64,000 nt of DNA, taken from IMG/VR virus record IMGVR_UViG_3300002143_000079, positions 16,336 through 80,335 of that record; one strand, given 5' to 3'. Under the pieces are notes generated by a model. That model had not been told where the DNA came from, ran no database searches, and saw only the letters and a program-made list of their open reading frames with translations. A program made the position numbers and the translations under genes. This DNA comes from a virus. Positions 1 through 64,000 of this stretch are shown in pieces (the stretch's first letter is position 1; the number at the start of each line of letters is the position of its first letter).

Positions 1-1538
1 GTATTGTAGGAACCAGTCAAATAGAATAATAATCTACTCTCACTTACCGGATTGTTTTTTACAATGTCAACGTTCGATGAAAATAGATAGTCTGTATTTT
101 TATACAATTTAATAAAATTGGAATCATATGAAGAACCTGTTTTATTCGCAAACGAATTTGCATTAAAATCGACATATGAAGCTGAAGAAGTCAGACTTGT
201 GACCAATGAAGTATCATTCTTTATTATGATATATCGACTTTGATTCAAATTAACATCTGTCGAATTACAAATCATCGAATTCAAATGAGTAATCGAACTC
301 TGAGTCAACGTTAAATCCGTCGAACTGGTGTAGTAATATTTGGCTATGTGATTCTGTTCGTAAAACTCACCAATATTCGCATAAAACCTGTTAATTGTCG
401 AAGAATCAAATATGAATTCTTTTTCGATAAGTGGTTCATCGGCGATACATTCAAATTCCGATGCCTTATTTAAACTACGTCTGTAAACTTTATGTCTATG
501 AACTTTTCCCGTCAACGTTTTTAGATTTTTATAGGTTATATCAAGAAATGCCTCTTTCAAAAATAAATCTTCCCCATCAACTCTCTGTGAAAGATATATT
601 GTAGGATCAGGAACACCATCGGGGTTAAGGGATGATGTAATCAATCCCGAAGATGTTAAGTATGTGCTCGAATTTAATGTTTGTGTGAATGATGCTGATA
701 CAATAGGCACTATTTGAGTCGTATTATTAATGTAATATGTGAATGGTCTATCCAATTGAAGTTCGGTCGTATTTGTTACTCCATCAACAAAGAAAGATTC
801 CGTGATATTAACAACTTTGTTTTTCAATACGTTATTATCTAGGTATGATATTTCACTTATGTAAAGTTCGATTTCTCTATCTTTATTTTGTAAATTGAAT
901 GAATTTAAATCAATTGCAGATGAGGTGTCGGTGTATGAGAGTCGATAATCTAAATCAGTTTTCCGAATATCTATGGAATGTATATCAGTGTATATTTTTG
1001 GAAATAGTGAATATCCCTTAACGCTGCCGTTAATAGTTTCAATGGTTTGTGAACCACTGGATATTGACTCATTTAATATAAGAGATAAAAATTCCTCAGT
1101 TTCAACCGAGGGTGTATTGAAAAATGTAACTTTAGATGAGTTATCCAAAGTTGGGTTAATCTTTATATTTGTGTTCCAACGAACAACTTTACCATCAACC
1201 GTCGTTCCCATCAATACAACTTTACCAAAGCCGGACGGTGTGGATTCATAAATATGGATAGAAACTACCAAATCGGTTGTATCGGCATAAGAAAAATAAC
1301 CCGATTTAGCGGTTTCGTAATACAATACTCCACCTTTAGAATCCAATATTTCCAACAAAATGCCGGATCGAGGCTTTAACTTATTCGACCCGTTTATGGT
1401 GAACATATTTTTACCAGCCGTCAACGTGGGATTTAAATCCGATATGACGAAATATTCTGAACGATATGACGTATCTTCAATATCGACTGGTCGATTTAAT
1501 AGACTGTATTTTGTTCCCTTTTTGGTGCTACCATGCAT
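1..1538 (-). CDS. Partial large structural protein, function unknown
   Basis: The minus strand stays open from an ATG at 1538 to the window edge (512 codons plus two bases), so the C-terminus is missing. The product is rich in Ser, Thr, Asn and Ile and shows no signal peptide or membrane segment. It begins 21 nt after the stop of the SbcD/SbcC fusion and has a TATTTATA late-type motif (1548-1555) 9 nt before the ATG. Composition and position next to other virion genes suggest a tail or baseplate component. I do not recognise the family. Confidence 0.75.
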   Translation of the reverse strand, partial: MHGSTKKGTKYSLLNRPVDIEDTSYRSEYFVISDLNPTLTAGKNMFTINGSNKLKPRSGILLEILDSKGGVLYYETAKSGYFSYADTTDLVVSIHIYESTPSGFGKVVLMGTTVDGKVVRWNTNIKINPTLDNSSKVTFFNTPSVETEEFLSLILNESISSGSQTIETINGSVKGYSLFPKIYTDIHSIDIRKTDLDYRLSYTDTSSAIDLNSFNLQNKDREIELYISEISYLDNNVLKNKVVNITESFFVDGVTNTTELQLDRPFTYYINNTTQIVPIVSASFTQTLNSSTYLTSSGLITSSLNPDGVPDPTIYLSQRVDGEDLFLKEAFLDITYKNLKTLTGKVHRHKVYRRSLNKASEFECIADEPLIEKEFIFDSSTINRFYANIGEFYEQNHIAKYYYTSSTDLTLTQSSITHLNSMICNSTDVNLNQSRYIIIKNDTSLVTSLTSSASYVDFNANSFANKTGSSYDSNFIKLYKNTDYLFSSNVDIVKNNPVSESRLLFYLTGSYN

Positions 1539-1559
1539 AATGATGCCTATAAATAGGTA

Positions 1560-4500
1560 TCAATATACTATTTTCGAGTGTCCATCTTCTTTCTTTATCT
1601 CAATTTGACCATCCACCATATCTTTCATCATATCCAAATGACTTATTATCAACATAAAATCGAAATTCGACTTCAATATTGCAAATAGGGATTGCATAGA
1701 TGACAAATTATCCGAATCCGCACACCCAAATCCCTCGTCAATAGCGATGAAATTGGGTCTAGGTAGGTTTGAGAGATTGATTAATGCAACTCGGATGACC
1801 AAAGAGGTTAAGAACTTCTCCAACCCACTCGCCATTTCTAACGGCCACTTCTTATCACTATACACCAGATTGGTGACGACATTTTTTCCATCGGTTTCTA
1901 TATTTACCGAGAAATCCACAATCTGAGATAAAATTTCATTGACGTCACTTTCAATAACCGGGACAGCCTTGGATATTAAATCAAATGGAATACCGTCACG
2001 GGAAACCGATTTGACGTATAAATCGTATAACTTCAAATCAGATTCGGTTTTTTTCATCTTATCTCGGTTGACAATTTTCTCCTGCATGTTCTTTTCATAT
2101 CCACTCAAATTTGCAGACAAGTTGATTATCTTGGTATTATTCTGTTTGATTAATATATCGGTGTTTCTAATCTCCTGTTGTATTTTACCTACTTTCAACT
2201 CCACTTCGAGGTTATATTTGATATTCGATTCATTGTCGTAATAGAGTTTGATGTCGTTATCCAACTTAGTTAGGTGAACACTGTTCGACTGGACGGTTGA
2301 CTCCAAAGATGTAATTTCTCGGTTTATAGAGATGATACGTCTGTCGCAGTTATTCAACTTGACTTTTAATAAATCACACTTTCGTTGCAATTCTTCGACA
2401 TACACCAATGACTCAATGTGTTTTTTCTTATCCTCATAATTGATGACTAAATCATTAGCCTCTACCTTATCATTGTCGAGGGAGCTTTCCGCATCCAACG
2501 CATCTTTAACAAATGAATTGTTGACACAATATTTGCAGTTTGGATCATATTGGTGGTTATGTAATCTATTGATTTTATCTAATTTAGCAGTGATGAAAAT
2601 CTTCTTCGTCTCAATGATGTGTTTAATAGATTGTAATTGTTCTCGCAACGTTTTTAGTTGATTGAATTTTTGTGAAACGTCGTCGGTGTCAATAGATTTC
2701 AATTCTTCTTTGGTATTTTCCAACTCAATTGATTCCAACTTCAAAGATTCCTGCAATGTTACAATCTGACTCTCCGATTTTGCAATGGTTGTAGATACTG
2801 AAATACGTGTCGATTCGAGGGATGTAATATTCTTCGGAATATTGTTCTCAATTTTAATCAACTTGGTGGTTTCTTCAAATAACGAAGAATTCAATTTTTC
2901 CTTTTCACCAACCAGTCTATCCGACTCTTCATTTAAAGTCACCAAATCTAATTTGAATCCATCAATGGATTCACTCAAATCGTCAATCGACACACCGTTA
3001 TCATAACGGTGGTATAACTTGACATCATTATTCAATTCTTTAAGTGTCTCCGACGCACTACTGTGTAGTATATCGAAGATATTCAATCCCATAAATTGTG
3101 ATAACAAATCTTTACGTTCGGACTGTCCCATATCAACAAAATTACCCGATTTGTTATTTTGGATGGATAACACCGTTAAGATGAAATCCTCATAACTACC
3201 CACAAAATCACGGATTAAATCATTGGTGCTACGACGAGCCTCTCCGTTTAATTCGATTATGGAACCATTTTCCTCTTTCCAGAATTTGACATCCACTTTT
3301 ACATTTCCCTTTTTATCCGACTTACCATTTCGTTCAATGAAGTAATCGGTGTTATCTATTTCAAAGTTGAATTTACAGTGGAATGTAGCCTTTTGTGAAT
3401 TTAAAATGTGCGTTGCTTTAAATGCTCTATCACATTTATCAAATATACAAAAACTCAATGCAGACATTAACGAGGATTTTCCCGAAGCATTGGATGCAAA
3501 CAATCCAATTACATCTTTCATCTTTGTAAAATCAATGACGTTATCCTCACCGTAACTAAACATGTTACTAAACTCGAATTTTTTAGGTTTCCATCGAATG
3601 TTTCGGACCAATTTATCTTTGTCAATCAACTGATTCTGTTGTGTATTGATTTGAAAAATCGTCTCATACATATCATCGGTAACCTCTTTATCCGATGTAT
3701 GAGCCATAAGATATTCTTTAATTAACTTGTTCTGATGTTCCACAGAATTCAAATCAGCCAATGAAAGTTCTTCCACACTGACCGCAGCTGAGTTTGGTGT
3801 GGTTCCACTAGCGGATTTTAAATACACCAAATGTTCTACCTCACAACGTTTACGAATTTCATCAATGACAGCTTTGATTTCTAAATAATCTGAGTCATTA
3901 CATCTCACTCGTAATTTGACTTTCTTAGGAAGATTTGATAAATCCGTTTTAAGGTGTCCCTTATCAATGTCGATAGTATAGAAACCCCTTTCATTACCAA
4001 TATCAAATTGTTTGTGTATTCGTTGTTTTAAATTCCACAATACATACCCATGGCTGTCAAGAGATTCTCCGTGATTTTGTTGGATTAAACTACCAACATA
4101 TACAATTTTCGTATCGGAATCTGGAATTTCAAGTGTCTGATATTTGTGAATATCCCCCAATAAGACAATATCATGTCCATCAAATAGATTTGCGGTCACC
4201 GATTGATTGTTAATTCGATACCCGACGTCGGAGACTGCATCATGAACAGCTCCATGATACAACGCAATGACGTGTCTTGCTTGATTGGTGTATATTTTAG
4301 GAATGTCGGTGGCTCTGATATAACTCTCTACGGGATCGAACACGGACATGTGGTTGAATACAATGTCTCCTAAGATATAAATACCAGTATCCTTCAAGTA
4401 GAATAGATTTTTGTGATTGATAGCATTGACAATCGGACTCAAACTATCCATTCGACTCTTGTTGGTCAAAGTTGCGTCGTGATTTCCCGCAATCAATATA

Positions 4501-4760
4501 GTCGGACGCAAATCAGCAAGTCTTCGTAAGAAATCAGAAGCTATACCCACACATTCGGGACTGAGATTTGATTTAGAGTGAAATAAATCACCCAATATTG
4601 CGACACATGTATTTTCCGGGGTCTTCGCAACGACCTCATATAACCTTTCAAACACGTCGAGATATTCATCGTGTCTTTTTGTTAATCGGATGTGAATATC
4701 CGCAATGTGAAATATTCCAATAAACTCCGTCACATCACAGTTCAATTTTTGCACGTTCAT
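1560..4760 (-). CDS. Fused SbcD-SbcC (Mre11-Rad50; gp47-gp46) recombination nuclease
   Basis: One 1066-residue protein carries both halves of the SbcCD complex, which processes DNA ends and supports recombination-dependent replication in T4-like phages. The first 340 residues show metallophosphoesterase motifs in order: IADIHI (about residue 19), LGDLFHS, AGNHD, YHGAVHD and LGDIHKY (about 200). The remainder is an SMC-like ATPase: Walker A with SNASGKSS near 425, a long coiled coil broken by a CKYC zinc hook near 742, a signature-like SGLEKF near 976, Walker B FIAIDEGFG near 1004 and an H-loop ISHLD near 1039. In T4 and most bacteria these are two genes. The ATG overlaps the primase stop (ATGA), so the two are translationally coupled. 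Confidence 0.95.
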   Translation of the reverse strand: MNVQKLNCDVTEFIGIFHIADIHIRLTKRHDEYLDVFERLYEVVAKTPENTCVAILGDLFHSKSNLSPECVGIASDFLRRLADLRPTILIAGNHDATLTNKSRMDSLSPIVNAINHKNLFYLKDTGIYILGDIVFNHMSVFDPVESYIRATDIPKIYTNQARHVIALYHGAVHDAVSDVGYRINNQSVTANLFDGHDIVLLGDIHKYQTLEIPDSDTKIVYVGSLIQQNHGESLDSHGYVLWNLKQRIHKQFDIGNERGFYTIDIDKGHLKTDLSNLPKKVKLRVRCNDSDYLEIKAVIDEIRKRCEVEHLVYLKSASGTTPNSAAVSVEELSLADLNSVEHQNKLIKEYLMAHTSDKEVTDDMYETIFQINTQQNQLIDKDKLVRNIRWKPKKFEFSNMFSYGEDNVIDFTKMKDVIGLFASNASGKSSLMSALSFCIFDKCDRAFKATHILNSQKATFHCKFNFEIDNTDYFIERNGKSDKKGNVKVDVKFWKEENGSIIELNGEARRSTNDLIRDFVGSYEDFILTVLSIQNNKSGNFVDMGQSERKDLLSQFMGLNIFDILHSSASETLKELNNDVKLYHRYDNGVSIDDLSESIDGFKLDLVTLNEESDRLVGEKEKLNSSLFEETTKLIKIENNIPKNITSLESTRISVSTTIAKSESQIVTLQESLKLESIELENTKEELKSIDTDDVSQKFNQLKTLREQLQSIKHIIETKKIFITAKLDKINRLHNHQYDPNCKYCVNNSFVKDALDAESSLDNDKVEANDLVINYEDKKKHIESLVYVEELQRKCDLLKVKLNNCDRRIISINREITSLESTVQSNSVHLTKLDNDIKLYYDNESNIKYNLEVELKVGKIQQEIRNTDILIKQNNTKIINLSANLSGYEKNMQEKIVNRDKMKKTESDLKLYDLYVKSVSRDGIPFDLISKAVPVIESDVNEILSQIVDFSVNIETDGKNVVTNLVYSDKKWPLEMASGLEKFLTSLVIRVALINLSNLPRPNFIAIDEGFGCADSDNLSSMQSLFAILKSNFDFMLIISHLDMMKDMVDGQIEIKKEDGHSKIVY

Positions 4761-5710
4761 AAATTCATTTTTAACTTACACATTTCATCGAAGTCGATAA
4801 ATTTTGTATTGTTGATAATCTCCCAAGTTTTTTCAAATCCAAGTTTTGACGGGTCTTTCTCCGTCATGACAACACACTTTGTTTTAATGTTGTTTTTCAT
4901 TAAGAATGTCACAATATTGAGACATTCTGACAACGCATCGTTATCTAATACCACGTTTACCGACGTTACTCCATTTAATATCAACGATTCTCGTAGTTTT
5001 CTGGACAATGTTTTCCCAAATAACGGAACACAATTATATCTAATCGCCATTGCATCAAAAGAACCTTCAACCAATGTTATTTCCTGTGTGAAGTCCACCA
5101 AAGATTCAAACCCAATCACGTTTTTACTTCCCTCATAGTTCTTATACTTTAGAGAACATTGGTCATAATAACTACGACCCACGAAAAAATTCAAATTGTT
5201 ATCACCATCGTATGAAGGAACGATGATTCGTTGACGATAATCACCATCTTCACAATATCCAATTTGGTAACGATGAATATCGTAATCAGATACGTTCCTT
5301 GCTTTCAAATATTTCAACGCATTTCTATATTCTGGAGAGTTGTGATATTCGGATAGTGGTCTATAATCTTTTGGAAGATTGACAATCTCAGCCACATTTT
5401 CTTTTGGTGAGAATAGATTTCGTAAATTGACGACATCAATATCCACGTCGATATTATGCGTCGATTTTATATCAACTAGTCGGTATAATTCACGGGAAAC
5501 GTTGAGTTTTTTGAAAAGAGATCGAAGAGTTAACCCGGAAAAATCACATGACCAACAATTATACTTACCTGTAATTAAGTTGACTTCCAACTTTCGTTTG
5601 TAATGTTTACATTTAGGGCAGAAATAAACCGCATCAGTGCCTTTTCTAATTTTAGCCTTCTGATTTAACGCTTTGTTTAAAACTGATACAATCTCTTCCT
5701 GATGTAACAT
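4757..5710 (-). CDS. DNA primase (zinc finger plus TOPRIM)
   Basis: The 317-residue product makes RNA primers for lagging-strand synthesis. The N-terminus holds a CHC2-type zinc ribbon with Cys31, Cys34, Cys52 and Cys55 in CPKC and CWSC pairs. A TOPRIM core follows with the acidic motif LVEGSFDA (about residue 212) and VVLDNDA about 45 residues later. The length is near that of T4 gp61. It lies between the RuvC-like resolvase and the SbcD/SbcC fusion, a replication/recombination cluster, and overlaps the latter by 4 nt. Confidence 0.92.
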   Translation of the reverse strand: MLHQEEIVSVLNKALNQKAKIRKGTDAVYFCPKCKHYKRKLEVNLITGKYNCWSCDFSGLTLRSLFKKLNVSRELYRLVDIKSTHNIDVDIDVVNLRNLFSPKENVAEIVNLPKDYRPLSEYHNSPEYRNALKYLKARNVSDYDIHRYQIGYCEDGDYRQRIIVPSYDGDNNLNFFVGRSYYDQCSLKYKNYEGSKNVIGFESLVDFTQEITLVEGSFDAMAIRYNCVPLFGKTLSRKLRESLILNGVTSVNVVLDNDALSECLNIVTFLMKNNIKTKCVVMTEKDPSKLGFEKTWEIINNTKFIDFDEMCKLKMNL

Positions 5711-5746
5711 GTCCGTAAACTACTCTAAATTATAGAAAAGGTCAAT

Positions 5747-6244
5747 TTAATATAACGAAAGTATCATTGCATCATACATATCGGAATTACGTTCGTCCCA
5801 ATTTCCTTTTTTATTGAGAACGTCAAATTGGTGGATTGGGTGAATCTTCTCCAAATACATCTTGACGAATTCTTTGGATTTTATACCTTTTTCACGACAC
5901 TTTCCGAGAACTTTTTTACGAGTAGTATTAACATTGAGAAGAACGACTGGATGATTCCATTCTTCAGCCACGATATACTCAAATACCGCGTTGAATCGTG
6001 CCAATTTAATTATCACCTGTTGTGAGGTGAATCCCCCAGCAAAACCACTGAGTGCGGATTCGAGATGAATTGTTTTAACTTGGGGAAGAAGTTTATGAGA
6101 CTTCAATGTAGTCAGAACGTGGAAGGTTTTTTCTTTGGAAGTTTCCAACTTTTTTATATCTATGAATCCCGCGTCGAGTATAACGTTGTTTTCACAGAAA
6201 GACCACCCCACGGTTGTAGTAGACGCATCAAATCCTAATATCAT
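5747..6244 (-). CDS. RuvC-like Holliday junction resolvase
   Basis: The 165-residue protein has the RNase H-like fold signature of RuvC: ILGFDASTTTVGW at the N-terminus (catalytic Asp6), HLESALSGF with a catalytic Glu near 69, and a C-terminal DERNSDMYDAMILS that supplies the last acidic residues. It should cleave branched DNA before packaging. It precedes the primase gene by about 36 nt in the same direction. T4 itself uses the unrelated endonuclease VII for this step. Confidence 0.88.
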   Translation of the reverse strand: MILGFDASTTTVGWSFCENNVILDAGFIDIKKLETSKEKTFHVLTTLKSHKLLPQVKTIHLESALSGFAGGFTSQQVIIKLARFNAVFEYIVAEEWNHPVVLLNVNTTRKKVLGKCREKGIKSKEFVKMYLEKIHPIHQFDVLNKKGNWDERNSDMYDAMILSLY

Positions 6245-6276
6245 ATCACATATATAGTATGTGTCACGATATAAAA

Positions 6277-6504
6277 TTAACCTTTGTATTTCTGAGTCGA
6301 ATGACCCTTGAGATAGGAAGAATCTTTCTTAGGAAGTTTGGAATTTTTTCCACCACGGGTAAAGCCATCTGCGAAATCATTGGCAATACCATCGGTAAAT
6401 TTAACTCCCGCTGATTTCGCATCAAACGCCCCACCAACTTTGGATTTATTATATCTGTCTTCCAAACTCGTCTTCAAAGATTCTCTGTTAATTTGATTTG
6501 CCAT
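6277..6504 (-). CDS. Small basic protein, unknown
   Basis: 75 residues, rich in Lys, Gly, Ser and Asp, with no Cys, no membrane segment and no recognised motif. It starts 4 nt behind a TATTTATT late-type motif (6509-6516), so it probably opens the resolvase-primase-nuclease unit, from which it is separated by 32 nt. I do not recognise the family. Confidence 0.7.
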   Translation of the reverse strand: MANQINRESLKTSLEDRYNKSKVGGAFDAKSAGVKFTDGIANDFADGFTRGGKNSKLPKKDSSYLKGHSTQKYKG

Positions 6505-6520
6505 ATATAATAAATATCAG

Positions 6521-8962
6521 TTAAATGTCGAATCGTATAATAAAATTCAAAGGAAAATTACCTTCATTTTTTATAGGTGTTCCTAACTTAGCCACAGCTA
6601 TCAAATCTAATCCATTATATAGACCTATGGTTGTAATGTATGGTGATAGATATGAACCAGTTGGGTTTATCGAACTAGATACCCACCTATCTTGAAATGC
6701 GTCTTTAATAGTTGGTGTTATTCCACGATTAGTCAAGGAATCCAAATAATCTTTCGCATCAACATATTGACTTCTAATACCTACACTTTTTGAGGTGATG
6801 AAGTTTTGATAGTTGTTAGGAGTCAATTTATCAATGAAATATTTCCATATGATTCTAATGTCGTCATCATCGGTGATACCATCAGCATTTACATCCAATA
6901 CGTCATCTAAATTGTTAATTATGTAGTTATAATCAACCGTTGTCAAGGTGGTAGAATTGAGGGCAATTTGTGATTTATCCTCAAATGAACCACTTAGATA
7001 ATAGTAAAACAAACTTCCTTCAACAGTTTCTTCAAATCCAGATGGATAATCGAACGGAAACAGGTTCCACCAAGTTTCCACACCTGTTATTTTTTTGTAA
7101 ATGGCTCTTAAAATTTTATCACAGTCTTCAAAATCAAATTTACCACTTTTATTTAAGTCCAATGATGCTGTTGGATAGGTATAAGATGTCGGATTTGTAG
7201 AATAGTTAAATTCCCCCGGTTCAACCGTACATATGATTTCCTTTTCATATAAAGACGTCTTGCTATTATAAGATATGTCGTAAATTGGCTCATCATTCAC
7301 ATCACTCTCAAACATATAGTCGAAAATTGAACCGGATGTGGATATGACCATTTTTCCAGTTTTATAAAAGACATTACCAACGTGATGATGTGCCTCAAAA
7401 TCAGACAAGTTAAATATGTTAAAATCTCCATTAAGATTCAACGCCAAATCATCCCTATCCTGTATGATTTCAATCAATCTATTAGAATCCGTCAATGCAA
7501 TTGGTGAACCAACAATGACATTTTCATCGAAAATACAAACATCGTGTGCAAAGAAATTGTAAGGATAACCGTATTTCTTTTTTGGTTTGAACTTCGCATA
7601 GACATTATCCCAACTATCATCGGTATTTTGGTATATGTAGAACATACCCAAGTAATCATTTTCCTCCAAATCATCACAATCTTCTGCTTTGAAAAGGGTA
7701 TTCTGGATATAGGAAGAACTGAACTCGGATAAAAACTTCGGAGATGAAATTAGAAGATTGCTGTCATACAAATCAACCGCGTGTCCAAATCTGTTAAATT
7801 TAAACGAGTCACTATCTCCAAATAATTTCGTTTCACGCCAGTATGAACTACTTGATGTGTTTAGTTCACACTCAATTAAATCGAATACATAAACACATCC
7901 ATTACGGTAACAGTTAGAACCACTAAATTCTTGATAACTTCTGTCGTATGGAGCACCTATCGCAACCGTGACGGAACTTGAGGATGAACAATATAGTGAA
8001 ACCGCGTTACCAAAACCATCTGGTAATGTAATGATAGGTGAATATTGTGGTACTGGTATAAAGTTAAGATTTTCTACTTCTCGATTAGATTCAAACGTCG
8101 TTACTACTGACCACGCATCCGATGACGAAATATACTCATACAAATACACTTTAGAATCGGAATTCATAATACTTCCGTTACCCACAACCAACTTATTGTA
8201 ATTTTTGTCTAATTTAAGGCATCCACCAAAAAAACTTTCAGCACTAGATGTCAATACGCTGTGATAAGTATATCCACTTGACCCACTCTTGAATACGAAT
8301 ACTGACCCACTGACGTTCGTAAATGGACTGCCTACCGCTATAAACTCCTGATTCATAGAAACGGACCAACCAAATGAATTAGACCCTGTATCGGTCAATC
8401 CCGTGTCCGAAGCATAGAGAGAAACGAGTAATGAGGATGTCGAATTTGACATATCGTGTAATTCGACTACACCATCATCGTCTCGAACGACATTATCAAT
8501 GTGTAGTAAGGTGTAAACCATTTTGGTTGAACCTACGACGCATAAATTATCATAAACATCTAAAGACCGACCGAAATCTGATTGAAGTATTTTTATGTTA
8601 TCAAAATCCGCAATCAATATAGATGAACTATCATACACCGAGGTATCAATACTAGAACTAGTTCCCAACTCGGTAATGACCTCGTTACTACCTGAAATTA
8701 ATGAATCTGATGAGGTTGTGTAATTTTCTGTAAAAAGGGTAAAATCTCCGTTTAAAGAAGTTCGTCTTACAGTAAAATTATACGCAAATCTATCCGTCGT
8801 CAAAGCATCGTATTTATAAAAATCCACACTACCTTCTTCCAATATCGCATTTGAGGAAGAAGAGAAGTTTTCAAACGATGGATTTCCAATAGCGCTGTAA
8901 ATTTCATTTATCGCAACCGCATATCCAAAATCTTTCTTATCTATGTATATGTTTTTATGCAT
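6521..8962 (-). CDS. Virion protein with FG-GAP-like repeats and dockerin-like EF-hands
   Basis: 813 residues, probably an adhesin or tail-fibre component. Residues 110-520 hold about six repeats of the type F-G-x-x-[VL]-x-[LM]-x-x-x-x-[LI]-[VI]-x-[GS]-[SA]-P, seen as SFGWSVSMN...IAVGSPF, GFGNAVSLY...VAIGAPY, RFGHAVDLY and FAHDVCIF...VIVGSPIA. This resembles the FG-GAP beta-propeller blades of integrin alpha chains. Near 620-720 two calcium-loop motifs occur, DLNKSGKFDFEDCDK and DVNADGITDDDD, like the paired loops of type I dockerins. The gene starts 1 nt after the RCC1-repeat gene and is likely co-translated with it. Confidence 0.8.
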   Translation of the reverse strand: MHKNIYIDKKDFGYAVAINEIYSAIGNPSFENFSSSSNAILEEGSVDFYKYDALTTDRFAYNFTVRRTSLNGDFTLFTENYTTSSDSLISGSNEVITELGTSSSIDTSVYDSSSILIADFDNIKILQSDFGRSLDVYDNLCVVGSTKMVYTLLHIDNVVRDDDGVVELHDMSNSTSSLLVSLYASDTGLTDTGSNSFGWSVSMNQEFIAVGSPFTNVSGSVFVFKSGSSGYTYHSVLTSSAESFFGGCLKLDKNYNKLVVGNGSIMNSDSKVYLYEYISSSDAWSVVTTFESNREVENLNFIPVPQYSPIITLPDGFGNAVSLYCSSSSSVTVAIGAPYDRSYQEFSGSNCYRNGCVYVFDLIECELNTSSSSYWRETKLFGDSDSFKFNRFGHAVDLYDSNLLISSPKFLSEFSSSYIQNTLFKAEDCDDLEENDYLGMFYIYQNTDDSWDNVYAKFKPKKKYGYPYNFFAHDVCIFDENVIVGSPIALTDSNRLIEIIQDRDDLALNLNGDFNIFNLSDFEAHHHVGNVFYKTGKMVISTSGSIFDYMFESDVNDEPIYDISYNSKTSLYEKEIICTVEPGEFNYSTNPTSYTYPTASLDLNKSGKFDFEDCDKILRAIYKKITGVETWWNLFPFDYPSGFEETVEGSLFYYYLSGSFEDKSQIALNSTTLTTVDYNYIINNLDDVLDVNADGITDDDDIRIIWKYFIDKLTPNNYQNFITSKSVGIRSQYVDAKDYLDSLTNRGITPTIKDAFQDRWVSSSINPTGSYLSPYITTIGLYNGLDLIAVAKLGTPIKNEGNFPLNFIIRFDI

Positions 8963-8963
8963 T

Positions 8964-11663
8964 TTATGTGTAAGGGTCGTAAGAACCTTGATTTTCTAAA
9001 TAGTGTTCAATAAACGATTCATCTTTTAACATCGAATTTAAATTAGACGAAGTGGTATAGGATGAACCTGATAGATACAATCGGTTATAAGTAGTATCGG
9101 CGATATTCAATTCATCCAAAAGTTCATTCACAATGATTTTACCAAAATCAATCGACCAATTATCATAAATTCCACTTCCTTGAACAGAATCCACAAAAAC
9201 AACCAATTCAGTTGTTGAGTGGTCATAACTTACAAACCGACCAGTCATTGTGTTATTATAATCCCTCGAACCGGTTTGACCCATTGATATACTCGATGTT
9301 AACCGAGTAATATATGTTGGTACATTACGATATCCACCATAATGAGGATCGGATAAGTCAATGGATCCAGTGTCAAGATAAAAAGTTTTCAATCCCACAC
9401 TCATTGTCATTTCATTATCTTCACCACTGGAAATGTATGAATATAATTCTTTGTTGTTTACCTTCGTTGTTAAAAATCCCAAACCAGAAAACATTGGAGT
9501 TCCATGTGGGTCATGTAATTTGGAAATTTTAACCTTGTAATCCGTTAAATTATACTCTTTCGTACCGTTAAGATTGATGTCAAAATTCAATGTTGTTGTT
9601 GATTTCAATGCACCCTTCAAAATTGTTGGAGATGTATAATCATTTGTATATACCAACTGTTGATAATTTACATTTGGATCCAATATTGTGTAATTTCTAC
9701 CCAAATGTATATCCGTCAAAGAATATTCGGTTGTGAATGGATGTTGACCCCATGCAAATGTAAACCTATATGGTTTATCAACCGCATCCGTAATTCGTCG
9801 TTGTGATGCAACACTACGATTTCCTTTAGCTAGAACGGCACTTACATCCGCTAATCCAACAGTTGCGATTCCCCCAGCCACTACTGCCCAATCCGTCAAT
9901 GATTCCCCGAATGGTATGAACGATTGTGAAAAATTATTCTTTCCCCATGCAATAATTCTACCGTCAGTTTTTAACGCAATGGTGTGGTCATCACCACATA
10001 CTACATCTTGAATACCCGTTTCTGCACTAGTTGGTATTAATGATTGACTGTAATCAGAGTTTGATGACCATGAGTATAAATCACCATTATTATCTAATAT
10101 GATACCATGTTGACTACCAATTTCTACTTTATCTATATTTCCCACTTGTGGAATATTGGTAAATAAATTACATGAACTGTGGCCAAATCCATAAATTCGT
10201 CCGTTGGTATGTATCGCTACACTACCACTAGGTCCGGCTTTGATGTATCTATAATTGTTCGTTACAGTTGGTAGTGAACCGGTGTAAGTTGATGTTCCCC
10301 ACACATAAATTTTGCCATTATCGTCAATTGCAATTGCGTGTTGGTCACCAACTGATATGTCCCTCACTTTGGTATCAAACGTAGGAATAGTCGTTGTTAT
10401 TGTTGAGTCACCCCACGTAACCACATCACCCGAAGATTTCAATGCAACTACGAAATTCGTACCACATTCAATTTTTCGGAAATATCCCAACAAATCTTCA
10501 TGTGGTAATGAAACTACATCCAAATTTGTACCGGCTTCACCCACATAAATAAGATTAGAGTTGTAACTGATTGGAGTTACCACATCATTAATTGTATATC
10601 CATGAACGACGAAATCTTCAATGACATCACGATTGACATACAGAATGTTATTCTTGTAATACTGCCAATTAATAGATGAACTTACTCCAATATCGTTTAC
10701 GGAGAAGTTGAAATTGGAAAAATTAACATACGATGCGGAATTGAAGTAGTTAATATCCTTATTTGCATCGGATACTATTACACTGAAAATGTTTTCTCGT
10801 GCGTGAAGATTTCCACGACCATCATCAACAATGGTATAAACTTGGTCACCCGAATCTTCGATTATTTCCACACTATTTTCAACAATTTTATCACCAAAAT
10901 ATGCTTGAGGAATGGTTACAACTTTTATATTATCATATACAACTCGATTTTTTGCATCCAAAAACACATCAAAATTTTCCAACCCCAATAATTTCGTTGG
11001 GTCATTTGAATTGTTGTAGAACAAGTTCTTGATTTGATTGTAAGTAATACGTTTGTAGGTATTATTCAAATTTTGAGGCTCTATATCAGGATTAAATTTG
11101 ACATAACTATCAACTTGAATACCATCTTCAAAAGTCAAAAAATTATCCTCGGATTGTTCGAGACATAAATCACATGATGAGTTTGTAAATGGAACATCCA
11201 TAGTCAAATCAAATCTATACGTTGGACCATTATAAGGATCACGACTCGTACTTAATTCGTTGTAACTTTCCAACAAGAAAAATTCGGAGGCGGCTTCGAT
11301 ACTGATGTAGGAAGATGTATCTTCTACCAAAATTTCATAATTACTTATGTTTCGTAACGAAGATGTACATCCAAATTGCCAACCATCCCCATAATCTATA
11401 AATTCTAAAGCTAGTGGAGTAGATAAGAAGCCCGCTACTCCGGTGGTGAATGATTCCGCGATAAACGATGAACTTGTGGAACTTGATTCTTCCGATGTGA
11501 ATGTATCCCCACTTTCCGAAGAAAAAGATGATGAATATATCACATATTCAAAATCTACATCACCTAGAAGTAAACTGGTGTTTTCCTTGCTTGTGGCTCT
11601 CCATCTTTTTGAAACGACAAATGGAACGGCACTAACATCATCTTTCTTGAGACTCTTAATCAT
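8964..11663 (-). CDS. Virion protein with RCC1-like beta-propeller repeats
   Basis: 899 residues. The middle third carries RCC1-type repeats: VVALKSSGDVVTWG, AIAIDDNGKIYVWG, AIHTNGRIYGFG, ILDNNGDLYSWS and IALKTDGRIIAWG, spaced about 40-50 residues apart, which should fold as a beta-propeller. The flanks are Ser/Thr-rich with no homology I can name. A TATTTATG motif (11668-11675) lies 4 nt before the ATG. Together with the FG-GAP protein directly downstream it probably forms part of the host-recognition apparatus. Confidence 0.82.
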   Translation of the reverse strand: MIKSLKKDDVSAVPFVVSKRWRATSKENTSLLLGDVDFEYVIYSSSFSSESGDTFTSEESSSTSSSFIAESFTTGVAGFLSTPLALEFIDYGDGWQFGCTSSLRNISNYEILVEDTSSYISIEAASEFFLLESYNELSTSRDPYNGPTYRFDLTMDVPFTNSSCDLCLEQSEDNFLTFEDGIQVDSYVKFNPDIEPQNLNNTYKRITYNQIKNLFYNNSNDPTKLLGLENFDVFLDAKNRVVYDNIKVVTIPQAYFGDKIVENSVEIIEDSGDQVYTIVDDGRGNLHARENIFSVIVSDANKDINYFNSASYVNFSNFNFSVNDIGVSSSINWQYYKNNILYVNRDVIEDFVVHGYTINDVVTPISYNSNLIYVGEAGTNLDVVSLPHEDLLGYFRKIECGTNFVVALKSSGDVVTWGDSTITTTIPTFDTKVRDISVGDQHAIAIDDNGKIYVWGTSTYTGSLPTVTNNYRYIKAGPSGSVAIHTNGRIYGFGHSSCNLFTNIPQVGNIDKVEIGSQHGIILDNNGDLYSWSSNSDYSQSLIPTSAETGIQDVVCGDDHTIALKTDGRIIAWGKNNFSQSFIPFGESLTDWAVVAGGIATVGLADVSAVLAKGNRSVASQRRITDAVDKPYRFTFAWGQHPFTTEYSLTDIHLGRNYTILDPNVNYQQLVYTNDYTSPTILKGALKSTTTLNFDINLNGTKEYNLTDYKVKISKLHDPHGTPMFSGLGFLTTKVNNKELYSYISSGEDNEMTMSVGLKTFYLDTGSIDLSDPHYGGYRNVPTYITRLTSSISMGQTGSRDYNNTMTGRFVSYDHSTTELVVFVDSVQGSGIYDNWSIDFGKIIVNELLDELNIADTTYNRLYLSGSSYTTSSNLNSMLKDESFIEHYLENQGSYDPYT

Positions 11664-11708
11664 TAATCATAAATATGAGTCACATTATGATTTTCATTCA
11701 ATAATCAA

Positions 11709-12797
11709 TTAAAAGTCAAGTCGGACACGAATTAGAAGTTCGTTTGTGAAGTCTTTTTTGGTTGGACGACTCATCTTCGCAATAGCAACCAACTCATTTA
11801 GTTCGTTATATAGACCAACTGTGGTAATATAGGTTTTTGGTTCGGCCTGTAATTGCGTGATAATTTCACCCTTTGTATAATTTTCATCCGTGGTTTGATA
11901 AACAAACGATGGATTGTTGGAGAAATTGAAATCTTGATTCTTAACTCGTATGAAATAGTGAGCAGACGGAACAATTTCCGATTTTCTTACTCGCATCATA
12001 CCATTTGCACTTGGGGTCAATTTACCAAATAAAGACTGGTGATTGACGATAGACGATGTAGCGGAGTTGTTATATACGTGACCCGCGTAATGTCTTAATT
12101 TATCCGCATTTAAGATTAAAATACCATTCTTAGGATAAAATAGACCCAATCCTTGATATTCCGATGCGGCAGCCGTTGAACGACCCAAAGACTCATCAAA
12201 ACTACCCGAAACAACCTGATAAACTAGTCGTTGTTCTTTTTGTTCCGCCGCTGTCAATATTGGTAACTCGTCAATCAATTGAAGACTTGCACTAGTATTT
12301 GATCCGGTAATTTTAAATGTCCATTGACCTCTATCAACTTGGTCTTTCATTAAATCGGATGAGAAAGCAATTACGAAAATTTCTGAACTGGTTATGTAAG
12401 TTGCGGCTGCGGAACTACCCGTTTTGAAACTAAACTTCCCATCAACATCCGCAATACCCAACAATAAATTTTTATATTGGGTGTAAACAGCTGCGGAACT
12501 GGAAAATACCGATGAACCGGAAGTTGCTCCACCGTTGTTTGAATCACCATAACTTATTGAAAATAACAATTGTCGGTTACTTACATTATCATCGTAGACG
12601 TTGGTATAGTACATTCCATTCAATACGTCATATATACCATTGGCACCGGTTAATTGCGTTTGTGCGCTGGATGTATAAAATGCTGATTGAGATATTTTGA
12701 CATCGCCGCCGGGAAAGTAACCACTGGAAACTGTGGTTGTTTTACCCGAAATGACATCGGTGACTTCAAATGGTTGATATATCTTAAAATTTGACAT
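11709..12797 (-). CDS. Putative tail or fibre structural protein
   Basis: 362 residues with Ser/Ala/Thr/Gly-rich stretches and no signal peptide. The last 45 residues (TYITTVGLYNELNELVAIAK and an arginine-rich end) resemble the C-terminus of the FG-GAP protein (ITTIGLYNGLDLIAVAKLG... then FIIRFD). The two proteins may therefore share an attachment domain. It follows the 210-residue gene by 8 nt. Function is inferred only from context. Confidence 0.7.
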   Translation of the reverse strand: MSNFKIYQPFEVTDVISGKTTTVSSGYFPGGDVKISQSAFYTSSAQTQLTGANGIYDVLNGMYYTNVYDDNVSNRQLLFSISYGDSNNGGATSGSSVFSSSAAVYTQYKNLLLGIADVDGKFSFKTGSSAAATYITSSEIFVIAFSSDLMKDQVDRGQWTFKITGSNTSASLQLIDELPILTAAEQKEQRLVYQVVSGSFDESLGRSTAAASEYQGLGLFYPKNGILILNADKLRHYAGHVYNNSATSSIVNHQSLFGKLTPSANGMMRVRKSEIVPSAHYFIRVKNQDFNFSNNPSFVYQTTDENYTKGEIITQLQAEPKTYITTVGLYNELNELVAIAKMSRPTKKDFTNELLIRVRLDF

Positions 12798-12805
12798 AAA
12801 GTAGA

Positions 12806-13438
12806 TTATTCGACGGTTACGGTCACTGGAATACTTACACCACCACCGCTTTCATTACCAACGATGGTCAATGTGGTAGTCGTTGTACGAGTAAGTTTCG
12901 AGGATGGGATAAATGCGAATTCCAATCCAACAACTGCTTGAGAACTTTCTGCCGATGTATCACCCGCAAATGATGTGACGGTTCCAACTGTCGTGCTCGT
13001 TGGTGCTTGAACTTTAACTATCAACGAACCAACTTTTGTATTACCTAAAATTGCGGTATATCCACCATTGACGTTGTAATTATTTGGTGTAGTAGATGGA
13101 GAAATGACAATTTGAGCGGTATATGTAGATGCGATACTGATAGAACTTTGTGCGATAGATACTGTAGGAATGAATGTCGTTCCTTCTTCCAAGGTCACCA
13201 ATTTGAACTTCATTACTTGCGTTTCGTCGGTATTTGGTTCAAAAACCGGAGTATTAATCAACGCAATTTCCTTCAACTCTTCTGAATCGGCGTTTTCGTT
13301 GAAGAGGCTGTAATCAATTTCGTCGTCAGCTAATGCAAACGATGAAATTTTTAAACTTCCGTTAGTCGCAAGAAGTTCTCTTCCTTTTTTTGTTAAAACT
13401 GCGTCAACAACGATGGATTTGTTATCTAAGTATGCCAT
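12806..13438 (-). CDS. Putative virion protein with Ig-like C-terminus
   Basis: 210 residues. The N-terminal 80 residues begin with MAYLDNKSIVVDAVLTKKGRE, then ISSFALADDEIDYSLF. I recall this style of start from tail-associated proteins of large T4-like phages. The rest is Thr/Ser/Val-rich and beta-strand-like. A TATTTATT motif (13449-13456) precedes the ATG by 10 nt. Confidence 0.7.
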   Translation of the reverse strand: MAYLDNKSIVVDAVLTKKGRELLATNGSLKISSFALADDEIDYSLFNENADSEELKEIALINTPVFEPNTDETQVMKFKLVTLEEGTTFIPTVSIAQSSISIASTYTAQIVISPSTTPNNYNVNGGYTAILGNTKVGSLIVKVQAPTSTTVGTVTSFAGDTSAESSQAVVGLEFAFIPSSKLTRTTTTTLTIVGNESGGGVSIPVTVTVE

Positions 13439-13486
13439 ATAATCAATTAATAAATAGTTTCAAATTTGGGTTTTTTGTTTTTATTT

Positions 13487-16400
13487 TTAAACTGTAATAC
13501 CACCTTCCATGTTTTTGATGGATGCACCGACTGGTATTGTTATTATAGGTTCTCTATCTGATTCATTTGGTTCGTTTATCGTGGTAAACTTGGTTTGTCT
13601 CGATTTACCGGTATAAACCAGTCCAGTATCCAAACTACCGGTATCAAAATACAATTCTTTACGAAATGGAATATTCTTACGGCTGATATGACGGAAATTC
13701 TCCACATCTGTTAAAGTTGTATATGCAGAAGACGTTACAAACGAACTACCACTGATAACTAACGTGACCTTTTTAAAGTCTTTTACCACGTTATTTGAAT
13801 CAACCCCATCATCGGAATAACTCAATGTTCGTTTTTCGTTCAAAGTATAAGCTTTGTATGTCTGTCCGTCGAATTCCACATATCCAAAAGTATTTGGAAA
13901 TATACTGACCATATACTTATCGGGGGTATCTTGGATATTTTCGAACGCTGAGAATGTATTGGTCACAAACGTCGAGTTTACATTGGAAGTTGCAGCCACG
14001 GGTATTTCCGATGCGTTAAGAGATATTAATTCACCCTGATCAATATCCGCGATAATTTCTTTCAGGTCTATAATTGCATCCAAAGTTTGAATTTCACCTA
14101 TAAACACTGCTTTTTCTTCAATACGACTTCTCTCCAAAATAGTTGGTTCAACCAATATTCCTTTATAAACTCTATTTCTAGCAGGCAAGACATTTTTCAA
14201 TGTATCAAAAATGCTTTTATCTACGAAAATTTTGTATATCGTAAATAACTCATTGAATAAAATACGATTGATGTAGTTTTCCCCATAATAGTTTTTCCGT
14301 AAGGTTTCTAGTCCCAAATATTTACGTCCGAATTTTTCTCTTGGGTCGGAAATACTTGATACGATTTCATAATCCCCGAAGAAATTCAATATGTCTTTAT
14401 TTCGTTCGTGTATTGGTGATAGGAATATACCCAATTTATTAGCATCACTGTAGTAATTGTATTTAGATTTCGAGGTCCGTGTATTTGTTGGGGATAATGT
14501 ATTATCCAACGTGGTCAATGATGTATATTCTACTTTATCATTTTCAAACCGACTTGGTCCAACCTCTCCTGTGAAATATTCATTACTGATGTCAAATTCA
14601 CGGCTTTGGTGTGGGAATAGTGAATAGGACTGACTTACACAACTCGATGTATCGAAAGAATCGGAGATGTTGCTTCCCGTAAAATTATACATCAATGCGT
14701 AAGCCGAACTGTAATATCTATTGGCATTATCAACTCTAAATCCAGTAAGTTGTGAAGAACTATAACTTACATCAAATGGAATTCCAAAGTGGAACCGGAA
14801 TAAAATTTCTTCATAACTTGATGATGGTTGTCCTTGGTAGTAAGAGTTAAAATTCTTACACTTGATGTAGAAATTCTCATCCGATAACGCAACTGATTGG
14901 AATACAAACTTATCCAAACATCCGTAGAACTTGACCACTTCATAACCACCGATTTCAGTCAAGAAGAAATTCTCTTGGTCATTTTCAGCAATCAAATCCA
15001 AGTCATCAACTTCATCTTCCAATAAAACACTTTGATTTGCCGTAGGAATGTTACCCAATTCCGAAATCAAGTTTAAATTAGTGTCTACATTTCCGAAATA
15101 AGTTAATCCACCAACATTGTCAAATGCGGTATTCAAGGATCCACTAAGATAGAAACTAAACTTTTTATCAATTGGTTCCAGACAATATTCGTTTCTATGA
15201 ACACATATGTCGTATCGAGTTGGAACCAAATTGTCATCAGATGCAGTTTCAAAATTTGAATCAATTGGATTCTTTCTAAGTAAAAGACTCATCACTTCAC
15301 CATTGAACATGTAGAAAGGTTCCGTCACCGCCGCAAATGATTCATCACCACTTTTTATAACGAAGTATAAACTACCCAACGTATCGCTTATTTTTATGAA
15401 TCCAAACGAATAAATTTGGTCACCACCGGAGAATGAACTATGGATAGGAACAATGACCTGAGAGGTTGGATATTTTGTGGTATCAATATACAATTTGAAG
15501 TCAACCGATTTAAATGGTTCTAAATTTACAAACTCCACCCGTTCTTCCTCGGAACCAATGAATTCCAATAAATATTCCTTTTCTTCAATGGTATATGATG
15601 AACTAATTTCATTTTGCGTATATCCCCCACCAAATTCTTTCACCAGAATAAGATTGTTTGGGATACCATATATCGCAAATATCTGTCTCAGACACTCTTC
15701 GGTTCCTTTACTTTTATATATTGATGGTAAATTAGTTAATAATCTCTTCCATATAGTTTTCGTTTTATCATCAACGGAAATTGAGTTGTTATACTTATTG
15801 GATTCTGAACTATTGAGGTATAATTCATCCACTTCGGAATATTCCAATGTTCCACTTAGTCCCGGTGGAACTTTAAAGCCAAATCCATTCAAAATATTCG
15901 TGATTAACTTTCCAGTCAATCCCGTTGAAGTATCATCGCCGATATTTTTGTAAATACCGATATTGGAAATGTAAAGATAGATGTTATCAAAGTGATGACC
16001 AACCATACTCAAGAACTTGAGATACTCATCGTTATCAGTGTCATTATATACATACTCCGGGGTGTTGTTTATAAGACTATCACGATTGTTGATGTCATAC
16101 TCAGCACTATCGGTATCCAATGTGGCAACATAACTAGACGCACTAGAATCCGTTGTCGATTCAACAAATGTCTCAGATGAAGTATCGTAAATGAAATATC
16201 CAGTCTTGTAGAGATATGATTCATAACCATCAAAACTTGCAAATATCGAATCAATTTCTTTATTGTTTAACTCAATTTTGTTATACACCCCAATTTTATC
16301 ATTGGTTGCTGAATTAGTTGGATCAAAGGATTCCAATTCATCATTTTCTTCTTCTAAAACCGTTATTCTTGATATTTTATTTTTAAATATTTTGACTCGT

Positions 16401-18142
16401 AAGTTAGCCGATGAGAAGATGACAAATTTGCTAAAATCAGTATAATCTACGTTGATATTTGCAATCTTCTTGTTGACATCAATTTTATTTTTGATGTTAC
16501 GATTCACTTCCAATTCATCAGACGTGTAATACTTCGTTCCCAAAGTTCGTGCAGATAGTTCGTTTATATCAATGCTGAAATTGGGTTTATTTAATTTGAT
16601 TGTATTCTTTTTAACACTACTCTCAAAGTTAATAGTTTGGAAGAAAGGTTCAATGGAAATGTTGACTATATCTGAGAAATCTCCAATGACATATTCGGAT
16701 GGAATACCATCTTTCAATTTCAACCAAAGTTCATTTCCATTTATTTTAAGAGTCAGTATTGGAAAAATTTGACCATTAATTTTCAACGCATTTTTAAGTG
16801 GACTCTTGAACTTATTTTTGAAATCCGATTCAATCGTTGTGAGAGTGTTTTTTAGAAATACATTAAATACACCATATAGATACTTTAATGAATCCGCATA
16901 TTGCAATCTAACATCCGCTGGAAAATTGGATGGGGATTTATAGGATGCCAACCGACGTAACAATTTTTTATCACATGCGGCAAAATTTATTTCGTTGACC
17001 GATGTATTAAAATTGTTAAAGGTATTTACAAATTCATAGTTGAATTTGAGATAATTTAGTAGATAATCTTTTATACCGAGGTAAGAAATGCTTTTTTGAA
17101 TCTCACCGTCGTAAATAGTTTCACCGTAAAACACACTACGTAAAATTTCAAACACACCATCAGAATCATTTTCCGCCAAACCAAATAATTGTTTTAGAGA
17201 ATTGATTTCGGATTTGAAATTATCCTTTGTTAGATTATAAACATCGGTGATGTTGAATGTGTTTACATAATATTCAAAATCATCGTAAATTCGATTGTTG
17301 ATAAATGTGTTATAACCCAATGATAGAAATTCACTATTTAACTTAAAATCAGAATCGGATACGCGGCTTGGAAAATTAATTTCCACACCACTATTTCGGT
17401 GATTTTTATTATACGCAAATAATGTAACTGGAAAATCTTCCGTAGTGTCCAGTATGATTTGTCGTGTGGATGGTTTGTAAATTACATTATTGACATATTC
17501 AACTCCACCATTAAAAGAACCATCCTTTATTTTACTAAATTTGACAAGTGTTATATCCCCACTGACAAAGTTTAGATTGTAGACTGTTCCCGATTTCAAA
17601 CTCAAGGATTTATTTCCATCAAATAAAATTTGATTACCATCAAAAGTAACGGAAATGTTATTGACTACATTTTCACTATTGAACGATTTTACTAATTTTA
17701 TTTCTCTACGAGAATTGCTTATCTCTTTGATTATTAAAGGATTCGTCTGTGAGAAAAAATTCGATATAGGAGTCAACGATAGATAGAAATTGGCATCGGT
17801 GATAGAATTCTGTTCAACAATATCTTTAACAGAAATTAAGACATCCCGATTTCCATTTTGAATCAAATTGGAATTTGGTGGAAAGTAGTAATCTCGGAAT
17901 ACATTGTTATCAATATCCTCATATCGGTAAAAAAACTTTGTAGTGGTTGTAAAGCCAACCAAAGTGGATGAGGTGATTGGTTGTTTTTGACTATTATAGA
18001 CACCAATCTCAATTACATCTTTTGTCGAATTACCAAAGAAATATTCTTGTGTAGATGAACTCGTAAACAATACATTCTCTCTCGAATTTATATAGCCTAC
18101 GTCATTTATCTCATTGGGTGATTCTTTTAATATATTGAACAT
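13487..18142 (-). CDS. Very large baseplate or tail structural protein (1551 aa)
   Basis: The largest gene of the window, 1551 residues, lies in the baseplate cluster downstream of the gp6-like and gp25-like wedge genes. Its size and position would suit a gp7-like wedge protein, but I see no diagnostic motif. It is acidic, Asn/Ser/Phe-rich, without membrane segments. The C-terminus has repeated short strands and FDTGSLDTG-like turns. It starts 47 nt after the coiled-coil gene. Confidence 0.75.
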   Translation of the reverse strand: MFNILKESPNEINDVGYINSRENVLFTSSSTQEYFFGNSTKDVIEIGVYNSQKQPITSSTLVGFTTTTKFFYRYEDIDNNVFRDYYFPPNSNLIQNGNRDVLISVKDIVEQNSITDANFYLSLTPISNFFSQTNPLIIKEISNSRREIKLVKSFNSENVVNNISVTFDGNQILFDGNKSLSLKSGTVYNLNFVSGDITLVKFSKIKDGSFNGGVEYVNNVIYKPSTRQIILDTTEDFPVTLFAYNKNHRNSGVEINFPSRVSDSDFKLNSEFLSLGYNTFINNRIYDDFEYYVNTFNITDVYNLTKDNFKSEINSLKQLFGLAENDSDGVFEILRSVFYGETIYDGEIQKSISYLGIKDYLLNYLKFNYEFVNTFNNFNTSVNEINFAACDKKLLRRLASYKSPSNFPADVRLQYADSLKYLYGVFNVFLKNTLTTIESDFKNKFKSPLKNALKINGQIFPILTLKINGNELWLKLKDGIPSEYVIGDFSDIVNISIEPFFQTINFESSVKKNTIKLNKPNFSIDINELSARTLGTKYYTSDELEVNRNIKNKIDVNKKIANINVDYTDFSKFVIFSSANLRVKIFKNKISRITVLEEENDELESFDPTNSATNDKIGVYNKIELNNKEIDSIFASFDGYESYLYKTGYFIYDTSSETFVESTTDSSASSYVATLDTDSAEYDINNRDSLINNTPEYVYNDTDNDEYLKFLSMVGHHFDNIYLYISNIGIYKNIGDDTSTGLTGKLITNILNGFGFKVPPGLSGTLEYSEVDELYLNSSESNKYNNSISVDDKTKTIWKRLLTNLPSIYKSKGTEECLRQIFAIYGIPNNLILVKEFGGGYTQNEISSSYTIEEKEYLLEFIGSEEERVEFVNLEPFKSVDFKLYIDTTKYPTSQVIVPIHSSFSGGDQIYSFGFIKISDTLGSLYFVIKSGDESFAAVTEPFYMFNGEVMSLLLRKNPIDSNFETASDDNLVPTRYDICVHRNEYCLEPIDKKFSFYLSGSLNTAFDNVGGLTYFGNVDTNLNLISELGNIPTANQSVLLEDEVDDLDLIAENDQENFFLTEIGGYEVVKFYGCLDKFVFQSVALSDENFYIKCKNFNSYYQGQPSSSYEEILFRFHFGIPFDVSYSSSQLTGFRVDNANRYYSSAYALMYNFTGSNISDSFDTSSCVSQSYSLFPHQSREFDISNEYFTGEVGPSRFENDKVEYTSLTTLDNTLSPTNTRTSKSKYNYYSDANKLGIFLSPIHERNKDILNFFGDYEIVSSISDPREKFGRKYLGLETLRKNYYGENYINRILFNELFTIYKIFVDKSIFDTLKNVLPARNRVYKGILVEPTILERSRIEEKAVFIGEIQTLDAIIDLKEIIADIDQGELISLNASEIPVAATSNVNSTFVTNTFSAFENIQDTPDKYMVSIFPNTFGYVEFDGQTYKAYTLNEKRTLSYSDDGVDSNNVVKDFKKVTLVISGSSFVTSSAYTTLTDVENFRHISRKNIPFRKELYFDTGSLDTGLVYTGKSRQTKFTTINEPNESDREPIITIPVGASIKNMEGGITV

Positions 18143-18189
18143 ACCTTACTATAACTATTAAAACGACTTACTAATTTACAATCAATGTG

Positions 18190-18660
18190 TTAGAATGTTT
18201 TTGGGGTATAAGGAAACTCAACATTAAAATCAGACTTAGATTGACCCTCTCCCCTATCAATACGAAGTTGAATAATCAATTCTCTAGTAGCGTTCAATTG
18301 AGATTCCAACCGATTTATCTCATCTACCGCGTTATTGGTTTCGGTTACCTTATATTGGAGGTTTGTAATAGTGTTCTCCAACATCTGTATAGTTAGTTGA
18401 GAATCATCATTTTGAGTATCGGGTGTATTGTTCGTCGGAGTCACATCTACGAATTCTTCAAATGCAAGTGGATATAGAATGGCCAATTTATCATCTTTAT
18501 ACTCAAGATTATTCAACGACAACTTTAAAAATTGTTGATTAAATACGTCAGATTCTTGTTTAAAAAAGAGATTACCAACGGAATTGTAACTGTATGTGTA
18601 CAATAATGTTCCGTTTCTAAACGAATTGATTTCGTCACCAAATTTATTCAAATCTGCCAT
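18190..18660 (-). CDS. Small coiled-coil structural protein
   Basis: 156 residues. Residues 85-140 form a heptad-rich helix (TIQMLENTITNLQYKV... then INRLESQLNATRELIIQLR), so the protein probably oligomerises. It starts one base after the DNRLRE-like gene, suggesting coupled translation, and precedes the 1551-residue gene. Likely a baseplate or fibre connector, by context only. Confidence 0.7.
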   Translation of the reverse strand: MADLNKFGDEINSFRNGTLLYTYSYNSVGNLFFKQESDVFNQQFLKLSLNNLEYKDDKLAILYPLAFEEFVDVTPTNNTPDTQNDDSQLTIQMLENTITNLQYKVTETNNAVDEINRLESQLNATRELIIQLRIDRGEGQSKSDFNVEFPYTPKTF

Positions 18661-18661
18661 A

Positions 18662-19906
18662 TTATCTTATGATTTTAAAAACACTACCATTATCAAATAA
18701 TTGAATAGAACCGTCGTCTAACTCAGTTTTAATGAGTATTCGATAATATCTCTCCTGAGCCAATCCCGTCGTATCTAAATAGAAATAATTTCCATATTCA
18801 TCACAACTCAATTTAGTATAATCATCAAAGTCAATAATGGTTTCGGAACTTTCATTGTCTTTAATAGCGTAGAAACTTGATGTTGGTAGGTATTTTGGAG
18901 TTAAATAAGCAGTCTGTGCAGACACAAATCGTTTTAGTGGGTTTTGTTCACGTGCAGATACCGTAAATTTCACCTTAGCCCCACTCTTATATTCCTTTTT
19001 TATACCTTTTATGGAAACATTCACACCGAGACTTGCGGTTACTGGTGATAAACTGGCCGTTACAAAGGATGAGTCATCCCATTTAACGTCTAAATATGGA
19101 GAATAAATGGTATTCGTCTCACGACCGAAAAACTTGAGATTACTTGTCGCATCTTCATTCAATTCATCGGAAGTGAGTAGTATAATTCCTTCGTTTGGAA
19201 TACAACCACAAATCCACGCTTGGCAAATACGAGTAACATCAAGTTCTATATCTGAGGATTGGTAACTGAAAGATTGACTGCATATGTAACTAGCCCCGGA
19301 AACGGCGGAACAAAAACTTTGACTTGGATCATTGGAACAGCTGACTGGTGCCGAGTAATACCAAGTTCCCCCTCCCCGAGCAAACACCGCAACCGACGCA
19401 GTATCCAAGTAATTTGCCCCGGATAAATTTGTATCTAAATCAATATTTGGATACCAAACACTTGAAGTATCTGGATATTCTCGATAAGACCAATTTACTC
19501 CTGTATTGCCACCACCCGCAGCAAAAATACCCGTTCCCATATCCCAACTTTGACTTATTGGGTATGCATAGATTTTATAATCTACCCCAATTTCCTTCGA
19601 CTCCACCGTTCGGAGATTGAGAATGAATTTTGGATTTACCACACTTCCATTAGCAATAGATTCACTAATGGTGGTCAAATCGAACTTCAATATAGAACGT
19701 TTTATGAAGGTTTTATACTCCGTAACGTAACGGTTTAAAAGATAATCATAAGACCCCGATATATACCCCGATAAAATACCCGTGAAATTCTCCAAACTAC
19801 CAGTGAACCCGCATATTGAACCACTAAATGACCCCGATGCACTACCGGATACGTAATTGCTACTCGAAATACCGGAAAAATAATCAACTGTGAATGATAA
19901 TGACAT
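18662..19906 (-). CDS. Virion protein with DNRLRE-like domain
   Basis: 414 residues. The N-terminus is a Gly/Ser/Phe-rich low-complexity run (SGS...FTGS...). Residues 60-260 look like a DNRLRE-type jelly-roll: KRSILKFDLTTI, KIYAYPISQSWDMGTG, NWSYREYPDTSSVWYP and DVTRICQAWICG. Such domains occur in surface and fibre proteins. The FTGS-type segment is shared with the two genes upstream (97 and 116 aa), so the three may be related pieces. A TATTTATT motif (19911-19918) is 4 nt before the ATG. Confidence 0.78.
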   Translation of the reverse strand: MSLSFTVDYFSGISSSNYVSGSASGSFSGSICGFTGSLENFTGILSGYISGSYDYLLNRYVTEYKTFIKRSILKFDLTTISESIANGSVVNPKFILNLRTVESKEIGVDYKIYAYPISQSWDMGTGIFAAGGGNTGVNWSYREYPDTSSVWYPNIDLDTNLSGANYLDTASVAVFARGGGTWYYSAPVSCSNDPSQSFCSAVSGASYICSQSFSYQSSDIELDVTRICQAWICGCIPNEGIILLTSDELNEDATSNLKFFGRETNTIYSPYLDVKWDDSSFVTASLSPVTASLGVNVSIKGIKKEYKSGAKVKFTVSAREQNPLKRFVSAQTAYLTPKYLPTSSFYAIKDNESSETIIDFDDYTKLSCDEYGNYFYLDTTGLAQERYYRILIKTELDDGSIQLFDNGSVFKIIR

Positions 19907-19921
19907 ATGTAATAAATAATA

Positions 19922-20272
19922 TCAAGTAGACGAAACTATCAGAGTATTTTCAGAATCATCAATCATTTGATTCTCAGAGTCGTCAACTAAGTCAAACTCA
20001 ACCGCAACAATTTGGTCACATAATATAAATCCATTGACACTACCCGTTGCACAATCAATACTACCGGTGAAGGTTCCGGTGAAATTATCCATACGAGAAG
20101 ATACCAATTGGTTTGAATCCGATGTTCTTGCCACCGACGCGGTAATATAACCTATAATTAATTTGTTTATAGCACCGACTTCAATATATGGATCCAACGC
20201 AAAATTTTTCTCAACGTAATCGGGATAGTTCATTACGTAAGTATCTTTTTGACAATATATAAAATGATGCAT
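19922..20272 (-). CDS. Small virion protein, paralogue of its neighbour
   Basis: 116 residues. The start MHHFIYCQKDTYVMNYPDY parallels MHKFIFPSSDTFICNDPDY of the gene at 20277-20570, and both then carry FTGTFTGS/FSGYFSGS-like repeats. They are probable tandem duplicates. The spacing to the upstream gene is 4 nt. The last 25 residues contain a short internal duplication (DDSENQMI, DDSENTLI). Confidence 0.68.
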   Translation of the reverse strand: MHHFIYCQKDTYVMNYPDYVEKNFALDPYIEVGAINKLIIGYITASVARTSDSNQLVSSRMDNFTGTFTGSIDCATGSVNGFILCDQIVAVEFDLVDDSENQMIDDSENTLIVSST

Positions 20273-20276
20273 ATGA

Positions 20277-20570
20277 TTAACAACTTCCCGTATCTGGTTC
20301 TATCCACATACCACTACCTGAAATAAATGCCGACCCACTTGTTATATCTCCCGAACCAGTCAGGGAACCCGAAAAATACCCACTGAAAGATAAAACTTGT
20401 AAATTCAACCTATCTCTCGAAATTTCACTTGAACCAGTTACAACAAACGTAACAACATTACGAGTAAACGCATTTATTTCCAAAATTTCATCTCGTCCGA
20501 AATTTTTCAAATAATAATCCGGGTCATTACAAATGAATGTGTCGGATGATGGAAATATGAATTTATGCAT
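20277..20570 (-). CDS. Small virion protein, paralogue of its neighbour
   Basis: 97 residues, Ser/Gly-rich, N-terminal half similar to the 116-residue protein downstream. It lies 1 nt behind the gp6-like gene and is probably co-translated with it. No signal peptide. Likely a small tail or baseplate accessory protein. Confidence 0.68.
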   Translation of the reverse strand: MHKFIFPSSDTFICNDPDYYLKNFGRDEILEINAFTRNVVTFVVTGSSEISRDRLNLQVLSFSGYFSGSLTGSGDITSGSAFISGSGMWIEPDTGSC

Positions 20571-20571
20571 A

Positions 20572-22536
20572 TTACAATACTTTACCTCTAATATCGACGT
20601 CTGGATATTTTACTTCAAAAATAGTTGGGTCGATTGGTGGGTATATAATTTTATTCTTTGTTGCGGATGGTAAATCATATTCATAAATTGAATAATTATC
20701 CCCAGCCAAATTCTCGATTTCCAGATGAGCAACTGATTGAACTCCTTCAATTTTAGCAATTTCTAATTCCAATTGACCGATGTTAATTGGTTGTGAAAAT
20801 TGCCATGATTCGGAATTGAAAAAGTTTTTAATGGAGTCTATACACTCCGTCAATACTTCTTTTTTGTTGTAAGTGGAATACGTCAAAATTGTAAAATCGA
20901 CACCGATGTTAACGACGAATCCATCAATGATATTTATTCTATCTGACATCATTCGGTATTTCGATAGATAATTCCGTAAATTGTGTGCAAGTGCTTCGTT
21001 AACCGGAGTTAAATTGCCATTATCGTCGTATGCAAGAACATAGAGATTTATACCCAATGGATTTACGCCTTCCAAATTTACTTTACGATAGTCTTTATTT
21101 TTTTCATCAACAACGATGTTGTTGTTTTCATCAATTAATCCTTGAATATACGTCGTATTGTTGGTATATAAATCATTTTCCGTTATCACATGGACTTTAG
21201 ATACCTTACCAAATTCCGCTGGCATACTCAATGTTCTCGCAATATAATCTTCTTTAGTCACCATTCTATTTTGTGTCGCAAAGTTTGAAATTGCATTTTG
21301 TTTGATTTCCAAAATACTTTCTTCACCCGCACCACCGGTAGCTGATGTGGAGTTTTCAACACGTAAACTATTTTTGATGGTATTTACCAAATTTAATTCG
21401 GATGGTAAATATTCTTCAACCTCATCGAAAGCAACTTTACTGATAGTGGTAATATCCCCAACGTTTGCGTTTGATTCTACTCCCCCACCAATAATATATT
21501 TGACCGTTAGAGTTGTATTGAATGGTGATAATCCATAAGAATTAGAATTGACGAATGCGGTTGGATCCAACGTCAAATTATATTTACTGATATTGGCAAA
21601 TCCTACACCCAACAACTCTGAATTAGGTATTAAAATTTCCTCTTCCAAACTATCCGTAGATGGTCCAAATTGTATATACGTTTTGTTATTTTCGTCTACA
21701 TCAATAGTATAACGTCGATTGGTTCGCAAGTATTTCAATATGTTAGGTACGGATGAACGATATTGAGAAAATGTTTCAAAATTTAATTGGTTGTTTTCAA
21801 CCGGCAACTCCACTAAATCTTGGGCAAGATAATCAACCTGATACCAATTGTTGTTATCCGCGTCAATTATGCTAATCACCTTAATAACATTCGTTTCAGC
21901 CAATTCCACTCGAAGATTTGGGTTTTGACTGGTAACATTGAATTCCCGTGTAATAATTTTACCGGAATAAGCTTTGGTGGATTTTCTTAAAAGATAAAAC
22001 TCCGGTTCTCCTACATCGTTTCGTGAGAACACTTCGTCGGTTCGGGGTGACGTTACACTGTCAATGGAAAAATCAAGAGTTTCTGTGGTTATAAACGCAG
22101 CTCTATTTGAGGATAATACTTCCATACCCTCCCTCACTCGCATAGCATATCTCGTATCTGGTTCGAATGTGCCGTCGGATAATCGTTTTGATGGAACTAT
22201 GATATACGCATCTAAAGTTGTTATCGCGGGTTTAGTAGGTTTGGAGATGTATCCTAAATACTTAGCCAGTTGAATAACATTCTTACGTTCTTCTGCAAAA
22301 TTAATCAATCCTTCTTTGTATTGATAATCAATGTAAAAAGATAAAACATCACCAACATACGCAGCCATGTCGATAAACATTGTGCCCGGTGCTGCATCAC
22401 TAAAATCTTTGTAACTTCTTGGATAGTATTGTTTAGAGAACTCAATCAATCCTTGTTTCAATTGACCAAAATCTCGTCCAAGATATTTTACCTCTCTTGA
22501 TTGAGGTTTAAAATTTTTATCTAATACGGTTGCCAT
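20572..22536 (-). CDS. Baseplate wedge protein, gp6/gpJ-like
   Basis: 654 residues. The N-terminal motif around YYPRSYKDFSDAAPGTMFIDMAAYVGDVLSFYIDYQ and the following YLGYISKPTKPA are typical of the T4 gp6 / P2 gpJ baseplate family of contractile tails. The C-terminal half contains the conserved INIGQLELEIAKIEGVQSV segment. It sits directly downstream of the gp25-like gene, the order seen in T4-like phages. Confidence 0.92.
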   Translation of the reverse strand: MATVLDKNFKPQSREVKYLGRDFGQLKQGLIEFSKQYYPRSYKDFSDAAPGTMFIDMAAYVGDVLSFYIDYQYKEGLINFAEERKNVIQLAKYLGYISKPTKPAITTLDAYIIVPSKRLSDGTFEPDTRYAMRVREGMEVLSSNRAAFITTETLDFSIDSVTSPRTDEVFSRNDVGEPEFYLLRKSTKAYSGKIITREFNVTSQNPNLRVELAETNVIKVISIIDADNNNWYQVDYLAQDLVELPVENNQLNFETFSQYRSSVPNILKYLRTNRRYTIDVDENNKTYIQFGPSTDSLEEEILIPNSELLGVGFANISKYNLTLDPTAFVNSNSYGLSPFNTTLTVKYIIGGGVESNANVGDITTISKVAFDEVEEYLPSELNLVNTIKNSLRVENSTSATGGAGEESILEIKQNAISNFATQNRMVTKEDYIARTLSMPAEFGKVSKVHVITENDLYTNNTTYIQGLIDENNNIVVDEKNKDYRKVNLEGVNPLGINLYVLAYDDNGNLTPVNEALAHNLRNYLSKYRMMSDRINIIDGFVVNIGVDFTILTYSTYNKKEVLTECIDSIKNFFNSESWQFSQPINIGQLELEIAKIEGVQSVAHLEIENLAGDNYSIYEYDLPSATKNKIIYPPIDPTIFEVKYPDVDIRGKVL

Positions 22537-22538
22537 AA

Positions 22539-22958
22539 TTATATATTGACACTTTGTAAGTCAAATGTTACCGAATCTTCAGTTTTCGTCTGTTTGATAG
22601 TAAACGACACAGATATTCTCAGTTTATAATTATCATCTCCTACGGGGTTTTCAACATTAATAATGTCAATTTCATCAATACTTACCTCTGGAATCCAATA
22701 TGAGATTTCTTCAAAAAGGATATTTTTAGCAATTTCGTTCAAATTATCCGTTTTTTGTTCAAAAACCAGCTCATACAACTTTGTTCCAAATTCCGGTGAC
22801 ATTCGGCGTTCACCCTTCTTGGTCTTTAAAAAATTCATGAGATTTTGTTTCACTTGATTGTTTGTATCAAATGTTTGCTGAAAATACCCACCAGTTCCCC
22901 TTATAAAAGGAACTTCTAACCCAATAGGTGCATATGATGCTGATGTTCGGGTGGCCAT
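22539..22958 (-). CDS. Baseplate wedge protein, gp25-like (GPW/gp25)
   Basis: 139 residues with the family core NLMNFLKTKKGERRMSPEFG around residues 39-58, where the Glu-Arg-x-Met-x-Pro-Glu-Phe-Gly signature is intact. gp25 joins the wedge to the hub and nucleates the sheath. It starts 2 nt after the 138-residue gene and ends 2 nt before the gp6-like gene. Confidence 0.93.
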   Translation of the reverse strand: MATRTSASYAPIGLEVPFIRGTGGYFQQTFDTNNQVKQNLMNFLKTKKGERRMSPEFGTKLYELVFEQKTDNLNEIAKNILFEEISYWIPEVSIDEIDIINVENPVGDDNYKLRISVSFTIKQTKTEDSVTFDLQSVNI

Positions 22959-22960
22959 TA

Positions 22961-23377
22961 TTATCTCTTTTGTTTAGCTATTTTATCGGCAGCCTGTAAT
23001 ACCGAAGCATAATTCTTCGTAAAGACCCCAGACAACGAATCAGGCACCGCCTCTGGTGAGTCTAATACCGAGGGGGCACTCTGTTGAGACGCCATCATCG
23101 AATTACTATCGTCATTGGGGATTTTAACGGTGGTTTCGTTTAAAATCTGATTTAGGATAGGGTTCGTTGAAAAGGTTTTAGGAGCCACAACTGGTGCTGG
23201 TCTGGAATCGGTGATTCTTTTAGACGAGTCAACCACATTTTTTAATATTTTGGTGGTATTTTCAACAACTGGTTGTTTTTGGTTCTTGAAATATTCATCC
23301 AAAATTGCAGGTAATGCGGTTTTTAACTCCGTATTAACGATTTCACGAATTAGTTTTTTAAATTGATCTGCATTCAT
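22961..23377 (-). CDS. Small tail-cluster protein, unknown
   Basis: 138 residues. The N-terminus is helical (FKKLIREIVNTELKTALPAILDEYFKNQ), the middle is Pro/Ser/Val-rich and the C-terminus KNYASVLQAADKIAKQKR is basic. It lies between the spike-like protein and gp25, so it probably belongs to the baseplate hub or chaperones its assembly. Confidence 0.7.
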   Translation of the reverse strand: MNADQFKKLIREIVNTELKTALPAILDEYFKNQKQPVVENTTKILKNVVDSSKRITDSRPAPVVAPKTFSTNPILNQILNETTVKIPNDDSNSMMASQQSAPSVLDSPEAVPDSLSGVFTKNYASVLQAADKIAKQKR

Positions 23378-23389
23378 AACGTATATATA

Positions 23390-25015
23390 TTAAAATTTTC
23401 TCGGACTTTCTCTTCTATTTGAGGCTGGCCATCCACCGGGAACACCCGTTCCAGAGAATGTGTTTATTTTAGTTGATGGAACACCATCTACAATTTCTCC
23501 ACCATCTCCACCCGGAGCATAACCCCCACCCGTCAAAAATACTCGACGACTCATAATGGTATGAATCTTATCACGTAAACTACGTAATTGTCTGATTTGC
23601 ACCGGAACTTGGGTATTTTTAGGAGTCGGAACACCCACATCTTCATGGGTGTGTTCGTGCCAGTGGGTATGTTCCTCCAACCATAAACATAAGTCGTATA
23701 ACCAATCAGCTAAAGTCTGACCCAATACCGCTGGTTCGTTTGTATTATTATGTTCTCCCAAATATATAGCTGGTGAGTTAAACACCGTCTTGGTATTTGT
23801 GGTAAAAACTATTTGATTATGGGCATCGACAGTATATTCACTATCAGTTGTTACCATATAACGTTTCTTCGAAAAATGTAACGTCTCCCCAAACCTAGAC
23901 GCAAAAATTAATCTATCACTATGTATTACAATTTGATCCCCACTCAATTCGGGCATTTTAAACGTGGTTGCGTTTGGTGGATTAAATTTGACCTGTTCCT
24001 CACCAGAATTTGTTGAAAAGTATTTTTTGTAACACGTTGTTTTAAATCTTGATACCGTCAATCCACTTGTTATGTGAATAGAACTACCATCGTTGTTTAT
24101 ATCTTCAATTAAATATCCACCAACATTCTTCTCATTTGGTGAAGAGTTAACATCATCTATCTTATTTAAGAGTGGATGTAATTGTTGTGTATTATCTTTC
24201 GCAATAGGTCTTTGTCTATTACGAATCAAAATCATGGGATTGCCACCACCAACCTCTTCCTTGTCACTTTTATAGTTGTCGTAAACCCCTTTATCATTTT
24301 TACGATTATCGTCGTAGGCCCCCATTCTTATACTTTGACCAAACCGACTTTCAAAAATTGAATCTCCCTCATAATGTTTGAGATTTCGAATTTTATCATT
24401 AAACCAGAAGTAATTTCCCAAAATACCACGGAACCCCGAATAGAATCTATCATTCGTTGAATCGAGTCGAGATTCTGGCCCACGTAATTCAACAACCGTT
24501 GTGGAACCGGAATAACTCCGATTGGATATTTTCTTACCATATGTCTGTTCGTATCTAAAATCGGCGGAGGTATTGTTGTTATTTTTGGTGTTGATTTTGT
24601 TTGTATAGTAAAATTTATCCAAGATATAAACTACATTAACCACTTCATTTAATACTGGATATGTTGTAAAACTACTATCAATTGGAATTGCCCAAATCAA
24701 ATTTTCCTTCTCAACCTTTTGTTGTGTATAACATAGTCTCACTAACACAGTTCCAATTGGATAATAACTTTTATCCGAAGAACTTGCTGGAAGATTATTG
24801 TAATTTTTAGGATATTCCGATGGAATGGTAATGTTTCCCATTTCCCCATTTGCAAACAGAGGATGTTTGTCGTCGAGAATGATGTCCAAAACAACCCCCG
24901 GTTCGAACTGCGGCATGTTTTCACCCACTTGGAGATATTTGACATCTCTAAAAGTGGATAATTTGTTTACATCATCGGTTGAATTATTTAATATTGTTCG
25001 ACCAGATGAATTCAT
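23390..25015 (-). CDS. Baseplate spike / hub protein, gp5-like
   Basis: 541 residues. The first 130 residues read like the OB-fold of phage spike proteins (FEPGVVLDIILDDKHP, then PIGTVLVRLCYT). The middle has SIFESRFGQSIRMG and the typical late segment AVLGQTLADWLYDLCLWLEEHTHWHEHTHEDVG with a His-rich stretch. No lysozyme domain as in T4 gp5 is visible. It overlaps the 126-residue gene by 4 nt. Confidence 0.8.
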   Translation of the reverse strand: MNSSGRTILNNSTDDVNKLSTFRDVKYLQVGENMPQFEPGVVLDIILDDKHPLFANGEMGNITIPSEYPKNYNNLPASSSDKSYYPIGTVLVRLCYTQQKVEKENLIWAIPIDSSFTTYPVLNEVVNVVYILDKFYYTNKINTKNNNNTSADFRYEQTYGKKISNRSYSGSTTVVELRGPESRLDSTNDRFYSGFRGILGNYFWFNDKIRNLKHYEGDSIFESRFGQSIRMGAYDDNRKNDKGVYDNYKSDKEEVGGGNPMILIRNRQRPIAKDNTQQLHPLLNKIDDVNSSPNEKNVGGYLIEDINNDGSSIHITSGLTVSRFKTTCYKKYFSTNSGEEQVKFNPPNATTFKMPELSGDQIVIHSDRLIFASRFGETLHFSKKRYMVTTDSEYTVDAHNQIVFTTNTKTVFNSPAIYLGEHNNTNEPAVLGQTLADWLYDLCLWLEEHTHWHEHTHEDVGVPTPKNTQVPVQIRQLRSLRDKIHTIMSRRVFLTGGGYAPGGDGGEIVDGVPSTKINTFSGTGVPGGWPASNRRESPRKF

Positions 25016-25392
25016 GATTTGATTTCCTTAACTTTTACTAACTCGGTGGAATTTTTTTGAACATCCTGCATCGCATCCAACAACTGTTTACGTTCCTCGT
25101 CAGTTATGGCAAATGATTGGTCACCATCTCCACCCTCATTTTGTTTGGATAAAATACGTTGTATAACCGCAGCTAATTTTACAAGTTGTTCATCGTTTTT
25201 AATTCCAGTGTCGAGATAATCACGAATAAGTGGCACGATAACCATTGCGTCGTTCACACTTTTAATCAACGGACGGAGTTCACTGATTAAAATATCAATT
25301 TGGTCCTTCTTTTCATTCTGATTAACTACAATTTCTTTACAGAGTGATGAGAACGACTTACCTTTATATATTTCAAATTCGATAGTTTCCAT
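25012..25392 (-). CDS. Small tail-cluster protein, unknown
   Basis: 126 residues, acidic, mostly helical, no Cys. It ends in a 4-nt overlap with the spike gene start. A TATTTATT motif (25396-25403) lies 3 nt before its ATG, so it opens the baseplate operon. Confidence 0.72.
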   Translation of the reverse strand: METIEFEIYKGKSFSSLCKEIVVNQNEKKDQIDILISELRPLIKSVNDAMVIVPLIRDYLDTGIKNDEQLVKLAAVIQRILSKQNEGGDGDQSFAITDEERKQLLDAMQDVQKNSTELVKVKEIKS

Positions 25393-25403
25393 AACAATAA
25401 ATA

Positions 25404-26150
25404 TCAGATTGACCGCCTTTTACGATTTTTCCACAAATTCTTCCGATGTGACTCCGATTTGGCAACACCTTTGGTTTTTTGACGAATTTTTTCACGTCGT
25501 TCATTTTCTATTTCTTCTAAGGAAACCTTACCAAGTGTCCAACCTTTTATAGAAAGTCTTTTACCATTTAAAAACAAATTTAACCCACCACTATCAACTT
25601 TGTATTTTTTTCTAAAATCATATGGTGTAAGAGTTTCGACTATTCCCATTGATTCGTTGTAAAAGGCATATTTTGTTTTAATGTAACGTGCATTATTAAT
25701 TCCTGTATGAGCGATACGATTTTTCTCTTTTTGTTTTTTTGTCTTCGGTTTACCATACATATAGGATTTTTCACCCCTATTTGCCAAACTTTGTTTTATA
25801 CGTGTTTCCAGACGTCTTTCGGAAACCCCCGACCAACTTTTCAAATAATTGCACAAATTTTCCATACCGTAGAAATCTATAAATGCGGATTCTAATGATA
25901 ACGCCTCTATTTCCACGACGTTCTCAATCAACTTTTCATACTTTGGAGACAAACCTTTTTTAACTAGGTCATAAATCTTATTAAACAACTTATAGTTTGT
26001 CTTGTTAGGAACTTTTCCCAACCTCACATCTTTTTCATGTTTATACATTCTATTACCACACCCCTTACCGACGTAAAATACTTCGTCTGTAAGGGGATGT
26101 GACAATTGATAGGTGTAATATTTATTAACTAAGGGAACCGTTTTCGACAT
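25404..26150 (-). CDS. GIY-YIG homing endonuclease
   Basis: 248 residues. The GIY-YIG nuclease core is at the N-terminus: YYTYQLSHP...VFYVGKG, with the arginine in GCGNRMYKH and the glutamate of ALSLESAFIDFYG. The C-terminal half is basic with NUMOD-like segments (KSYMYGKPKTKKQKEKN; ETLTPYDFRKKYKVDSGGLN) that usually bind DNA. It overlaps the 3' end of the sigma-factor gene by 26 nt. It is therefore wedged between two essential genes, as expected for a selfish element. Confidence 0.88.
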   Translation of the reverse strand: MSKTVPLVNKYYTYQLSHPLTDEVFYVGKGCGNRMYKHEKDVRLGKVPNKTNYKLFNKIYDLVKKGLSPKYEKLIENVVEIEALSLESAFIDFYGMENLCNYLKSWSGVSERRLETRIKQSLANRGEKSYMYGKPKTKKQKEKNRIAHTGINNARYIKTKYAFYNESMGIVETLTPYDFRKKYKVDSGGLNLFLNGKRLSIKGWTLGKVSLEEIENERREKIRQKTKGVAKSESHRKNLWKNRKRRSI

Positions 26151-27021
26151 AGAGCTTAGTAATCTTATTCTGATACTCTTTCATCTTATTTATCACTTTT
26201 GTAATCTGCTGCGTTTTGCACGAAGAAATTTCACGGATATAAAGATATAATGCCTTCTTATTGAAGTGGTCTATTCGATCACTATTACGGAATAACTCGA
26301 CGACTGCCTCAGCAATTTTCAAATCTTTCTTCTTGGTGAATATCTCGGTGAGATTTCTATCCCAATAATCCACCATCATTGTGATGAATTGTTTAGTTTC
26401 CATTTCTTTGTGATGTGTATCCTCAGATTGTAATCTAACGGTGTTCGCTTCATTCTCTTCACTGATATCAACTTGTTGGTTATATCGTTTGTAATTGGAA
26501 TTGTTATTGAATATCAGGTAGTTCTTCGCAATGATACTGAAATATGAAAATGCCTTACCTTTACCTTCTTCATATTTATGAATGTTAGCCACCAAATGTG
26601 AAAGCGTTTCTTTTTGTACTTCCAATGGACCTACATCGAAGTAACTGAATTTGAATGTGTTAAAGATATTCTCCACCAACTTTTCAAATGCAAACTTTAT
26701 CTTGGTGTTGAAGATTTCATTGCGTTTATCAATATCTTCTTCTTTATTATACAATACAATGGAGTCTTCCGTATCTTTGGTAAAATACATTTTTTCAAAG
26801 GACGGTTTACGAACCTTCTTCACTGGAACCTCAACTACTGGTGTAGGTGTGGGCACCGGCGTTACTTTCGGTTTTTCTTCACAAACATCGACTATCTGAA
26901 CCCTATTTACATTTTTAATTTTAGCCGATTTGAATGTCTTTTTAGAAGTAACCTTATTCCTAGAGCCGGGTTTATTCTTGACTGTTTTCTTTGTTTTTGT
27001 TTTTTGAATCATCGTCGTCAT
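26125..27021 (-). CDS. Late-transcription sigma factor, gp55-like
   Basis: 298 residues. After a Lys/Pro-rich N-terminal tail of about 75 residues, the core LVENIFNTFKFSYFDVGPLEVQKETLSHLVANIHKYEEGKGKAFSYFSIIAKNYLI matches region 2 of the minimal T4 gp55 sigma family, where it would read the -10-like late element. The C-terminus is a basic helical segment. The TATTTAT motifs before late genes fit as its target. The start overlaps the upstream membrane-protein gene by 50 nt, so a later start such as Met4 is possible. Confidence 0.85.
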   Translation of the reverse strand: MTTMIQKTKTKKTVKNKPGSRNKVTSKKTFKSAKIKNVNRVQIVDVCEEKPKVTPVPTPTPVVEVPVKKVRKPSFEKMYFTKDTEDSIVLYNKEEDIDKRNEIFNTKIKFAFEKLVENIFNTFKFSYFDVGPLEVQKETLSHLVANIHKYEEGKGKAFSYFSIIAKNYLIFNNNSNYKRYNQQVDISEENEANTVRLQSEDTHHKEMETKQFITMMVDYWDRNLTEIFTKKKDLKIAEAVVELFRNSDRIDHFNKKALYLYIREISSCKTQQITKVINKMKEYQNKITKLYVENGSLS

Positions 27022-27274
27022 AGGTTTTTTCTTTTAAATCGTTTATTATATCAACCATGTTAGAAAAAACAAACCCAACTTCATCATCCTTTTCAAACAT
27101 TTCCCGGTCGTCAATAAATTTCAGTTTAGCGTAGGTATCTTGAACCATCTCTTTGAAATCCAAAATCCAGACTTCGTATATTTTTACTTTCGTAAGACTT
27201 ACGTTTAACGCTTTATAAAGAAAAATATTGATTGCCACCGACACCACTAATAAAATTGAAACTATAATTATCAT
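26972..27274 (-). CDS. Small single-pass membrane protein
   Basis: 100 residues. Residues 1-20 (IIIVSILLVVSVAINIFLY) form one membrane helix; the rest is soluble and ends in an acidic, Asp/Lys/Asn-rich tail. It starts 2 nt downstream of the 46-residue gene and overlaps the sigma gene. Function unknown. Confidence 0.68.
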   Translation of the reverse strand: MIIIVSILLVVSVAINIFLYKALNVSLTKVKIYEVWILDFKEMVQDTYAKLKFIDDREMFEKDDEVGFVFSNMVDIINDLKEKTYDDDDSKNKNKENSQE

Positions 27275-27276
27275 AT

Positions 27277-27417
27277 TTAATAAGAACTTTCATCATCGTC
27301 TGTATCCTCGACATATTCTTCGAGATATTCTATCGCCTCATAAACCAAATCCCAATCTGATCGAGTTGTTGATTTTCTTAACATTTTTAATACTGCGTTT
27401 ATATTGTTTTCGTCCAT
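27277..27417 (-). CDS. Small acidic protein (46 aa)
   Basis: Short frame from ATG 27417 to TAA 27277, ending two bases before the ATG of the membrane-protein gene. The product is helical and ends in a very acidic tail (EEYVEDTDDDESSY). Small acidic proteins near gp55 can be transcription co-activators or clamp-interacting peptides, but no motif proves it. Its tight coupling to the next gene supports it being real. Confidence 0.6.
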   Translation of the reverse strand: MDENNINAVLKMLRKSTTRSDWDLVYEAIEYLEEYVEDTDDDESSY

Positions 27418-27456
27418 AACATAAACTACATAGTAACCAATATTCAAAAAATCAAA

Positions 27457-28405
27457 TTAATTTCGAAAAAGTCTCGCAAACTTCGTGTGTTTGGCCAGTT
27501 TTTTCTTTTTATCGACATTTTTTACTACATTTGATGATATTAATTCCGTGTTTGTTTCATCTGTCACGACACTATCATTCAAATTACTAATGTCAAGGGT
27601 ATTTATGATAATTTTTTTTTTTATCGTCGGTGAATAATATGTTATTATATGCCAATAGGAGACAAATTGCAAGTGGATCAAACACGGAAATTAATAGGGC
27701 AATGAACCATTTTACAATAGTGTCCATGGGAACATTGAATTCATCCGACACATATTTAAATGTGATTATATCACTCTTACTACGAGATTCGACTTTTACG
27801 TTATTAATAGTTGTCTGCAAATTCAATAATTCCTCGTTCGAAGATTGGATTTTCTGATTCTCTAATTCAATATTCTTTTCGTTATTAGTTATCAGGTCCA
27901 AAGTTTGCGTTTGGATTTCTTGTAATTGAATTGGATTTCGAGCCAAGAAAGTATTCGTCATTGAATCATTCAATCTCTTTTCTTGATTCACCCGAAGGCT
28001 GTCGATAGTTAATATACGACTTTTGGATTGTTCAATTTTTGACTGAGTAACCAATTTTTGAGACTCATACATTGCAATTTTTTCTTCGTATGTTGAGTTT
28101 TCTAAAGAAGATTTTTGATATGCAGAACTCAAATATCCAAATATACCCAATGAAGTAATAAACATTAATACAACAACCCCAATGGTTAAGTATATTTTCA
28201 AAAACGATTTAGTCGATTCCCAATATCTAAACAAATAACTAGTCGCTACTAATTTACCCAATTCCAAGGAGGAAGCCATAATGATTGCGGCGACCATAGA
28301 ACCTGAAAATAACATGGCAATACCAATAATAGAAAAATAAGCTGCACAGGTTGCGATGAAAAAGGATGTGAAACCAACTAAATTTTTAAAAGAAAAGACG
28401 TTCAT
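27457..28405 (-). CDS. Polytopic membrane protein, frame interrupted at an A11 run
   Basis: From ATG 28405 the frame gives four membrane helices (around residues 6-30, 34-55, 73-100 and 228-255) and a long coiled-coil loop (about 105-215). At 27612-27622 there is a run of eleven A (T on the plus strand). The annotated frame stops 6 codons later. The +1 frame continues for about 50 codons (INTLDISNLNDSVV... to KFARLFRN), has no start of its own and looks like the natural C-terminus. With A10 the gene encodes about 315 residues. Transcriptional slippage, a real mutation or a homopolymer sequencing error are all possible. Confidence 0.65.
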
Positions 28406-28430
28406 AAGACATAAATATGGAAATAAAAGA

Positions 28431-28458
28431 AAAAACCCCATCTTTCGATGGGGGTTTT
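28431..28458 (-). terminator. Intrinsic terminator behind the HD-domain gene
   Basis: A CCCCATC/GATGGGG stem with a TTTC loop is flanked by A- and T-runs on both sides. On the minus strand the hairpin is followed by six T, giving a classical intrinsic terminator for the gene ending at 28492. It also looks functional in the other direction. Confidence 0.85.
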
Positions 28459-28491
28459 CTATAAACCTATGTATATAAACGTATTACGTGA

Positions 28492-29151
28492 TTAACGATT
28501 TTCTCGTTTCCACAAATCATACTCCGTTCGACAAGCGATAAAATCACCTTGATGTAGGATACGGGGAAGATTGGTCTTCAATTCGTAATCAGGATTGTAA
28601 TTTTTCAAATATGAGGTGTTTGCTTCGTGATAAAGACCATCTGACAACTTAATACCCAAGGTTTCTTTCCAAGTGCAGACAATTCCATACTGTTGAAGAA
28701 TATACAAAGCTCGGTCAGTGACGTCCATATATTGAAGATTGGTGTTGAACTTGAATATCTCACCACGATTTTTTACATGCCAGTCGCTGTCTTGTGGTAG
28801 ATAGTATTCACCTTGTTGTCGGTCACCCAATTTACCCAAATCGTGATGAAGTGCGGCAAAAATTAGTTCTTCATCGGTGAAATCAATTTCCGCACCCATT
28901 ACTGTCCATAACTTTTTGACACCCATGGAAGCTTTACAAACTCCTAAAATATGGTCTAAGTATCCACCAATATAGGCATTGTGGAAATGTGCTTTTGCGG
29001 AAGCAGGAGCGGTTATCAATCGAAGTCCGTATTCATTCTCACTATAAAGGTGGAGAAGTTTCTCCAATCGTTCACCATCGAAATTCTTTTTAAGAAATGT
29101 GATGAATGACTCGTAATTATCTTGTAATTCTTGTTCGGTATATTCTTTCAT
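28492..29151 (-). CDS. HD-domain phosphohydrolase
   Basis: About 219 residues from Met at 29151. The metal-binding pattern of HD hydrolases is visible: AHFHNAYIGGYLDHIL with conserved His, then ALHHDLGKLGD, the HD doublet. Such phage enzymes act on nucleotides or cyclic nucleotides, though the substrate cannot be read here. The open frame extends 12 codons further up to 29187, but that part overlaps the promoter-like region. A strong terminator follows. Confidence 0.82.
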   Translation of the reverse strand: MKEYTEQELQDNYESFITFLKKNFDGERLEKLLHLYSENEYGLRLITAPASAKAHFHNAYIGGYLDHILGVCKASMGVKKLWTVMGAEIDFTDEELIFAALHHDLGKLGDRQQGEYYLPQDSDWHVKNRGEIFKFNTNLQYMDVTDRALYILQQYGIVCTWKETLGIKLSDGLYHEANTSYLKNYNPDYELKTNLPRILHQGDFIACRTEYDLWKRENR

Positions 29152-29191
29152 ATGACATGAATATACGTCACGACCAATAAAAGACAATTTA

Positions 29192-29353
29192 TTATATCTC
29201 TGTATTTTTCAGAGTGAGTAGATATTTCTTACCGTCGTGGGATAACTGATTTATTTTAGCGTCGGTTATGTCACCATCCTTTGCCTTCTCATAAGACAAT
29301 TTCATAATTTCCTCAAGGACGGATTCTAACTTTTCCAATGTTTCTTTTTTCAT
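29192..29353 (-). CDS. Small charged helical protein (53 aa)
   Basis: Frame from ATG 29353 to TAA 29192. The ATG lies one base after the stop of the 150-residue gene, so translation is probably coupled. The product is Lys/Glu-rich and helical (KLESVLEEIMKLSYEKAKDG). No family recognised. Confidence 0.62.
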   Translation of the reverse strand: MKKETLEKLESVLEEIMKLSYEKAKDGDITDAKINQLSHDGKKYLLTLKNTEI

Positions 29354-29354
29354 A

Positions 29355-29807
29355 TTAAGTCAATGTGAATGTTCTCCACTGACTTCCAACATAACCCTGA
29401 AATGAACCCGAAGTCAAGTTGTAAATAACCGTACCAGCTTGGACATTTGTTAAATTATTGACTTGGTTTTGGGTATATTGATAAACTGCAAATCCCATAC
29501 CATCTTTACCACCCACCACTGAAACATTCGCATTGGCGCTATAAGATGATGAAGTAGAAGAACCTGCGGTGGTTGCATATGTCGAAAGACTCGATGTTTC
29601 TGCAACCACCGCAGTTTCGGAATTTTCACAACTAACAGAATGTTCTGACTCTTTGGGAATGAGATTATCCGTAAAATATCCGGTAAGTTCATGTACGGAC
29701 ATGTTTTTTGTTTCGGAAAAATCTCTATCCACGACCACAAGTAAATCTTGCGAGTCTAAACTAGCAGACGTAAGTGGGGACAATTCTGTTATTCGTTTGT
29801 TTGCCAT
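29355..29807 (-). CDS. Short fibre-like structural protein
   Basis: 150 residues. The start ANKRITELSPLTSASLDSQDLLVVVD is a pattern often seen at the N-terminus of phage tail-fibre or head-fibre attachment proteins. The Ser/Ala/Thr-rich middle and the C-terminal GSFQGYVGSQWRTFTLT resemble a small trimeric tip. TATTTATG motif at 29817-29824, 9 nt before the ATG. Confidence 0.72.
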   Translation of the reverse strand: MANKRITELSPLTSASLDSQDLLVVVDRDFSETKNMSVHELTGYFTDNLIPKESEHSVSCENSETAVVAETSSLSTYATTAGSSTSSSYSANANVSVVGGKDGMGFAVYQYTQNQVNNLTNVQAGTVIYNLTSGSFQGYVGSQWRTFTLT

Positions 29808-29829
29808 ATATCAACACATAAATATGTGT

Positions 29830-30555
29830 TTATAATTGTTTTTTGGTTTTTTTAATGATAAATTGTACTAATTTGCTACGAACAATGTCGTCTTCGGTGA
29901 ATTGGAATGTATAAATTCCATTCTCCCGACTCTCAGCATCATCGAAAACATCATACATTTTCTTGAATCCACTTTTACCATTAATGTCGGCTTGGTCAGG
30001 ATCACCAATTACAAAGATTTTACTGAATTCACCAACACGGGTAATCAACGTCATCAATTCCTTGGTGGTTAAATTCTGTGCTTCATCCGCAACAATGGCC
30101 TTTGCATTCCAATTTAATCCTCGGAGAAATCCAACAGGAATAGAATCAATATGACCACCTTTTTGTAAAGCATCTATATCTCCATGACTAAGAAACTCAT
30201 CCAATTTATCTAATAATGGTTGGAGATATGGTGCCATTTTTTCACTACTCTCACCGGGCAAAAAGCCCAATTTACTATCACTACTTTCAACGGCGCTACG
30301 AATGTATAAGAGATCACTGACTCGTCTATCATTCATTAATTTGAGAGATGCTAAAATAGCCAGATATGTTTTGCTTGTTCCGGCTGGACCTGATACGAAT
30401 ATCATTTTGACATTTTTATCAAATGCCAATTCTAAGAAGGATTTTTGTTTTTCGGTTAATTGTTGTTTTTCTGTTATGGTTATTTGATTTTTTATTTTCT
30501 TGTTTTGCGGAACTACTGGGCTTTTGTCAGTTAGTTTATTTTTACTTTTTTTCAT
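29830..30555 (-). CDS. phoH: PhoH-like ATPase
   Basis: 241 residues. Walker A is VSGPAGTSKTYLA (about 54-66). PhoH-specific stretches include GFLPGESSEKMAPYLQPLLD and FLRGLNWNAKAIVADEAQNLT, where DEAQN is the Walker B. A sensor segment FVIGDPDQAD follows. PhoH proteins are RNA-binding ATPases, often linked to ribonuclease or helicase activity, and are very common in T4-like phages. The ATG overlaps the upstream gene's stop (4 nt). Confidence 0.93.
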   Translation of the reverse strand: MKKSKNKLTDKSPVVPQNKKIKNQITITEKQQLTEKQKSFLELAFDKNVKMIFVSGPAGTSKTYLAILASLKLMNDRRVSDLLYIRSAVESSDSKLGFLPGESSEKMAPYLQPLLDKLDEFLSHGDIDALQKGGHIDSIPVGFLRGLNWNAKAIVADEAQNLTTKELMTLITRVGEFSKIFVIGDPDQADINGKSGFKKMYDVFDDAESRENGIYTFQFTEDDIVRSKLVQFIIKKTKKQL

Positions 30556-30857
30556 ATAGTTTTAAGCAATCTAACATTTACTTTCTTAATCTTACTACAT
30601 AATTCGTAGTATTCATTTTCCATACAATAACTGTATATCTGTTCCATATTGGATAAGAAATTATTTTTATCCAGCGTGATAACAAAATCGGAATTTTTGA
30701 ACTTAAAAACCTCGATAACAGTGAGATCATTTTCAACAGAGTGTTGAATTGAATTGACGACACTATCCATCATTTTTAACTTATTTTCGTGGACATATGA
30801 TTTTAGTTCACCATCTGACGACGGTAGAACCATTGGTTTATAGCAATTTTTTTTCAT
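30552..30857 (-). CDS. Small protein upstream of PhoH, unknown
   Basis: 101 residues, 5 Cys, mixed alpha/beta. It overlaps the PhoH start by 4 nt, implying co-expression. A TATTTATG motif (30873-30880) lies 15 nt before the ATG. No recognised domain. Confidence 0.7.
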   Translation of the reverse strand: MKKNCYKPMVLPSSDGELKSYVHENKLKMMDSVVNSIQHSVENDLTVIEVFKFKNSDFVITLDKNNFLSNMEQIYSYCMENEYYELCSKIKKVNVRLLKTI

Positions 30858-30916
30858 AAAAAGTTAACCGAACATAAATATCAAAATAATATACCAAAAT
30901 CAAATATACGCACAAT

Positions 30917-30946
30917 AAAAAACGTGACTATTTCTAGTCACGTTTT
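30917..30946 (-). terminator. Intrinsic terminator
   Basis: AAAACGTGACTA-TTTC-TAGTCACGTTTT forms a 12-bp stem ending in T-runs. On the minus strand it ends the transcript of the 69-residue gene (stop at 30976). Confidence 0.82.
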
Positions 30947-30975
30947 CAATTCAATTGATATTTTTAATCACCCTG

Positions 30976-31185
30976 TTAATCTTTACGTAGATTTTTTTCT
31001 ACGATTTCCACCGTTGAAGATTTATCCCACTTTTGCGTCAACGATTTCCAATACGTATATTCATCAATCGCATTTTCGGGGTTATTGTATTCCAACTCCG
31101 AGACACGAAATCCATCTCTAGTGACAATGTATTTATGTGAATTGACTTTGTTAACCGGTTTAGTTTTATTAATGGTATTTGTCAT
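30976..31185 (-). CDS. Small protein with early-type promoter
   Basis: 69 residues, Lys/Asn/Thr-rich, no motif recognised. It is unusual in the late block because it carries the early-type promoter: TTGACA (plus-strand 31214-31219), 16-nt spacer, TAACAT, 6 nt, ATG. It is followed by an intrinsic terminator, so it is a complete stand-alone unit with a predicted leaderless mRNA. Confidence 0.7.
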   Translation of the reverse strand: MTNTINKTKPVNKVNSHKYIVTRDGFRVSELEYNNPENAIDEYTYWKSLTQKWDKSSTVEIVEKNLRKD

Positions 31186-31225
31186 ATTTTTATGTTACAT
31201 TAGACTTCTCATTTGTCAATGGATA

Positions 31226-31519
31226 TTAACCTAGTAGAATTTCCTTTTCCTTTTTATCTGCGGTTTCACTTGCGGTTTGAAGATACTCAACCAATTCATT
31301 TTTTCTTTCTTCGGATAAAATAACGTGGTCAGCCCAAGGATGTCCGGTTGTTAGAATTCGCCAACACCATCGAATTCTTTCACTCCAACGTAAAATAGCG
31401 CCATTATTACCAAGATGCCACATACTAAACCAATATTGTTTATCGTAGATGTCATATTCAACTTCCAACGCATGACCACTACATTCACATTTTAATATTT
31501 TACCTCGATTATATGTCAT
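31226..31519 (-). CDS. Conserved phage protein with Trp-rich core, unknown
   Basis: 97 residues. An ECSGHALEVEYD start and a WSERIRWCWRILTTGHPWADHVILSEE core, with 7 Trp in all. I have seen this general pattern in small hypothetical proteins of many large phages, but its function is not known to me. TATAAATA at plus-strand 31528-31535 (T4 late sense on the minus strand) precedes the ATG by 8 nt. Confidence 0.72.
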   Translation of the reverse strand: MTYNRGKILKCECSGHALEVEYDIYDKQYWFSMWHLGNNGAILRWSERIRWCWRILTTGHPWADHVILSEERKNELVEYLQTASETADKKEKEILLG

Positions 31520-31720
31520 AATTTTTATATTTATACATTACACCAATGAAAACTTCGCCCGACTATCCGTTAATTAACAGAATAAAACATTTGAGTTTTC
31601 ATTTAGTTTGTATAGGAAGATTATCAGTGAAATTGATGTGTGGAAAGATATTATATTTGGAATTTTTAACGAAGGTGAAATTTTTCTTGAAGGGTGTGAA
31701 GAGAGCATTATTACCGTAAA

Positions 31721-32104
31721 TGGTGGAGATGATGGAAGTTGAATCCATGTCTTCAATCGTTATACCGTCAAAGCCTACATGTTTAGGATGTTTAAATTTT
31801 CGAGATTGTGTTCTGAACATACCAAACCACACAACCCTTATACTCAAGTTTTCTCGTTTGGTAACCTAAGTCGAATTACCAAACACTCACGAAAAATTCG
31901 TTGAATAGACTATCGTGTGTCATCCATTCAACGGCACAACCTTTTATTAGGCTGCGACAGCAACTTCGTCCATTTCTGGAGTGAAGTCATAGGCGATTAC
32001 GTTTTTTGCGTTTAATCTTTTTGATAGAAATTTTTAAGAGGCCAACTATCATCCTCTACATGCCTCGTACTTTATCTCAACTGAATCGAAACCAGTACAT
32101 CCCC
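31721..32104 (-). ncRNA. ssrA: tmRNA (transfer-messenger RNA)
   Basis: A complete 384-nt tmRNA that rescues stalled ribosomes and tags the peptide. The 5' acceptor strand GGGGATG (32104-32098) pairs with CATCTCC near the 3' end, followed by an encoded ACCA. The T-arm is ATGGA-TTCAACT-TCCAT. The conserved CTGGTTTCGA at the 5' end and CTAAACATGTAG near the 3' end match bacterial tmRNA landmarks. The resume codon GCA is at 32009. The tag frame (32009-31950) reads AKNVIAYDFTPEMDEVAVAA and ends in TAATAA. The AVAA ending fits ClpXP recognition. Very few phages carry their own copy. Confidence 0.97.
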
Positions 32105-32131
32105 ATAAAATTCTCAAAGAACAATACCGTC

Positions 32132-32159
32132 ACTATACTACATCTTTTCTATTTGTCAA
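32132..32159 (-). promoter_or_regulatory. tmRNA promoter
   Basis: TTGACA (plus 32154-32159), 16-nt spacer, TATAGT (32132-32137). Transcription should start about 20 nt before the mature tmRNA 5' end, leaving a short leader for RNase P removal. Confidence 0.85.
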
Positions 32160-32160
32160 C

Positions 32161-32907
32161 TCATTGTGCAAACGAACGTCGAATATCTTTGTAGATTTCT
32201 CGAAGCACCAACTTCTCCATATCCGGCGTTGGTTCTGGTTGAATTGATGTAATGTCTACATCATCAAGATATTCCGTTGTCAAATCTTCACCATGAGGTT
32301 CTCTAGCAGTCGAGTTAGAAATACTAACCGTTGCGGTATATGTGTATTCAACTTCTCCAACCATGACATACCCGGATTTTTTTTGAGTTTCCGAGTTACT
32401 ATTTTCACTCACCGAAGCTTCCTTGATATTATACATCTTTCTAAATGTGTCGTATGTGTAAACCATATCTTCACTGAAAGAATAAACGCCAATATCAACT
32501 TTACCATTGGAATATTTTGCGTTGACATATTGCCATTTTTTATCACGCATCATGAATGGTTCTTCACCTTGTCTTTCTCCCACATATTCTGCATACATTT
32601 CATCGGAGTTATCTTCTCGGAGATAAGCAAAACGTTGTGACTCATCCTTCAACTGTTTTATCATTGATTGTGTATTGGGTTTTTTAATCCACGATTCATA
32701 CGCCCAACTACCTTTAAATCTATCCCACCCAACACTTGCTTGTAAATTCGAGGACATTAGAAGTTCTTTGTAAAAAGCAGCTTTTTCAAAATCTTTGACC
32801 TTTAGTGCAGATTTCAATTCACGATTCATCAAATCATATTGCATGGTGTCTTTATTTGCCTCTATGATATATTCTTTGATTATACTTTTTAATTTACTCT
32901 TCTTCAT
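32161..32907 (-). CDS. Putative virion-associated protein
   Basis: 248 residues. The start MKKSKLKSIIKEYIIEANK is a Lys-rich helix of the kind found on internal or prohead-processed proteins of T4-like phages. The rest shows no named domain. TATTTATA motif at 32914-32921. Its stop is immediately followed by the -35 of the tmRNA promoter. Confidence 0.65.
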   Translation of the reverse strand: MKKSKLKSIIKEYIIEANKDTMQYDLMNRELKSALKVKDFEKAAFYKELLMSSNLQASVGWDRFKGSWAYESWIKKPNTQSMIKQLKDESQRFAYLREDNSDEMYAEYVGERQGEEPFMMRDKKWQYVNAKYSNGKVDIGVYSFSEDMVYTYDTFRKMYNIKEASVSENSNSETQKKSGYVMVGEVEYTYTATVSISNSTAREPHGEDLTTEYLDDVDITSIQPEPTPDMEKLVLREIYKDIRRSFAQ

Positions 32908-32929
32908 ACGATGTATAAATAGTTACGAC

Positions 32930-32967
32930 AAAAAAGAAACCGCCGACTTTTAAGTGTCGGCGGTTTC
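32930..32967 (-). terminator. Intrinsic terminator of the outer-membrane-protein gene
   Basis: GAAACCGCCGAC/GTCGGCGGTTTC 12-bp stem, 8-nt loop; on the minus strand a T-rich tract follows. It closes the 32989-33696 unit. Confidence 0.9.
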
Positions 32968-32988
32968 TTAGAATTATCGTCCAATTGT

Positions 32989-33696
32989 TTAGAACTTGAA
33001 TCGAACACCCGTAGTCAAAGCAAAATTACCTTCAAACTTACGAGCTGCGAGAGTCGTATCGGAGGTAACATAACTTGCATCGACATATGGAGTTACATAC
33101 TTAATGCCGGTATAGGACAACTCACCACCAGCCAACCAACTTGTATGTTTATTGTAGAAGTAACCTTCAACACGGGGAGTCAACGAGACACCACGATAAC
33201 TAAAGGTACGGTCCAAACCAACCGTTGTACCAAACAATTCCGTGTCAAAATCCCGAGCGACGGTGACATAGGGACTTGCAATCTTCGTTAAAACTGGAAA
33301 CTTATCCAATCGTAACGTTCCATAGGCCGTGAATGTATCAGTGAAAGCTCCTGCAATAACTCGTTTTTCAACACCACCTTTGAGATTGAAGACGATGTTA
33401 CCATCACCAATATTACGTGAGAGATTTGCGTCCAAGACAGCTTGTTGAGCACTTTCTCCACGGATATAATATGTCACACCAACTTCGGGAGTAACAATCT
33501 TATTCGACAACGCCACAGTGGATGCGACGAAGGCACTATTTTTCTGGAATTGCAAACCCAAGTGATTTGCTCGAGTGGTATAACCCACATCAAAACCTAC
33601 TTGTGGTGTTACCTTGAACTCAGCAGCGGTTGCTGACATTATAGTTACCAATGCGACCAGCACCAAGGCGGCCAATGTTTTCATTTGTTTAATCAT
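32989..33696 (-). CDS. Outer-membrane beta-barrel protein (moron)
   Basis: 235 residues. A Sec signal peptide spans about residues 1-24 (Lys-rich start, hydrophobic LAALVLVALVTIMS, then ATAAEF cleavage region). The mature part alternates strands typical of a porin-like barrel and ends in the RFKF outer-membrane insertion signal with C-terminal Phe. Unlike almost all other genes here it has a conventional leader of about 60 nt with an AAGGA Shine-Dalgarno, its own sigma70 promoter and flanking terminators. It probably alters the infected cell's surface, for example to block superinfection; that role is inference. Confidence 0.88.
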   Translation of the reverse strand: MIKQMKTLAALVLVALVTIMSATAAEFKVTPQVGFDVGYTTRANHLGLQFQKNSAFVASTVALSNKIVTPEVGVTYYIRGESAQQAVLDANLSRNIGDGNIVFNLKGGVEKRVIAGAFTDTFTAYGTLRLDKFPVLTKIASPYVTVARDFDTELFGTTVGLDRTFSYRGVSLTPRVEGYFYNKHTSWLAGGELSYTGIKYVTPYVDASYVTSDTTLAARKFEGNFALTTGVRFKF

Positions 33697-33758
33697 ATTT
33701 ATTTTTCCTTATATAACAATTGTCCCCGGATGACGCATCCAGTTCCAACTTTGAGATA

Positions 33759-33786
33759 AGTATAGGTTAAAACAACGTTGTGTCAA
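33759..33786 (-). promoter_or_regulatory. Sigma70 promoter of the outer-membrane-protein gene
   Basis: TTGACA (33781-33786), 16-nt spacer, TATACT (33759-33764), close to consensus. The predicted start lies about 60 nt before the ATG and leaves room for the AAGGA ribosome-binding site. Confidence 0.85.
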
Positions 33787-33790
33787 ATAT

Positions 33791-33823
33791 AAAAACCACC
33801 AAAGTTATAATCCCTTGGTGGTT
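33791..33823 (-). terminator. Intrinsic terminator behind the 666-aa gene
   Basis: ACCACCAA/TTGGTGGT stem followed on the minus strand by TTTTTATATTT, abutting the -35 box of the next promoter. Confidence 0.85.
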
Positions 33824-33846
33824 AGTATGTTGTATAAGGTTGTCTT

Positions 33847-35847
33847 TTAGAGTCTGGATGACATTATTTCTTTAAAAGTAATCTTTTCATCCAATCCATG
33901 ACCAAAGCCAGGTTCGTCACTACGCACACGATATTCTGGACTCATATTGGGTTCGGAGGTGTCTATATCGTCGGTTGGATTTTCATATTCCTCTTCTTGG
34001 TTCATATTTGCAACGACTTTATCAACTACATCTTCGTCTCGGTAGAAAAGTAATTTATCTTGACCATGTGGTGCGTTGTCGTAAACAACAACACCTTCTT
34101 TACTATCTTTAATACACCAACCACGTAGATATGGAATTTTATAGAATCGTGACTCTTGCAATGAAGATGTTTCACCAGAATTATCCGGTTGTTTTTGAAA
34201 CGATGGATAAGCGTGTGGTAAATCTTGTAATGTCATGCCTTCGGGAAGTTGTATATTGAATCGCAATACTGGTGTGCCACCCATTTTACTAGTGTCCACC
34301 TTTTGCCAGTTGTTATCCAACAATTGAACATTGGCTCGTTTCAATTCTTTGACGACATCATTGGCCATTCCCCGCCAATATTTTGGATCCAAACCCCCAA
34401 GATAAAGATTAATGGTTCCTTTTTGTTTAAATGCGTCACTACCATCGGGAGATAACATTTGAGCTCCACGGGAACTACGATACTTGGAAAATTCTTCGTC
34501 ACTTAATGTTTTACGCAAGTTAACAAATACCACGTCGTCAATTTCGTGGATTATATCTAAAATGCCTGCGGAATCTTGTGGTTGACTATAATCTTCACTT
34601 TCGTTTAAGTTTGTTTTCATATAATTTTCTAATTCAAATAATAAGGACTCGGCCGTGATTTCATTTTTACCATGCTTGTCTCTAATAGTTTGTAACATAC
34701 TCTTGGGATTAACACCCATTGATTTTAACTTACGTAAAATACTAATTACACTCGTACCGTATTTACTCAACTTGGTTTCCAACTCACGATACAACTCGAC
34801 GGCTGGAATATACACTTCATTGTCTTCATCTTCCAATTTATCAATGGTTTGAATAATTACCTTTGAAATATCTCTCTCACCGGATAGATAAGCTGAGCGT
34901 AAGGCTTCAATAGCCACGTCTAAATTTTTGATTTTGAGTTTATAACTGTTTTCTTCACCTTTGGTCCACGTCGCACCTTTGACATGAGACTCAGCCTCGG
35001 CTTCAGCTCTTTCACGACGGAGTTCGGTTAATTTATCCAAAATCTCATTCTTGACAACGGCATCGACTTTAGGTTTTGGTTCCGGTTTCTTATCCCCATA
35101 AACTTCGAGGTAAGGTATAAATTCCATATCTTTCTTCGTAACGTCTCTATTAGGCACCTCAAAGAATACTTTATTAACATCCAGACCAGCCAGTTTTACC
35201 ACTCGTTGATATAACTCCTGTTCTCGTGTCAAACCAACATACGTAATATACCACGCCGTAAAATAATAATTACCATCAACCAAGAAAACTCTAAAACGTG
35301 TATATGATTTGTCAAAACCACCATAACGACTCTCCATTACCGCTTCCAGACCACTATGACCTTTAGCTGAGTAATCATCCCCAATAAAATCCTCCAAATA
35401 ATCATTTAATATATCCCTCAAGACGTTATCCTGCTCACGATCGCCAGAATATGCAATAACCTTTTTATTAACCGCACTATAACCAACAATAGTCATTTTA
35501 CCACCCAATAACTTGTTTGCAAAATTAAAGCCAGTAACCACATTGTTTTTACTGATATAATAATAACTATTTTCCCCTACCTTGATGCTATCGGGACTTT
35601 CATTAATAAACATCTTTTCACTTTTCTCTCGTCTCTCCAGTTCATTCAATAAACCACCATGTTCCTGTGAGAGTTGTCTAATCATATCATGTAACATACC
35701 CATATCATGAACGACTTCTAATCCCCTAATGGCATTACCCGTTACATTATAGCCAGACCCATATTGCCGACTATAAACATTGACAAAAGTACCATCTTGA
35801 AATTTATGAGAACTGATTGGTCGATTTTTTTTAGTGAAAAGAGACAT
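33847..35847 (-). CDS. Large protein of unknown function (666 aa)
   Basis: 666 residues. The centre (about 265-380) is a charged helical region (ELRRERAEAEAESHVKG...), and the ends are more globular. Short segments such as RFYKIPYLRGWCIKDSKEGV resemble structural proteins of large phages, but no domain is identified. It starts 10 nt behind a TATTTATA motif (35858-35865) and is the first gene of the late block. Confidence 0.7.
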   Translation of the reverse strand: MSLFTKKNRPISSHKFQDGTFVNVYSRQYGSGYNVTGNAIRGLEVVHDMGMLHDMIRQLSQEHGGLLNELERREKSEKMFINESPDSIKVGENSYYYISKNNVVTGFNFANKLLGGKMTIVGYSAVNKKVIAYSGDREQDNVLRDILNDYLEDFIGDDYSAKGHSGLEAVMESRYGGFDKSYTRFRVFLVDGNYYFTAWYITYVGLTREQELYQRVVKLAGLDVNKVFFEVPNRDVTKKDMEFIPYLEVYGDKKPEPKPKVDAVVKNEILDKLTELRRERAEAEAESHVKGATWTKGEENSYKLKIKNLDVAIEALRSAYLSGERDISKVIIQTIDKLEDEDNEVYIPAVELYRELETKLSKYGTSVISILRKLKSMGVNPKSMLQTIRDKHGKNEITAESLLFELENYMKTNLNESEDYSQPQDSAGILDIIHEIDDVVFVNLRKTLSDEEFSKYRSSRGAQMLSPDGSDAFKQKGTINLYLGGLDPKYWRGMANDVVKELKRANVQLLDNNWQKVDTSKMGGTPVLRFNIQLPEGMTLQDLPHAYPSFQKQPDNSGETSSLQESRFYKIPYLRGWCIKDSKEGVVVYDNAPHGQDKLLFYRDEDVVDKVVANMNQEEEYENPTDDIDTSEPNMSPEYRVRSDEPGFGHGLDEKITFKEIMSSRL

Positions 35848-35879
35848 ATATGATGTTTATAAATAGAGTTTTACCTCCA

Positions 35880-36140
35880 AAACACCCCAAGAAAAAAATT
35901 GCCCCCGTGTTTTTTTGAAAAAGAAGGTCAATTAGTCAAAAAGATGGATAGGAAAACGCTATAATTGCAAGAAAAGTGCCCCACAATAAAATAATTGTAT
36001 ATAGGAAGGCTAGAAAACGCTATAATTGCAAGAAAAGTGCCCCAGAGAAAAAAATGCCGTGTGTTTGCCTATAAAAACAGTGTTATCGGGACAAAAAGGC
36101 CCCAAAGAAAAAAATGCCGTGTGTGTGGCGCCGACATGGC
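35880..36140. repeat. Interleaved direct repeats at the late/early boundary
   Basis: Two copies of a 32-nt unit (35952-35983 and 36013-36044) begin GAAAACGCTATAATTG and end GTGCCCCA. Three copies of a second unit, CCCCA(R)AGAAAAAAATGCC followed by GTGTG, start near 35886, 36041 and 36097; the first copy is more divergent. No gene covers the stretch. It separates the late and early gene blocks and may be an origin, a packaging or recombination site, or a transcription barrier. Confidence 0.75.
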
Positions 36141-36198
36141 GTCAATAGAGGGGTCGGGCCCCCCCCTATCCAGAAGTGGTACCTCCCCACTTTAAGAC

Positions 36199-36228
36199 AC
36201 CCTCTCCCCCCCATATGGTGGGGAGGGT
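36199..36228. other. GC-rich hairpin in the gene-free boundary
   Basis: CCCTCTCCCC...GGGGAGGG forms a strong stem in an otherwise AT-rich genome. The surrounding 36141-36263 is GC-rich and holds no frame I can support. No T-run follows, so a terminator role is uncertain. Confidence 0.55.
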
Positions 36229-36263
36229 TAACCCTGTTGACATCCCCCTCCCCATCCCTCACC

Positions 36264-36443
36264 TTACCCCTCTACCTTCTCCATCTTTACTTCTTTGCCA
36301 CCGGCCTCCTTGATGGCTTGGGCCAGTTGACAATCGGTGACGTGGCCATACTTCATACCATTGCCACATATTGGGCATTGAGTCATTGACTCACCACGGA
36401 TACTCCACTCAACTCGTAGCAACACATTAAGGATGTTTGTCAT
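36264..36443 (-). CDS. Small zinc-binding-like protein (59 aa)
   Basis: Frame from ATG 36443 to TAA 36264. A single CPICG knuckle near residue 23 and a later DCQ suggest a metal site. The early promoter is clear: TTGACA (36472-36477), 16-nt spacer, TACAGT (36450-36455), then 6 nt to the ATG, which predicts a leaderless mRNA. First gene of the early block. Confidence 0.75.
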   Translation of the reverse strand: MTNILNVLLRVEWSIRGESMTQCPICGNGMKYGHVTDCQLAQAIKEAGGKEVKMEKVEG

Positions 36444-36494
36444 GGTGTTACTGTATATTAAACCCGTTGAATGTCAATGGATTATATTAACTAT

Positions 36495-36560
36495 TTACAA
36501 CCTAACATCCATAGACATAGGGAGCAAACTCACCAGCTTCGGTATAGGTATGTTGTTCAT
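36495..36560 (-). CDS. Possible 21-residue peptide
   Basis: ATG 36560 to TAA 36495, behind an early promoter (-35 at 36596-36601, -10 TATTGT, 13 nt to the ATG). The -35 to -10 stretch is identical to that of the gene at 37091-37306. The peptide is hydrophobic (IPIPKLVSLLPMSMDV). It could be real or a decayed gene. Confidence 0.4.
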   Translation of the reverse strand: MNNIPIPKLVSLLPMSMDVRL

Positions 36561-36610
36561 GATATAGGTTGTTACAATACTAGCAATTTATAGAAAGTCA
36601 ACGGTTATTT

Positions 36611-36850
36611 TTACTTGCTTCGTTTTGCGAGATATTCAGCCATATCCATTGTAGTCCAATAACCACCACCGGTTGGACCTACAAAAGCCCGTAGAGCTTG
36701 CTTTTTTGTCACTTTGATACCAGCAGCACATATTGCCAACCACATATCACGGTGCATGTCAGCGAATCCAACCACGGTGGAAAGGTTGTAGTGATAGGAG
36801 TTTATACACTTTAGAGCATTGAATGCTTTTTGGTATTTCGTAGCTTTCAT
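36611..36850 (-). CDS. Small protein, unknown (79 aa)
   Basis: 79 residues, basic, with TKYQKAFNALK at the start and a Gly-Gly-Gly-Tyr-Trp segment near the C-terminus. Early promoter: TTGACT (36879-36884), 16 nt, TATTCT, 6 nt, ATG. No family recognised. Confidence 0.75.
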   Translation of the reverse strand: MKATKYQKAFNALKCINSYHYNLSTVVGFADMHRDMWLAICAAGIKVTKKQALRAFVGPTGGGYWTTMDMAEYLAKRSK

Positions 36851-36880
36851 AGTGTTAGAATATCTGAGTATTATAGAAAG

Positions 36881-37059
36881 TCAAGGGGTTTCGTTAACTT
36901 CATCAACCTCCATCACCGTCACGTTTCCATAGTGACCCTGACGAAACATCTCCCATGCTTCTTGCCGGTCAAGAGCTTGAATGGGTGCGGGATAGGTAGG
37001 ATACACTTCCCATCCTCATTTCTCACAGTCACAGTGGCGGTAAATGTCTTTGTTTTCAT
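36881..37059 (-). pseudogene. Frameshifted paralogue of the 38679-38864 gene
   Basis: From ATG 37059 (7 nt behind an early promoter) the frame reads TFTATVTVRNEDGK, matching ADVTVRDEDG of the 61-residue gene at 38679-38864. The similarity then continues in the -1 frame: PAPIQALDRQEAWEMF and YGNVTVMEV, against PAPVEARSRQEAWEIF and YGNVTVLNV. One base is missing near the AAGTG after the DG codons (about 37005). With it restored the product is 59 residues and its TGA lies inside the next promoter's TTGACT. Confidence 0.75.
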
Positions 37060-37090
37060 AACTCAAACAATACCAACCATTTATAAAAAG

Positions 37091-37306
37091 TCAAGTGGTT
37101 TTCATAGTTTTTTTGAACTCGAAAATCTCCATTTTCAATTTCACTACCGATTTTGAATCATATTTGCAATATCCTTTGCTGCAATCCTCCAAATAATTAT
37201 CCAACGAATTTTCCAATTTTTCCAGTTGTTTTTCGGGAGATACAATCGCCGATGGTGTTGGCTGGCTAACACAATCTGCACCGGGAATGTGTCGAATTTT
37301 ATACAT
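37091..37306 (-). CDS. Small protein, unknown (71 aa)
   Basis: 71 residues with three Cys and a helical C-terminal half (KQLEKLENSLDNYLEDC). Early promoter at 37347-37352 with TATTGT; here 18 nt separate the -10 from the ATG, so a leader of about 11 nt is expected. Confidence 0.72.
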   Translation of the reverse strand: MYKIRHIPGADCVSQPTPSAIVSPEKQLEKLENSLDNYLEDCSKGYCKYDSKSVVKLKMEIFEFKKTMKTT

Positions 37307-37359
37307 AATTATTTTGATATGAAGACAATACTAGCAATTTATAGAAAGTCAACCAGTTT

Positions 37360-37695
37360 TTATACATCTTCTGCACAACCATGTGAACCACAACAAGGAC
37401 GAGGATTGCTATGGGGATTCATTTCTTCATCAAACGCACAGGTTTTACTGGTATAAACGTGACAACAATGACATTTGTCAGTTCCATCATCAGAATCAAC
37501 GGTTTCTTTCACAATCGACTCAACCTCATAAACCTCATTGGCTGAAACGATGATAACCACTCCAGCATCAAACTCCTTACATGGTTCGGTCAAGATAACG
37601 TGATAGGAATGAGAGTGAACCTCTGTAACTATACCGATTCCTTCTACACGACCATCCAACCGAAACATTACGATGTCATTGAAATTTGCTTTCAT
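37360..37695 (-). CDS. Two-domain protein with Cys-rich tail, copy 1
   Basis: 111 residues. The N-terminal 55 residues (KANFNDIVMFRLDG...GIVTEVHSHSYHV) look like a small beta-barrel. The C-terminal 35 residues hold the zinc-like pattern CHCC...CAFDEEMNPHSNPRPCCGSHGC. The gene at 37923-38258 is a close duplicate, and 44461-44613 encodes the tail domain alone. Early promoter with 7 nt to the ATG. Confidence 0.8.
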   Translation of the reverse strand: MKANFNDIVMFRLDGRVEGIGIVTEVHSHSYHVILTEPCKEFDAGVVIIVSANEVYEVESIVKETVDSDDGTDKCHCCHVYTSKTCAFDEEMNPHSNPRPCCGSHGCAEDV

Positions 37696-37738
37696 TAGTG
37701 ATAATTTATCAGAGTTTTATAGAAAGTCAACCATTGAT

Positions 37739-37921
37739 TTAATAATTCCAATAGTTTACATCTTCCCACGTCAATTCGTTGGTGATAGCCATATCCGCAG
37801 TTGGATGTTGTTTGTTGTCATTCAACTCCCACAACCTATCTTTGGCTCTTTCGAGTGAGGCTGACACGTCAACCACCTCACAGGTTGATAGAAGATAGAC
37901 ACAATATGGACGTCCATTCAT
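37739..37921 (-). CDS. Small protein coupled to the Cys-rich duplicate (60 aa)
   Basis: 60 residues from ATG 37921, one base after the stop of the copy-2 gene, so translation is likely coupled. An upstream in-frame ATG at 37951 lies inside that gene and is less likely. Contains LERAKDRLWELNDNK and ends in Trp/Tyr-rich DVNYWNY. No family recognised. Confidence 0.68.
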   Translation of the reverse strand: MNGRPYCVYLLSTCEVVDVSASLERAKDRLWELNDNKQHPTADMAITNELTWEDVNYWNY

Positions 37922-37922
37922 G

Positions 37923-38258
37923 TTACACGTCCTCCGCACAACCATGAGAGCCACAACAAGGACGTGGATTACTGTAGGGATTCATTTCCACATCAAACGA
38001 ACACACGTCGTCCGTGTGAACGGAACAACAGTGACACTTGTTCGTATCGTCGTCTGACGAACCTGTTTCTTCTACAACCGCAGAGACTTCATAAATCTCG
38101 TTAGCTGAAACAATGATGATCACACCTGCGTCAAACTCCTTACATGGTTCAGTCAAGAGAACGTGATAGGAGTGTGAATGGACTTCCGTCACTATACCAA
38201 TTCCTTCCACACTCCCATCCAACCGAAACATTACCACATCATTAAAGTTTGCTTTCAT
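37923..38258 (-). CDS. Two-domain protein with Cys-rich tail, copy 2
   Basis: 111 residues, about 85% identical by eye to copy 1, with the same CHCC...CSFDVEMNPYSNPRPCCGSHGC tail. Early promoter: TTGACT (38287-38292), 16 nt, TAGAGT, 6 nt, ATG. Tandem retention of two full copies suggests selection for dose or for diverged targets. Confidence 0.8.
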   Translation of the reverse strand: MKANFNDVVMFRLDGSVEGIGIVTEVHSHSYHVLLTEPCKEFDAGVIIIVSANEIYEVSAVVEETGSSDDDTNKCHCCSVHTDDVCSFDVEMNPYSNPRPCCGSHGCAEDV

Positions 38259-38295
38259 GGGAAAACTCTACGTTAAATTTATAGAAAGTCAACCA

Positions 38296-38661
38296 TTACT
38301 TGAGACTTTTCAACTCAGCCAAGAGACTTTCCAAATTTTCTTTACCCGACTCGATTTGTGCAATAAGTTTCCCTCGCTTTTGGTGAGTGGCTTTCAACGT
38401 GGTGAATTCAACTCCCAAGTCAATCGACGATTCATTTGTCAATGCAAACACTTGCGCGGGCCAATACCATTCCTCTCCACGAATAGAGATACCCGAAGAA
38501 TTGATAGCTTGAATAACAAAAACAGTCTTGTTCTTCTTATGTTTTCTTGCCAAGGTTGACATATCCGCGTTGATAGAGTTATCAAACCCATCAAAGTATT
38601 CGTTCTTCTTGGGAACCCTAGTAAATACGACTTCATCTCCGACTTTTAGTTTTTTATTCAT
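38296..38661 (-). CDS. Unknown protein (121 aa)
   Basis: 121 residues: KVGDEVVFTRVPKKNEYFDG at the start (SH3-like flavour), a basic middle and a coiled C-terminus (KLIAQIESGKENLESLLAELKSL). It has no promoter of its own and starts 17 nt after the upstream gene, so the two form a small operon. Confidence 0.72.
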   Translation of the reverse strand: MNKKLKVGDEVVFTRVPKKNEYFDGFDNSINADMSTLARKHKKNKTVFVIQAINSSGISIRGEEWYWPAQVFALTNESSIDLGVEFTTLKATHQKRGKLIAQIESGKENLESLLAELKSLK

Positions 38662-38678
38662 AAATCTAATTGAAAGTA

Positions 38679-38864
38679 TTAACCGTGAACTTCGACATTC
38701 AAAACCGTCACGTTACCGTAGAACTGACCGTAGTAGAAGATTTCCCACGCTTCCTGACGACTACGAGCTTCAACCGGTGCGGGGTGATTCACATGCATCA
38801 CACCATCTTCATCACGAACGGTAACATCTGCGCGGTAGAATTCAGTGTCGTATTGTTTAGTCAT
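38679..38864 (-). CDS. Small protein, intact member of a duplicated pair (61 aa)
   Basis: 61 residues. An upstream ATG at 38900 is rejected because it lies inside the -35 box (TTGACA at 38895-38900). The ATG at 38864 is 8 nt behind TAGAGT, as in other early genes. Core: ADVTVRDEDG, PAPVEARSRQEAWEIFYYGQ, YGNVTVLNVEV. A frameshifted paralogue lies at 36881-37059. Confidence 0.78.
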   Translation of the reverse strand: MTKQYDTEFYRADVTVRDEDGVMHVNHPAPVEARSRQEAWEIFYYGQFYGNVTVLNVEVHG

Positions 38865-38928
38865 GTGAATGAACTCTACTTGGTTATTATAAAATGTCAA
38901 CGATTACTTGAACATTATTAATATTCAT

Positions 38929-39255
38929 TTAATTATTCACCAATGCGTGAACTCGGCACGAGTTGCATACGTGACCATCATTCTCTGGCTCCGGGCGACA
39001 GTCACATTGACCTTCACCGAACTGATCTTCCCAATCACTCAACAGACCTGCGGCGGCCTTTCTCAAGTCAGCCAGTTCCTTTTCCATGCGGTTGTAGTCA
39101 ATCACCGTCTCGACAATACGAATGCCTTGCAACAGGTTACGTTTGTATGCGAGGGTTTCTGAGGTTGCGAAGATAACACCCTCGGCCTTCTTCAACTCAC
39201 TCTGCAGTTGAGTCAAGACTTCTTCATTGGTTACGCCTTCGGAGATGATACACAT
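38929..39255 (-). CDS. Coiled-coil protein with Cys-rich C-terminus (108 aa)
   Basis: 108 residues from ATG 39255, 7 nt behind the -10 TATCGT; a GTG three codons upstream falls in the promoter. The helical first half (VLTQLQSELKKAEGVIFATSE) is followed by CDCRPEPENDGHVCNSCRVH, a likely zinc site. No family recognised. Confidence 0.75.
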   Translation of the reverse strand: MCIISEGVTNEEVLTQLQSELKKAEGVIFATSETLAYKRNLLQGIRIVETVIDYNRMEKELADLRKAAAGLLSDWEDQFGEGQCDCRPEPENDGHVCNSCRVHALVNN

Positions 39256-39297
39256 ATGAGTCACGATACCAAGGGTTTATAAAAAGTCAACAACCTT

Positions 39298-39645
39298 TTA
39301 ACCTGAAATTTCCTGACACTCGGATATATCAAACTCCCTTGATGGCTTCTCTCCACCACACAACGTAAGAGTCAAATCCGAACTGTAATACCCGTTGTTA
39401 GAACCATAACCGGGAACCGCAACCGGATGACCATTGACGGGCTTCAATCGAATGCCGTAACCATCCACCTTTTCAAAGAAGTCGCCGTCAAGGTCAAACT
39501 CCATCCCCACGAAATCCGCAATGGTCAGATGTTCAAATGACAACCAGTGATGTTCACAACAATCTTGTCGGTGTTCAGAATAAAGAGATTGCCCATTGCT
39601 AAAACGAATGGAATCGTTGGAAACTTGTGATACAGTTACGTTCAT
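39298..39645 (-). CDS. Unknown protein (115 aa)
   Basis: 115 residues from ATG 39645, 7 nt behind TAATAT. The longer open frame would start in the -35 box and is rejected. Contains CCEHHWLSFEHLTIADFVGMEFD and GYGSNNGYYSSDLTLTLCGG. No family recognised. Confidence 0.75.
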   Translation of the reverse strand: MNVTVSQVSNDSIRFSNGQSLYSEHRQDCCEHHWLSFEHLTIADFVGMEFDLDGDFFEKVDGYGIRLKPVNGHPVAVPGYGSNNGYYSSDLTLTLCGGEKPSREFDISECQEISG

Positions 39646-39684
39646 ATGTGAGATATTATCGTAGGATTTATAGGAAGTCAACAA

Positions 39685-39888
39685 TTATTCGTCACAATAG
39701 TCATCCGCCTCGTTTGCGTTGTAATCGGCCAAGTCATCCATTCCCGAACCATCACCCGACCATCCACCACCATCATACGGTTCTTCGTCAATCTCCGTTC
39801 GTTCTTCGTAAGCCGATTCCAAGTGACTATCTTCAAAACCAAAGTCAGATTCTTCGGATTCGGTGGTAAGTTCAATTTCGTCGTTCAT
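39685..39888 (-). CDS. Small highly acidic protein (67 aa)
   Basis: 67 residues, over a third Asp/Glu (SEESDFGFEDSHLE, EERTEIDEEPYDGG), with one Cys near the end. Such acidic early proteins can mimic DNA or bind basic host proteins; that is only a possibility. Early promoter with 9 nt to the ATG. Confidence 0.72.
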   Translation of the reverse strand: MNDEIELTTESEESDFGFEDSHLESAYEERTEIDEEPYDGGGWSGDGSGMDDLADYNANEADDYCDE

Positions 39889-39927
39889 ATTGAAAATAGA
39901 TTACCAAACATTTATAAAAAGTCAATA

Positions 39928-40062
39928 CCAAGATTTGCTAGGGTTTTCTCCCTATCATTTCATTACCACTCGTCTTGGATTTCAACGAGTAGTCCCTGCT
40001 CACGTTCGGCGTTACTCCCTCACTAACAGGGTGATGGGAGTTTCCGTTCAGTTAGGACCGTC
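39928..40062 (-). ncRNA. Structured RNA motif, copy A
   Basis: Read on the minus strand, the 3' domain is an outer stem CCAAGA/TCTTGG (plus 39973-39978 with 39928-39933) around an inner stem TAGGG/CCCTA (39950-39954 with 39939-39943) with loop AGAAAA and conserved unpaired GGTAATGAAATGA and GCAAA. A 5' hairpin has an ACTCCC/GGGAGT stem. Copy B at 44181-44315 keeps the loops and changes both sides of each stem. Its 5' edge overlaps the last codons of an 11-residue frame, and its 3' edge is just before the next promoter. I cannot match it to a known class. Confidence 0.8.
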
Positions 40063-40083
40063 ACGAGCGTTTCTTAGTTTCAT
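40048..40083 (-). CDS. 11-residue leader frame ahead of RNA copy A
   Basis: ATG 40083 to TGA 40048, behind an early-type promoter (TTGACA 40112-40117, TAAATT, 7 nt). The peptide ends ...ARDGPN, like the 38-residue frame ahead of copy B (...ERDGPN). The shared end may reflect RNA conservation rather than protein function. Confidence 0.45.
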   Translation of the reverse strand: MKLRNARDGPN

Positions 40084-40120
40084 ATAATTAATTTACCAGT
40101 TATTATACAATTGTCAACAA

Positions 40121-40543
40121 TTAAGAAACCCTCTGAATACTTTTAACCGTCAGAGTTTTGTAGTTGATACCAGAAAGAATATCACCCAAATTTTGCAGCG
40201 GAATATCGCCGTCTTCACACTCCACGGAAATGGTGTATCTCACCTTGACGTTTTCTTTAACCATCGCATCAAGTTCTTTCTCGGTGAGAATTTTCCAGTC
40301 ACCGGTCTTGGTGAACTTGCCAATTGTATGCAAGTCATGACCTGCAAATTGATTGATATGCACTGAACCATCCTTGTCCACTCGATGCCAATCAAAACCG
40401 CCGAGCTTGGGTGCGGCCAAAAGTGCGAGAAAGCCAGCACTATCGAAACCAACGTGTTTTCCAGTTTCATTAAACGAGTTTCGGTAACTGTTGGTGTTGA
40501 CAACGATGATTGTTCCCTCGGTGATATATTGTTTGTGATTCAT
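40121..40543 (-). CDS. Unknown protein (140 aa)
   Basis: 140 residues, no Met-rich or membrane segments. The middle has AGFLALLAAPKLGGFDWHRVDKDGSVH and a C-terminal beta-rich KVRYTISVECEDGD. Early promoter: TTGACT (40573-40578), 16 nt, TATTAT, 7 nt, ATG. Confidence 0.78.
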   Translation of the reverse strand: MNHKQYITEGTIIVVNTNSYRNSFNETGKHVGFDSAGFLALLAAPKLGGFDWHRVDKDGSVHINQFAGHDLHTIGKFTKTGDWKILTEKELDAMVKENVKVRYTISVECEDGDIPLQNLGDILSGINYKTLTVKSIQRVS

Positions 40544-40574
40544 ATTTGAGATAATATAGAAGTTTTTTAGAAAG

Positions 40575-40724
40575 TCAACAGTTTACAGAGCCAACATTGT
40601 CCACCAACTCAATTTTCCGATTCAATCGTTCATCTGGTGGAAGTTGCCAGAAGGGTAAACTCCAATCCTCACGGAGTTTGAAAATGGCCTCGTTCAACGT
40701 GTCAAATTTCTCTTTGTTTGTCAT
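40575..40724 (-). CDS. Small protein, unknown (49 aa)
   Basis: ATG 40724 to TGA 40575. Promoter TTGACA (40755-40760), 16 nt, TAATAT, 7 nt, ATG. The stop codon TGA is part of the next gene's TTGACT. Sequence features: TNKEKFDTLNEAIFKLRED, LPFWQLPPDERLNRK. No family recognised. Confidence 0.72.
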   Translation of the reverse strand: MTNKEKFDTLNEAIFKLREDWSLPFWQLPPDERLNRKIELVDNVGSVNC

Positions 40725-40762
40725 GTGAGTGATATTATGTTAATTTTATAAAATGTCAACCA

Positions 40763-41293
40763 CTATTGGTAGAGATAGTTTGTTTTTTTCGGTGGATTAC
40801 CAATCACCGATTTGCATGTCCGACAGGTATAAATTACACCTTTTTCAATTTTGTTCTTGATTTTCGCCGTGACTTTGATGTGTCCAACACCACACCTACA
40901 ATCCAACGCAAATTTCTTGAAAATCCGTTTCTTAACCGATGTAGTGTCGTAGGAATGACAACGGCCAATATCCGCAACTTCCAGATTACGCATCACACTC
41001 CGCCATTCAGGACCATGACCTTGTTTTGCGAAAGGATACACCTGAAAACAAACGAGGTGTGCGACTTCGTGAGGAACCGTCCGGTTAAGAAAAGTTTCAA
41101 TGTTCTGTGAATAAAGTGTGGGAGAGAAAGCCACTTTGTTACCGTAACGAAACGCCTTTCCCGCGATGTTTCCCATATCACCAAACTCTATCGTGGGAAT
41201 ATCAAATACACGATTATATCGTTTTTGAGCCAGTAACAGGGTTTCGACTATTTTGTTTTCCAAACGAGTGATAAGGTCTTTGGTCAAGTTCAT
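40763..41293 (-). CDS. SprT-like zinc metalloprotease
   Basis: 176 residues. The HEVAH motif (HExxH, about residue 75) and the downstream GHGPEWRSVM are the SprT/Spartan signature. The C-terminal half carries a CRCG...CRTC zinc ribbon. SprT-family enzymes cleave proteins such as DNA-protein crosslinks. ATG 41293 is 6 nt behind TAGTCT; the longer frame starts with a TTG inside the promoter. Confidence 0.9.
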   Translation of the reverse strand: MNLTKDLITRLENKIVETLLLAQKRYNRVFDIPTIEFGDMGNIAGKAFRYGNKVAFSPTLYSQNIETFLNRTVPHEVAHLVCFQVYPFAKQGHGPEWRSVMRNLEVADIGRCHSYDTTSVKKRIFKKFALDCRCGVGHIKVTAKIKNKIEKGVIYTCRTCKSVIGNPPKKTNYLYQ

Positions 41294-41346
41294 GACCAAA
41301 GACTATACCAGTTTTATAAAATGTCAACGATCTCGTTTATTTATTT

Positions 41347-41757
41347 TTAGTTTCCACCCATGTATTGACCGAACTCATACACACTCATGGTTTCTGCTTG
41401 TTGGACCTTGCCTGGCTCAAGCCAGACAGTAATACAAAGCATGGCTCCATCTGTCTTGCCTGCCCAGATAAACGGATTGGGCACGTTTTCGAGATTCTTG
41501 CCTTGAAATTTGCTCTTCACAAAACGTCCACCACCACCCCATTGCAAAAAACCGGGTAGGTCAACACCGTGCATAATCACGTCTTGCAATGTTCCTTCAA
41601 ACGTGCCCAATCGTGGTTCGTAGTGATGACCACCCATATCACAGTTTGGATCCTCACCCAAAACTTCCCATACATCGTATTCATTCAGACCATGATTTTC
41701 CAAGAGAGATTTGCCGGAGTAGGTGTTTTCGAGATACCTTTTATAGTTTGGAGTCAT
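41347..41757 (-). CDS. Unknown protein (136 aa)
   Basis: 136 residues with NPFIWAGKTDGAMLCITVWLE and EYDVWEVLGEDPNCDMGGHHYEPRLG. No family recognised. Promoter TTGACT (41794-41799) with TAATAT, 14 nt from the ATG, so a short leader is expected. Confidence 0.76.
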   Translation of the reverse strand: MTPNYKRYLENTYSGKSLLENHGLNEYDVWEVLGEDPNCDMGGHHYEPRLGTFEGTLQDVIMHGVDLPGFLQWGGGGRFVKSKFQGKNLENVPNPFIWAGKTDGAMLCITVWLEPGKVQQAETMSVYEFGQYMGGN

Positions 41758-41798
41758 AAGTTATTGACTAGATATTATACCAATATCATTTGTAGTCA

Positions 41799-41833
41799 AT
41801 CAGAAACAGCAAACCTTTGCTATATTTTCTGAT
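41799..41833 (-). terminator. Long hairpin behind the 59-aa gene
   Basis: ATCAGAAA...AGCAAA-GG-TTTGCT...TTTCTGAT forms an interrupted 14-bp stem that runs directly into the next TTGACT. A second small stem CTTGACA/TGTCAAG lies at about 41873-41895. Terminator-like but without a clean T-run. Confidence 0.5.
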
Positions 41834-41890
41834 TTGGTTATCGGATGGATTGTCGGCCAGATTGCTGACTATCTTGACACCGTTGAATTG

Positions 41891-42070
41891 TCAAGGAATA
41901 TACCAAACGGGAGCACCAATATTTGTATCATATTCCCCAACCACGGCTGATGTAGCATGACCTTGTTCTTTCAACTTCGCAACCCACTTCTCAACACGTT
42001 CTTTGGTAACGTGTTTGTCAAAGTAAATCAGTGCAGCGACTTCGGTGATGTTGATGGATGATTTAGGCAT
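41891..42070 (-). CDS. Small protein downstream of the hammerhead (59 aa)
   Basis: ATG 42070 to TGA 41891; the TGA is embedded in a TTGACA. A helix-turn-helix-like stretch NITEVAALIYFDKHVTKERVEKWVAKL suggests DNA binding. It has no early promoter of its own. It is reached by readthrough from 42182-42445, and the hammerhead between them would free its mRNA. Confidence 0.75.
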   Translation of the reverse strand: MPKSSINITEVAALIYFDKHVTKERVEKWVAKLKEQGHATSAVVGEYDTNIGAPVWYIP

Positions 42071-42123
42071 AATTTTGTTTTGTGCTGTGTTGAGGTTCTG
42101 CGAACTGCGGCTTTGGTGCCACT

Positions 42124-42178
42124 CGACTCGTCAGTGCTGGAGAAACCAGCAGACGCGGGAGAATCCCGCGTTTCGTCG
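42124..42178 (-). ncRNA. Type II hammerhead ribozyme
   Basis: All core elements are present in order on the minus strand. Stem II 3' strand CGAC (42178-42175). GAA core (42174-42172). Stem III ACGCGGGA/TCCCGCGT with loop TTC, including the A15.1-U16.1 pair. Cleavage residue C17 at 42152. Stem I TGCTGG/CCAGCA with loop TTTCT. CTGACGA core (42134-42128). Stem II 5' strand GTCG (42127-42124). Stems I and III are capped and stem II is open, hence type II. Cleavage is predicted between 42152 and 42151, 30 nt after the stop of the upstream gene. Confidence 0.93.
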
Positions 42179-42181
42179 TTC

Positions 42182-42445
42182 CTATTCTTCTACAATCGCA
42201 ATGACGGACTTGAGCGCGTAGGTCAGACCACCTTCACTGCTCTCGATGCTGATTACATTTTTCCGTTGACCGTCAATCGTGATGACGAAGTTGATGGTGT
42301 CCGTGGTGGTAACCGACCATGTGATTGAACCACCGCAAATAAAGCCGGAGTAGCTTCCGTTCTTGGACTTCTTAACTTCGCTGATGTAGTTCGACAGCGA
42401 TTGCTTAATACGTGCGTTGACTTCGGTATTTGGTTCTTTGTTCAT
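42182..42445 (-). CDS. Unknown protein (87 aa)
   Basis: 87 residues, beta-rich (GFICGGSITWSVTTTDTINFVITIDGQ). Early promoter: TTGACA (42477-42482), 16 nt, TAGTCT, 9 nt, ATG. Its stop is 3 nt before the hammerhead ribozyme, which would define the 3' end of its mRNA. Confidence 0.78.
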   Translation of the reverse strand: MNKEPNTEVNARIKQSLSNYISEVKKSKNGSYSGFICGGSITWSVTTTDTINFVITIDGQRKNVISIESSEGGLTYALKSVIAIVEE

Positions 42446-42478
42446 TGTGAAAAAAGACTACACCAAAACGATAAAATG

Positions 42479-42706
42479 TCAACTTACTTTCTCTAGTTTT
42501 TTCAAACTATTTTCCGCCTGTTGCATGGCCCAATCCAACTTCTCCCTTGGCACTTCATTTATATCCATAGCCACGGTATCTTCCACACTCCGTTTACCAT
42601 TTTTACGACCATACATCATACGAAAGACAAACTGCCAACCCTCTGGCATCTTAACCAGATTCGTTCTAAGATACTCTCGTGCAGTTTCTTCCAAGATATG
42701 ATTCAT
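42479..42706 (-). CDS. Small protein, unknown (75 aa)
   Basis: 75 residues, helical and charged (LEETAREYLRTNLVKMPEGWQFVFRMMYGRKNGK). Early promoter TTGACT (42735-42740), 16 nt, TAATCT, 6 nt, ATG. The promoter sits against the broken end of a GIY-YIG gene on the other strand. Confidence 0.76.
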   Translation of the reverse strand: MNHILEETAREYLRTNLVKMPEGWQFVFRMMYGRKNGKRSVEDTVAMDINEVPREKLDWAMQQAENSLKKLEKVS

Positions 42707-42708
42707 AA

Positions 42709-43389
42709 AACAAGATTATCAGAAAACATCAAACAGTCAATAATATTACCGGTGACCGTTATGTTGGTCAGACCAATCAACGAGTTGAAAAGAGATGGCA
42801 AGTTCATAAACGATGTAAACGAAATGCTCCCTTATACAATGCATTCCGAAAATATGGCCTTGACAATTTTACATTCTCTATACTAGAAACAACGGATAAC
42901 GATTTGTTACTTGATGAGTTGGAAATCAAACATATAGCCAATCAACGTTCTTTTAGAGATTGGAATGAAGGTGGTTACAATCTCACAACCGGAGGATATG
43001 CCAATCGTGTAGTCAGTGCTGTTACACGACAAAAATTAAGAGAATCAACACGGCAATCATATCAAAATAATTCCAATAGAGGATTTCGTGTGGGAAATAT
43101 TCCTTGGAACAAAGGATTGACTGGTTTAACTAAAGCCACACAAGTTGCGTGGAATAAGGGATTAAAAAATTGTCAAACCGCTTGGAATAAAGGTAAAACC
43201 TCGACTCAACAATATAACTTCTCAAATATCAAAACTCAAGAAGAATTTTGTGGCACTAAGAATGAATTTGAATTGAAATTCAACGTGTCTAAATCAACTG
43301 TCAAACGAATATGTCAATCCAAACATTCTACTTGGATAGGAAAAAAAGTCCAGTGTCTTGACCCCGTTACACTGGAAAACGGACAATGA
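42709..43389 (+). pseudogene. Truncated GIY-YIG homing endonuclease
   Basis: The open frame reads NITGDRYVGQTNQRVEKRWQVH, so the YVG half of the nuclease motif and its arginine remain but the GIY strand and a start codon are missing. The first ATG (42904) lies past the catalytic core. The C-terminal part has three NUMOD3-like repeats (PWNKGLTG, AWNKGLKN, AWNKGKTS) and a helix-turn-helix end. The break coincides with the promoter of the 42479-42706 gene, so the 5' part was deleted there. Confidence 0.85.
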
Positions 43390-43602
43390 TTAAGCACTCA
43401 GGGAGAGTGGTATAGGTCCAAATTGTATTTTGTTCGGTTACAAAAGGTGTTATAAAGCACCAAAAAACCACAACATTTAAGGGATAGTTGCCACCTGTCA
43501 AGTTTTTATTTAATGGACACTTCACTAACCCTGTTCTCCGCCGAGAAAAATCGTGAGGGTTTCAGGTTAACCCACAACCTTTAGTACGACTACCAAGAGA
43601 AA
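43390..43602. other. Gene-free stretch between the endonuclease remnant and the 69-aa gene
   Basis: No frame longer than a few codons. A minus-strand TTGACA...TAAATG promoter-like pair lies near 43490-43500, but only an 8-codon frame follows. Probably a scar left by endonuclease insertion and deletion. Confidence 0.5.
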
Positions 43603-43812
43603 TTACATTGATTGATACGTTTCCGACTGTTGCCACATAGCATACCACTCTTCATGAGCTTCTGTCAACTCCGAAAGAGGAACGCCCTTGTGATAAATCT
43701 TCCCGTTGAAGATACCACCGATGTTTGCGGTCTTCTTGAACAAGGTAGTCACCCGTTGGTAACCATCCTTGTATTTGACCACTGAACCTTTGACGATTGG
43801 GTTGTTATTCAT
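43603..43812 (-). CDS. Small protein, unknown (69 aa)
   Basis: 69 residues with NNNPIVKGSVVKYKDGYQRVTTLFKK, an SH3-like start, and a Trp/Gln-rich end (EEWYAMWQQSETYQSM). Early promoter TTGACG, 17 nt, TAATCT, 9 nt, ATG. Confidence 0.76.
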   Translation of the reverse strand: MNNNPIVKGSVVKYKDGYQRVTTLFKKTANIGGIFNGKIYHKGVPLSELTEAHEEWYAMWQQSETYQSM

Positions 43813-43853
43813 TGTGGTAAGAGATTACTTGATTATTATCGAAACGTCAAGCC

Positions 43854-44135
43854 TTAGTTGGCTTCATCTTCACTGTCTTCATTCTCATCTTCCACCACCG
43901 AATCTTGAGCCAATTCCACAACTGCGTCCAAGGGAGTGATTGCGGAAAAGGTTGTCACCCACTCACAATCACGTTCAAGTCCCGGTTCCAAGTGAGCCAA
44001 CGTCTTATACCGAAACATTTCATATTCCCGTGGCGTCATAGCACCACGGCAGATGTCCTTGAATTCGTTGAGTATCTCCATCATTTCATTGTGGAGTTCA
44101 TTCAAACGGTTTGCGTCGTCCATGTTGATATTCAT
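43854..44135 (-). CDS. Acidic helical protein (93 aa)
   Basis: 93 residues; helical start (ANRLNELHNEMMEILNEFKD) and an acidic C-terminus (DSVVEDENEDSEDEAN). Early promoter TTGACT (44167-44172), 16 nt, TAGTCT, 9 nt, ATG, directly downstream of RNA copy B. Confidence 0.77.
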   Translation of the reverse strand: MNINMDDANRLNELHNEMMEILNEFKDICRGAMTPREYEMFRYKTLAHLEPGLERDCEWVTTFSAITPLDAVVELAQDSVVEDENEDSEDEAN

Positions 44136-44180
44136 TGTGAAAATAGACTACCAAAAGTTGATAAAAAGTCAAGGGATTTG

Positions 44181-44315
44181 CCGAGATTTGCTGGGGTTTT
44201 CTCCCCATCATTTCATTACCACCCACCTCGGACTTCGGTGAATGGCCTCATCCTGTTCGGCCGTGCCCCCATTCCCTAGTAGAGTGGGCGGGGCTTCCGT
44301 TTAGTTCGGCCCGTC
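44181..44315 (-). ncRNA. Structured RNA motif, copy B
   Basis: Second copy of the element at 39928-40062. Compared with copy A the outer stem is CCGAG/CTCGG instead of CCAAGA/TCTTGG, the inner stem TGGGG/CCCCA instead of TAGGG/CCCTA, and the 5' hairpin GCCCC/GGGGC instead of ACTCCC/GGGAGT. Loop AGAAAA, GGTAATGAAATGA and GCAAATCT are unchanged. Paired changes with constant loops are the hallmark of a conserved RNA fold. It is preceded by a 38-residue frame and followed by an early promoter, as in copy A. Confidence 0.82.
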
Positions 44316-44417
44316 TCGTTCGGCTTCATAAACCCGGTTAGGGTAAAGAGTTACACCAAACTTTGCCGTGATGATTCGTTTCACACGAACGTTGATGTAC
44401 TTAGGTAGGTCTTTCAT
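44301..44417 (-). CDS. 38-residue protein ahead of RNA copy B
   Basis: ATG 44417 to TAA 44301, behind TTGACA (44448-44453), 16 nt, TAACAT, 8 nt. Basic peptide (KYINVRVKRIITAKFGVTLY) ending EAERDGPN. Its last codons overlap the 5' end of the structured RNA. Copy A has an 11-residue frame with the same ending. Confidence 0.62.
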   Translation of the reverse strand: MKDLPKYINVRVKRIITAKFGVTLYPNRVYEAERDGPN

Positions 44418-44460
44418 ATGGGAACATGTTATCAAAGATATTCAGGTTGTCAACAGGTTT

Positions 44461-44613
44461 TTATACATCTTCTGCACAACCATGATGTCCACAGCAGGGA
44501 CGAGGCTCACTATGTGGATTCATGTCCTTGTCAAAAGAACACTCACCATCGGTGCAAACGCCACAGATATGACAGCCCGGTTCATCGTCATCGGTGAATG
44601 ATTTCTCAGGCAT
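44461..44613 (-). CDS. Stand-alone Cys-rich tail-domain protein (50 aa)
   Basis: ATG 44613 to TAA 44461. CHICGVC...CSFDKDMNPHSEPRPCCGHHGCAEDV matches the C-terminal domain of the two 111-residue proteins at 37360-37695 and 37923-38258, without their N-terminal domain. The eight Cys and His suggest a zinc site. It follows the 64-residue gene by 12 nt without its own promoter. Confidence 0.78.
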   Translation of the reverse strand: MPEKSFTDDDEPGCHICGVCTDGECSFDKDMNPHSEPRPCCGHHGCAEDV

Positions 44614-44625
44614 ATGTTTGAAAGG

Positions 44626-44820
44626 TTAGGCCGCAACAATCTCGCAGCCATACACAGACGGAAAGAATGCGCCATGCTCTGTGTAGATTCGTCCGGTGCT
44701 GGCGGAATGTTTTGGAGCGGCAAAGTCAGTCACCTTGCTATTGTCACCACGAAAATCTGTCACCGTGTCACCGATTTGAACTTCTTGCTTGGTCTTGAAG
44801 TTGATGAGCTTGTGTTTCAT
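44626..44820 (-). CDS. Small protein, unknown (64 aa)
   Basis: 64 residues, KHKLINFKTKQEVQIGDTVTDFRG at the start, SH3/KOW-like in flavour. Early promoter TTGACA (44851-44856), 16 nt, TATAGT, 8 nt, ATG. First gene of a two-gene unit with the Cys-rich protein. Confidence 0.76.
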   Translation of the reverse strand: MKHKLINFKTKQEVQIGDTVTDFRGDNSKVTDFAAPKHSASTGRIYTEHGAFFPSVYGCEIVAA

Positions 44821-44864
44821 ATGTAATGACTATACTTGATTTGTTTGGAATGTCAACGATTATT

Positions 44865-45068
44865 TTACAGTCGTTCAAATCCCGGCTTGAAGCATTTGCT
44901 GAAACATACTCGGCACATGAACACCGGCATCTTATGTTCTTTGCAGACGCCACAAGATTGATGAGCAAGTTGACCAGCATCAGGGCAGTTGCACCGCTCC
45001 AAGTCATCCTGTTCAGGCGCACGACCCGTTGCCGTTGTAAAATCTTCAATTGTCCAAGTAGCTTCCAT
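44865..45068 (-). CDS. Small Cys-rich protein (67 aa)
   Basis: 67 residues with six Cys: CNCPD, SCGVCKEH and FMCRVCFSKC, consistent with one or two zinc sites. The start is acidic (TIEDFTTATGRAPEQDDLE). Early promoter TTGACA (45099-45104), 16 nt, TAAAGT, 8 nt, ATG; this promoter overlaps the last codons of the upstream gene. Confidence 0.77.
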   Translation of the reverse strand: MEATWTIEDFTTATGRAPEQDDLERCNCPDAGQLAHQSCGVCKEHKMPVFMCRVCFSKCFKPGFERL

Positions 45069-45074
45069 ATGCGA

Positions 45075-45350
45075 TTACTTTATCAGATTTTTATTGGTTG
45101 TCAATCCACTTCTTGCAGATATATCACCAAACTTTTTCTGGAAACCTTCAAAAATCAAATCACTTTCCTTTTCCCAATCGTTATCTGCTTTCAATCTATT
45201 GTAGATATACTTAGGATTAGAATAATCGGCATGAGCGATATTACGAGCGTGGTTATGACGTTGCCAACAAGCTGTTTGCGCTTCACCATGCATTTTTTTC
45301 AAATCACTTGGCCATCCAGCAATTTGTTTTGATTCTGAAACTGTTTTCAT
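45075..45350 (-). CDS. Unknown protein (91 aa)
   Basis: 91 residues; segment HGEAQTACWQRHNHARNIAHADYSNP then helical LKADNDWEKESDLIFEGFQKK. The upstream region has no clean TTGAC box; a TATAAT-like element lies about 21 nt before the ATG. Start uncertain but no better ATG exists. Confidence 0.7.
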   Translation of the reverse strand: MKTVSESKQIAGWPSDLKKMHGEAQTACWQRHNHARNIAHADYSNPKYIYNRLKADNDWEKESDLIFEGFQKKFGDISARSGLTTNKNLIK

Positions 45351-45445
45351 TGGATATAAATTACCAGAGATATTATATCAAAAAAATCATCTAATCACAT
45401 GAAAATTATCACTTGACGAGATGATTCGTGCCACATCACATGGTT

Positions 45446-45583
45446 TTAGAATCCACCAAGGAATGTCAAGACCCATCTTGCATTACCGTCCTGCTTGACC
45501 TCAAAGGTCGCCGTTGAACCAGTGAAATCAATGAGGAACTTTGCCAGTTCGTTCAGGTCGTTGAAGTAGATTTTTCCGTTCAT
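45446..45583 (-). CDS. Small protein, unknown (45 aa)
   Basis: ATG 45583 to TAA 45446, promoter TTGACA (45613-45618), 16 nt, TATATT, 6 nt, ATG. Sequence features NGKIYFNDLNELAKFLIDFTGS and TFEVKQDGNARWVL suggest a compact alpha/beta fold. No family recognised. Confidence 0.72.
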   Translation of the reverse strand: MNGKIYFNDLNELAKFLIDFTGSTATFEVKQDGNARWVLTFLGGF

Positions 45584-45644
45584 TGTGATAATATAGTAGA
45601 AATATCTAATTTGTCAACATTTGTTTATAGAAAGTAAAAATAAT

Positions 45645-45714
45645 TGCATAGTAGCTACTGGTTACGGCTCTTTTTCGCTATTCTCCACGGCTTAAATTGT
45701 GGACGCTATGCAAA
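45645..45714 (-). ncRNA. Candidate structured RNA element
   Basis: TTGCATAG (45645-45652) pairs with CTATGCAA (45707-45714), and inside it TCCAC/GTGGA (45685-45689 with 45700-45704) forms a second stem. The element lies between the stop of the 76-residue gene and the next early promoter. No T-run follows, so it is not a plain terminator. Confidence 0.5.
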
Positions 45715-45718
45715 TTGG

Positions 45719-45949
45719 TTACTGGAGTGCTTGTATTGCACGTTGGAATGTCGTCCAACGGTTTCCGGGCAATCCACTCTTGTTCTGGAGGTCACGAACG
45801 GTGGAGTTCTCGTAACGGTCCATGAAAACCCCAAAGGTGATTTCCTCATCCCAAGAGGATTGGAGGTTTTTACGATTCCAACCATCGGGGTCAATAACTT
45901 CAACACCAAGAACCGCACACCAGACAGTAGAAGTCAGTTTGATTTTCAT
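45719..45949 (-). CDS. Conserved phage protein with DPDGW motif (76 aa)
   Basis: 76 residues. STVWCAVLGVEVIDPDGWNRKN is a motif I recognise from small hypothetical proteins of many unrelated large phages; function unknown. Early promoter TTGACA (45979-45984), 16 nt, TAGTCT, 7 nt, ATG. An overlapping frame at 45706-45918 is a shadow. Confidence 0.8.
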   Translation of the reverse strand: MKIKLTSTVWCAVLGVEVIDPDGWNRKNLQSSWDEEITFGVFMDRYENSTVRDLQNKSGLPGNRWTTFQRAIQALQ

Positions 45950-45980
45950 ACTTAATAGACTACTATTGTTTTATAAAATG

Positions 45981-46232
45981 TCAACCCACAATCGTCGAGT
46001 GAACAAAGATTTGTTCCAATTTCTTCATGGCTTTCTTTTTGTCATACTCATGACCGATGAAATGACACGTATCACCAATCCCCGTATAGATTCTCCATGC
46101 GTTTTTGTCAGTCGAAGAATCATTTGGTTTGGTTATGAATCCACTTTCATCACCAAAGATACTGATAACAAACAGGTTTGGAATGCTGCTAGTTTTGTTG
46201 GTGACTCGTTTCCAAGTAATCATTGGTTTCAT
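45981..46232 (-). CDS. Unknown protein (83 aa)
   Basis: 83 residues, with FVISIFGDESGFITKPNDSST and TGIGDTCHFIGHEYDKKKAMKKLEQIF. Early promoter TTGACT (46262-46267), 16 nt, TAATCT, 7 nt, ATG. Confidence 0.76.
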   Translation of the reverse strand: MKPMITWKRVTNKTSSIPNLFVISIFGDESGFITKPNDSSTDKNAWRIYTGIGDTCHFIGHEYDKKKAMKKLEQIFVHSTIVG

Positions 46233-46263
46233 TGGAAATAGATTACTGGATATTTATAAAAAG

Positions 46264-46440
46264 TCAACGACTTTCGTACGTGTGGAGAAAAATAATGGTC
46301 CATGCAATCATGAGCACCACTATCAATCCAAAATTGGCAAGACTAAACTTCTTGGTATCGAAGTCATAGATTGGATACCCAAACATTGAAGCAAGGGCAC
46401 CAATGACGAATGCGCCGATAAGAAAGGCTTGGTGTGTCAT
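46264..46440 (-). CDS. Small two-helix membrane protein (58 aa)
   Basis: ATG 46440 to TGA 46264. Two membrane helices, about 4-20 (AFLIGAFVIGALASMF) and 36-53 (LIVVLMIAWTIIFL). Promoter TTGACA (46471-46476), 17 nt, TACTCT, 7 nt, ATG. Its TGA stop is the TGA of the next gene's TTGACT box. Confidence 0.76.
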   Translation of the reverse strand: MTHQAFLIGAFVIGALASMFGYPIYDFDTKKFSLANFGLIVVLMIAWTIIFLHTYESR

Positions 46441-46479
46441 GGGTTTTAGAGTATGTCAGTTATTATCGAATGTCAACAA

Positions 46480-46683
46480 TTAATTCTTTTCTTCCAAGAT
46501 GGCTTCAAGTGTGCGTGCGAAATACACTTCCCCGGTTTCGATGCCCGCATAGTAGGCATCGTCAATGTTACCACCCGCCGCATCATCGGGTAGAAAATCC
46601 TCACGGTCTGGACCAACCTTTTTTGCAGCGGTTTCGGTGATGAGGGCGACAATCTTCGCCAACTTTTCGTTTGAAATAAGCAT
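46480..46683 (-). CDS. Small acidic protein (67 aa)
   Basis: 67 residues, acidic, ARTLEAILEEKN at the end. It lies 5 nt after the stop of the 195-residue gene and has no promoter, so it is the second gene of that unit. Confidence 0.72.
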   Translation of the reverse strand: MLISNEKLAKIVALITETAAKKVGPDREDFLPDDAAGGNIDDAYYAGIETGEVYFARTLEAILEEKN

Positions 46684-46688
46684 AAATT

Positions 46689-47276
46689 TTAACGGTTAAC
46701 CAACGAGTAAACCACACTCGGCTTACCCCGACCCGAATCAGTCTTGACTCGAGCAACTTCGACGAGCACACCACCCTCCATTTCCTTTTTGATATGGTTG
46801 TAGATGAGTGCGGGATTCCAACCAACACTGTTCACCAAGGCCAAGTCTTTCATGGTGAATCGCTCGGTAGCAGGATAGACCAACTCAGGCCTTTCATTAC
46901 GAGCCCGACCAACCAGACGGGGTGCAACTTCCGTTTCATCACCATCATCGCTTGTATCCACCGTGGCGACTTTGCCTTCAACCAATTCCTGATACTTCAC
47001 CATTGCGGCACCCAATCGGAGGAAACTCCATGCAGTGCGACCAAACTTCTCATTCGAGGGATACTGTTCGGTATCGTCCTCCAAGGTCTGCTTGAAGATT
47101 TGATGACCCTTCTTTAAGAGTTTGATACGAAACACTTCGTGATCCTTCAAGGTGCCATCCTCACGATGACGAGCATAGAGAGCCACCGTCTCGGTGCGAG
47201 TAACCTGTTTGTAGGTCAGAGGATTGGCACTGTAACCACCAGCACCACTAACGAATTCCGTTTCAAGTGAAATCAT
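46689..47276 (-). CDS. Unknown protein, possible winged-helix C-terminus (195 aa)
   Basis: 195 residues. The first half is basic (YKQVTRTETVALYARHREDG). The last 65 residues (FTMKDLALVNSVGWNPALIYNHIKKEMEGGVLVEVAR...GRGKPSVVYSLV) resemble a winged helix that reads one DNA or RNA duplex. Early promoter TTGACT (47305-47310), 16 nt, TAATCT, 7 nt, ATG. Confidence 0.77.
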   Translation of the reverse strand: MISLETEFVSGAGGYSANPLTYKQVTRTETVALYARHREDGTLKDHEVFRIKLLKKGHQIFKQTLEDDTEQYPSNEKFGRTAWSFLRLGAAMVKYQELVEGKVATVDTSDDGDETEVAPRLVGRARNERPELVYPATERFTMKDLALVNSVGWNPALIYNHIKKEMEGGVLVEVARVKTDSGRGKPSVVYSLVNR

Positions 47277-47318
47277 GTGAGTAGATTACCAGTGGTTTAT
47301 AAAAAGTCAATAGACCAT

Positions 47319-47702
47319 TTACTTTTTGTTCAACTTTTTATGAGCCGCAACCAGTGCCTTGAGAACGGTGATAGGAAACGTCTGACAACCAACTTTGACG
47401 GTATCCTTGGAAACAATCGCGGTGTATGAATCATTCAAGACCACTTCCACCGAATCACCATTTTTCAAATAATCCTTGAGATTGGAGACTTCAGCGAGGC
47501 TGAATTCCTTTCTATCTTGCAATGTGCGCCTACCGGAGATAACATTGACGTCAAAAATGACGTAAGGATATGCCGAAACTCCATTTCCCTCCATGGTTTC
47601 AGTCAATGCCTTTGGGCCAATGGGGATACCAGTTAGATTGGAAAGGATGGTGAGTGCAGCCAGTTTTTCAACTTGGTTGTTGACTTTGATGTCAAGGGTT
47701 AT
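47319..47702 (-). CDS. Paralogue of the 135-aa gene, start unclear
   Basis: The frame is open from just after a TAA at 47717. Similarity to the gene at 48177-48584 (SIKVKNQRENDLAILFLSQIVGAKVP) begins at about 47700 with TLDIKVNNQVEKLAALTILSNLTGIPIG. No ATG, GTG or TTG lies upstream of that point; the first usable start (TTG 47606) would cut off the shared domain. The 35-residue frame upstream ends in the +1 register here. One added base near the AAA at about 47703 would fuse the two into a membrane-anchored form. Confidence 0.6.
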   Translation of the reverse strand: MTLDIKVNNQVEKLAALTILSNLTGIPIGPKALTETMEGNGVSAYPYVIFDVNVISGRRTLQDRKEFSLAEVSNLKDYLKNGDSVEVVLNDSYTAIVSKDTVKVGCQTFPITVLKALVAAHKKLNKK

Positions 47703-47806
47703 TTCACGTAGGGATTACAACCATTCACAGTCATTCCCACAATCAGAATGAGGATTGTAAAGAAGGTTGCGACGATTCTGACTTTTTCTTCGTTGAATGG
47801 TTCCAT
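47699..47806 (-). CDS. Small membrane or lipoprotein-like peptide (35 aa)
   Basis: ATG 47806 to TAA 47699. FNEEKVRIVATFFTILILIVGMTVNGC is one membrane helix followed by a Cys that could be a lipid site. It overlaps the start of the paralogue downstream. The promoter (TTGACA 47910-47915, TAAGGT) lies about 80 nt upstream. Confidence 0.5.
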   Translation of the reverse strand: MEPFNEEKVRIVATFFTILILIVGMTVNGCNPYVK

Positions 47807-47893
47807 GATAATTCAAAAAGCATTGGGGTTTTTTCGGATTATCGAAGGTTTACCCCAAACCTTACTTCATATTCCCTCAACACCATCACCTTA
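47807..47893 (-). promoter_or_regulatory. Long leader with GGGG/CCCC hairpin
   Basis: Unlike most early genes, this unit has about 75 nt between the predicted RNA start (near 47881) and the ATG. It can form AAGGTTT/AAACCTT or the longer TTGGGGTT/AACCCCAA pairing, which are mutually exclusive and could act as an attenuator. A 15-codon frame lies within. Confidence 0.4.
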
Positions 47894-47934
47894 CCAAACT
47901 TCTTTTAATTGTCAACTATCTTTCGACTTTTTAT

Positions 47935-48150
47935 TTAGTCCTTTTTGACGGTGGTAGTGGACTTAAACAAGAAGCCACAGAGCACCATCAATCCCCAAGC
48001 CTGAGCCCAAGTGATTGTGCCCAGTCCAAACAGAATTGGCATAATCCAATCCCACAACCACATCACCGGAAGGGCCAGTAGAGCACTGAATACCACGATG
48101 AGAATGACGCCACCCAAAAGAATACCGATTGCAGCAAAGATTTTTTCCAT
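47935..48150 (-). CDS. Two-helix membrane protein (71 aa)
   Basis: 71 residues: helices at about 5-30 (AAIGILLGGVILIVVFSALLALPVMW) and 46-62. Cytoplasmic tail KSTTTVKKD. It follows the 135-residue gene by 26 nt without its own promoter. Function unknown. Confidence 0.75.
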   Translation of the reverse strand: MEKIFAAIGILLGGVILIVVFSALLALPVMWLWDWIMPILFGLGTITWAQAWGLMVLCGFLFKSTTTVKKD

Positions 48151-48176
48151 AATTATTTTATTGATTTGTTGTTTGT

Positions 48177-48584
48177 TTACTTCTTGAACTTGTTAACGAC
48201 ATTGGTCAGATTCAACACGCCGTCATGGGAGAAGGTGATTCCCTCAACCGTCACACCGTCAGCGGATACAATGGCCTGATAACCATTTCCAACGTCAACG
48301 GATTCATCGGAAGGTTCAAGCAGGAACTCGAGCAACTCACCCAAACGAGCCACGGTGAAGGTCTTTGCTCGGGCATATTTATGACCATCTATTTTATTGA
48401 ATCCTTCCACCACGGCGAGATATGGATATTCCCTAGTAAACTCATACAAATCACCACCTTTTTGCAAGGTATCGGGAACCTTGGCACCAACAATTTGTGA
48501 GAGGAATAGAATGGCCAAGTCATTTTCCCGTTGGTTTTTGACTTTGATGGATACGTCTGCGAGATTATCTTGATTGATTTTCAT
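48177..48584 (-). CDS. Unknown protein with a paralogue (135 aa)
   Basis: 135 residues, intact relative of the 47319-47702 gene: both have IKV(K/N)NQ, a central acidic region, GNGYQAIVSADGVTV / NDSYTAIVSKDTVKV and a Lys-rich end. Early promoter TTGACA (48614-48619), 17 nt, TAATCT, 6 nt, ATG, which overlaps the last codons of the upstream gene. Confidence 0.78.
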   Translation of the reverse strand: MKINQDNLADVSIKVKNQRENDLAILFLSQIVGAKVPDTLQKGGDLYEFTREYPYLAVVEGFNKIDGHKYARAKTFTVARLGELLEFLLEPSDESVDVGNGYQAIVSADGVTVEGITFSHDGVLNLTNVVNKFKK

Positions 48585-48593
48585 GTATAGAGA

Positions 48594-48845
48594 TTACACG
48601 GTTTTGATAAAACTGTCAACCTTATTCATAAGGTCTGGATAGGATGTACCGTGGATTTTTTGTTCACCTTTGGTATCCCCATTGGTAAAGCTAAGGGTGG
48701 CTTCAAACTTCCACGCACCAACTTTGCTCCACACATCGGGGTAACAGTGAACGAATATACGGTCGATTTTACTCTTTTCAAAGGGGTTTTTCAGGATTGA
48801 CGGTGTTCCCGAAAAACCCCACAAGGCACCATTTAGTAGGTTCAT
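48594..48845 (-). CDS. Unknown protein (83 aa)
   Basis: 83 residues with RIFVHCYPDVWSKVGAWKFEATLSF. It starts 3 nt after the upstream stop, so it is the second gene of a pair. Its final codons (SFIKTV) contain the promoter of the next gene. Confidence 0.74.
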   Translation of the reverse strand: MNLLNGALWGFSGTPSILKNPFEKSKIDRIFVHCYPDVWSKVGAWKFEATLSFTNGDTKGEQKIHGTSYPDLMNKVDSFIKTV

Positions 48846-48848
48846 TGG

Positions 48849-49073
48849 TTATTCGGTGAAATTGTAGAAACCGACATAACGGGTGGTGTTTCCGTCGATG
48901 TCAGAGTTATCGAAACCATCCGTCTTGGGATTGGCCTTTTCGATTTCCGCGTGAATGGAGTGAAGCAAATCCATCTTGGCGTCATACTCTTGCAGCGACT
49001 GGCGCTGGTCCAAGGTCAGACGTTCGTTGATGGAGAGTTTCAGATTCGTGGAGAGGTTCGTTTTGTTATTCAT
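48849..49073 (-). CDS. Small helical protein (74 aa)
   Basis: 74 residues: INERLTLDQRQSLQEYDAKMDLLHSIHAEIEKANPKTDGFDN then a Tyr/Phe end. Early promoter TTGACT (49105-49110), 16 nt, TAATCT, 9 nt, ATG. No family recognised. Confidence 0.76.
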   Translation of the reverse strand: MNNKTNLSTNLKLSINERLTLDQRQSLQEYDAKMDLLHSIHAEIEKANPKTDGFDNSDIDGNTTRYVGFYNFTE

Positions 49074-49139
49074 TGTGAAAAAAGATTACTACACATTTAG
49101 AAAAAGTCAACAGTCAATCGGCCTTTTTATGAAAAAAGT

Positions 49140-49283
49140 TTAGACGTATTGGTAGTCCACTTTTTCCTGCAACAGATTGAGATTGAATTCAATCTCACGA
49201 TACGTCTTGTCAAGGGATATTTTCCTGAGTGCGAATGGAGTCCACACTATCTCGCCGTTCGGTAGTTCTTTCTCTTTACGCAT
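49140..49283 (-). CDS. Small protein, unknown (47 aa)
   Basis: ATG 49283 to TAA 49140, in the same frame as the gene upstream and 43 nt after its stop. RKEKELPNGEIVWTPFALRK then a helical EIEFNLNLLQEKVDYQ. No promoter of its own. Confidence 0.6.
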   Translation of the reverse strand: MRKEKELPNGEIVWTPFALRKISLDKTYREIEFNLNLLQEKVDYQYV

Positions 49284-49325
49284 CGGCAACTTCCGTGGTT
49301 TAAGAAAACGAATCTTAATAAGTAG

Positions 49326-49580
49326 TTAATCGTTAGGGAGATACACGTCACCATGCAAAAACACCGTATCGTTGCGAAGCAGTTCATTCAGGGGAACGTC
49401 AACCAACACGTAACCCATATTCATAATCTGTTCCATTGTCAATCCATTATTCTTGCGAATGAGAGAAAGAATATGAAACGGAGTGGCCAGTTTGACTGGA
49501 TTAATGTCGTCGTTGTCTTCGGTAAATTTCATTTTAGAAATGGTTAGCTGGTTCAACCTTCGGGTGAATGAATACATCAT
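49326..49580 (-). CDS. Unknown protein (about 84 aa)
   Basis: The frame is open to 49637, but that part overlaps a TTGACT promoter (49622-49627 on the plus strand). ATG 49580 or 49532 (MKFTEDNDDINPVKL) is more likely. The C-terminal region HILSLIRKNNGLTMEQIMNMGYVLVDVPLNELLRN resembles a small helix-turn-helix. Confidence 0.62.
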   Translation of the reverse strand: MMYSFTRRLNQLTISKMKFTEDNDDINPVKLATPFHILSLIRKNNGLTMEQIMNMGYVLVDVPLNELLRNDTVFLHGDVYLPND

Positions 49581-49640
49581 CGTCACCACAAGTCGTATCA
49601 TGTTCCACAAAACATGGAAAGTCAACTTCTTTCGCATTGG

Positions 49641-49691
49641 TCAAGTTCTGCAACTGTCTGATATACTCCGGTTTATCAATTCTTTAGACAT
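49641..49691 (-). CDS. Possible 16-residue remnant next to the TnpB element
   Basis: ATG 49691 to TGA 49641, directly left of the TnpB element's inverted repeat. The element separates this start from the TTGACT box found on its other side (51020-51025), so this looks like the stub of a gene that lost its promoter. Confidence 0.35.
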   Translation of the reverse strand: MSKELINRSISDSCRT

Positions 49692-49697
49692 AATGGA

Positions 49698-51013
49698 GCG
49701 ATTTTTTTGTGAATGTTTCTCAAACTCGATGGAAATATTTACAAAAAAATCGCGTATTTGTAAAAAATATTGTAATTTTACAAAAGTTTAGACTATTTAA
49801 TATTAGAATGAAGTTAATACATAAGTCATACAAGTTTAGAATCACTCCTGACAAAGAGCAGATTGAATTGCTTGCAAAACATTTTGGGGCTTGTAGATTT
49901 GTGTTTAATCGTTACTTGAATAGTAGAAAAGAAACATATCTTGAAGAAAAGAAATCACTCAATTACTATGATAATGCAAATGACTTGACTGTTCTGAAAA
50001 AAGATGAACAGTTTGTTTGGCTTAAAGAAATTAACTCTCAAAGTTTACAATCATCACTTAGAAATTTAGATACTGCTTACAATAAGTTTTTTAGAAAGCA
50101 AACTAAATTTCCAAGATTTAAAAACAAGTTTGACAAACAAAGTTTTACAATACCACAATCGGTGTATATTGAAGATGGTAAATTACAGATACCTAAATTC
50201 AAAAAAGGTATTGAAATAAATTTACATAGAGAAATTGAAGGCAAACTTCTTTTTGCAACAATATCAAAATCAACAACAGGAAAGTATTATGTAAGCATCA
50301 CTTGTGAAGTAGAATATATTCCATTTGAAAAAACAAACACAAAGGTAGGTATTGATACGGGAATTAAGGATTTAGCTATACTTTCAGATGGTAAGGTGTA
50401 TGAAAACATAAAGACACTAAAAACCAACTTAAAGAAGTTAAAATATGAACAAAGACAATTATCTAAAAAAGTAAAAGGAAGCAATTCCAGATTAAAACAA
50501 AAATCAAAACTTGCAACAATACACGAAAAAGTAACCAATATCAGAAAAGACTATTTGCATAAAGTTAGTACAGAAATCATCAAAAACCACGATGTAATTT
50601 GTATTGAAGATTTAGCTGTGAAAAATATGATGAAGAATCATAAATTAGCACAAGCCTTTTCTGATGTTTCGTTGGGTACTTTTTACACTATGCTTGAATA
50701 TAAAGCTAATTGGAACGATAAGACGGTTGTTAAGATTGACCGATTCTTTCCAAGTAGTAAAACCTGTAATGTTTGTAATTACATAAATCAAGACCTAACT
50801 CTAAAAGATAGAGAATGGACTTGTAAAAGTTGTAATACTGTACACGACAGAGATTTTAATGCAAGCGTGAATATTAAAAAACAAGGTTTAAAAATACTAT
50901 CTGGTTTAGGAACTAACTCGGATGTAAAACAAAAACGGAGTAAGGCGTTACCATTAGGTGAGTCTATGACCTCCGAAGCCCATCCCATCAGCTTTGCTGT
51001 GGGTGGGTAGTTC
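49698..51013 (+). mobile_element. IS605-family TnpB-only element
   Basis: The left side has a perfect 13-nt inverted repeat (GCGATTTTTTTGT at 49698-49710 with ACAAAAAAATCGC at 49741-49753) and a second pair TTTGTAAAA/TTTTACAAA. The right side ends in the hairpin CCCATCCCATCAGC-TTT-GCTGTGGGTGGG (50979-51007) followed by TAGTTCAC, an ending typical of IS200/IS605 elements. There is no TnpA, so it cannot move alone. The insertion lies inside an early-gene promoter. Exact left end not determined. Confidence 0.8.
49808..51010 (+). CDS. tnpB: TnpB RNA-guided nuclease
   Basis: 400 residues from ATG 49808 (KLIHKSYKFRITPDKEQIE, the standard TnpB start); an upstream in-frame ATG at 49709 lies in the element's end and is unlikely. 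RuvC residues: GIDTGIKDLA, ICIEDLAVKNM and DRDFNASVNI. Zinc ribbon CNVC...CKSC lies between the last two. It makes guided DNA breaks that favour element retention. The guide RNA is expected from the 3' end of the gene and the terminal hairpin. Base composition is A-rich and unlike its neighbours. Confidence 0.95.
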   Translation: MKLIHKSYKFRITPDKEQIELLAKHFGACRFVFNRYLNSRKETYLEEKKSLNYYDNANDLTVLKKDEQFVWLKEINSQSLQSSLRNLDTAYNKFFRKQTKFPRFKNKFDKQSFTIPQSVYIEDGKLQIPKFKKGIEINLHREIEGKLLFATISKSTTGKYYVSITCEVEYIPFEKTNTKVGIDTGIKDLAILSDGKVYENIKTLKTNLKKLKYEQRQLSKKVKGSNSRLKQKSKLATIHEKVTNIRKDYLHKVSTEIIKNHDVICIEDLAVKNMMKNHKLAQAFSDVSLGTFYTMLEYKANWNDKTVVKIDRFFPSSKTCNVCNYINQDLTLKDREWTCKSCNTVHDRDFNASVNIKKQGLKILSGLGTNSDVKQKRSKALPLGESMTSEAHPISFAVGG

Positions 51014-51028
51014 ACACAAAGTCAACAA

Positions 51029-51292
51029 TTACTTTGATTCAATAATCGTGACGTCACCTTGCACCAAACCAAACGAGGATGATTCCGCAAACTTGTATGT
51101 CTCTGCCACATCGTTGGTTGTCATTGGTCGAGTGAGAAGCCACATGTTGTCTTGTTTCCAAGTGACATTCACCAACTTGCGGCCCGGTGGCAACTTCTCG
51201 GTGGCCGACCCACCAAAGTTACGAGCACGTTGATTTTCGGTGCAACCAACCAAAACGAGGGCGAGTGAGAGAACGATAAAGAGTTTATTCAT
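51029..51292 (-). CDS. Small lipoprotein (87 aa)
   Basis: 87 residues with a lipoprotein signal: NKLFIVLSLALVLVGC, lipobox LVGC with lipid Cys near residue 16, then TENQRARNFGG. It should sit in the cell envelope of a Gram-negative host. ATG 51292 is 8 nt behind TATATG; the longer frame begins in the promoter. Confidence 0.82.
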   Translation of the reverse strand: MNKLFIVLSLALVLVGCTENQRARNFGGSATEKLPPGRKLVNVTWKQDNMWLLTRPMTTNDVAETYKFAESSSFGLVQGDVTIIESK

Positions 51293-51308
51293 ATAGGTCA
51301 CATATACC

Positions 51309-51596
51309 TTACAACTTCCAATTTGTCAAGAGTGTGACAGTGAAAGCTTGGTCATCCCCACCCATAAAAACCAGTTGACCCACATCGTTGACAATCACTT
51401 CCCTGTTGTCAGCTTCGTTTGCGACGATGGAATAATCCCAACCATCCTCATCCGTCCAATTCACACAAAGAAATTCGTTGGTATCTTCACCATCTAAGTC
51501 AGAAAGGCCCGGATACGTAAGGACTGTATCATCCACGATTACAGCCGCAGCCTGTTCAAGACGTGAGAAAGATTCTGCAAGAGAGATTGTTTTCAT
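51309..51596 (-). CDS. Acidic unknown protein (95 aa)
   Basis: 95 residues, strongly acidic (DLDGEDTNEFLCVNWTDEDGWDYS). Early promoter TTGACA (51626-51631), 16 nt, TATTGT, 7 nt, ATG. Its end overlaps the promoter of the lipoprotein gene. Confidence 0.77.
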   Translation of the reverse strand: MKTISLAESFSRLEQAAAVIVDDTVLTYPGLSDLDGEDTNEFLCVNWTDEDGWDYSIVANEADNREVIVNDVGQLVFMGGDDQAFTVTLLTNWKL

Positions 51597-51627
51597 TTGA
51601 TTTACAATACCGGAGTTTTATAAAATG

Positions 51628-52419
51628 TCAACACTTACTTTTGAACATTGGATTTCCATCACCACACCTTGAAATAGAACACTGTTTGGATTTCGTATCA
51701 CCTATTCCCTTTTGCCATTTTTGATATACTCCGGCTTTTTTGAGAACACGTATGACAATATATTGACTTAATCCCGTTTCTTTAGCAATCAATCTCGGAC
51801 CAATTGTTTGATAAAGTTTAATTACAGTTAATTCCGTTTCTTTGGAAACCGATTTAAATTCCTTACCCGTGAATCGTATTCTATTTTCATCAGCTATTCT
51901 TTTTCTGGTTTTTTCATCTTGGGGATGTGGATGATTGTCATACCAGTTTTTTACCGATTTGGATATTTTATCTTTCCATGCTATTTCCCTGCCACCAAGC
52001 ATGTCTTTCATATATTCACTAAACTCTTTTGTTTTCCATCTTTCTTTTAATTTAAATGAATGTAATTTTCTGTTTTCTTCTACTTGCCACCATTTTTTAC
52101 ACCCGTCTCTCAATTTATTGAGATTCTTTTCTCTATTATTTTCATTCCACGTTTGGCCGCCTGTTCCTCCATCTGTTAAGTTATACCCAATAATTCTATC
52201 AGTAGATTTGAAAAAGTCAATCCAATATTTTTCTCTTTCATTTAAAATATCAGTTGCCGGACAGGTTTCAATAATTTCTTTTTTAAAATTTTCCTTACCA
52301 TATTTTTTGATAGCAGCACGAATCAACAATCCAGACCCATAATAGGTAGGATTGTTGATTGTGTCTTTGCCTATATAAACTTTATTGTTAAGTAAATTGG
52401 TCGTTTTGTATATTATCAT
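51628..52419 (-). CDS. GIY-YIG homing endonuclease
   Basis: 263 residues: IIYKTTNLLNNKVYIGKDT (GIY-YIG motif, here IYK...YIG), then YGSGLLIRAAIKKYGKENF and the catalytic Glu in NEREKYWIDFF. The C-terminus has a helix-turn-helix (IAKETGLSQYIVIRVLKKAG) and a DGNPMFKSK end. Both are NUMOD-like DNA-binding pieces. A TATTTATA motif 3 nt before the ATG could give late expression. Confidence 0.9.
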   Translation of the reverse strand: MIIYKTTNLLNNKVYIGKDTINNPTYYGSGLLIRAAIKKYGKENFKKEIIETCPATDILNEREKYWIDFFKSTDRIIGYNLTDGGTGGQTWNENNREKNLNKLRDGCKKWWQVEENRKLHSFKLKERWKTKEFSEYMKDMLGGREIAWKDKISKSVKNWYDNHPHPQDEKTRKRIADENRIRFTGKEFKSVSKETELTVIKLYQTIGPRLIAKETGLSQYIVIRVLKKAGVYQKWQKGIGDTKSKQCSISRCGDGNPMFKSKC

Positions 52420-52465
52420 GAATATAAATATTATTCATAAAGTCAAAACGACCAAGTATCTAATC

Positions 52466-53551
52466 TTATTTCTTGAGAACCTGCCAAAACAATTTCTTAT
52501 GTTGGTCATTTGTTAGAGGTTTTGAATCTAACAATGTAAATGCCATGCCACTTCTGCCTGTTTCACCGTAAGACGATGTAATAGCTATGGCCGCATCTTT
52601 ACGTGGTTTTATCTTCAATGGCTCGACAAACGCAGTAATTCCTGCGATTATTTGATTGACCTGTTTGGCCGCATCACAAATAGAAGATGCGTATCCACGA
52701 ACCATCTCAAAACATTCCCAATCAAACAGTTCCACAAGTTTGGTTTCAAACTCAACATAGGTTGGACAATTTAATTGAAAATATAACTCAAGAGTGTTTT
52801 CAAGCGTAGCTTCTGACTTGAAACGATGCTTCACAAGATAATCAGCGGACTTCACCTTATGAATCATTTGTTGATTCTTGGAGTAAACGCAGACACCCTC
52901 TTTGCCCTTCCACAAGTCCACCATAGACAACAAATCCTCGGTTGACTTGAAAGTATAGGACTGAGGCCGTGCGACCTTCCAGACCGCAGCCCAAGAATCC
53001 AAGATAGATTGTGGAGTCAATGAGTAATCATCATGGTCAATGCAACCAATCAAAGAAAACAGTGGTTCATTACCATAGTTAATCACGATAACATTCGTTG
53101 GTGACAACCATTCAAACAACAGAGAGAAGTCCCAAGTGTTTGAATTGTATCGTTCCTTCAAATCATCCAGAATAGGTTGAAAGGCAGCCAGTTCTGCGCC
53201 ATTGTCCAACTTGGTTGCGTCAACCGTTCCACGGGTACGAAGTATGAAATGGCCACGATTTTTCGAGATGCATAACAAACTTCCATCCATTTTCTCAATG
53301 ACTGTGGTATTGGTTAGAGAATTTGGAACAGGAAAATTTTCTGGATTTTCTCCCCAATTCGTAAATTTTGGAAATGATGCAGAAACCAACTCACCATCAG
53401 AATTCCAAAGACTTGATCGGAAAATTTTGTTATCATTGGTCCACTTGACACCGATATGTTTCGGTGTAACCAAATACATCACCTCACCATGTAAAACATG
53501 TTCGTTTACATAGAAGATTTCTCGGTCAATATTACCAAGTGAAATTTTCAT
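52466..53551 (-). CDS. RNA ligase, T4 Rnl1-like
   Basis: 361 residues. Nucleotidyltransferase motifs: EKMDGSLLCI (motif I with the adenylated Lys near 87), FILRTRGT, LLFEWLSP (IIIa), KEGVCVYS (IV) and HKVKSADYLVKH (V). It seals broken RNA, in T4 the tRNA cut by host anticodon nuclease. The ATG overlaps the end of the upstream endonuclease gene by 20 nt, so the endonuclease probably inserted just in front of it. Confidence 0.9.
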   Translation of the reverse strand: MKISLGNIDREIFYVNEHVLHGEVMYLVTPKHIGVKWTNDNKIFRSSLWNSDGELVSASFPKFTNWGENPENFPVPNSLTNTTVIEKMDGSLLCISKNRGHFILRTRGTVDATKLDNGAELAAFQPILDDLKERYNSNTWDFSLLFEWLSPTNVIVINYGNEPLFSLIGCIDHDDYSLTPQSILDSWAAVWKVARPQSYTFKSTEDLLSMVDLWKGKEGVCVYSKNQQMIHKVKSADYLVKHRFKSEATLENTLELYFQLNCPTYVEFETKLVELFDWECFEMVRGYASSICDAAKQVNQIIAGITAFVEPLKIKPRKDAAIAITSSYGETGRSGMAFTLLDSKPLTNDQHKKLFWQVLKK

Positions 53552-54212
53552 TTATTATGTCGATTAAAAGAGACTCCAAATCAATGTCGGACAACTTATT
53601 CATATCCGATTCCCAAATATAACCAATTTTATAGTTATTGTCAACGGCCAATTTTCGCTTTGTTTCGTCTTTATTCCAAATGTCAGATGAGGTCATTCGA
53701 CCCCATGAAAATTGAAAAACATCATCTGATTTATAAATTTTTGGATTTGCGTGCCAGTAATCACCATTTACTTCCAATATAAACGACTCGTTTATCAAAA
53801 AATCGTAATTTGTTGACTTAATATAAAAGTGTGGTATATACTCAAATGATGAATATGATTTCCACGTATTGAATATTTTTTGAATTCTCGTTTCTAGTGA
53901 AGATGTGGATTTTATTCCAGCATGTAACCGAGATAACCGGAATTGTTTTTCCTCATCGGTTAGAGAAGCCCACAACACTTTCATATCAAGACTTTTATCG
54001 TTGCGTCGTTCTTCCGTCCACGCATGTTGAAAACTCAATATCAAATCAGTTCTTTCATCATCATTCAAACTTTCCCAAAACTTTACCATTTTAATTTTTG
54101 ACTTTTTTCTATTATTTGGTAAAGTGGATGGATATTCTACGCCGTATTTTTCCAGATTAGTATTTTGTTTTTTAGATTCAATCAAAAAACGTTCGTCTGG
54201 AGATTTATTCAA
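53532..54212 (-). CDS. Vsr-like homing endonuclease
   Basis: 226 residues. The N-terminus has the NTNLEKYGVEYPST module seen on many phage endonucleases. The C-terminus has the Vsr/EDxHD-type core: NYDFLINESFILEVNGDYWHANP, then WNKDETKRKLAVDNNYKIGYIWESD. Positioned directly ahead of the RNA ligase gene. Confidence 0.82.
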   Translation of the reverse strand: MNKSPDERFLIESKKQNTNLEKYGVEYPSTLPNNRKKSKIKMVKFWESLNDDERTDLILSFQHAWTEERRNDKSLDMKVLWASLTDEEKQFRLSRLHAGIKSTSSLETRIQKIFNTWKSYSSFEYIPHFYIKSTNYDFLINESFILEVNGDYWHANPKIYKSDDVFQFSWGRMTSSDIWNKDETKRKLAVDNNYKIGYIWESDMNKLSDIDLESLLIDIINENFTW

Positions 54213-54228
54213 TAAAGCCTCGCTTATT

Positions 54229-54411
54229 TTACTTCCATTCTAGAAATGTCAACTCATCTAGTGAATATTTTACACCGGTTTTGATTCCCAATTGGAGAAG
54301 AGCACTATCAACCATTTCTCTGGCCCGGACTTCATCAGCCACCATTCCTTTTGATTTGAAGAATTCGATGTTAGGTCCACCGTTGAGAATACGACCAAGT
54401 TTGATACTCAA
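54229..54411 (-). CDS. Small protein with TTG start (60 aa)
   Basis: 60 residues, SIKLGRILNGGPNIEFFKSKGMVADEV then helical and acidic. The only usable start for the full frame is TTG 54411; ATG at about 54345 would halve the protein. Between it and its promoter lies a structured stretch of about 190 nt. An insertion may have replaced the original start region. Confidence 0.6.
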   Translation of the reverse strand: MSIKLGRILNGGPNIEFFKSKGMVADEVRAREMVDSALLQLGIKTGVKYSLDELTFLEWK

Positions 54412-54600
54412 CCGCGCCTGTTATTGGGTTTATCGCGACCACCCAATCGTCCGCTATTACGGTCTTTCCTTGCTGACTCATCACAGCATACCAACTATCA
54501 GGCCATAAGGCAATCGTTAATGGGCAAAAGTGGTGGACCTTATCGTGGCCCTAGTCGTCAGTCTGGTTACTGAGGGATTTTGGCTATTGTTCCCAAATCT
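54412..54600 (-). ncRNA. Structured leader RNA
   Basis: Downstream of the promoter at 54607-54634 (TACTCT, TTGACT) the predicted transcript folds into at least three stems: CAGT/ACTG, GGCC-(ACG)-ATAAGG with CCTTATGGCC (54538-54550 with 54501-54510), and ATTGGGT/ACCCAAT (54441-54447 with 54423-54429). It also contains a 36-codon frame from ATG 54481. The other early genes nearby have almost no leader, so this one is exceptional. Class unknown. Confidence 0.55.
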
Positions 54601-54637
54601 TTAAGTAGAGTATATCAGTTCTATAAGAAGTCAACCG

Positions 54638-55045
54638 TTATTTGAACAACGTGACTGCTTTTTCGATGAGAACGACACGGGGAGTGACTTTAATCCTGAC
54701 GCACTCTTTCACGTGTTCAATCACTCCGTCATAGAGGATTACCATAGCCAAAAGTATCGGAATAATGCTGTATAACCTTATGAAAAACTTAGTCTCATCC
54801 TCACAGTTACGACTCTTAAACAACGCAATAGTGGTTGGAATTACAATTAAAGCGAGTATAATCAATGAATAACTCGCACTGAATGCGTGATCCCAAAACA
54901 TCCAAGTGAGATACTCATTGGCGACTTGGGGAGCTTGTTCGGATACCATGTCAACGGCTTTGCTGACATTGGTCTTACCAATTTCGTAAACCTCTGCAGT
55001 GATGTTGTTTACAGTTCCGAGAAAGTTTGTGGATAATACAGACAT
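54638..55045 (-). CDS. Membrane protein with two helices (135 aa)
   Basis: 135 residues. Helices at about 55-77 (AFSASYSLIILALIVIPTTIALF) and 90-108 (LYSIIPILLAMVILYDGVI). Size and topology would allow a holin-like role, but no endolysin is next to it. It starts 5 nt after a 23-residue frame. Confidence 0.75.
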   Translation of the reverse strand: MSVLSTNFLGTVNNITAEVYEIGKTNVSKAVDMVSEQAPQVANEYLTWMFWDHAFSASYSLIILALIVIPTTIALFKSRNCEDETKFFIRLYSIIPILLAMVILYDGVIEHVKECVRIKVTPRVVLIEKAVTLFK

Positions 55046-55050
55046 AGTTC

Positions 55051-55122
55051 TTATTCAGTTATTTGTTTTGGGGAATCAATCAAAGTTGTTACGTCAACTG
55101 CAAGATATTTGAGTAATCTCAT
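55051..55122 (-). CDS. 23-residue leader frame
   Basis: ATG 55122 to TAA 55051, 7 nt behind TATCAT of an early promoter (-35 at 55152-55157) and 5 nt before the membrane-protein ATG. Peptide RLLKYLAVDVTTLIDSPKQ. It probably supplies translational coupling for the membrane gene from a leaderless start. Confidence 0.55.
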   Translation of the reverse strand: MRLLKYLAVDVTTLIDSPKQITE

Positions 55123-55265
55123 GTTTTGGATGATATAACCGATTTAGAAAAAGTCAACTCAAAGTTTTATTAAAACCAACGTCGAATGTTGTGTCAATAC
55201 GTTCTCCTTCCACATTCGCAAACAACCCGAAACGTCGAAAAGGGTGTTCCGTTGGTGGAGGGAGA

Positions 55266-55493
55266 TTATTCTACGGTAGCAGGAATGTCAAGCAATTGTT
55301 CAGACAACAACACTTGTGCGGAATTGTATCCAGACGTTTCACTCTTGGAATCATACGTGGCCACGTCCCAACCATCAAGCTTAATGTGAATGGTGGTTGG
55401 ACTGCGATACATGGTGAACCGGGGAAGGTTTTCACCACCACGTTCATCAATCGCATTCGCAATACGTTTGATTCGGTTATTGATATTGGTCAT
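55266..55493 (-). CDS. Small protein, unknown (75 aa)
   Basis: 75 residues: TNINNRIKRIANAIDERGGEN, then beta-rich FTMYRSPTTIHIKLDGWDVATYD. It starts one base after the stop of the gene upstream (coupled). Positions 55150-55265 downstream hold no supported gene. Confidence 0.74.
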   Translation of the reverse strand: MTNINNRIKRIANAIDERGGENLPRFTMYRSPTTIHIKLDGWDVATYDSKSETSGYNSAQVLLSEQLLDIPATVE

Positions 55494-55494
55494 G

Positions 55495-55695
55495 TTAGCA
55501 AGTCAAGAAGATTTCTTCGTTATTTTCAGCGAGTTCAATCACTCGTTTACTGAATTCCGAAAGCAATCGACTGTCAGCGACTTTGTTCTCCATATCCTCT
55601 TTTACGGCCTTACGTTTCCATTCAGGCAAATCACTGAGGGCCTTTTGAAAGGCGAGTTCGTAACGACTGGCGGTAAGTTTAATAGGTTGACTCAT
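55495..55695 (-). CDS. Small helical protein (66 aa)
   Basis: 66 residues from ATG 55695; SQPIKLTASRYELAFQKALSDLPEWKRKAVKEDMENKV is helical and basic. The longer frame begins within the promoter (TTGACA 55726-55731). The promoter spacer also contains TATTTATT. Confidence 0.75.
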   Translation of the reverse strand: MSQPIKLTASRYELAFQKALSDLPEWKRKAVKEDMENKVADSRLLSEFSKRVIELAENNEEIFLTC

Positions 55696-55777
55696 ATAAA
55701 ATAAATATATCAATGTTTACTGATATGTCAAAACATTTTTAATTTTCTTCTACGTTTTATTCCTCTACACACTATTT

Positions 55778-56512
55778 ATGAATGTCAAGATAAAACTTAT
55801 GAAATTATGGGAAGAAAAAAACTCAACAGACCAATGGCTGAACTTGTTGAAGAACGTCGGAAAAGACAACTTCGATACTATCACCGAAATAAAGAACGTC
55901 TTAATCAAGAAAGACTCAACCGATACTATAAACAGAGGAATTTACTTGATAGTGAATAAAATTGATGGTAAATATTATGTGGGAAGCTCCATCAATTTTA
56001 CTAAGCGATGGAATTCCCACCGACACTGTTTGAAAACCAACAATCATGATTCCGAAAAATTACAACATGCAATAGACAAATATGGTATTGACAATTTTGA
56101 ATTTGTGATTATTGAACGATTGGTTGATGATTTACTATTGATAGAACAAAAATATTTAGATTTTTGTCAATTGAACAAAGAAAATTGTTACAACGTTGCA
56201 TTCAGTTCATCCAGTCCAATGTTAGGACGCAAACATAATGAGGTTACTAAGTCTCTCATATCAAAACGATTGATAGGAAAAAACTCCGGTGTCAAGAACT
56301 TCTTTCATGGAAAAGAATTTCGTAATGGTGGTTTACCACCAGACGAAACTCAATTTTCTTTTCAACACATTAACGGAGAAACTTTTAACGGAACACGAAA
56401 AGAGTTTTATACTAAACTCGGTTGTATTCAACAACAGGTGGATAGGATTGTCAATGGTAGAAGAAAATCCTATAAAGGATGGTCACTTACTCATCCTTCC
56501 ACGTCTTCTTAA
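55778..56512 (+). CDS. GIY-YIG homing endonuclease
   Basis: The nuclease core starts around residue 54: RGIYLIVNKIDGKYYVGSS, then the Arg in TKRWNSHRH, KYGIDNFEFVIIE and the Glu of LLIEQKYLDFC. The C-terminus has NUMOD-type segments (FNGTRKEFYTKLGC and RIVNGRRKSYKGWSL). The first 50 residues overlap another frame that looks more like real protein, so the true start is probably near 55930. It lies on the plus strand among minus-strand genes. Confidence 0.85.
   Translation: MNVKIKLMKLWEEKNSTDQWLNLLKNVGKDNFDTITEIKNVLIKKDSTDTINRGIYLIVNKIDGKYYVGSSINFTKRWNSHRHCLKTNNHDSEKLQHAIDKYGIDNFEFVIIERLVDDLLLIEQKYLDFCQLNKENCYNVAFSSSSPMLGRKHNEVTKSLISKRLIGKNSGVKNFFHGKEFRNGGLPPDETQFSFQHINGETFNGTRKEFYTKLGCIQQQVDRIVNGRRKSYKGWSLTHPSTSS
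55807..55959 (+). CDS. Small basic protein (50 aa)
   Basis: ATG 55807 to TAA 55959 gives GRKKLNRPMAELVEERRKRQLRYYHRNKERLNQERLNRYYKQ. The RYYxRNKE repeats are typical of small phage proteins linked to homing endonucleases. It ends inside the GIY-YIG domain in another frame, suggesting an overlap or an insertion of the endonuclease into its 3' part. Confidence 0.6.
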   Translation: MGRKKLNRPMAELVEERRKRQLRYYHRNKERLNQERLNRYYKQRNLLDSE

Positions 56513-56627
56513 ATTTATCATGTCGTTTGAATAACTTCTTACTCTGTACAACCCGCGATGATGGATTGAAATCATACGATTTTCTCACAGAGTGCATCGC
56601 TTCGATTTGTGTCATTCGTTGTTTCAT
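56487..56627 (-). CDS. Small basic protein (46 aa)
   Basis: ATG 56627 to TAA 56487; its end overlaps the plus-strand endonuclease by 26 nt. Basic C-terminus (SKKLFKRHDKFKKTWKDE). Early promoter TTGACG (56658-56663), 16 nt, TAGTAT, 8 nt, ATG, with an additional TATTTATT in the same place. Confidence 0.7.
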   Translation of the reverse strand: MKQRMTQIEAMHSVRKSYDFNPSSRVVQSKKLFKRHDKFKKTWKDE

Positions 56628-56659
56628 ATAAATAAATACTATCAGTTATTTATAAAACG

Positions 56660-56977
56660 TCAAGCGTTTGTATCAATTTTCTCTATTTTTTCCATCGCAT
56701 TCAAATACTCTTGAAAACGAAGTTTATCACTTTCAATCAACCGTTGGGATTCAAACATCCACGTCACACACGTTCCGCCAAAAACCATGTTTAGATGACG
56801 CATGGTTTCCAACACCCAATCGGTTGAAAAGATAGATATGATACCCAAAACTGTGACGACAAACATTGCAATCAGACAGTGAACAAACGCCGTTTTAGTT
56901 GCACCCATGTGCAACTTTTCCAGAGACGCATTCAATTCCAGAATGCGTTTATGTTCTGACGTTTCGGTGTATTTCAT
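56660..56977 (-). CDS. Two-helix membrane protein (105 aa)
   Basis: 105 residues: helices at about 31-50 (FVHCLIAMFVVTVLGIISIF) and 58-77, flanked by charged coils (EHKRILELNASLEKL; SDKLRFQEYLNAMEKIEKID). Early promoter TTGACA (57006-57011) with a weak -10 (CACAAT), 6 nt from the ATG. Confidence 0.75.
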   Translation of the reverse strand: MKYTETSEHKRILELNASLEKLHMGATKTAFVHCLIAMFVVTVLGIISIFSTDWVLETMRHLNMVFGGTCVTWMFESQRLIESDKLRFQEYLNAMEKIEKIDTNA

Positions 56978-57015
56978 AGGTGTATTGTGTATGCGGTTGT
57001 GTAAATGTCAACCGT

Positions 57016-57378
57016 TTACTTTTTCAAGAGACAGATAACCAGTGCATTTTTCTTGGAAATACTTCCACGACGGGAGAGAACGAAACGACGACCCGTGGAG
57101 GAAATCCGCACATGAGGATTCGTCACTTCGTCATACTTCTTACCACCCACCGGACAACGATACAACTGATAGGTGGTGACGGGAGACACACTACGACGAT
57201 TGGACAACTTCCACATTTTCAGAAATTCCTCACCTTGACGGTCATTCTTGACGCGTAGAATTGTCTTTTCAACCGTCTGTTTACCGTGATAGACGGTGGT
57301 AAGACTTCCATCACCATTGTCGAGATACGTTGCGGTGCGAGTCTTGTGATAAACCGGGAGATTGGAGGTGTTTTTCAT
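57016..57378 (-). CDS. Unknown basic protein (120 aa)
   Basis: 120 residues from ATG 57378; the longer frame starts with a TTG in the promoter. Basic, with TTYQLYRCPVGGKKYDEVTNPHVRISSTGRRFVLSRRG. Early promoter TTGACT (57411-57416), TAGTCT, 9 nt. Confidence 0.77.
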   Translation of the reverse strand: MKNTSNLPVYHKTRTATYLDNGDGSLTTVYHGKQTVEKTILRVKNDRQGEEFLKMWKLSNRRSVSPVTTYQLYRCPVGGKKYDEVTNPHVRISSTGRRFVLSRRGSISKKNALVICLLKK

Positions 57379-57425
57379 TATGATCAAAGACTACCTGAGT
57401 TGTTATAAAAAGTCAATTACTAATT

Positions 57426-57826
57426 TCACAAATGTTTATATTTCTTCAACAGGGACTTTTCCTCTGCAGTAAGACTTCCCACAGTTTTCTTCAATAAAAC
57501 CTTGACTTTGTTTTCTTCTATGATTCGAGCTTTGTCCTCATCCTGATGTTTTTCCCACCAAGTAGCCAGTTGACGGGCCACGGGGTCATGTGCATCATAG
57601 ACATACTTTTCACGGTCTTTCTTCGACATGAAACGAATTGTCTGACAGAGATACACGGTGGCTTCGTCGGCCCTATCTTTATCACCATAGTAATTTTCAG
57701 CACCTGTCTTGGCCCAAGTAGGAAAGCCACACTTCATCTTTTTACCAAGGTGGTAGATGAATTCGCACGTGAGTTTGCTTTCCCGTTAAAGTCCCGTTGG
57801 TTCCATATAATCACATCTGCAAGGCA
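57426..57826 (-). pseudogene. CDYMEPT-family phage gene, frameshifted
   Basis: ATG 57826 gives PCRCDYMEPTG and then a TAA. I recognise CDYMEPT as the start of a small protein family common in large phages, which continues with LxxYLxxxLG and ends in a WWExHQ segment. That continuation exists here in the -1 frame: LTGSKLTCEFIYHLGKKMKCGFP to VARQLATWWEKHQDED. A missing G in the GGG after the MEPT codons (about 57792) explains it. The remaining ATG at 57737 would give only the C-terminal 103 residues. Either a real mutation or a sequencing error. Confidence 0.75.
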
Positions 57827-57845
57827 TAAAATAGTTCTTTCTTGG

Positions 57846-58040
57846 TTAAAAGTTCACACGTAACACGATATGTCCACGGTCCAAAATATCATCGGTCCAA
57901 TCACCCTTGGTGGTTGTGTCAACCTTTTTGACAGGCAAAACTTCTTCGCTGTCGTCCATGGCGATACTGACATTTTGATTCAATTCTTCACCGGACATTT
58001 TCTTGAGACGTTCAAGGAGTTGGAGATAGGTTATATTCAT
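57846..58040 (-). CDS. Small acidic protein (64 aa)
   Basis: 64 residues: a helical start (YLQLLERLKKMSGEELNQ) and a beta-rich second half. Its general layout recalls small early phage proteins. Early promoter TTGACT (58071-58076), 16 nt, TAATCT, 8 nt, ATG. The frameshifted CDYMEPT gene follows after 19 nt. Confidence 0.77.
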   Translation of the reverse strand: MNITYLQLLERLKKMSGEELNQNVSIAMDDSEEVLPVKKVDTTTKGDWTDDILDRGHIVLRVNF

Positions 58041-58079
58041 GTGGTTAAAGATTATCAGTCATTTATCAAAAGTCAACCA

Positions 58080-58334
58080 TTACTTTTTATAGTGGATAGG
58101 ATTATCACAGTCACCTTTATGGGTGTAATCGAATCCCCGACCCGTATAAAATCGCAGATACTGGCAACCATCCACTCGCGTCACTGCGCCATCTTCGGAG
58201 TTGACAACACAGTAAACCATGATGCATGAGAAGATTATGACTACAATCCAACCAAGTGTGGATACATCATGCGTCTTACTCATCGGTGTTCCTTTTGCAA
58301 CTCGATTGAATTCTCGTATCTGTTCAGGTGTCAT
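58080..58334 (-). CDS. Single-pass membrane protein (84 aa)
   Basis: 84 residues: soluble N-terminus, one helix at about 28-45 (LGWIVVIIFSCIMVYCVV), then an outside part with Cys (DGCQYLRFYTGRGFDYTHKGDCD). Early promoter TTGACT (58366-58371), 16 nt, TATATT, 9 nt, ATG. Confidence 0.75.
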   Translation of the reverse strand: MTPEQIREFNRVAKGTPMSKTHDVSTLGWIVVIIFSCIMVYCVVNSEDGAVTRVDGCQYLRFYTGRGFDYTHKGDCDNPIHYKK

Positions 58335-58370
58335 CGTGGTTAAAATATAATGGAATTCTATAAAAAGTCA

Positions 58371-58398
58371 AGCCCTTCCAGCTTTCACCGGAAGGGCT
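58371..58398 (-). terminator. Hairpin fused to a promoter
   Basis: AGCCCTTCC/GGAAGGGCT 9-bp stem with a 10-nt loop. On the minus strand it runs into TTGACTTTTT, so the T-run of the next promoter can serve as the terminator's T-run for the 58427-58882 gene. Confidence 0.75.
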
Positions 58399-58426
58399 TT
58401 TGAACCTTTTGGAAGACCGTTAAGAA

Positions 58427-58882
58427 TTAGGAACGGACGATACGATCACATTCCACGAAGAGGGGCATGAGGTGGGGGTGTTGGGCGAGCAAAGTAGCAC
58501 GAGCTTTGTCACGGTTACGGAGGTAGAATGTATTGGCACTCAGCCCACGATTACGTTTTTCTTTACCAATAGTCAAACCCAAAGCCTTGGCGAGAGCAGG
58601 TAGGGACTTGGTGTATTCACGACGAACCTTACTCGGCTTCACACCACCCACGGCGTTCGCCAACAGGGTGCCGCGGACGGTCAATGTGATGCCCAGTTCA
58701 TCTTTGAGAATGCCCTCGACAACCGCAGTGGGTGTCGGTTCGCTCATATAGGTGAGGACCACCAAAGAGGCCTGCCACCAGTTGTAAGGATAGGAAGCAC
58801 TTTGCGTGGCTCCAATGGATTGACGATAAGCACGCACATTGTTAATGGCGTCGATGTCTGCGGACAGAGTGTTAATGTTCAT
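58427..58882 (-). CDS. Unknown protein (151 aa)
   Basis: 151 residues, Ala/Leu-rich and basic. YPYNWWQASLVVLTYMSEPTPTAVVEGILKDELGITLT suggests a small helical DNA-binding fold, and NRDKARATLLAQHP follows. GC content is higher than in its neighbours. Promoter TTGACT (58928-58933) with TAAAGT; the ATG is about 23 nt beyond the -10, so a leader of about 16 nt exists. Confidence 0.77.
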   Translation of the reverse strand: MNINTLSADIDAINNVRAYRQSIGATQSASYPYNWWQASLVVLTYMSEPTPTAVVEGILKDELGITLTVRGTLLANAVGGVKPSKVRREYTKSLPALAKALGLTIGKEKRNRGLSANTFYLRNRDKARATLLAQHPHLMPLFVECDRIVRS

Positions 58883-58946
58883 AGATTTTTTAAGATTACG
58901 AAGTCACTTTATATCACTCCAAACAAAAGTCAATGGTTATTTTAAT

Positions 58947-59160
58947 TTATCGAATTACCCCTAACTTATGAAGCTCACGATTTGCAATGGTTTCAATCAC
59001 CACCTGAGTGCGACAGACGTTGCACACAATCAGATTGTCATAGGTGACAAACGACCTACCCATCCAATACCAATTGTAGATGAATGCATTGCACTTGTCG
59101 CACGATTCCAGAAAACCAGTATCGTCGTTTTTTCAGTTCTTCAAGATTATGTGCATTCAT
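58947..59160 (-). pseudogene. Zinc-ribbon protein gene with a one-base frameshift
   Basis: ATG 59160, 9 nt behind TAATGT of an early promoter, gives NAHNLEELKKRRYWF. The frame then goes off into a short stop-terminated tail, while the +1 frame continues LESCDKCNAFIYNWYWMG...LIVCNVCRTQVVIETIANRELHKLG, a clear CxxC...CxxC ribbon without a start of its own. One extra T in the TTTT at 59112-59115 accounts for it. Corrected length is 70 residues. Confidence 0.72.
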
Positions 59161-59193
59161 ACCGGGATTACATTACCGGTTTTTTATAAATTG

Positions 59194-59625
59194 TCAATAA
59201 TCACTTTGTATAAAATTGTTGGTGACTAGATTACATAATCTTATAAAGTTTTCGGATGTTAGTGAAGCTTTAGCGATGTTAATATCTTTATGAACAAATT
59301 GTAAATTTGTCAAATCATTTGTTCCTCCACGGGAAATCGGATGAATGTGGTCAATAGACATTGTATCTCTAGTCAATCTCTGACCCGTAAACGGACAAAT
59401 CAACTTCTGTTTTTTAGCGATTTTCCATAAATCAAATGGTGTAACAGTGATTAACGGATTTTTATTCTTCATTCGGCCATTACAACCGTTATTTAATCTA
59501 CCGGAAACCGTTTTGAAAACTTTTCTCCGTCTATGGTTTCTCATCCACTCACGTTTTTGTTTTTTATAATGATTATGACGTTCCGAATTGTTTTTTATAC
59601 TTTTGTATTTTTTTGCATTAGGCAT
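59194..59625 (-). CDS. HNH endonuclease
   Basis: 143 residues. A basic N-terminus (about 60 residues, Lys/Arg/Asn/His-rich) is followed by the HNH core: CPFTGQRLTRDTMSIDHIHPISRGGTNDLTNLQFVHKDINIAK. It is related to the plus-strand HNH gene at 61773-62048 (CALTGQKL...ISVDHIVALSNGG). Probably a free-standing homing endonuclease. No early promoter precedes it. Confidence 0.9.
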   Translation of the reverse strand: MPNAKKYKSIKNNSERHNHYKKQKREWMRNHRRRKVFKTVSGRLNNGCNGRMKNKNPLITVTPFDLWKIAKKQKLICPFTGQRLTRDTMSIDHIHPISRGGTNDLTNLQFVHKDINIAKASLTSENFIRLCNLVTNNFIQSDY

Positions 59626-59659
59626 AATTGAGTCCCCTACAAAATAAATAGGGAACCAC

Positions 59660-59687
59660 TTGACAAAAGTATAAAAAATGATATTGT
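59660..59687 (+). promoter_or_regulatory. Promoter facing the gene-free divergence region
   Basis: TTGACA (59660-59665), 16-nt spacer, TATTGT (59682-59687) on the plus strand. No gene starts behind it for 270 nt, so it should drive a noncoding transcript from about 59694. Confidence 0.75.
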
Positions 59688-59693
59688 TTTAAT

Positions 59694-59925
59694 AACAGTC
59701 GATGAAACGACGAGGATAGGGGACCGGAGGCTGATCATATTCCTTTACCGTTAACGCAGATTTGTTATCAAATTCGTTGACTCCGAAGCATTTTATGATA
59801 TTCTCACTTCGTAAGTGAAAGACATAGCCGGTCAGACTAGCGATAAACCGCAAAGGATAGGGCACCAACGCCTGATCATATCACTTTAACGATAACGTAG
59901 AATGTTAAAATAATTTGTATTACCT
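59694..59925 (+). ncRNA. Candidate noncoding RNA with two repeated domains
   Basis: The region between two promoters contains no frame above 5 codons. Hairpin GTCG-ATGAAA-CGAC (59698-59711) starts it; CACTT-CGT-AAGTG lies in the middle. Two 48-nt repeats (59713-59760 and 59854-59901) share AGGATAGGG, CTGATCATAT, CTTTA and TAACG. It ends just before the promoter of the 59964 gene. An origin or protein-binding array is an alternative reading. Confidence 0.6.
59713..59901 (+). repeat. Two 48-nt imperfect direct repeats
   Basis: Copies at 59713-59760 and 59854-59901, 38 of 48 positions identical and no indels, 141 nt apart. Both lie in the gene-free divergence point between the minus- and plus-strand blocks. 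Confidence 0.85.
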
Positions 59926-59963
59926 ATTGACTTTTTATATAAATTTGGTAGTCTGTTCACACG

Positions 59964-60305
59964 ATGAAAGTAACTAAAAAACAAATTATCGATTTTGTGA
60001 AATCTCAACTCCGTAACAATGACGCGTGGGTGTTACGTGGCCTCACTCGCATTTACGAGTTTCAGACTGCGGACGAGCAAGCCGTTGGTCGCACTCACAA
60101 CCTTAATGGTGTGGGTTTCAGTGGTTGTGATGCGGAAATTCTTTCCTCATTCGCAGTTCAATATACCAAACGGGGAACACTCTCCCCCAAACAAATGGAC
60201 CTACTCCGCAAGAAAATGGTTCGTTACCACAAGCAAATTGCTTCCCTCATACCGGAGGATACGCTGTTGGCCTTGGTTGAAAAATCCTTGGTTGAAACGA
60301 AATAA
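59964..60305 (+). CDS. Conserved phage protein (113 aa), unknown function
   Basis: 113 residues. I recognise the pattern QTADEQ...HNGVGF.G.DAEILSSFA...GxLSPKQM, present here as QTADEQAVGRTHNLNGVGFSGCDAEILSSFA and GTLSPKQMDLLRKKM. It recurs in hypothetical proteins of many unrelated large phages. Early promoter TTGACT, 16 nt, TAGTCT, 9 nt, ATG. Confidence 0.85.
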   Translation: MKVTKKQIIDFVKSQLRNNDAWVLRGLTRIYEFQTADEQAVGRTHNLNGVGFSGCDAEILSSFAVQYTKRGTLSPKQMDLLRKKMVRYHKQIASLIPEDTLLALVEKSLVETK

Positions 60306-60366
60306 TTTCAATTTCTATAAAATAACCGTTGACTTTTTATTAAACCTAAAGTAGTATTTGATCAAT

Positions 60367-60915
60367 ATGGAAAACGTCATTGCTAAAGTTGCAAAACAAG
60401 TCGCAGGTATTCAGGGTTGCCAATTCGCATCTCTGGTTTACACCACTAAGAAAACGGGCGAAACTGCTCGTTACACCGTCAACCTCGGTTTTTCCTACAA
60501 TACCCTTGTGGAAAAGAGTGTGACGGAATTGGAGATTCTCATGGCTGAGAATGCTGAGGTTTGGGGTGAGTTGGAAAAGGCCGCGTCTGTCGAAGTGATG
60601 GACAGTCTGAAAAAGACCTTGGAAGCTCACAAGAACGGTCAGCAGAATGCTGATTACACCAAGAAAGACCAATACATTCCGGTGGCTAATGGTGTGAACA
60701 TTAACACCGTTGACAATACGGTGCAGTTGTTTGGTCTGTTGCACACCAAGGTTTCCATTACGCCGGGTGTTTTCAAGGCCGTCAAGTCGGCCCCTATGAC
60801 GATTGCTAAGAACAAGGTCCGTAAGCAGTTGAGCATTAGCAATTTCCGTGAGTTCGCGATGGACCTGTCGCAGTTGGAGACGGTGAAGGTGAACGGCACG
60901 ACGTTCGAGATCTAA
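60367..60915 (+). CDS. Conserved phage protein (182 aa), unknown function
   Basis: 182 residues from ATG 60367, 9 nt behind TAGTAT; a TTG three codons upstream lies in the promoter. Segments such as YTVNLGFSYNTLVEKSVTELE and YTKKDQYIPVANGVNINTVDNT look like a soluble alpha/beta protein. GC content is somewhat higher than average, especially in the last third. Confidence 0.82.
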   Translation: MENVIAKVAKQVAGIQGCQFASLVYTTKKTGETARYTVNLGFSYNTLVEKSVTELEILMAENAEVWGELEKAASVEVMDSLKKTLEAHKNGQQNADYTKKDQYIPVANGVNINTVDNTVQLFGLLHTKVSITPGVFKAVKSAPMTIAKNKVRKQLSISNFREFAMDLSQLETVKVNGTTFEI

Positions 60916-60929
60916 GTCGTTCTAATACG

Positions 60930-60961
60930 GGGAGAGTGCAGTTGGTTACGAGCACTCTCCC
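60930..60961 (+). terminator. Strong hairpin after the 182-aa gene
   Basis: GGGAGAGTGC/GCACTCTCCC, 10-bp perfect stem with a 12-nt loop, 15 nt after the stop. No T-run follows, so it could be a mRNA-end stabiliser rather than a terminator. Confidence 0.6.
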
Positions 60962-61039
60962 TAATACTTTGTGGGTGGGGGGTGGTACCTCCCAAATAGG
61001 CAGTTGACTTTTTATAAATTTCCTGTAATCTCTTTGTAT

Positions 61040-61741
61040 ATGAAAAATCCAATTTTGAACGTCGGTACGAATACCAAAACGGTGAAGGGTGATAAGCTAG
61101 GATACTCAACCGCGATAGCATATCTGGCTCCAAGTGATGAATCTGGTTACAATACTTGTCCAAATGCGTCGAAAGGTTGTCGCAAGGCGTGTCTCTTTAC
61201 CGCTGGTATGGGTAATTTCTCCAACGTCAAAAAGGCTCGAATTTATAAAACGGTGTCTTTCTTTGAAAATACCGATTTGTGGATGAAACGTCTGATTTTT
61301 GACATTAACAAGCTCGTCAAAGACAGTACCAAGGGGGGTACCACCCCGTGTATACGTATCAATGGAACCAGCGACATTGCTTGGGAAGATCAACTGGTGG
61401 ATGGTAAAAACGTCATGGATATGTTTCCTAATATCCAGTTTTATGATTATAGTAAATCAGAAAAACGAATGATGAAATTTCTAACCGGTGATTTTCCTAA
61501 AAACTATCATCTGACATTTTCTAAAAGTGAATCTAATGATGAATCTGTGATGCGAGTTTTGAAAGCTGGTGGTAATGTTGCTGTTGTATTCAAAAATTTA
61601 CCAGATACATACTTGGGTTATCCCGTCATTGATGGAGATGAAACGGATTTGCGATTTTTGGATTCGAGTAATGTTATTGTAGGACTGACTGCGAAAGGGA
61701 AAGCTAGAACGGATACGTCTGGATTTGTAGTTTCACCATAA
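61040..61741 (+). CDS. Conserved phage protein with Cys cluster (233 aa)
   Basis: 233 residues from ATG 61040, 8 nt behind TAATCT; the longer open frame (from 60971) runs through the promoter. The N-terminal pattern GTNTKTVKGDKLGYSTAIAYLAP..SGYNTCPNASKGCRKACLFTAGMG is one I recognise from hypothetical proteins of many phages. A RINGTSDIAWE motif follows. The four Cys may bind metal. Function unknown. Confidence 0.85.
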   Translation: MKNPILNVGTNTKTVKGDKLGYSTAIAYLAPSDESGYNTCPNASKGCRKACLFTAGMGNFSNVKKARIYKTVSFFENTDLWMKRLIFDINKLVKDSTKGGTTPCIRINGTSDIAWEDQLVDGKNVMDMFPNIQFYDYSKSEKRMMKFLTGDFPKNYHLTFSKSESNDESVMRVLKAGGNVAVVFKNLPDTYLGYPVIDGDETDLRFLDSSNVIVGLTAKGKARTDTSGFVVSP

Positions 61742-61772
61742 ATTATTCAATTATGGTAATGCAAAAAAAGTG

Positions 61773-62048
61773 ATGAAACGTAAAAAGTTCACACACTTCA
61801 CTAAAATAACGGCGATGGATTTGTATCATGTCGTCAAAAAACAAAAATGTCGATGTGCATTAACAGGTCAAAAATTAAAAGCCAATACTATCTCGGTGGA
61901 TCACATCGTGGCTTTATCTAATGGTGGTAAGAATGAAATTGATAATATCAGGCTTGTACATGTGGATATAAATCGGATGAAGTTAGCATATGATGATGCC
62001 ACGTTTTTAGAAAACTGTCGGTTAGTGGTCAACCATAAATCCACTTGA
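61773..62048 (+). CDS. HNH endonuclease
   Basis: 91 residues, essentially the HNH core alone: CRCALTGQKLKANTISVDHIVALSNGGKNEIDNIRLVHVDINRMKLAYD. Related to the HNH gene at 59194-59625. It follows the 233-residue gene by 31 nt and has no early promoter. Confidence 0.87.
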   Translation: MKRKKFTHFTKITAMDLYHVVKKQKCRCALTGQKLKANTISVDHIVALSNGGKNEIDNIRLVHVDINRMKLAYDDATFLENCRLVVNHKST

Positions 62049-62112
62049 GGGGTGGTACCCCCTTCCCGAAAGGGATTGACATTTTATCACAATCAAATAA
62101 CATAAGGTATAT

Positions 62113-62382
62113 ATGAAGATTCAAGCAGTAAATAAAGTTGGTGATTCTCGTACAGGTTCATTGTCAGGCCTTTCTGTCGAGGATATTGAAAAGGTGTTAG
62201 GCTTTCCCGCAAACTGTGAGGATGATCCCGACAAGGTGAAATACAGTTGGGGTTTCACCGTCGATGGCGTCCGTTGTGGCATTTGGGATTACAAAGGCGG
62301 TTATCAGTTTAACTCATTCAGCACCTTTGGACCAACGGAAATATTCATCAAACTTTTTGGTGAAAAAAACGTGGGTTATTGA
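62113..62382 (+). CDS. Small protein, unknown (89 aa)
   Basis: 89 residues with GLSVEDIEKVLGFPANCEDDPDKVKYSWGFTVDGVRCGIWDYKGG, a compact alpha/beta domain that I recall from other phage hypotheticals. Early promoter TTGACA, 16 nt, TAACAT, 9 nt, ATG. Confidence 0.8.
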   Translation: MKIQAVNKVGDSRTGSLSGLSVEDIEKVLGFPANCEDDPDKVKYSWGFTVDGVRCGIWDYKGGYQFNSFSTFGPTEIFIKLFGEKNVGY

Positions 62383-62425
62383 AAATTTTCGTTGACTTTT
62401 TATAAATCTGAAATATTCTCAATTT

Positions 62426-62688
62426 ATGAAGATTTTCGTGACTCTTTCGTTTCTGTTTATCGTTATCATTACTTGCCCGTTTTTGGATGGGTGCAGCAAG
62501 CCATGGGTAAGAATCATCCCGAACACATATCCGGGGTGGTTCTGGAAAAGAGTGTTAAATCCGTCTATTCCCGTGCTGGAAGAATTGAATATTTCTATGT
62601 AACCATCGTCGAAACAAATAGTTACGTGGTTAGTGAGGGTGTGTACAACCACACGTCTGTTGGTGAAAAGATTTACGTGGCTGAATAA
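62426..62688 (+). pseudogene. Lipoprotein-like gene with a one-base frameshift
   Basis: ATG 62426, 6 nt behind TATTCT, starts a signal sequence KIFVTLSFLFIVIITCPFLDGC, then runs to a stop 33 codons later. In the -1 frame a credible C-terminal domain continues (GVVLEKSVKSVYSRAGRIEYFYVTIVETNSYVV...). That frame's own upstream part is only the shadow of the signal peptide and starts in the promoter. One missing base between about 62480 and 62535 (for instance in the GGGG run) would join them into an envelope lipoprotein of about 87 residues. Confidence 0.65.
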
Positions 62689-62697
62689 AACAAAGAT

Positions 62698-62877
62698 ATG
62701 AAAATTGATACTGATGGATTGCTTGTGTGTTTAATACTCGGTCTTTTCTTCATAGGAACCTTCGTGGGTTTCCGAGCTGGAGAAGAGTCGGCCACCAAAA
62801 AGTTCAAGACAGAGTTGGTTGAACGAGGGGTGGCTGAATACAATTCAACCAATGGGGTGTGGCAGTACAAAAAGTAA
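62698..62877 (+). CDS. Small single-pass membrane protein (59 aa)
   Basis: ATG 62698 to TAA 62877. Helix at about 7-25 (LLVCLILGLFFIGTFVGF), then KKFKTELVERGVAEYNSTNGVWQYKK. The VERGxAEYNxxxGxWQ tail is a motif I know from many small phage membrane proteins; function unknown. It follows the lipoprotein gene by 9 nt. Confidence 0.8.
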   Translation: MKIDTDGLLVCLILGLFFIGTFVGFRAGEESATKKFKTELVERGVAEYNSTNGVWQYKK

Positions 62878-62951
62878 AACAGGGGAGGGGTACCCCCTCC
62901 TAGAAACGAAATAACCGTTGACTTTTTATAGAACAGATATACTCTTCATTT

Positions 62952-63152
62952 ATGCAAGTTAAAAAGATTACACCCGGATTCGTTATTCAGACGTTTGATA
63001 CCGAAACTGGCAAGTGGGTGTCTCAAGAGTTTATAGCAAGCGATGAGACTGTCTATGAAAATGCCGATAGTGAACAGTTTGATGAAGATGGTGGCGACTT
63101 GGAAGGTGCAGATGAATCCTATCTGCCATTTGATATGGTTCAACCTTCTTGA
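62952..63152 (+). CDS. Conserved small phage protein (66 aa)
   Basis: 66 residues: ITPGFVIQTFDTETGKWVSQEFIASDETVYENADSE, a recurring early-region protein of large phages, acidic towards the end. Early promoter TTGACT (62918-62923), 16 nt, TACTCT, 6 nt, ATG. Its TGA stop is part of the next TTGACA box. Confidence 0.83.
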   Translation: MQVKKITPGFVIQTFDTETGKWVSQEFIASDETVYENADSEQFDEDGGDLEGADESYLPFDMVQPS

Positions 63153-63186
63153 CAAACCTCGGTGGTTGAGTTAGTATTGGTGGTCT

Positions 63187-63435
63187 ATGGATTTATTAAA
63201 TAACAAACCACCACAAGCTGGCGTAACACTAGACTCAACCACCGAAGTATCTTGCGACGAATGTCATTCTACTACTTTCAGCGAAGCAGTAATGATGCGG
63301 AAAGTTTCCCGTATTGTTACTGGAGCAGCAAAAGATTCTTACGTTCCCATTCCCGTATTTATCTGCACCGCATGCGGATGTGTGAATGACGAATTCATTC
63401 CACTCGAATTGAGAAAACCAAAAATTACCGTTTAA
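63187..63435 (+). CDS. Conserved zinc-ribbon phage protein (82 aa)
   Basis: 82 residues with two Cys pairs: EVSCDECHSTTFSEAVMMRKVSRIVTG...PIPVFICTACGCVNDEFIP. The CxxC...CxxC arrangement and the MRKVSR / PIPVF core are familiar from large phages; function unknown. Promoter TTGACA (63149-63154), 17 nt, TAGTAT, 9 nt, ATG. Confidence 0.85.
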   Translation: MDLLNNKPPQAGVTLDSTTEVSCDECHSTTFSEAVMMRKVSRIVTGAAKDSYVPIPVFICTACGCVNDEFIPLELRKPKITV

Positions 63436-63473
63436 CCGTTGACATTTACCCAAACAACTGATACATTATAAAA

Positions 63474-63785
63474 ATGAAAATGACCTTGCAATGTAACCTC
63501 GCTGAAGCAGCGGAAATGATTCGTAAATCCTGTAGTGGTGTGACGGATGTAGTCATCGAAACCACCCCTACCACCCCTGGAATGAATTACGTCGAAGCCA
63601 TCTATCGTGTCACTCGACTGGAATTCCCCAATACCTACGCAAGTTCCCACAAGATTCCGGCAATCAAGCGTATGCGTGAGTTGGTTGGTGGATTGGGTCT
63701 GGCCGGAGCCAAAGCCGCAGTGGAACAGCCTGACCGGGCTATGATGTATTTCGTCACGAATGGTTGTCCAATGACGAACTACTGA
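63474..63785 (+). CDS. Protein with ribosomal L7/L12 C-terminal-like domain (103 aa)
   Basis: 103 residues. The segment KIPAIKRMRELVGGLGLAGAKAAVEQP closely resembles the L7/L12 C-terminal helix-turn (KIxVIKxVRExTGLGLKEAKxLVE), which contacts translation factors. Such mimics occur in some phages and might bind the translation machinery or another partner. Early promoter TTGACA, 17 nt, TACATT, 6 nt, ATG. A hairpin terminator follows. Confidence 0.82.
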   Translation: MKMTLQCNLAEAAEMIRKSCSGVTDVVIETTPTTPGMNYVEAIYRVTRLEFPNTYASSHKIPAIKRMRELVGGLGLAGAKAAVEQPDRAMMYFVTNGCPMTNY

Positions 63786-63788
63786 GAG

Positions 63789-63829
63789 ATAGGGAGACGA
63801 AAGAATTTTTATCTTTTCGTCTTCCTATT
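63789..63829 (+). terminator. Intrinsic terminator
   Basis: AGGGAGACGAAAGA...TCTTTTCGTCTTCCT pairs over about 15 bp, with an AT-rich loop, just after the L7/L12-like gene. Confidence 0.75.
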
Positions 63830-63845
63830 AGATACTTATCTCTGT

Positions 63846-64000
63846 ATGAGAAAATACAGAGACTATACCAATGACGATGTAATTCAAGCAGCAAAAGCCG
63901 TATCCTCCCTTGCTGGATTATTAAGGAAATTAAACCTTGTTCAAGCTGGGGGGAATTATGCGAATATGAAGAGGCTCTTACAGAACCTCAATGTCGATAC
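63846..64000 (+). CDS. HNH endonuclease, N-terminal part (runs off the window)
   Basis: 52 residues before the edge. DDVIQAAKAVSSLAGLLRKLNLVQAGGNYANMKRLLQNLNVDT is the usual N-terminal helix-turn-helix of phage HNH homing endonucleases, which continue with SHFxGxxW...; that part is outside the window. No early promoter precedes it. Confidence 0.8.
   Translation, partial: MRKYRDYTNDDVIQAAKAVSSLAGLLRKLNLVQAGGNYANMKRLLQNLNVD

Follow-up and report, generated by a model that had tools for sequence, protein, structure and literature searches.

Genomic context of the gene-free region

The window analysed here is a stretch of 64,000 nucleotides, corresponding to bases 16336-80335 of a virus record totalling 80,335 bases (IMGVR_UViG_3300002143_000079). 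Near its right end an HNH endonuclease gene and a gene for a 113-aa protein border a region, 59626-59963, in which a preliminary description had placed a noncoding stretch (59640-59930). No supported gene was found in it, and the 59-aa open reading frame present there on the minus strand has no convincing phage relative. The bordering features are:

59194..59625, minus strand: HNH endonuclease gene, 143 aa (Pfam HNH_4 5.2e-07, HNH 1.4e-06)
59927..59954, plus strand: promoter of the 113-aa gene, TTGACTTTTTATATAAATTTGGTAGTCT, a motif that recurs elsewhere in the genome
59964..60305, plus strand: flanking gene, 113 aa, phrog_21015, unknown function

The region lies at a strand switch, as had been stated, with genes and promoters directed leftward from about 36 to 59 kb and rightward from 59.66 kb. 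From about 36 kb to the right window end a promoter of the form TTGACTTTTTATAAA...TANNNT is present at nearly every gene and ends a few bases before the start codon. Between 36000 and 64000 there is one strong TTGACTTTTTATAAA-type promoter per gene, with its end about 0-12 nt before the start codon, and the 279-kb phage G003 shows the same pattern; the genes of this part are apparently leaderless or have a very short leader. The window from about 36 kb rightward resembles an early region, from which we infer the timing of its expression. Since the 113-aa gene has its own promoter, a small RNA encoded upstream is not required as its leader.

Several other features of these genomes were observed. 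Three free-standing endonuclease genes (one GIY-YIG, two HNH) lie inside 7 kb, at 55778-56512 (plus), 61770-62048 (plus) and 59194-59625 (minus). A phage-encoded tmRNA at 31721-32104 on the minus strand (Rfam RF00023, 136.5 bits), missed by ARAGORN, has a promoter at 32159, and a tmRNA is also present in G003. The gene at 63474-63785 (plus) encodes a 103-aa protein similar to the C-terminal domain of ribosomal protein L7/L12, scoring 25.4 bits against a Pfam cut-off of 25.9. In the 279-kb relative, a tRNA with anticodon CUA at L020 4540-4615 (minus), called tRNA-Pyl by ARAGORN, is possibly an amber suppressor.

Two tandem copies of a predicted small RNA gene

Two 48-nt repeats had been reported in the gene-free region. 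They occupy 59713-59760 and 59854-59901 at a lag of 141 and are identical at 38 of 48 positions (79.2%); in 300 dinucleotide-preserving shuffles of 59640-59930 the best 48-nt pair at any lag reached 29 of 48. A repeat search stretches the similarity to 78 nt at 71% identity. The promoter previously noted ahead of the first repeat was found again, matching the consensus at 10 of 12 positions, and the second repeat has a promoter of its own that had been overlooked. Both are of the type found at neighbouring genes, but no start codon of a supported gene follows either. From its sequence, each repeat is the core of a predicted small RNA gene with its own TTGAC-N16-TA...T promoter, and the two copies, each with a conserved part of 63 nt, stand in tandem within 59660-59897:

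59660..59687, plus strand: promoter of RNA copy 1, TTGACA-16-TATTGT, of a type shared with neighbouring presumed early genes
59694..59756, plus strand: RNA copy 1, conserved part (model R1 match, 87 bits)
59698..59711, plus strand: hairpin of copy 1, GUCG-AUGAAA-CGAC (covariation)
59712..59725, plus strand: linker and G-rich core of copy 1, GAGGA-UAGGGGACC, near-invariant in the alignment
59743..59753, plus strand: 3' module of copy 1, CUUUACCGUUA (family form CUUUAACGUUA; alignment)
59777..59804, plus strand: promoter of RNA copy 2, TTGACT-16-TATTCT, also preceding the single copy in L004
59804..59818, plus strand: additional 5' hairpin of copy 2, UCACUU-CGU-AAGUGA, read from the sequence, present in the predicted fold of the region and identical in L004
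59835..59897, plus strand: RNA copy 2, conserved part (model R1 match, 76.8 bits)
59840..59851, plus strand: hairpin of copy 2, GCG-AUAAAC-CGC (covariation)
59852..59866, plus strand: linker and diverged core of copy 2, AAAGGA-UAGGGCACC, where L004 keeps UAGGGGACC
59884..59894, plus strand: 3' module of copy 2, CUUUAACGAUA (alignment)
59217..59774, no strand assigned: segment present in the window and absent from L004, on which copy 1, its promoter and the larger part of the HNH gene lie

The predicted start of copy 1, 6-7 nt past the -10 box, coincides with the 5' edge of the conserved part. In copy 2 the promoter hexamer and the additional 5' hairpin overlap by one base, the last of the former and the first of the latter, and the transcript may start inside this hairpin.

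A close relative, IMGVR_UViG_3300002138_000087 (L004), aligns at 98-99.7% in the flanks, lacks the 558 nt of the segment listed above and has one RNA copy. This copy occupies the position of copy 2, but its core (GGATAGGGGACCGGAGGCTGATC) is that of copy 1, which marks the window's copy 2 as the diverged one. On this alignment, copy 1, the extra copy of the window, rides on the segment bearing the HNH gene, which was either gained here or lost in L004.

As read by eye, the leader of the HNH mRNA (59626-59660, minus) can fold as GUUCCCUA-UUUAUUUUG-UAGGGGAC, masking a likely ribosome-binding AGGGG, and GGUUCCCUAU in this leader hairpin is a possible pairing site for the copy 1 core (AUAGGGGACC).

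A family of related elements in large phages

A seed search, in which the region was compared at the nucleotide level with whole related records, revealed two further intergenic sites in G003; later searches used three patterns, a structure model (R1) and a sequence model (R2). A covariance search built on the repeats had been suggested, and searches with the R1 and R2 models yielded members in 14 of 16 viral records (model R2 search), with at most five strong members per record. There is one member in each of G001, G006, G007 and G013, and there are two in each of G000, G003, G009 and G011; five are found in each of G005, G008, G012 (one of them partial) and G014, and two in G015 together with weaker ones. 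The 365-kb G010 carries apparently the same stretch as G008. Model R2 found no member in G002 and G004, each of which shares one gene with the window. The first, stricter pattern gave no match in viral sequences, and a broad one returned 46 stretches, most of which are chance or coding matches.

After removal of duplicate stretches, 30 members remained for the alignment, drawn from 12 uncultivated-phage contigs of at most about 280 kb; G006 adds one further member without a recognisable promoter. The carrier phages otherwise share little DNA with the window, and some have up to five copies spread over about 20 kb in both orientations. The position exactly at a strand switch, stressed in the preliminary description, is not a property of the element, as its relatives occupy many other intergenic sites in related phages.

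Database searches were carried out for known counterparts. In the whole window only the tmRNA at 31721-32104 passes the curated gathering scores of Rfam 15, and Rfam searches by E-value with four members or regions gave chance-level matches only, as did blastn against cultured phages and plasmids. Two strict patterns, which divergent copies would escape, had no match in bacterial and archaeal genomes. No member was found in the cultured phages sharing the GP88 gene (XacN1, CM1, DC31, HTVC120P), where the sole similarity was a 21-nt stretch of XacN1 matching the 3' module (E 0.01). ARAGORN predicted no tRNA or tmRNA at the place of any member.

Conserved hairpin, core and 3' module

The members have a common layout, consisting of the promoter, a short hairpin, a core RAGRRUAGGGGACC and usually the 3' module CUUUAACGUUA. 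Downstream of the hairpin the order is the linker RAGRR, the core proper UAGGGGACC (variants UAGGGCACC, UAGGGUACC, UGGGGGACC and UGUGGGACC), a variable stretch and CUUUAACGUUA. The core is near-invariant, but since core and 3' module both served as search patterns, their apparent invariance is inflated. The module was used in two of the searches; among members found without it, CUUUAACGUUA or a close form is present in copy 1, L004, one of the two G003 copies and L024, and absent from the other G003 copy and from G006. As a conserved hairpin the module fails, pairing only 2-6 bp and inconsistently. Three subtypes can be distinguished by the 5' flank (AACA-, GACUA- and GAUGA/GAUGU-), and some members have an additional 5' hairpin like that of copy 2. 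The sequence GGACCGGAG may resemble the 23S sarcin-ricin loop; this likeness was dropped because the bases past the core are not conserved.

Hairpins had also been reported from the sequence of the region. Taken as free folding of the whole region this does not hold, the region folding no better than shuffles (z -1.2 and -0.95), and neither do single members; what stands is one short hairpin per copy that covaries across relatives, and the case for structure therefore rests on covariation. This hairpin lies directly 5' of the core in all aligned members and mostly has 3-4 bp (in one member only 2 bp). Over the 30 members there are 15 different stem sequences with pairing kept, the stems having been picked by hand from the alignments and the pairing of each verified. 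They include GUCG/CGAC, GGGU/GCCC, GGAG/CUCC, GCG/CGC, GCC/GGC and GGC/GCC, as well as GGU/ACC, GGUU/AACC, GACG/CGUC, ACG/CGU, CCG/CGG and AGC/GCU. In a five-sequence seed 90% of cells pair, against 55% when shuffled. An alignment of 24 matches, fitted to the model and containing at least one spurious low-scoring row, gives 86% against 51%, with 17 double changes against 4.0. When the partner is slid by 1-3 columns, the pairing signal is gone in both alignments.

Predicted transcription units

A TTGAC-type promoter (spacer 16-18) precedes all 30 aligned members, its -10 box ending 25-75 nt before the core, and 16 of the 30 were selected independently of the promoter. Among 110-nt stretches drawn at random from this DNA, 9.9% also have such a promoter, and many of these will be real gene promoters. 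According to ORF-based, uncurated gene calls, about half of the members have a gene with its own promoter 80-250 nt downstream, and several have a convergent gene close downstream (within about 100-200 nt). With such neighbours, the members are best read as stand-alone predicted transcripts and not as leaders. No recognisable terminator was found.

The original suggestion of a small RNA thus gains support from conservation among phages sharing little else, from the covarying hairpin and from the promoter at every aligned member. That this is a real RNA family is very likely. With less certainty, 59660-59897 probably contains two tandem genes of one small structured non-coding RNA that acts in trans and belongs to an undescribed family in large uncultivated phages.

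Phage small RNAs are known as a kind, including the trans-acting VpdS of VP882 and PreS of lambda and the AgvB decoy of Sp5 (PMC12197685), with which the predicted RNA shares its small non-coding nature, its own promoter and a probable action in trans. Each of those is described as a lone RNA of a phage whose host is known, whereas here large uncultivated phages carry a structured family with as many as five paralogues in one genome. The manA and wcaG motifs of cyanophages are likewise phage-carried conserved structured RNAs recognised by covariation, but they sit in potential gene leaders (PMC2864571); the present family is stand-alone and was matched by no Rfam model. No description of a multicopy structured RNA family in large phages was found in a limited literature search.

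Possible function and alternative explanations

The RNA would be made early by the host sigma-70-type RNA polymerase, because its promoter type is shared with neighbouring presumed early genes. The hairpin could protect or present the 5' side of the RNA, leaving the unpaired core RAGRRUAGGGGACC as the putative working part. The RNA would act in trans and most likely tie up a conserved factor of the host, either another RNA or an RNA-binding protein, and multiple gene copies would raise the dose of the phage RNA. A sponge or decoy function is suggested only tentatively. For comparison with CsrA/RsmA sponges, GGA motifs were counted by eye; most members contain between one and four of them at varying positions, and where the core reads GGGUACC its GGA is missing.

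A trans-acting antisense RNA, whose G-rich core or 3' module would base-pair with mRNAs of the host or the phage, would also be a stand-alone, promoter-driven predicted RNA of sRNA size, and known phage small RNAs often act so (PMC12197685). This is nevertheless fairly unlikely. In eight phages, the starts of the phage's own early mRNAs were not enriched in 7-nt matches complementary to the conserved parts, a result that speaks somewhat against antisense pairing with phage genes, and the core is nearly identical across paralogues and distant phages, unlike target-tuned seeds. A core common to all paralogues and the lack of enriched complementarity to early mRNAs fit one conserved partner better than many antisense targets.

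A cis-acting antiterminator at early transcript starts, comparable to HK022 put RNA or lambda nut, is quite improbable. The likeness consists in a length of about 70 nt, a position directly behind early-type sigma-70 promoters and several copies per phage, putL being about 70 nt long and located just downstream of PL (PMC9378689). HK022 put acts in cis on RNA polymerase and has two long stem-loops (PMC9378689), while the family has one short conserved hairpin and a G-rich core, with the extra 5' hairpin confined to one subtype. Unlike an early-operon leader, several copies have a convergent gene in the next 100-200 nt or so, leaving no operon to antiterminate, and most of the others precede a gene with its own promoter.

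A replication origin had been considered for the region and is very improbable, as is an R-loop primer, a promoter-made G-rich RNA that would stay on the DNA and start replication. The predicted G-rich transcript without a gene, the strand switch and a change of sign in GC skew at 58-60 kb would agree with it, but the skew follows the coding strand, relatives have up to five copies scattered over about 20 kb in both orientations, and the covarying hairpin points to a folded RNA. Hardly credible is a real or decayed protein-coding repeat on the minus strand, for which the 141-nt spacing is a multiple of three and the 59-aa open frame holds the similar motifs VPYPLRF and VPYPRRF, since a TGA stop interrupts the copy 2 repeat and recurs at the same place in L004, no protein relative was found in phages, loop and spacer lengths vary among relatives in ways that break any frame, and hairpin changes track base pairing.

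Returning to a trans-acting RNA with a conserved host partner, a broader and rather doubtful extension is that large phages have a toolkit of modular small RNAs, in which different 5' heads (the G-rich-core class and at least two others) would be combined with exchangeable 3' modules under their own early-type promoters and would seize a conserved host RNA-binding factor or the ribosome. Little is known about small RNAs of large lytic phages. The present family is defined by sequence, reaches five copies per genome and is kept between phages with few shared genes; its invariant core should have an identifiable partner, and the covariance model can be used to find the RNA in phages with known hosts, where its function would be testable.

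Further RNA-like classes

Two more RNA-like classes have promoters, and sometimes 3' modules, in common with the G-rich-core class (class 1). Class 2 has a hairpin, for example GGC-GAACAAA-GCC, followed by GGAAGGCAGUUCCGCGACCCGUAAUUCC, with the same promoter type and often the same 3' module CUUUAUCGUUA. Class 3, ACACCGAAGAUCCCCAAAUUCCCGAAUCCUAUUGGCG, is found near class 1 copies, and its C-rich stretches could pair over 6-7 bp with the G-rich stretches of class 1, as judged by eye. The sites are:

Class 2: L125 2859 (minus); L127 10458 (plus) and 1799 (minus); L129 5062 (plus); L019 1560 (minus)
Class 3: L126 4113 (plus); L128 871 (minus); L130 19505 (plus); L019 6142 (plus)
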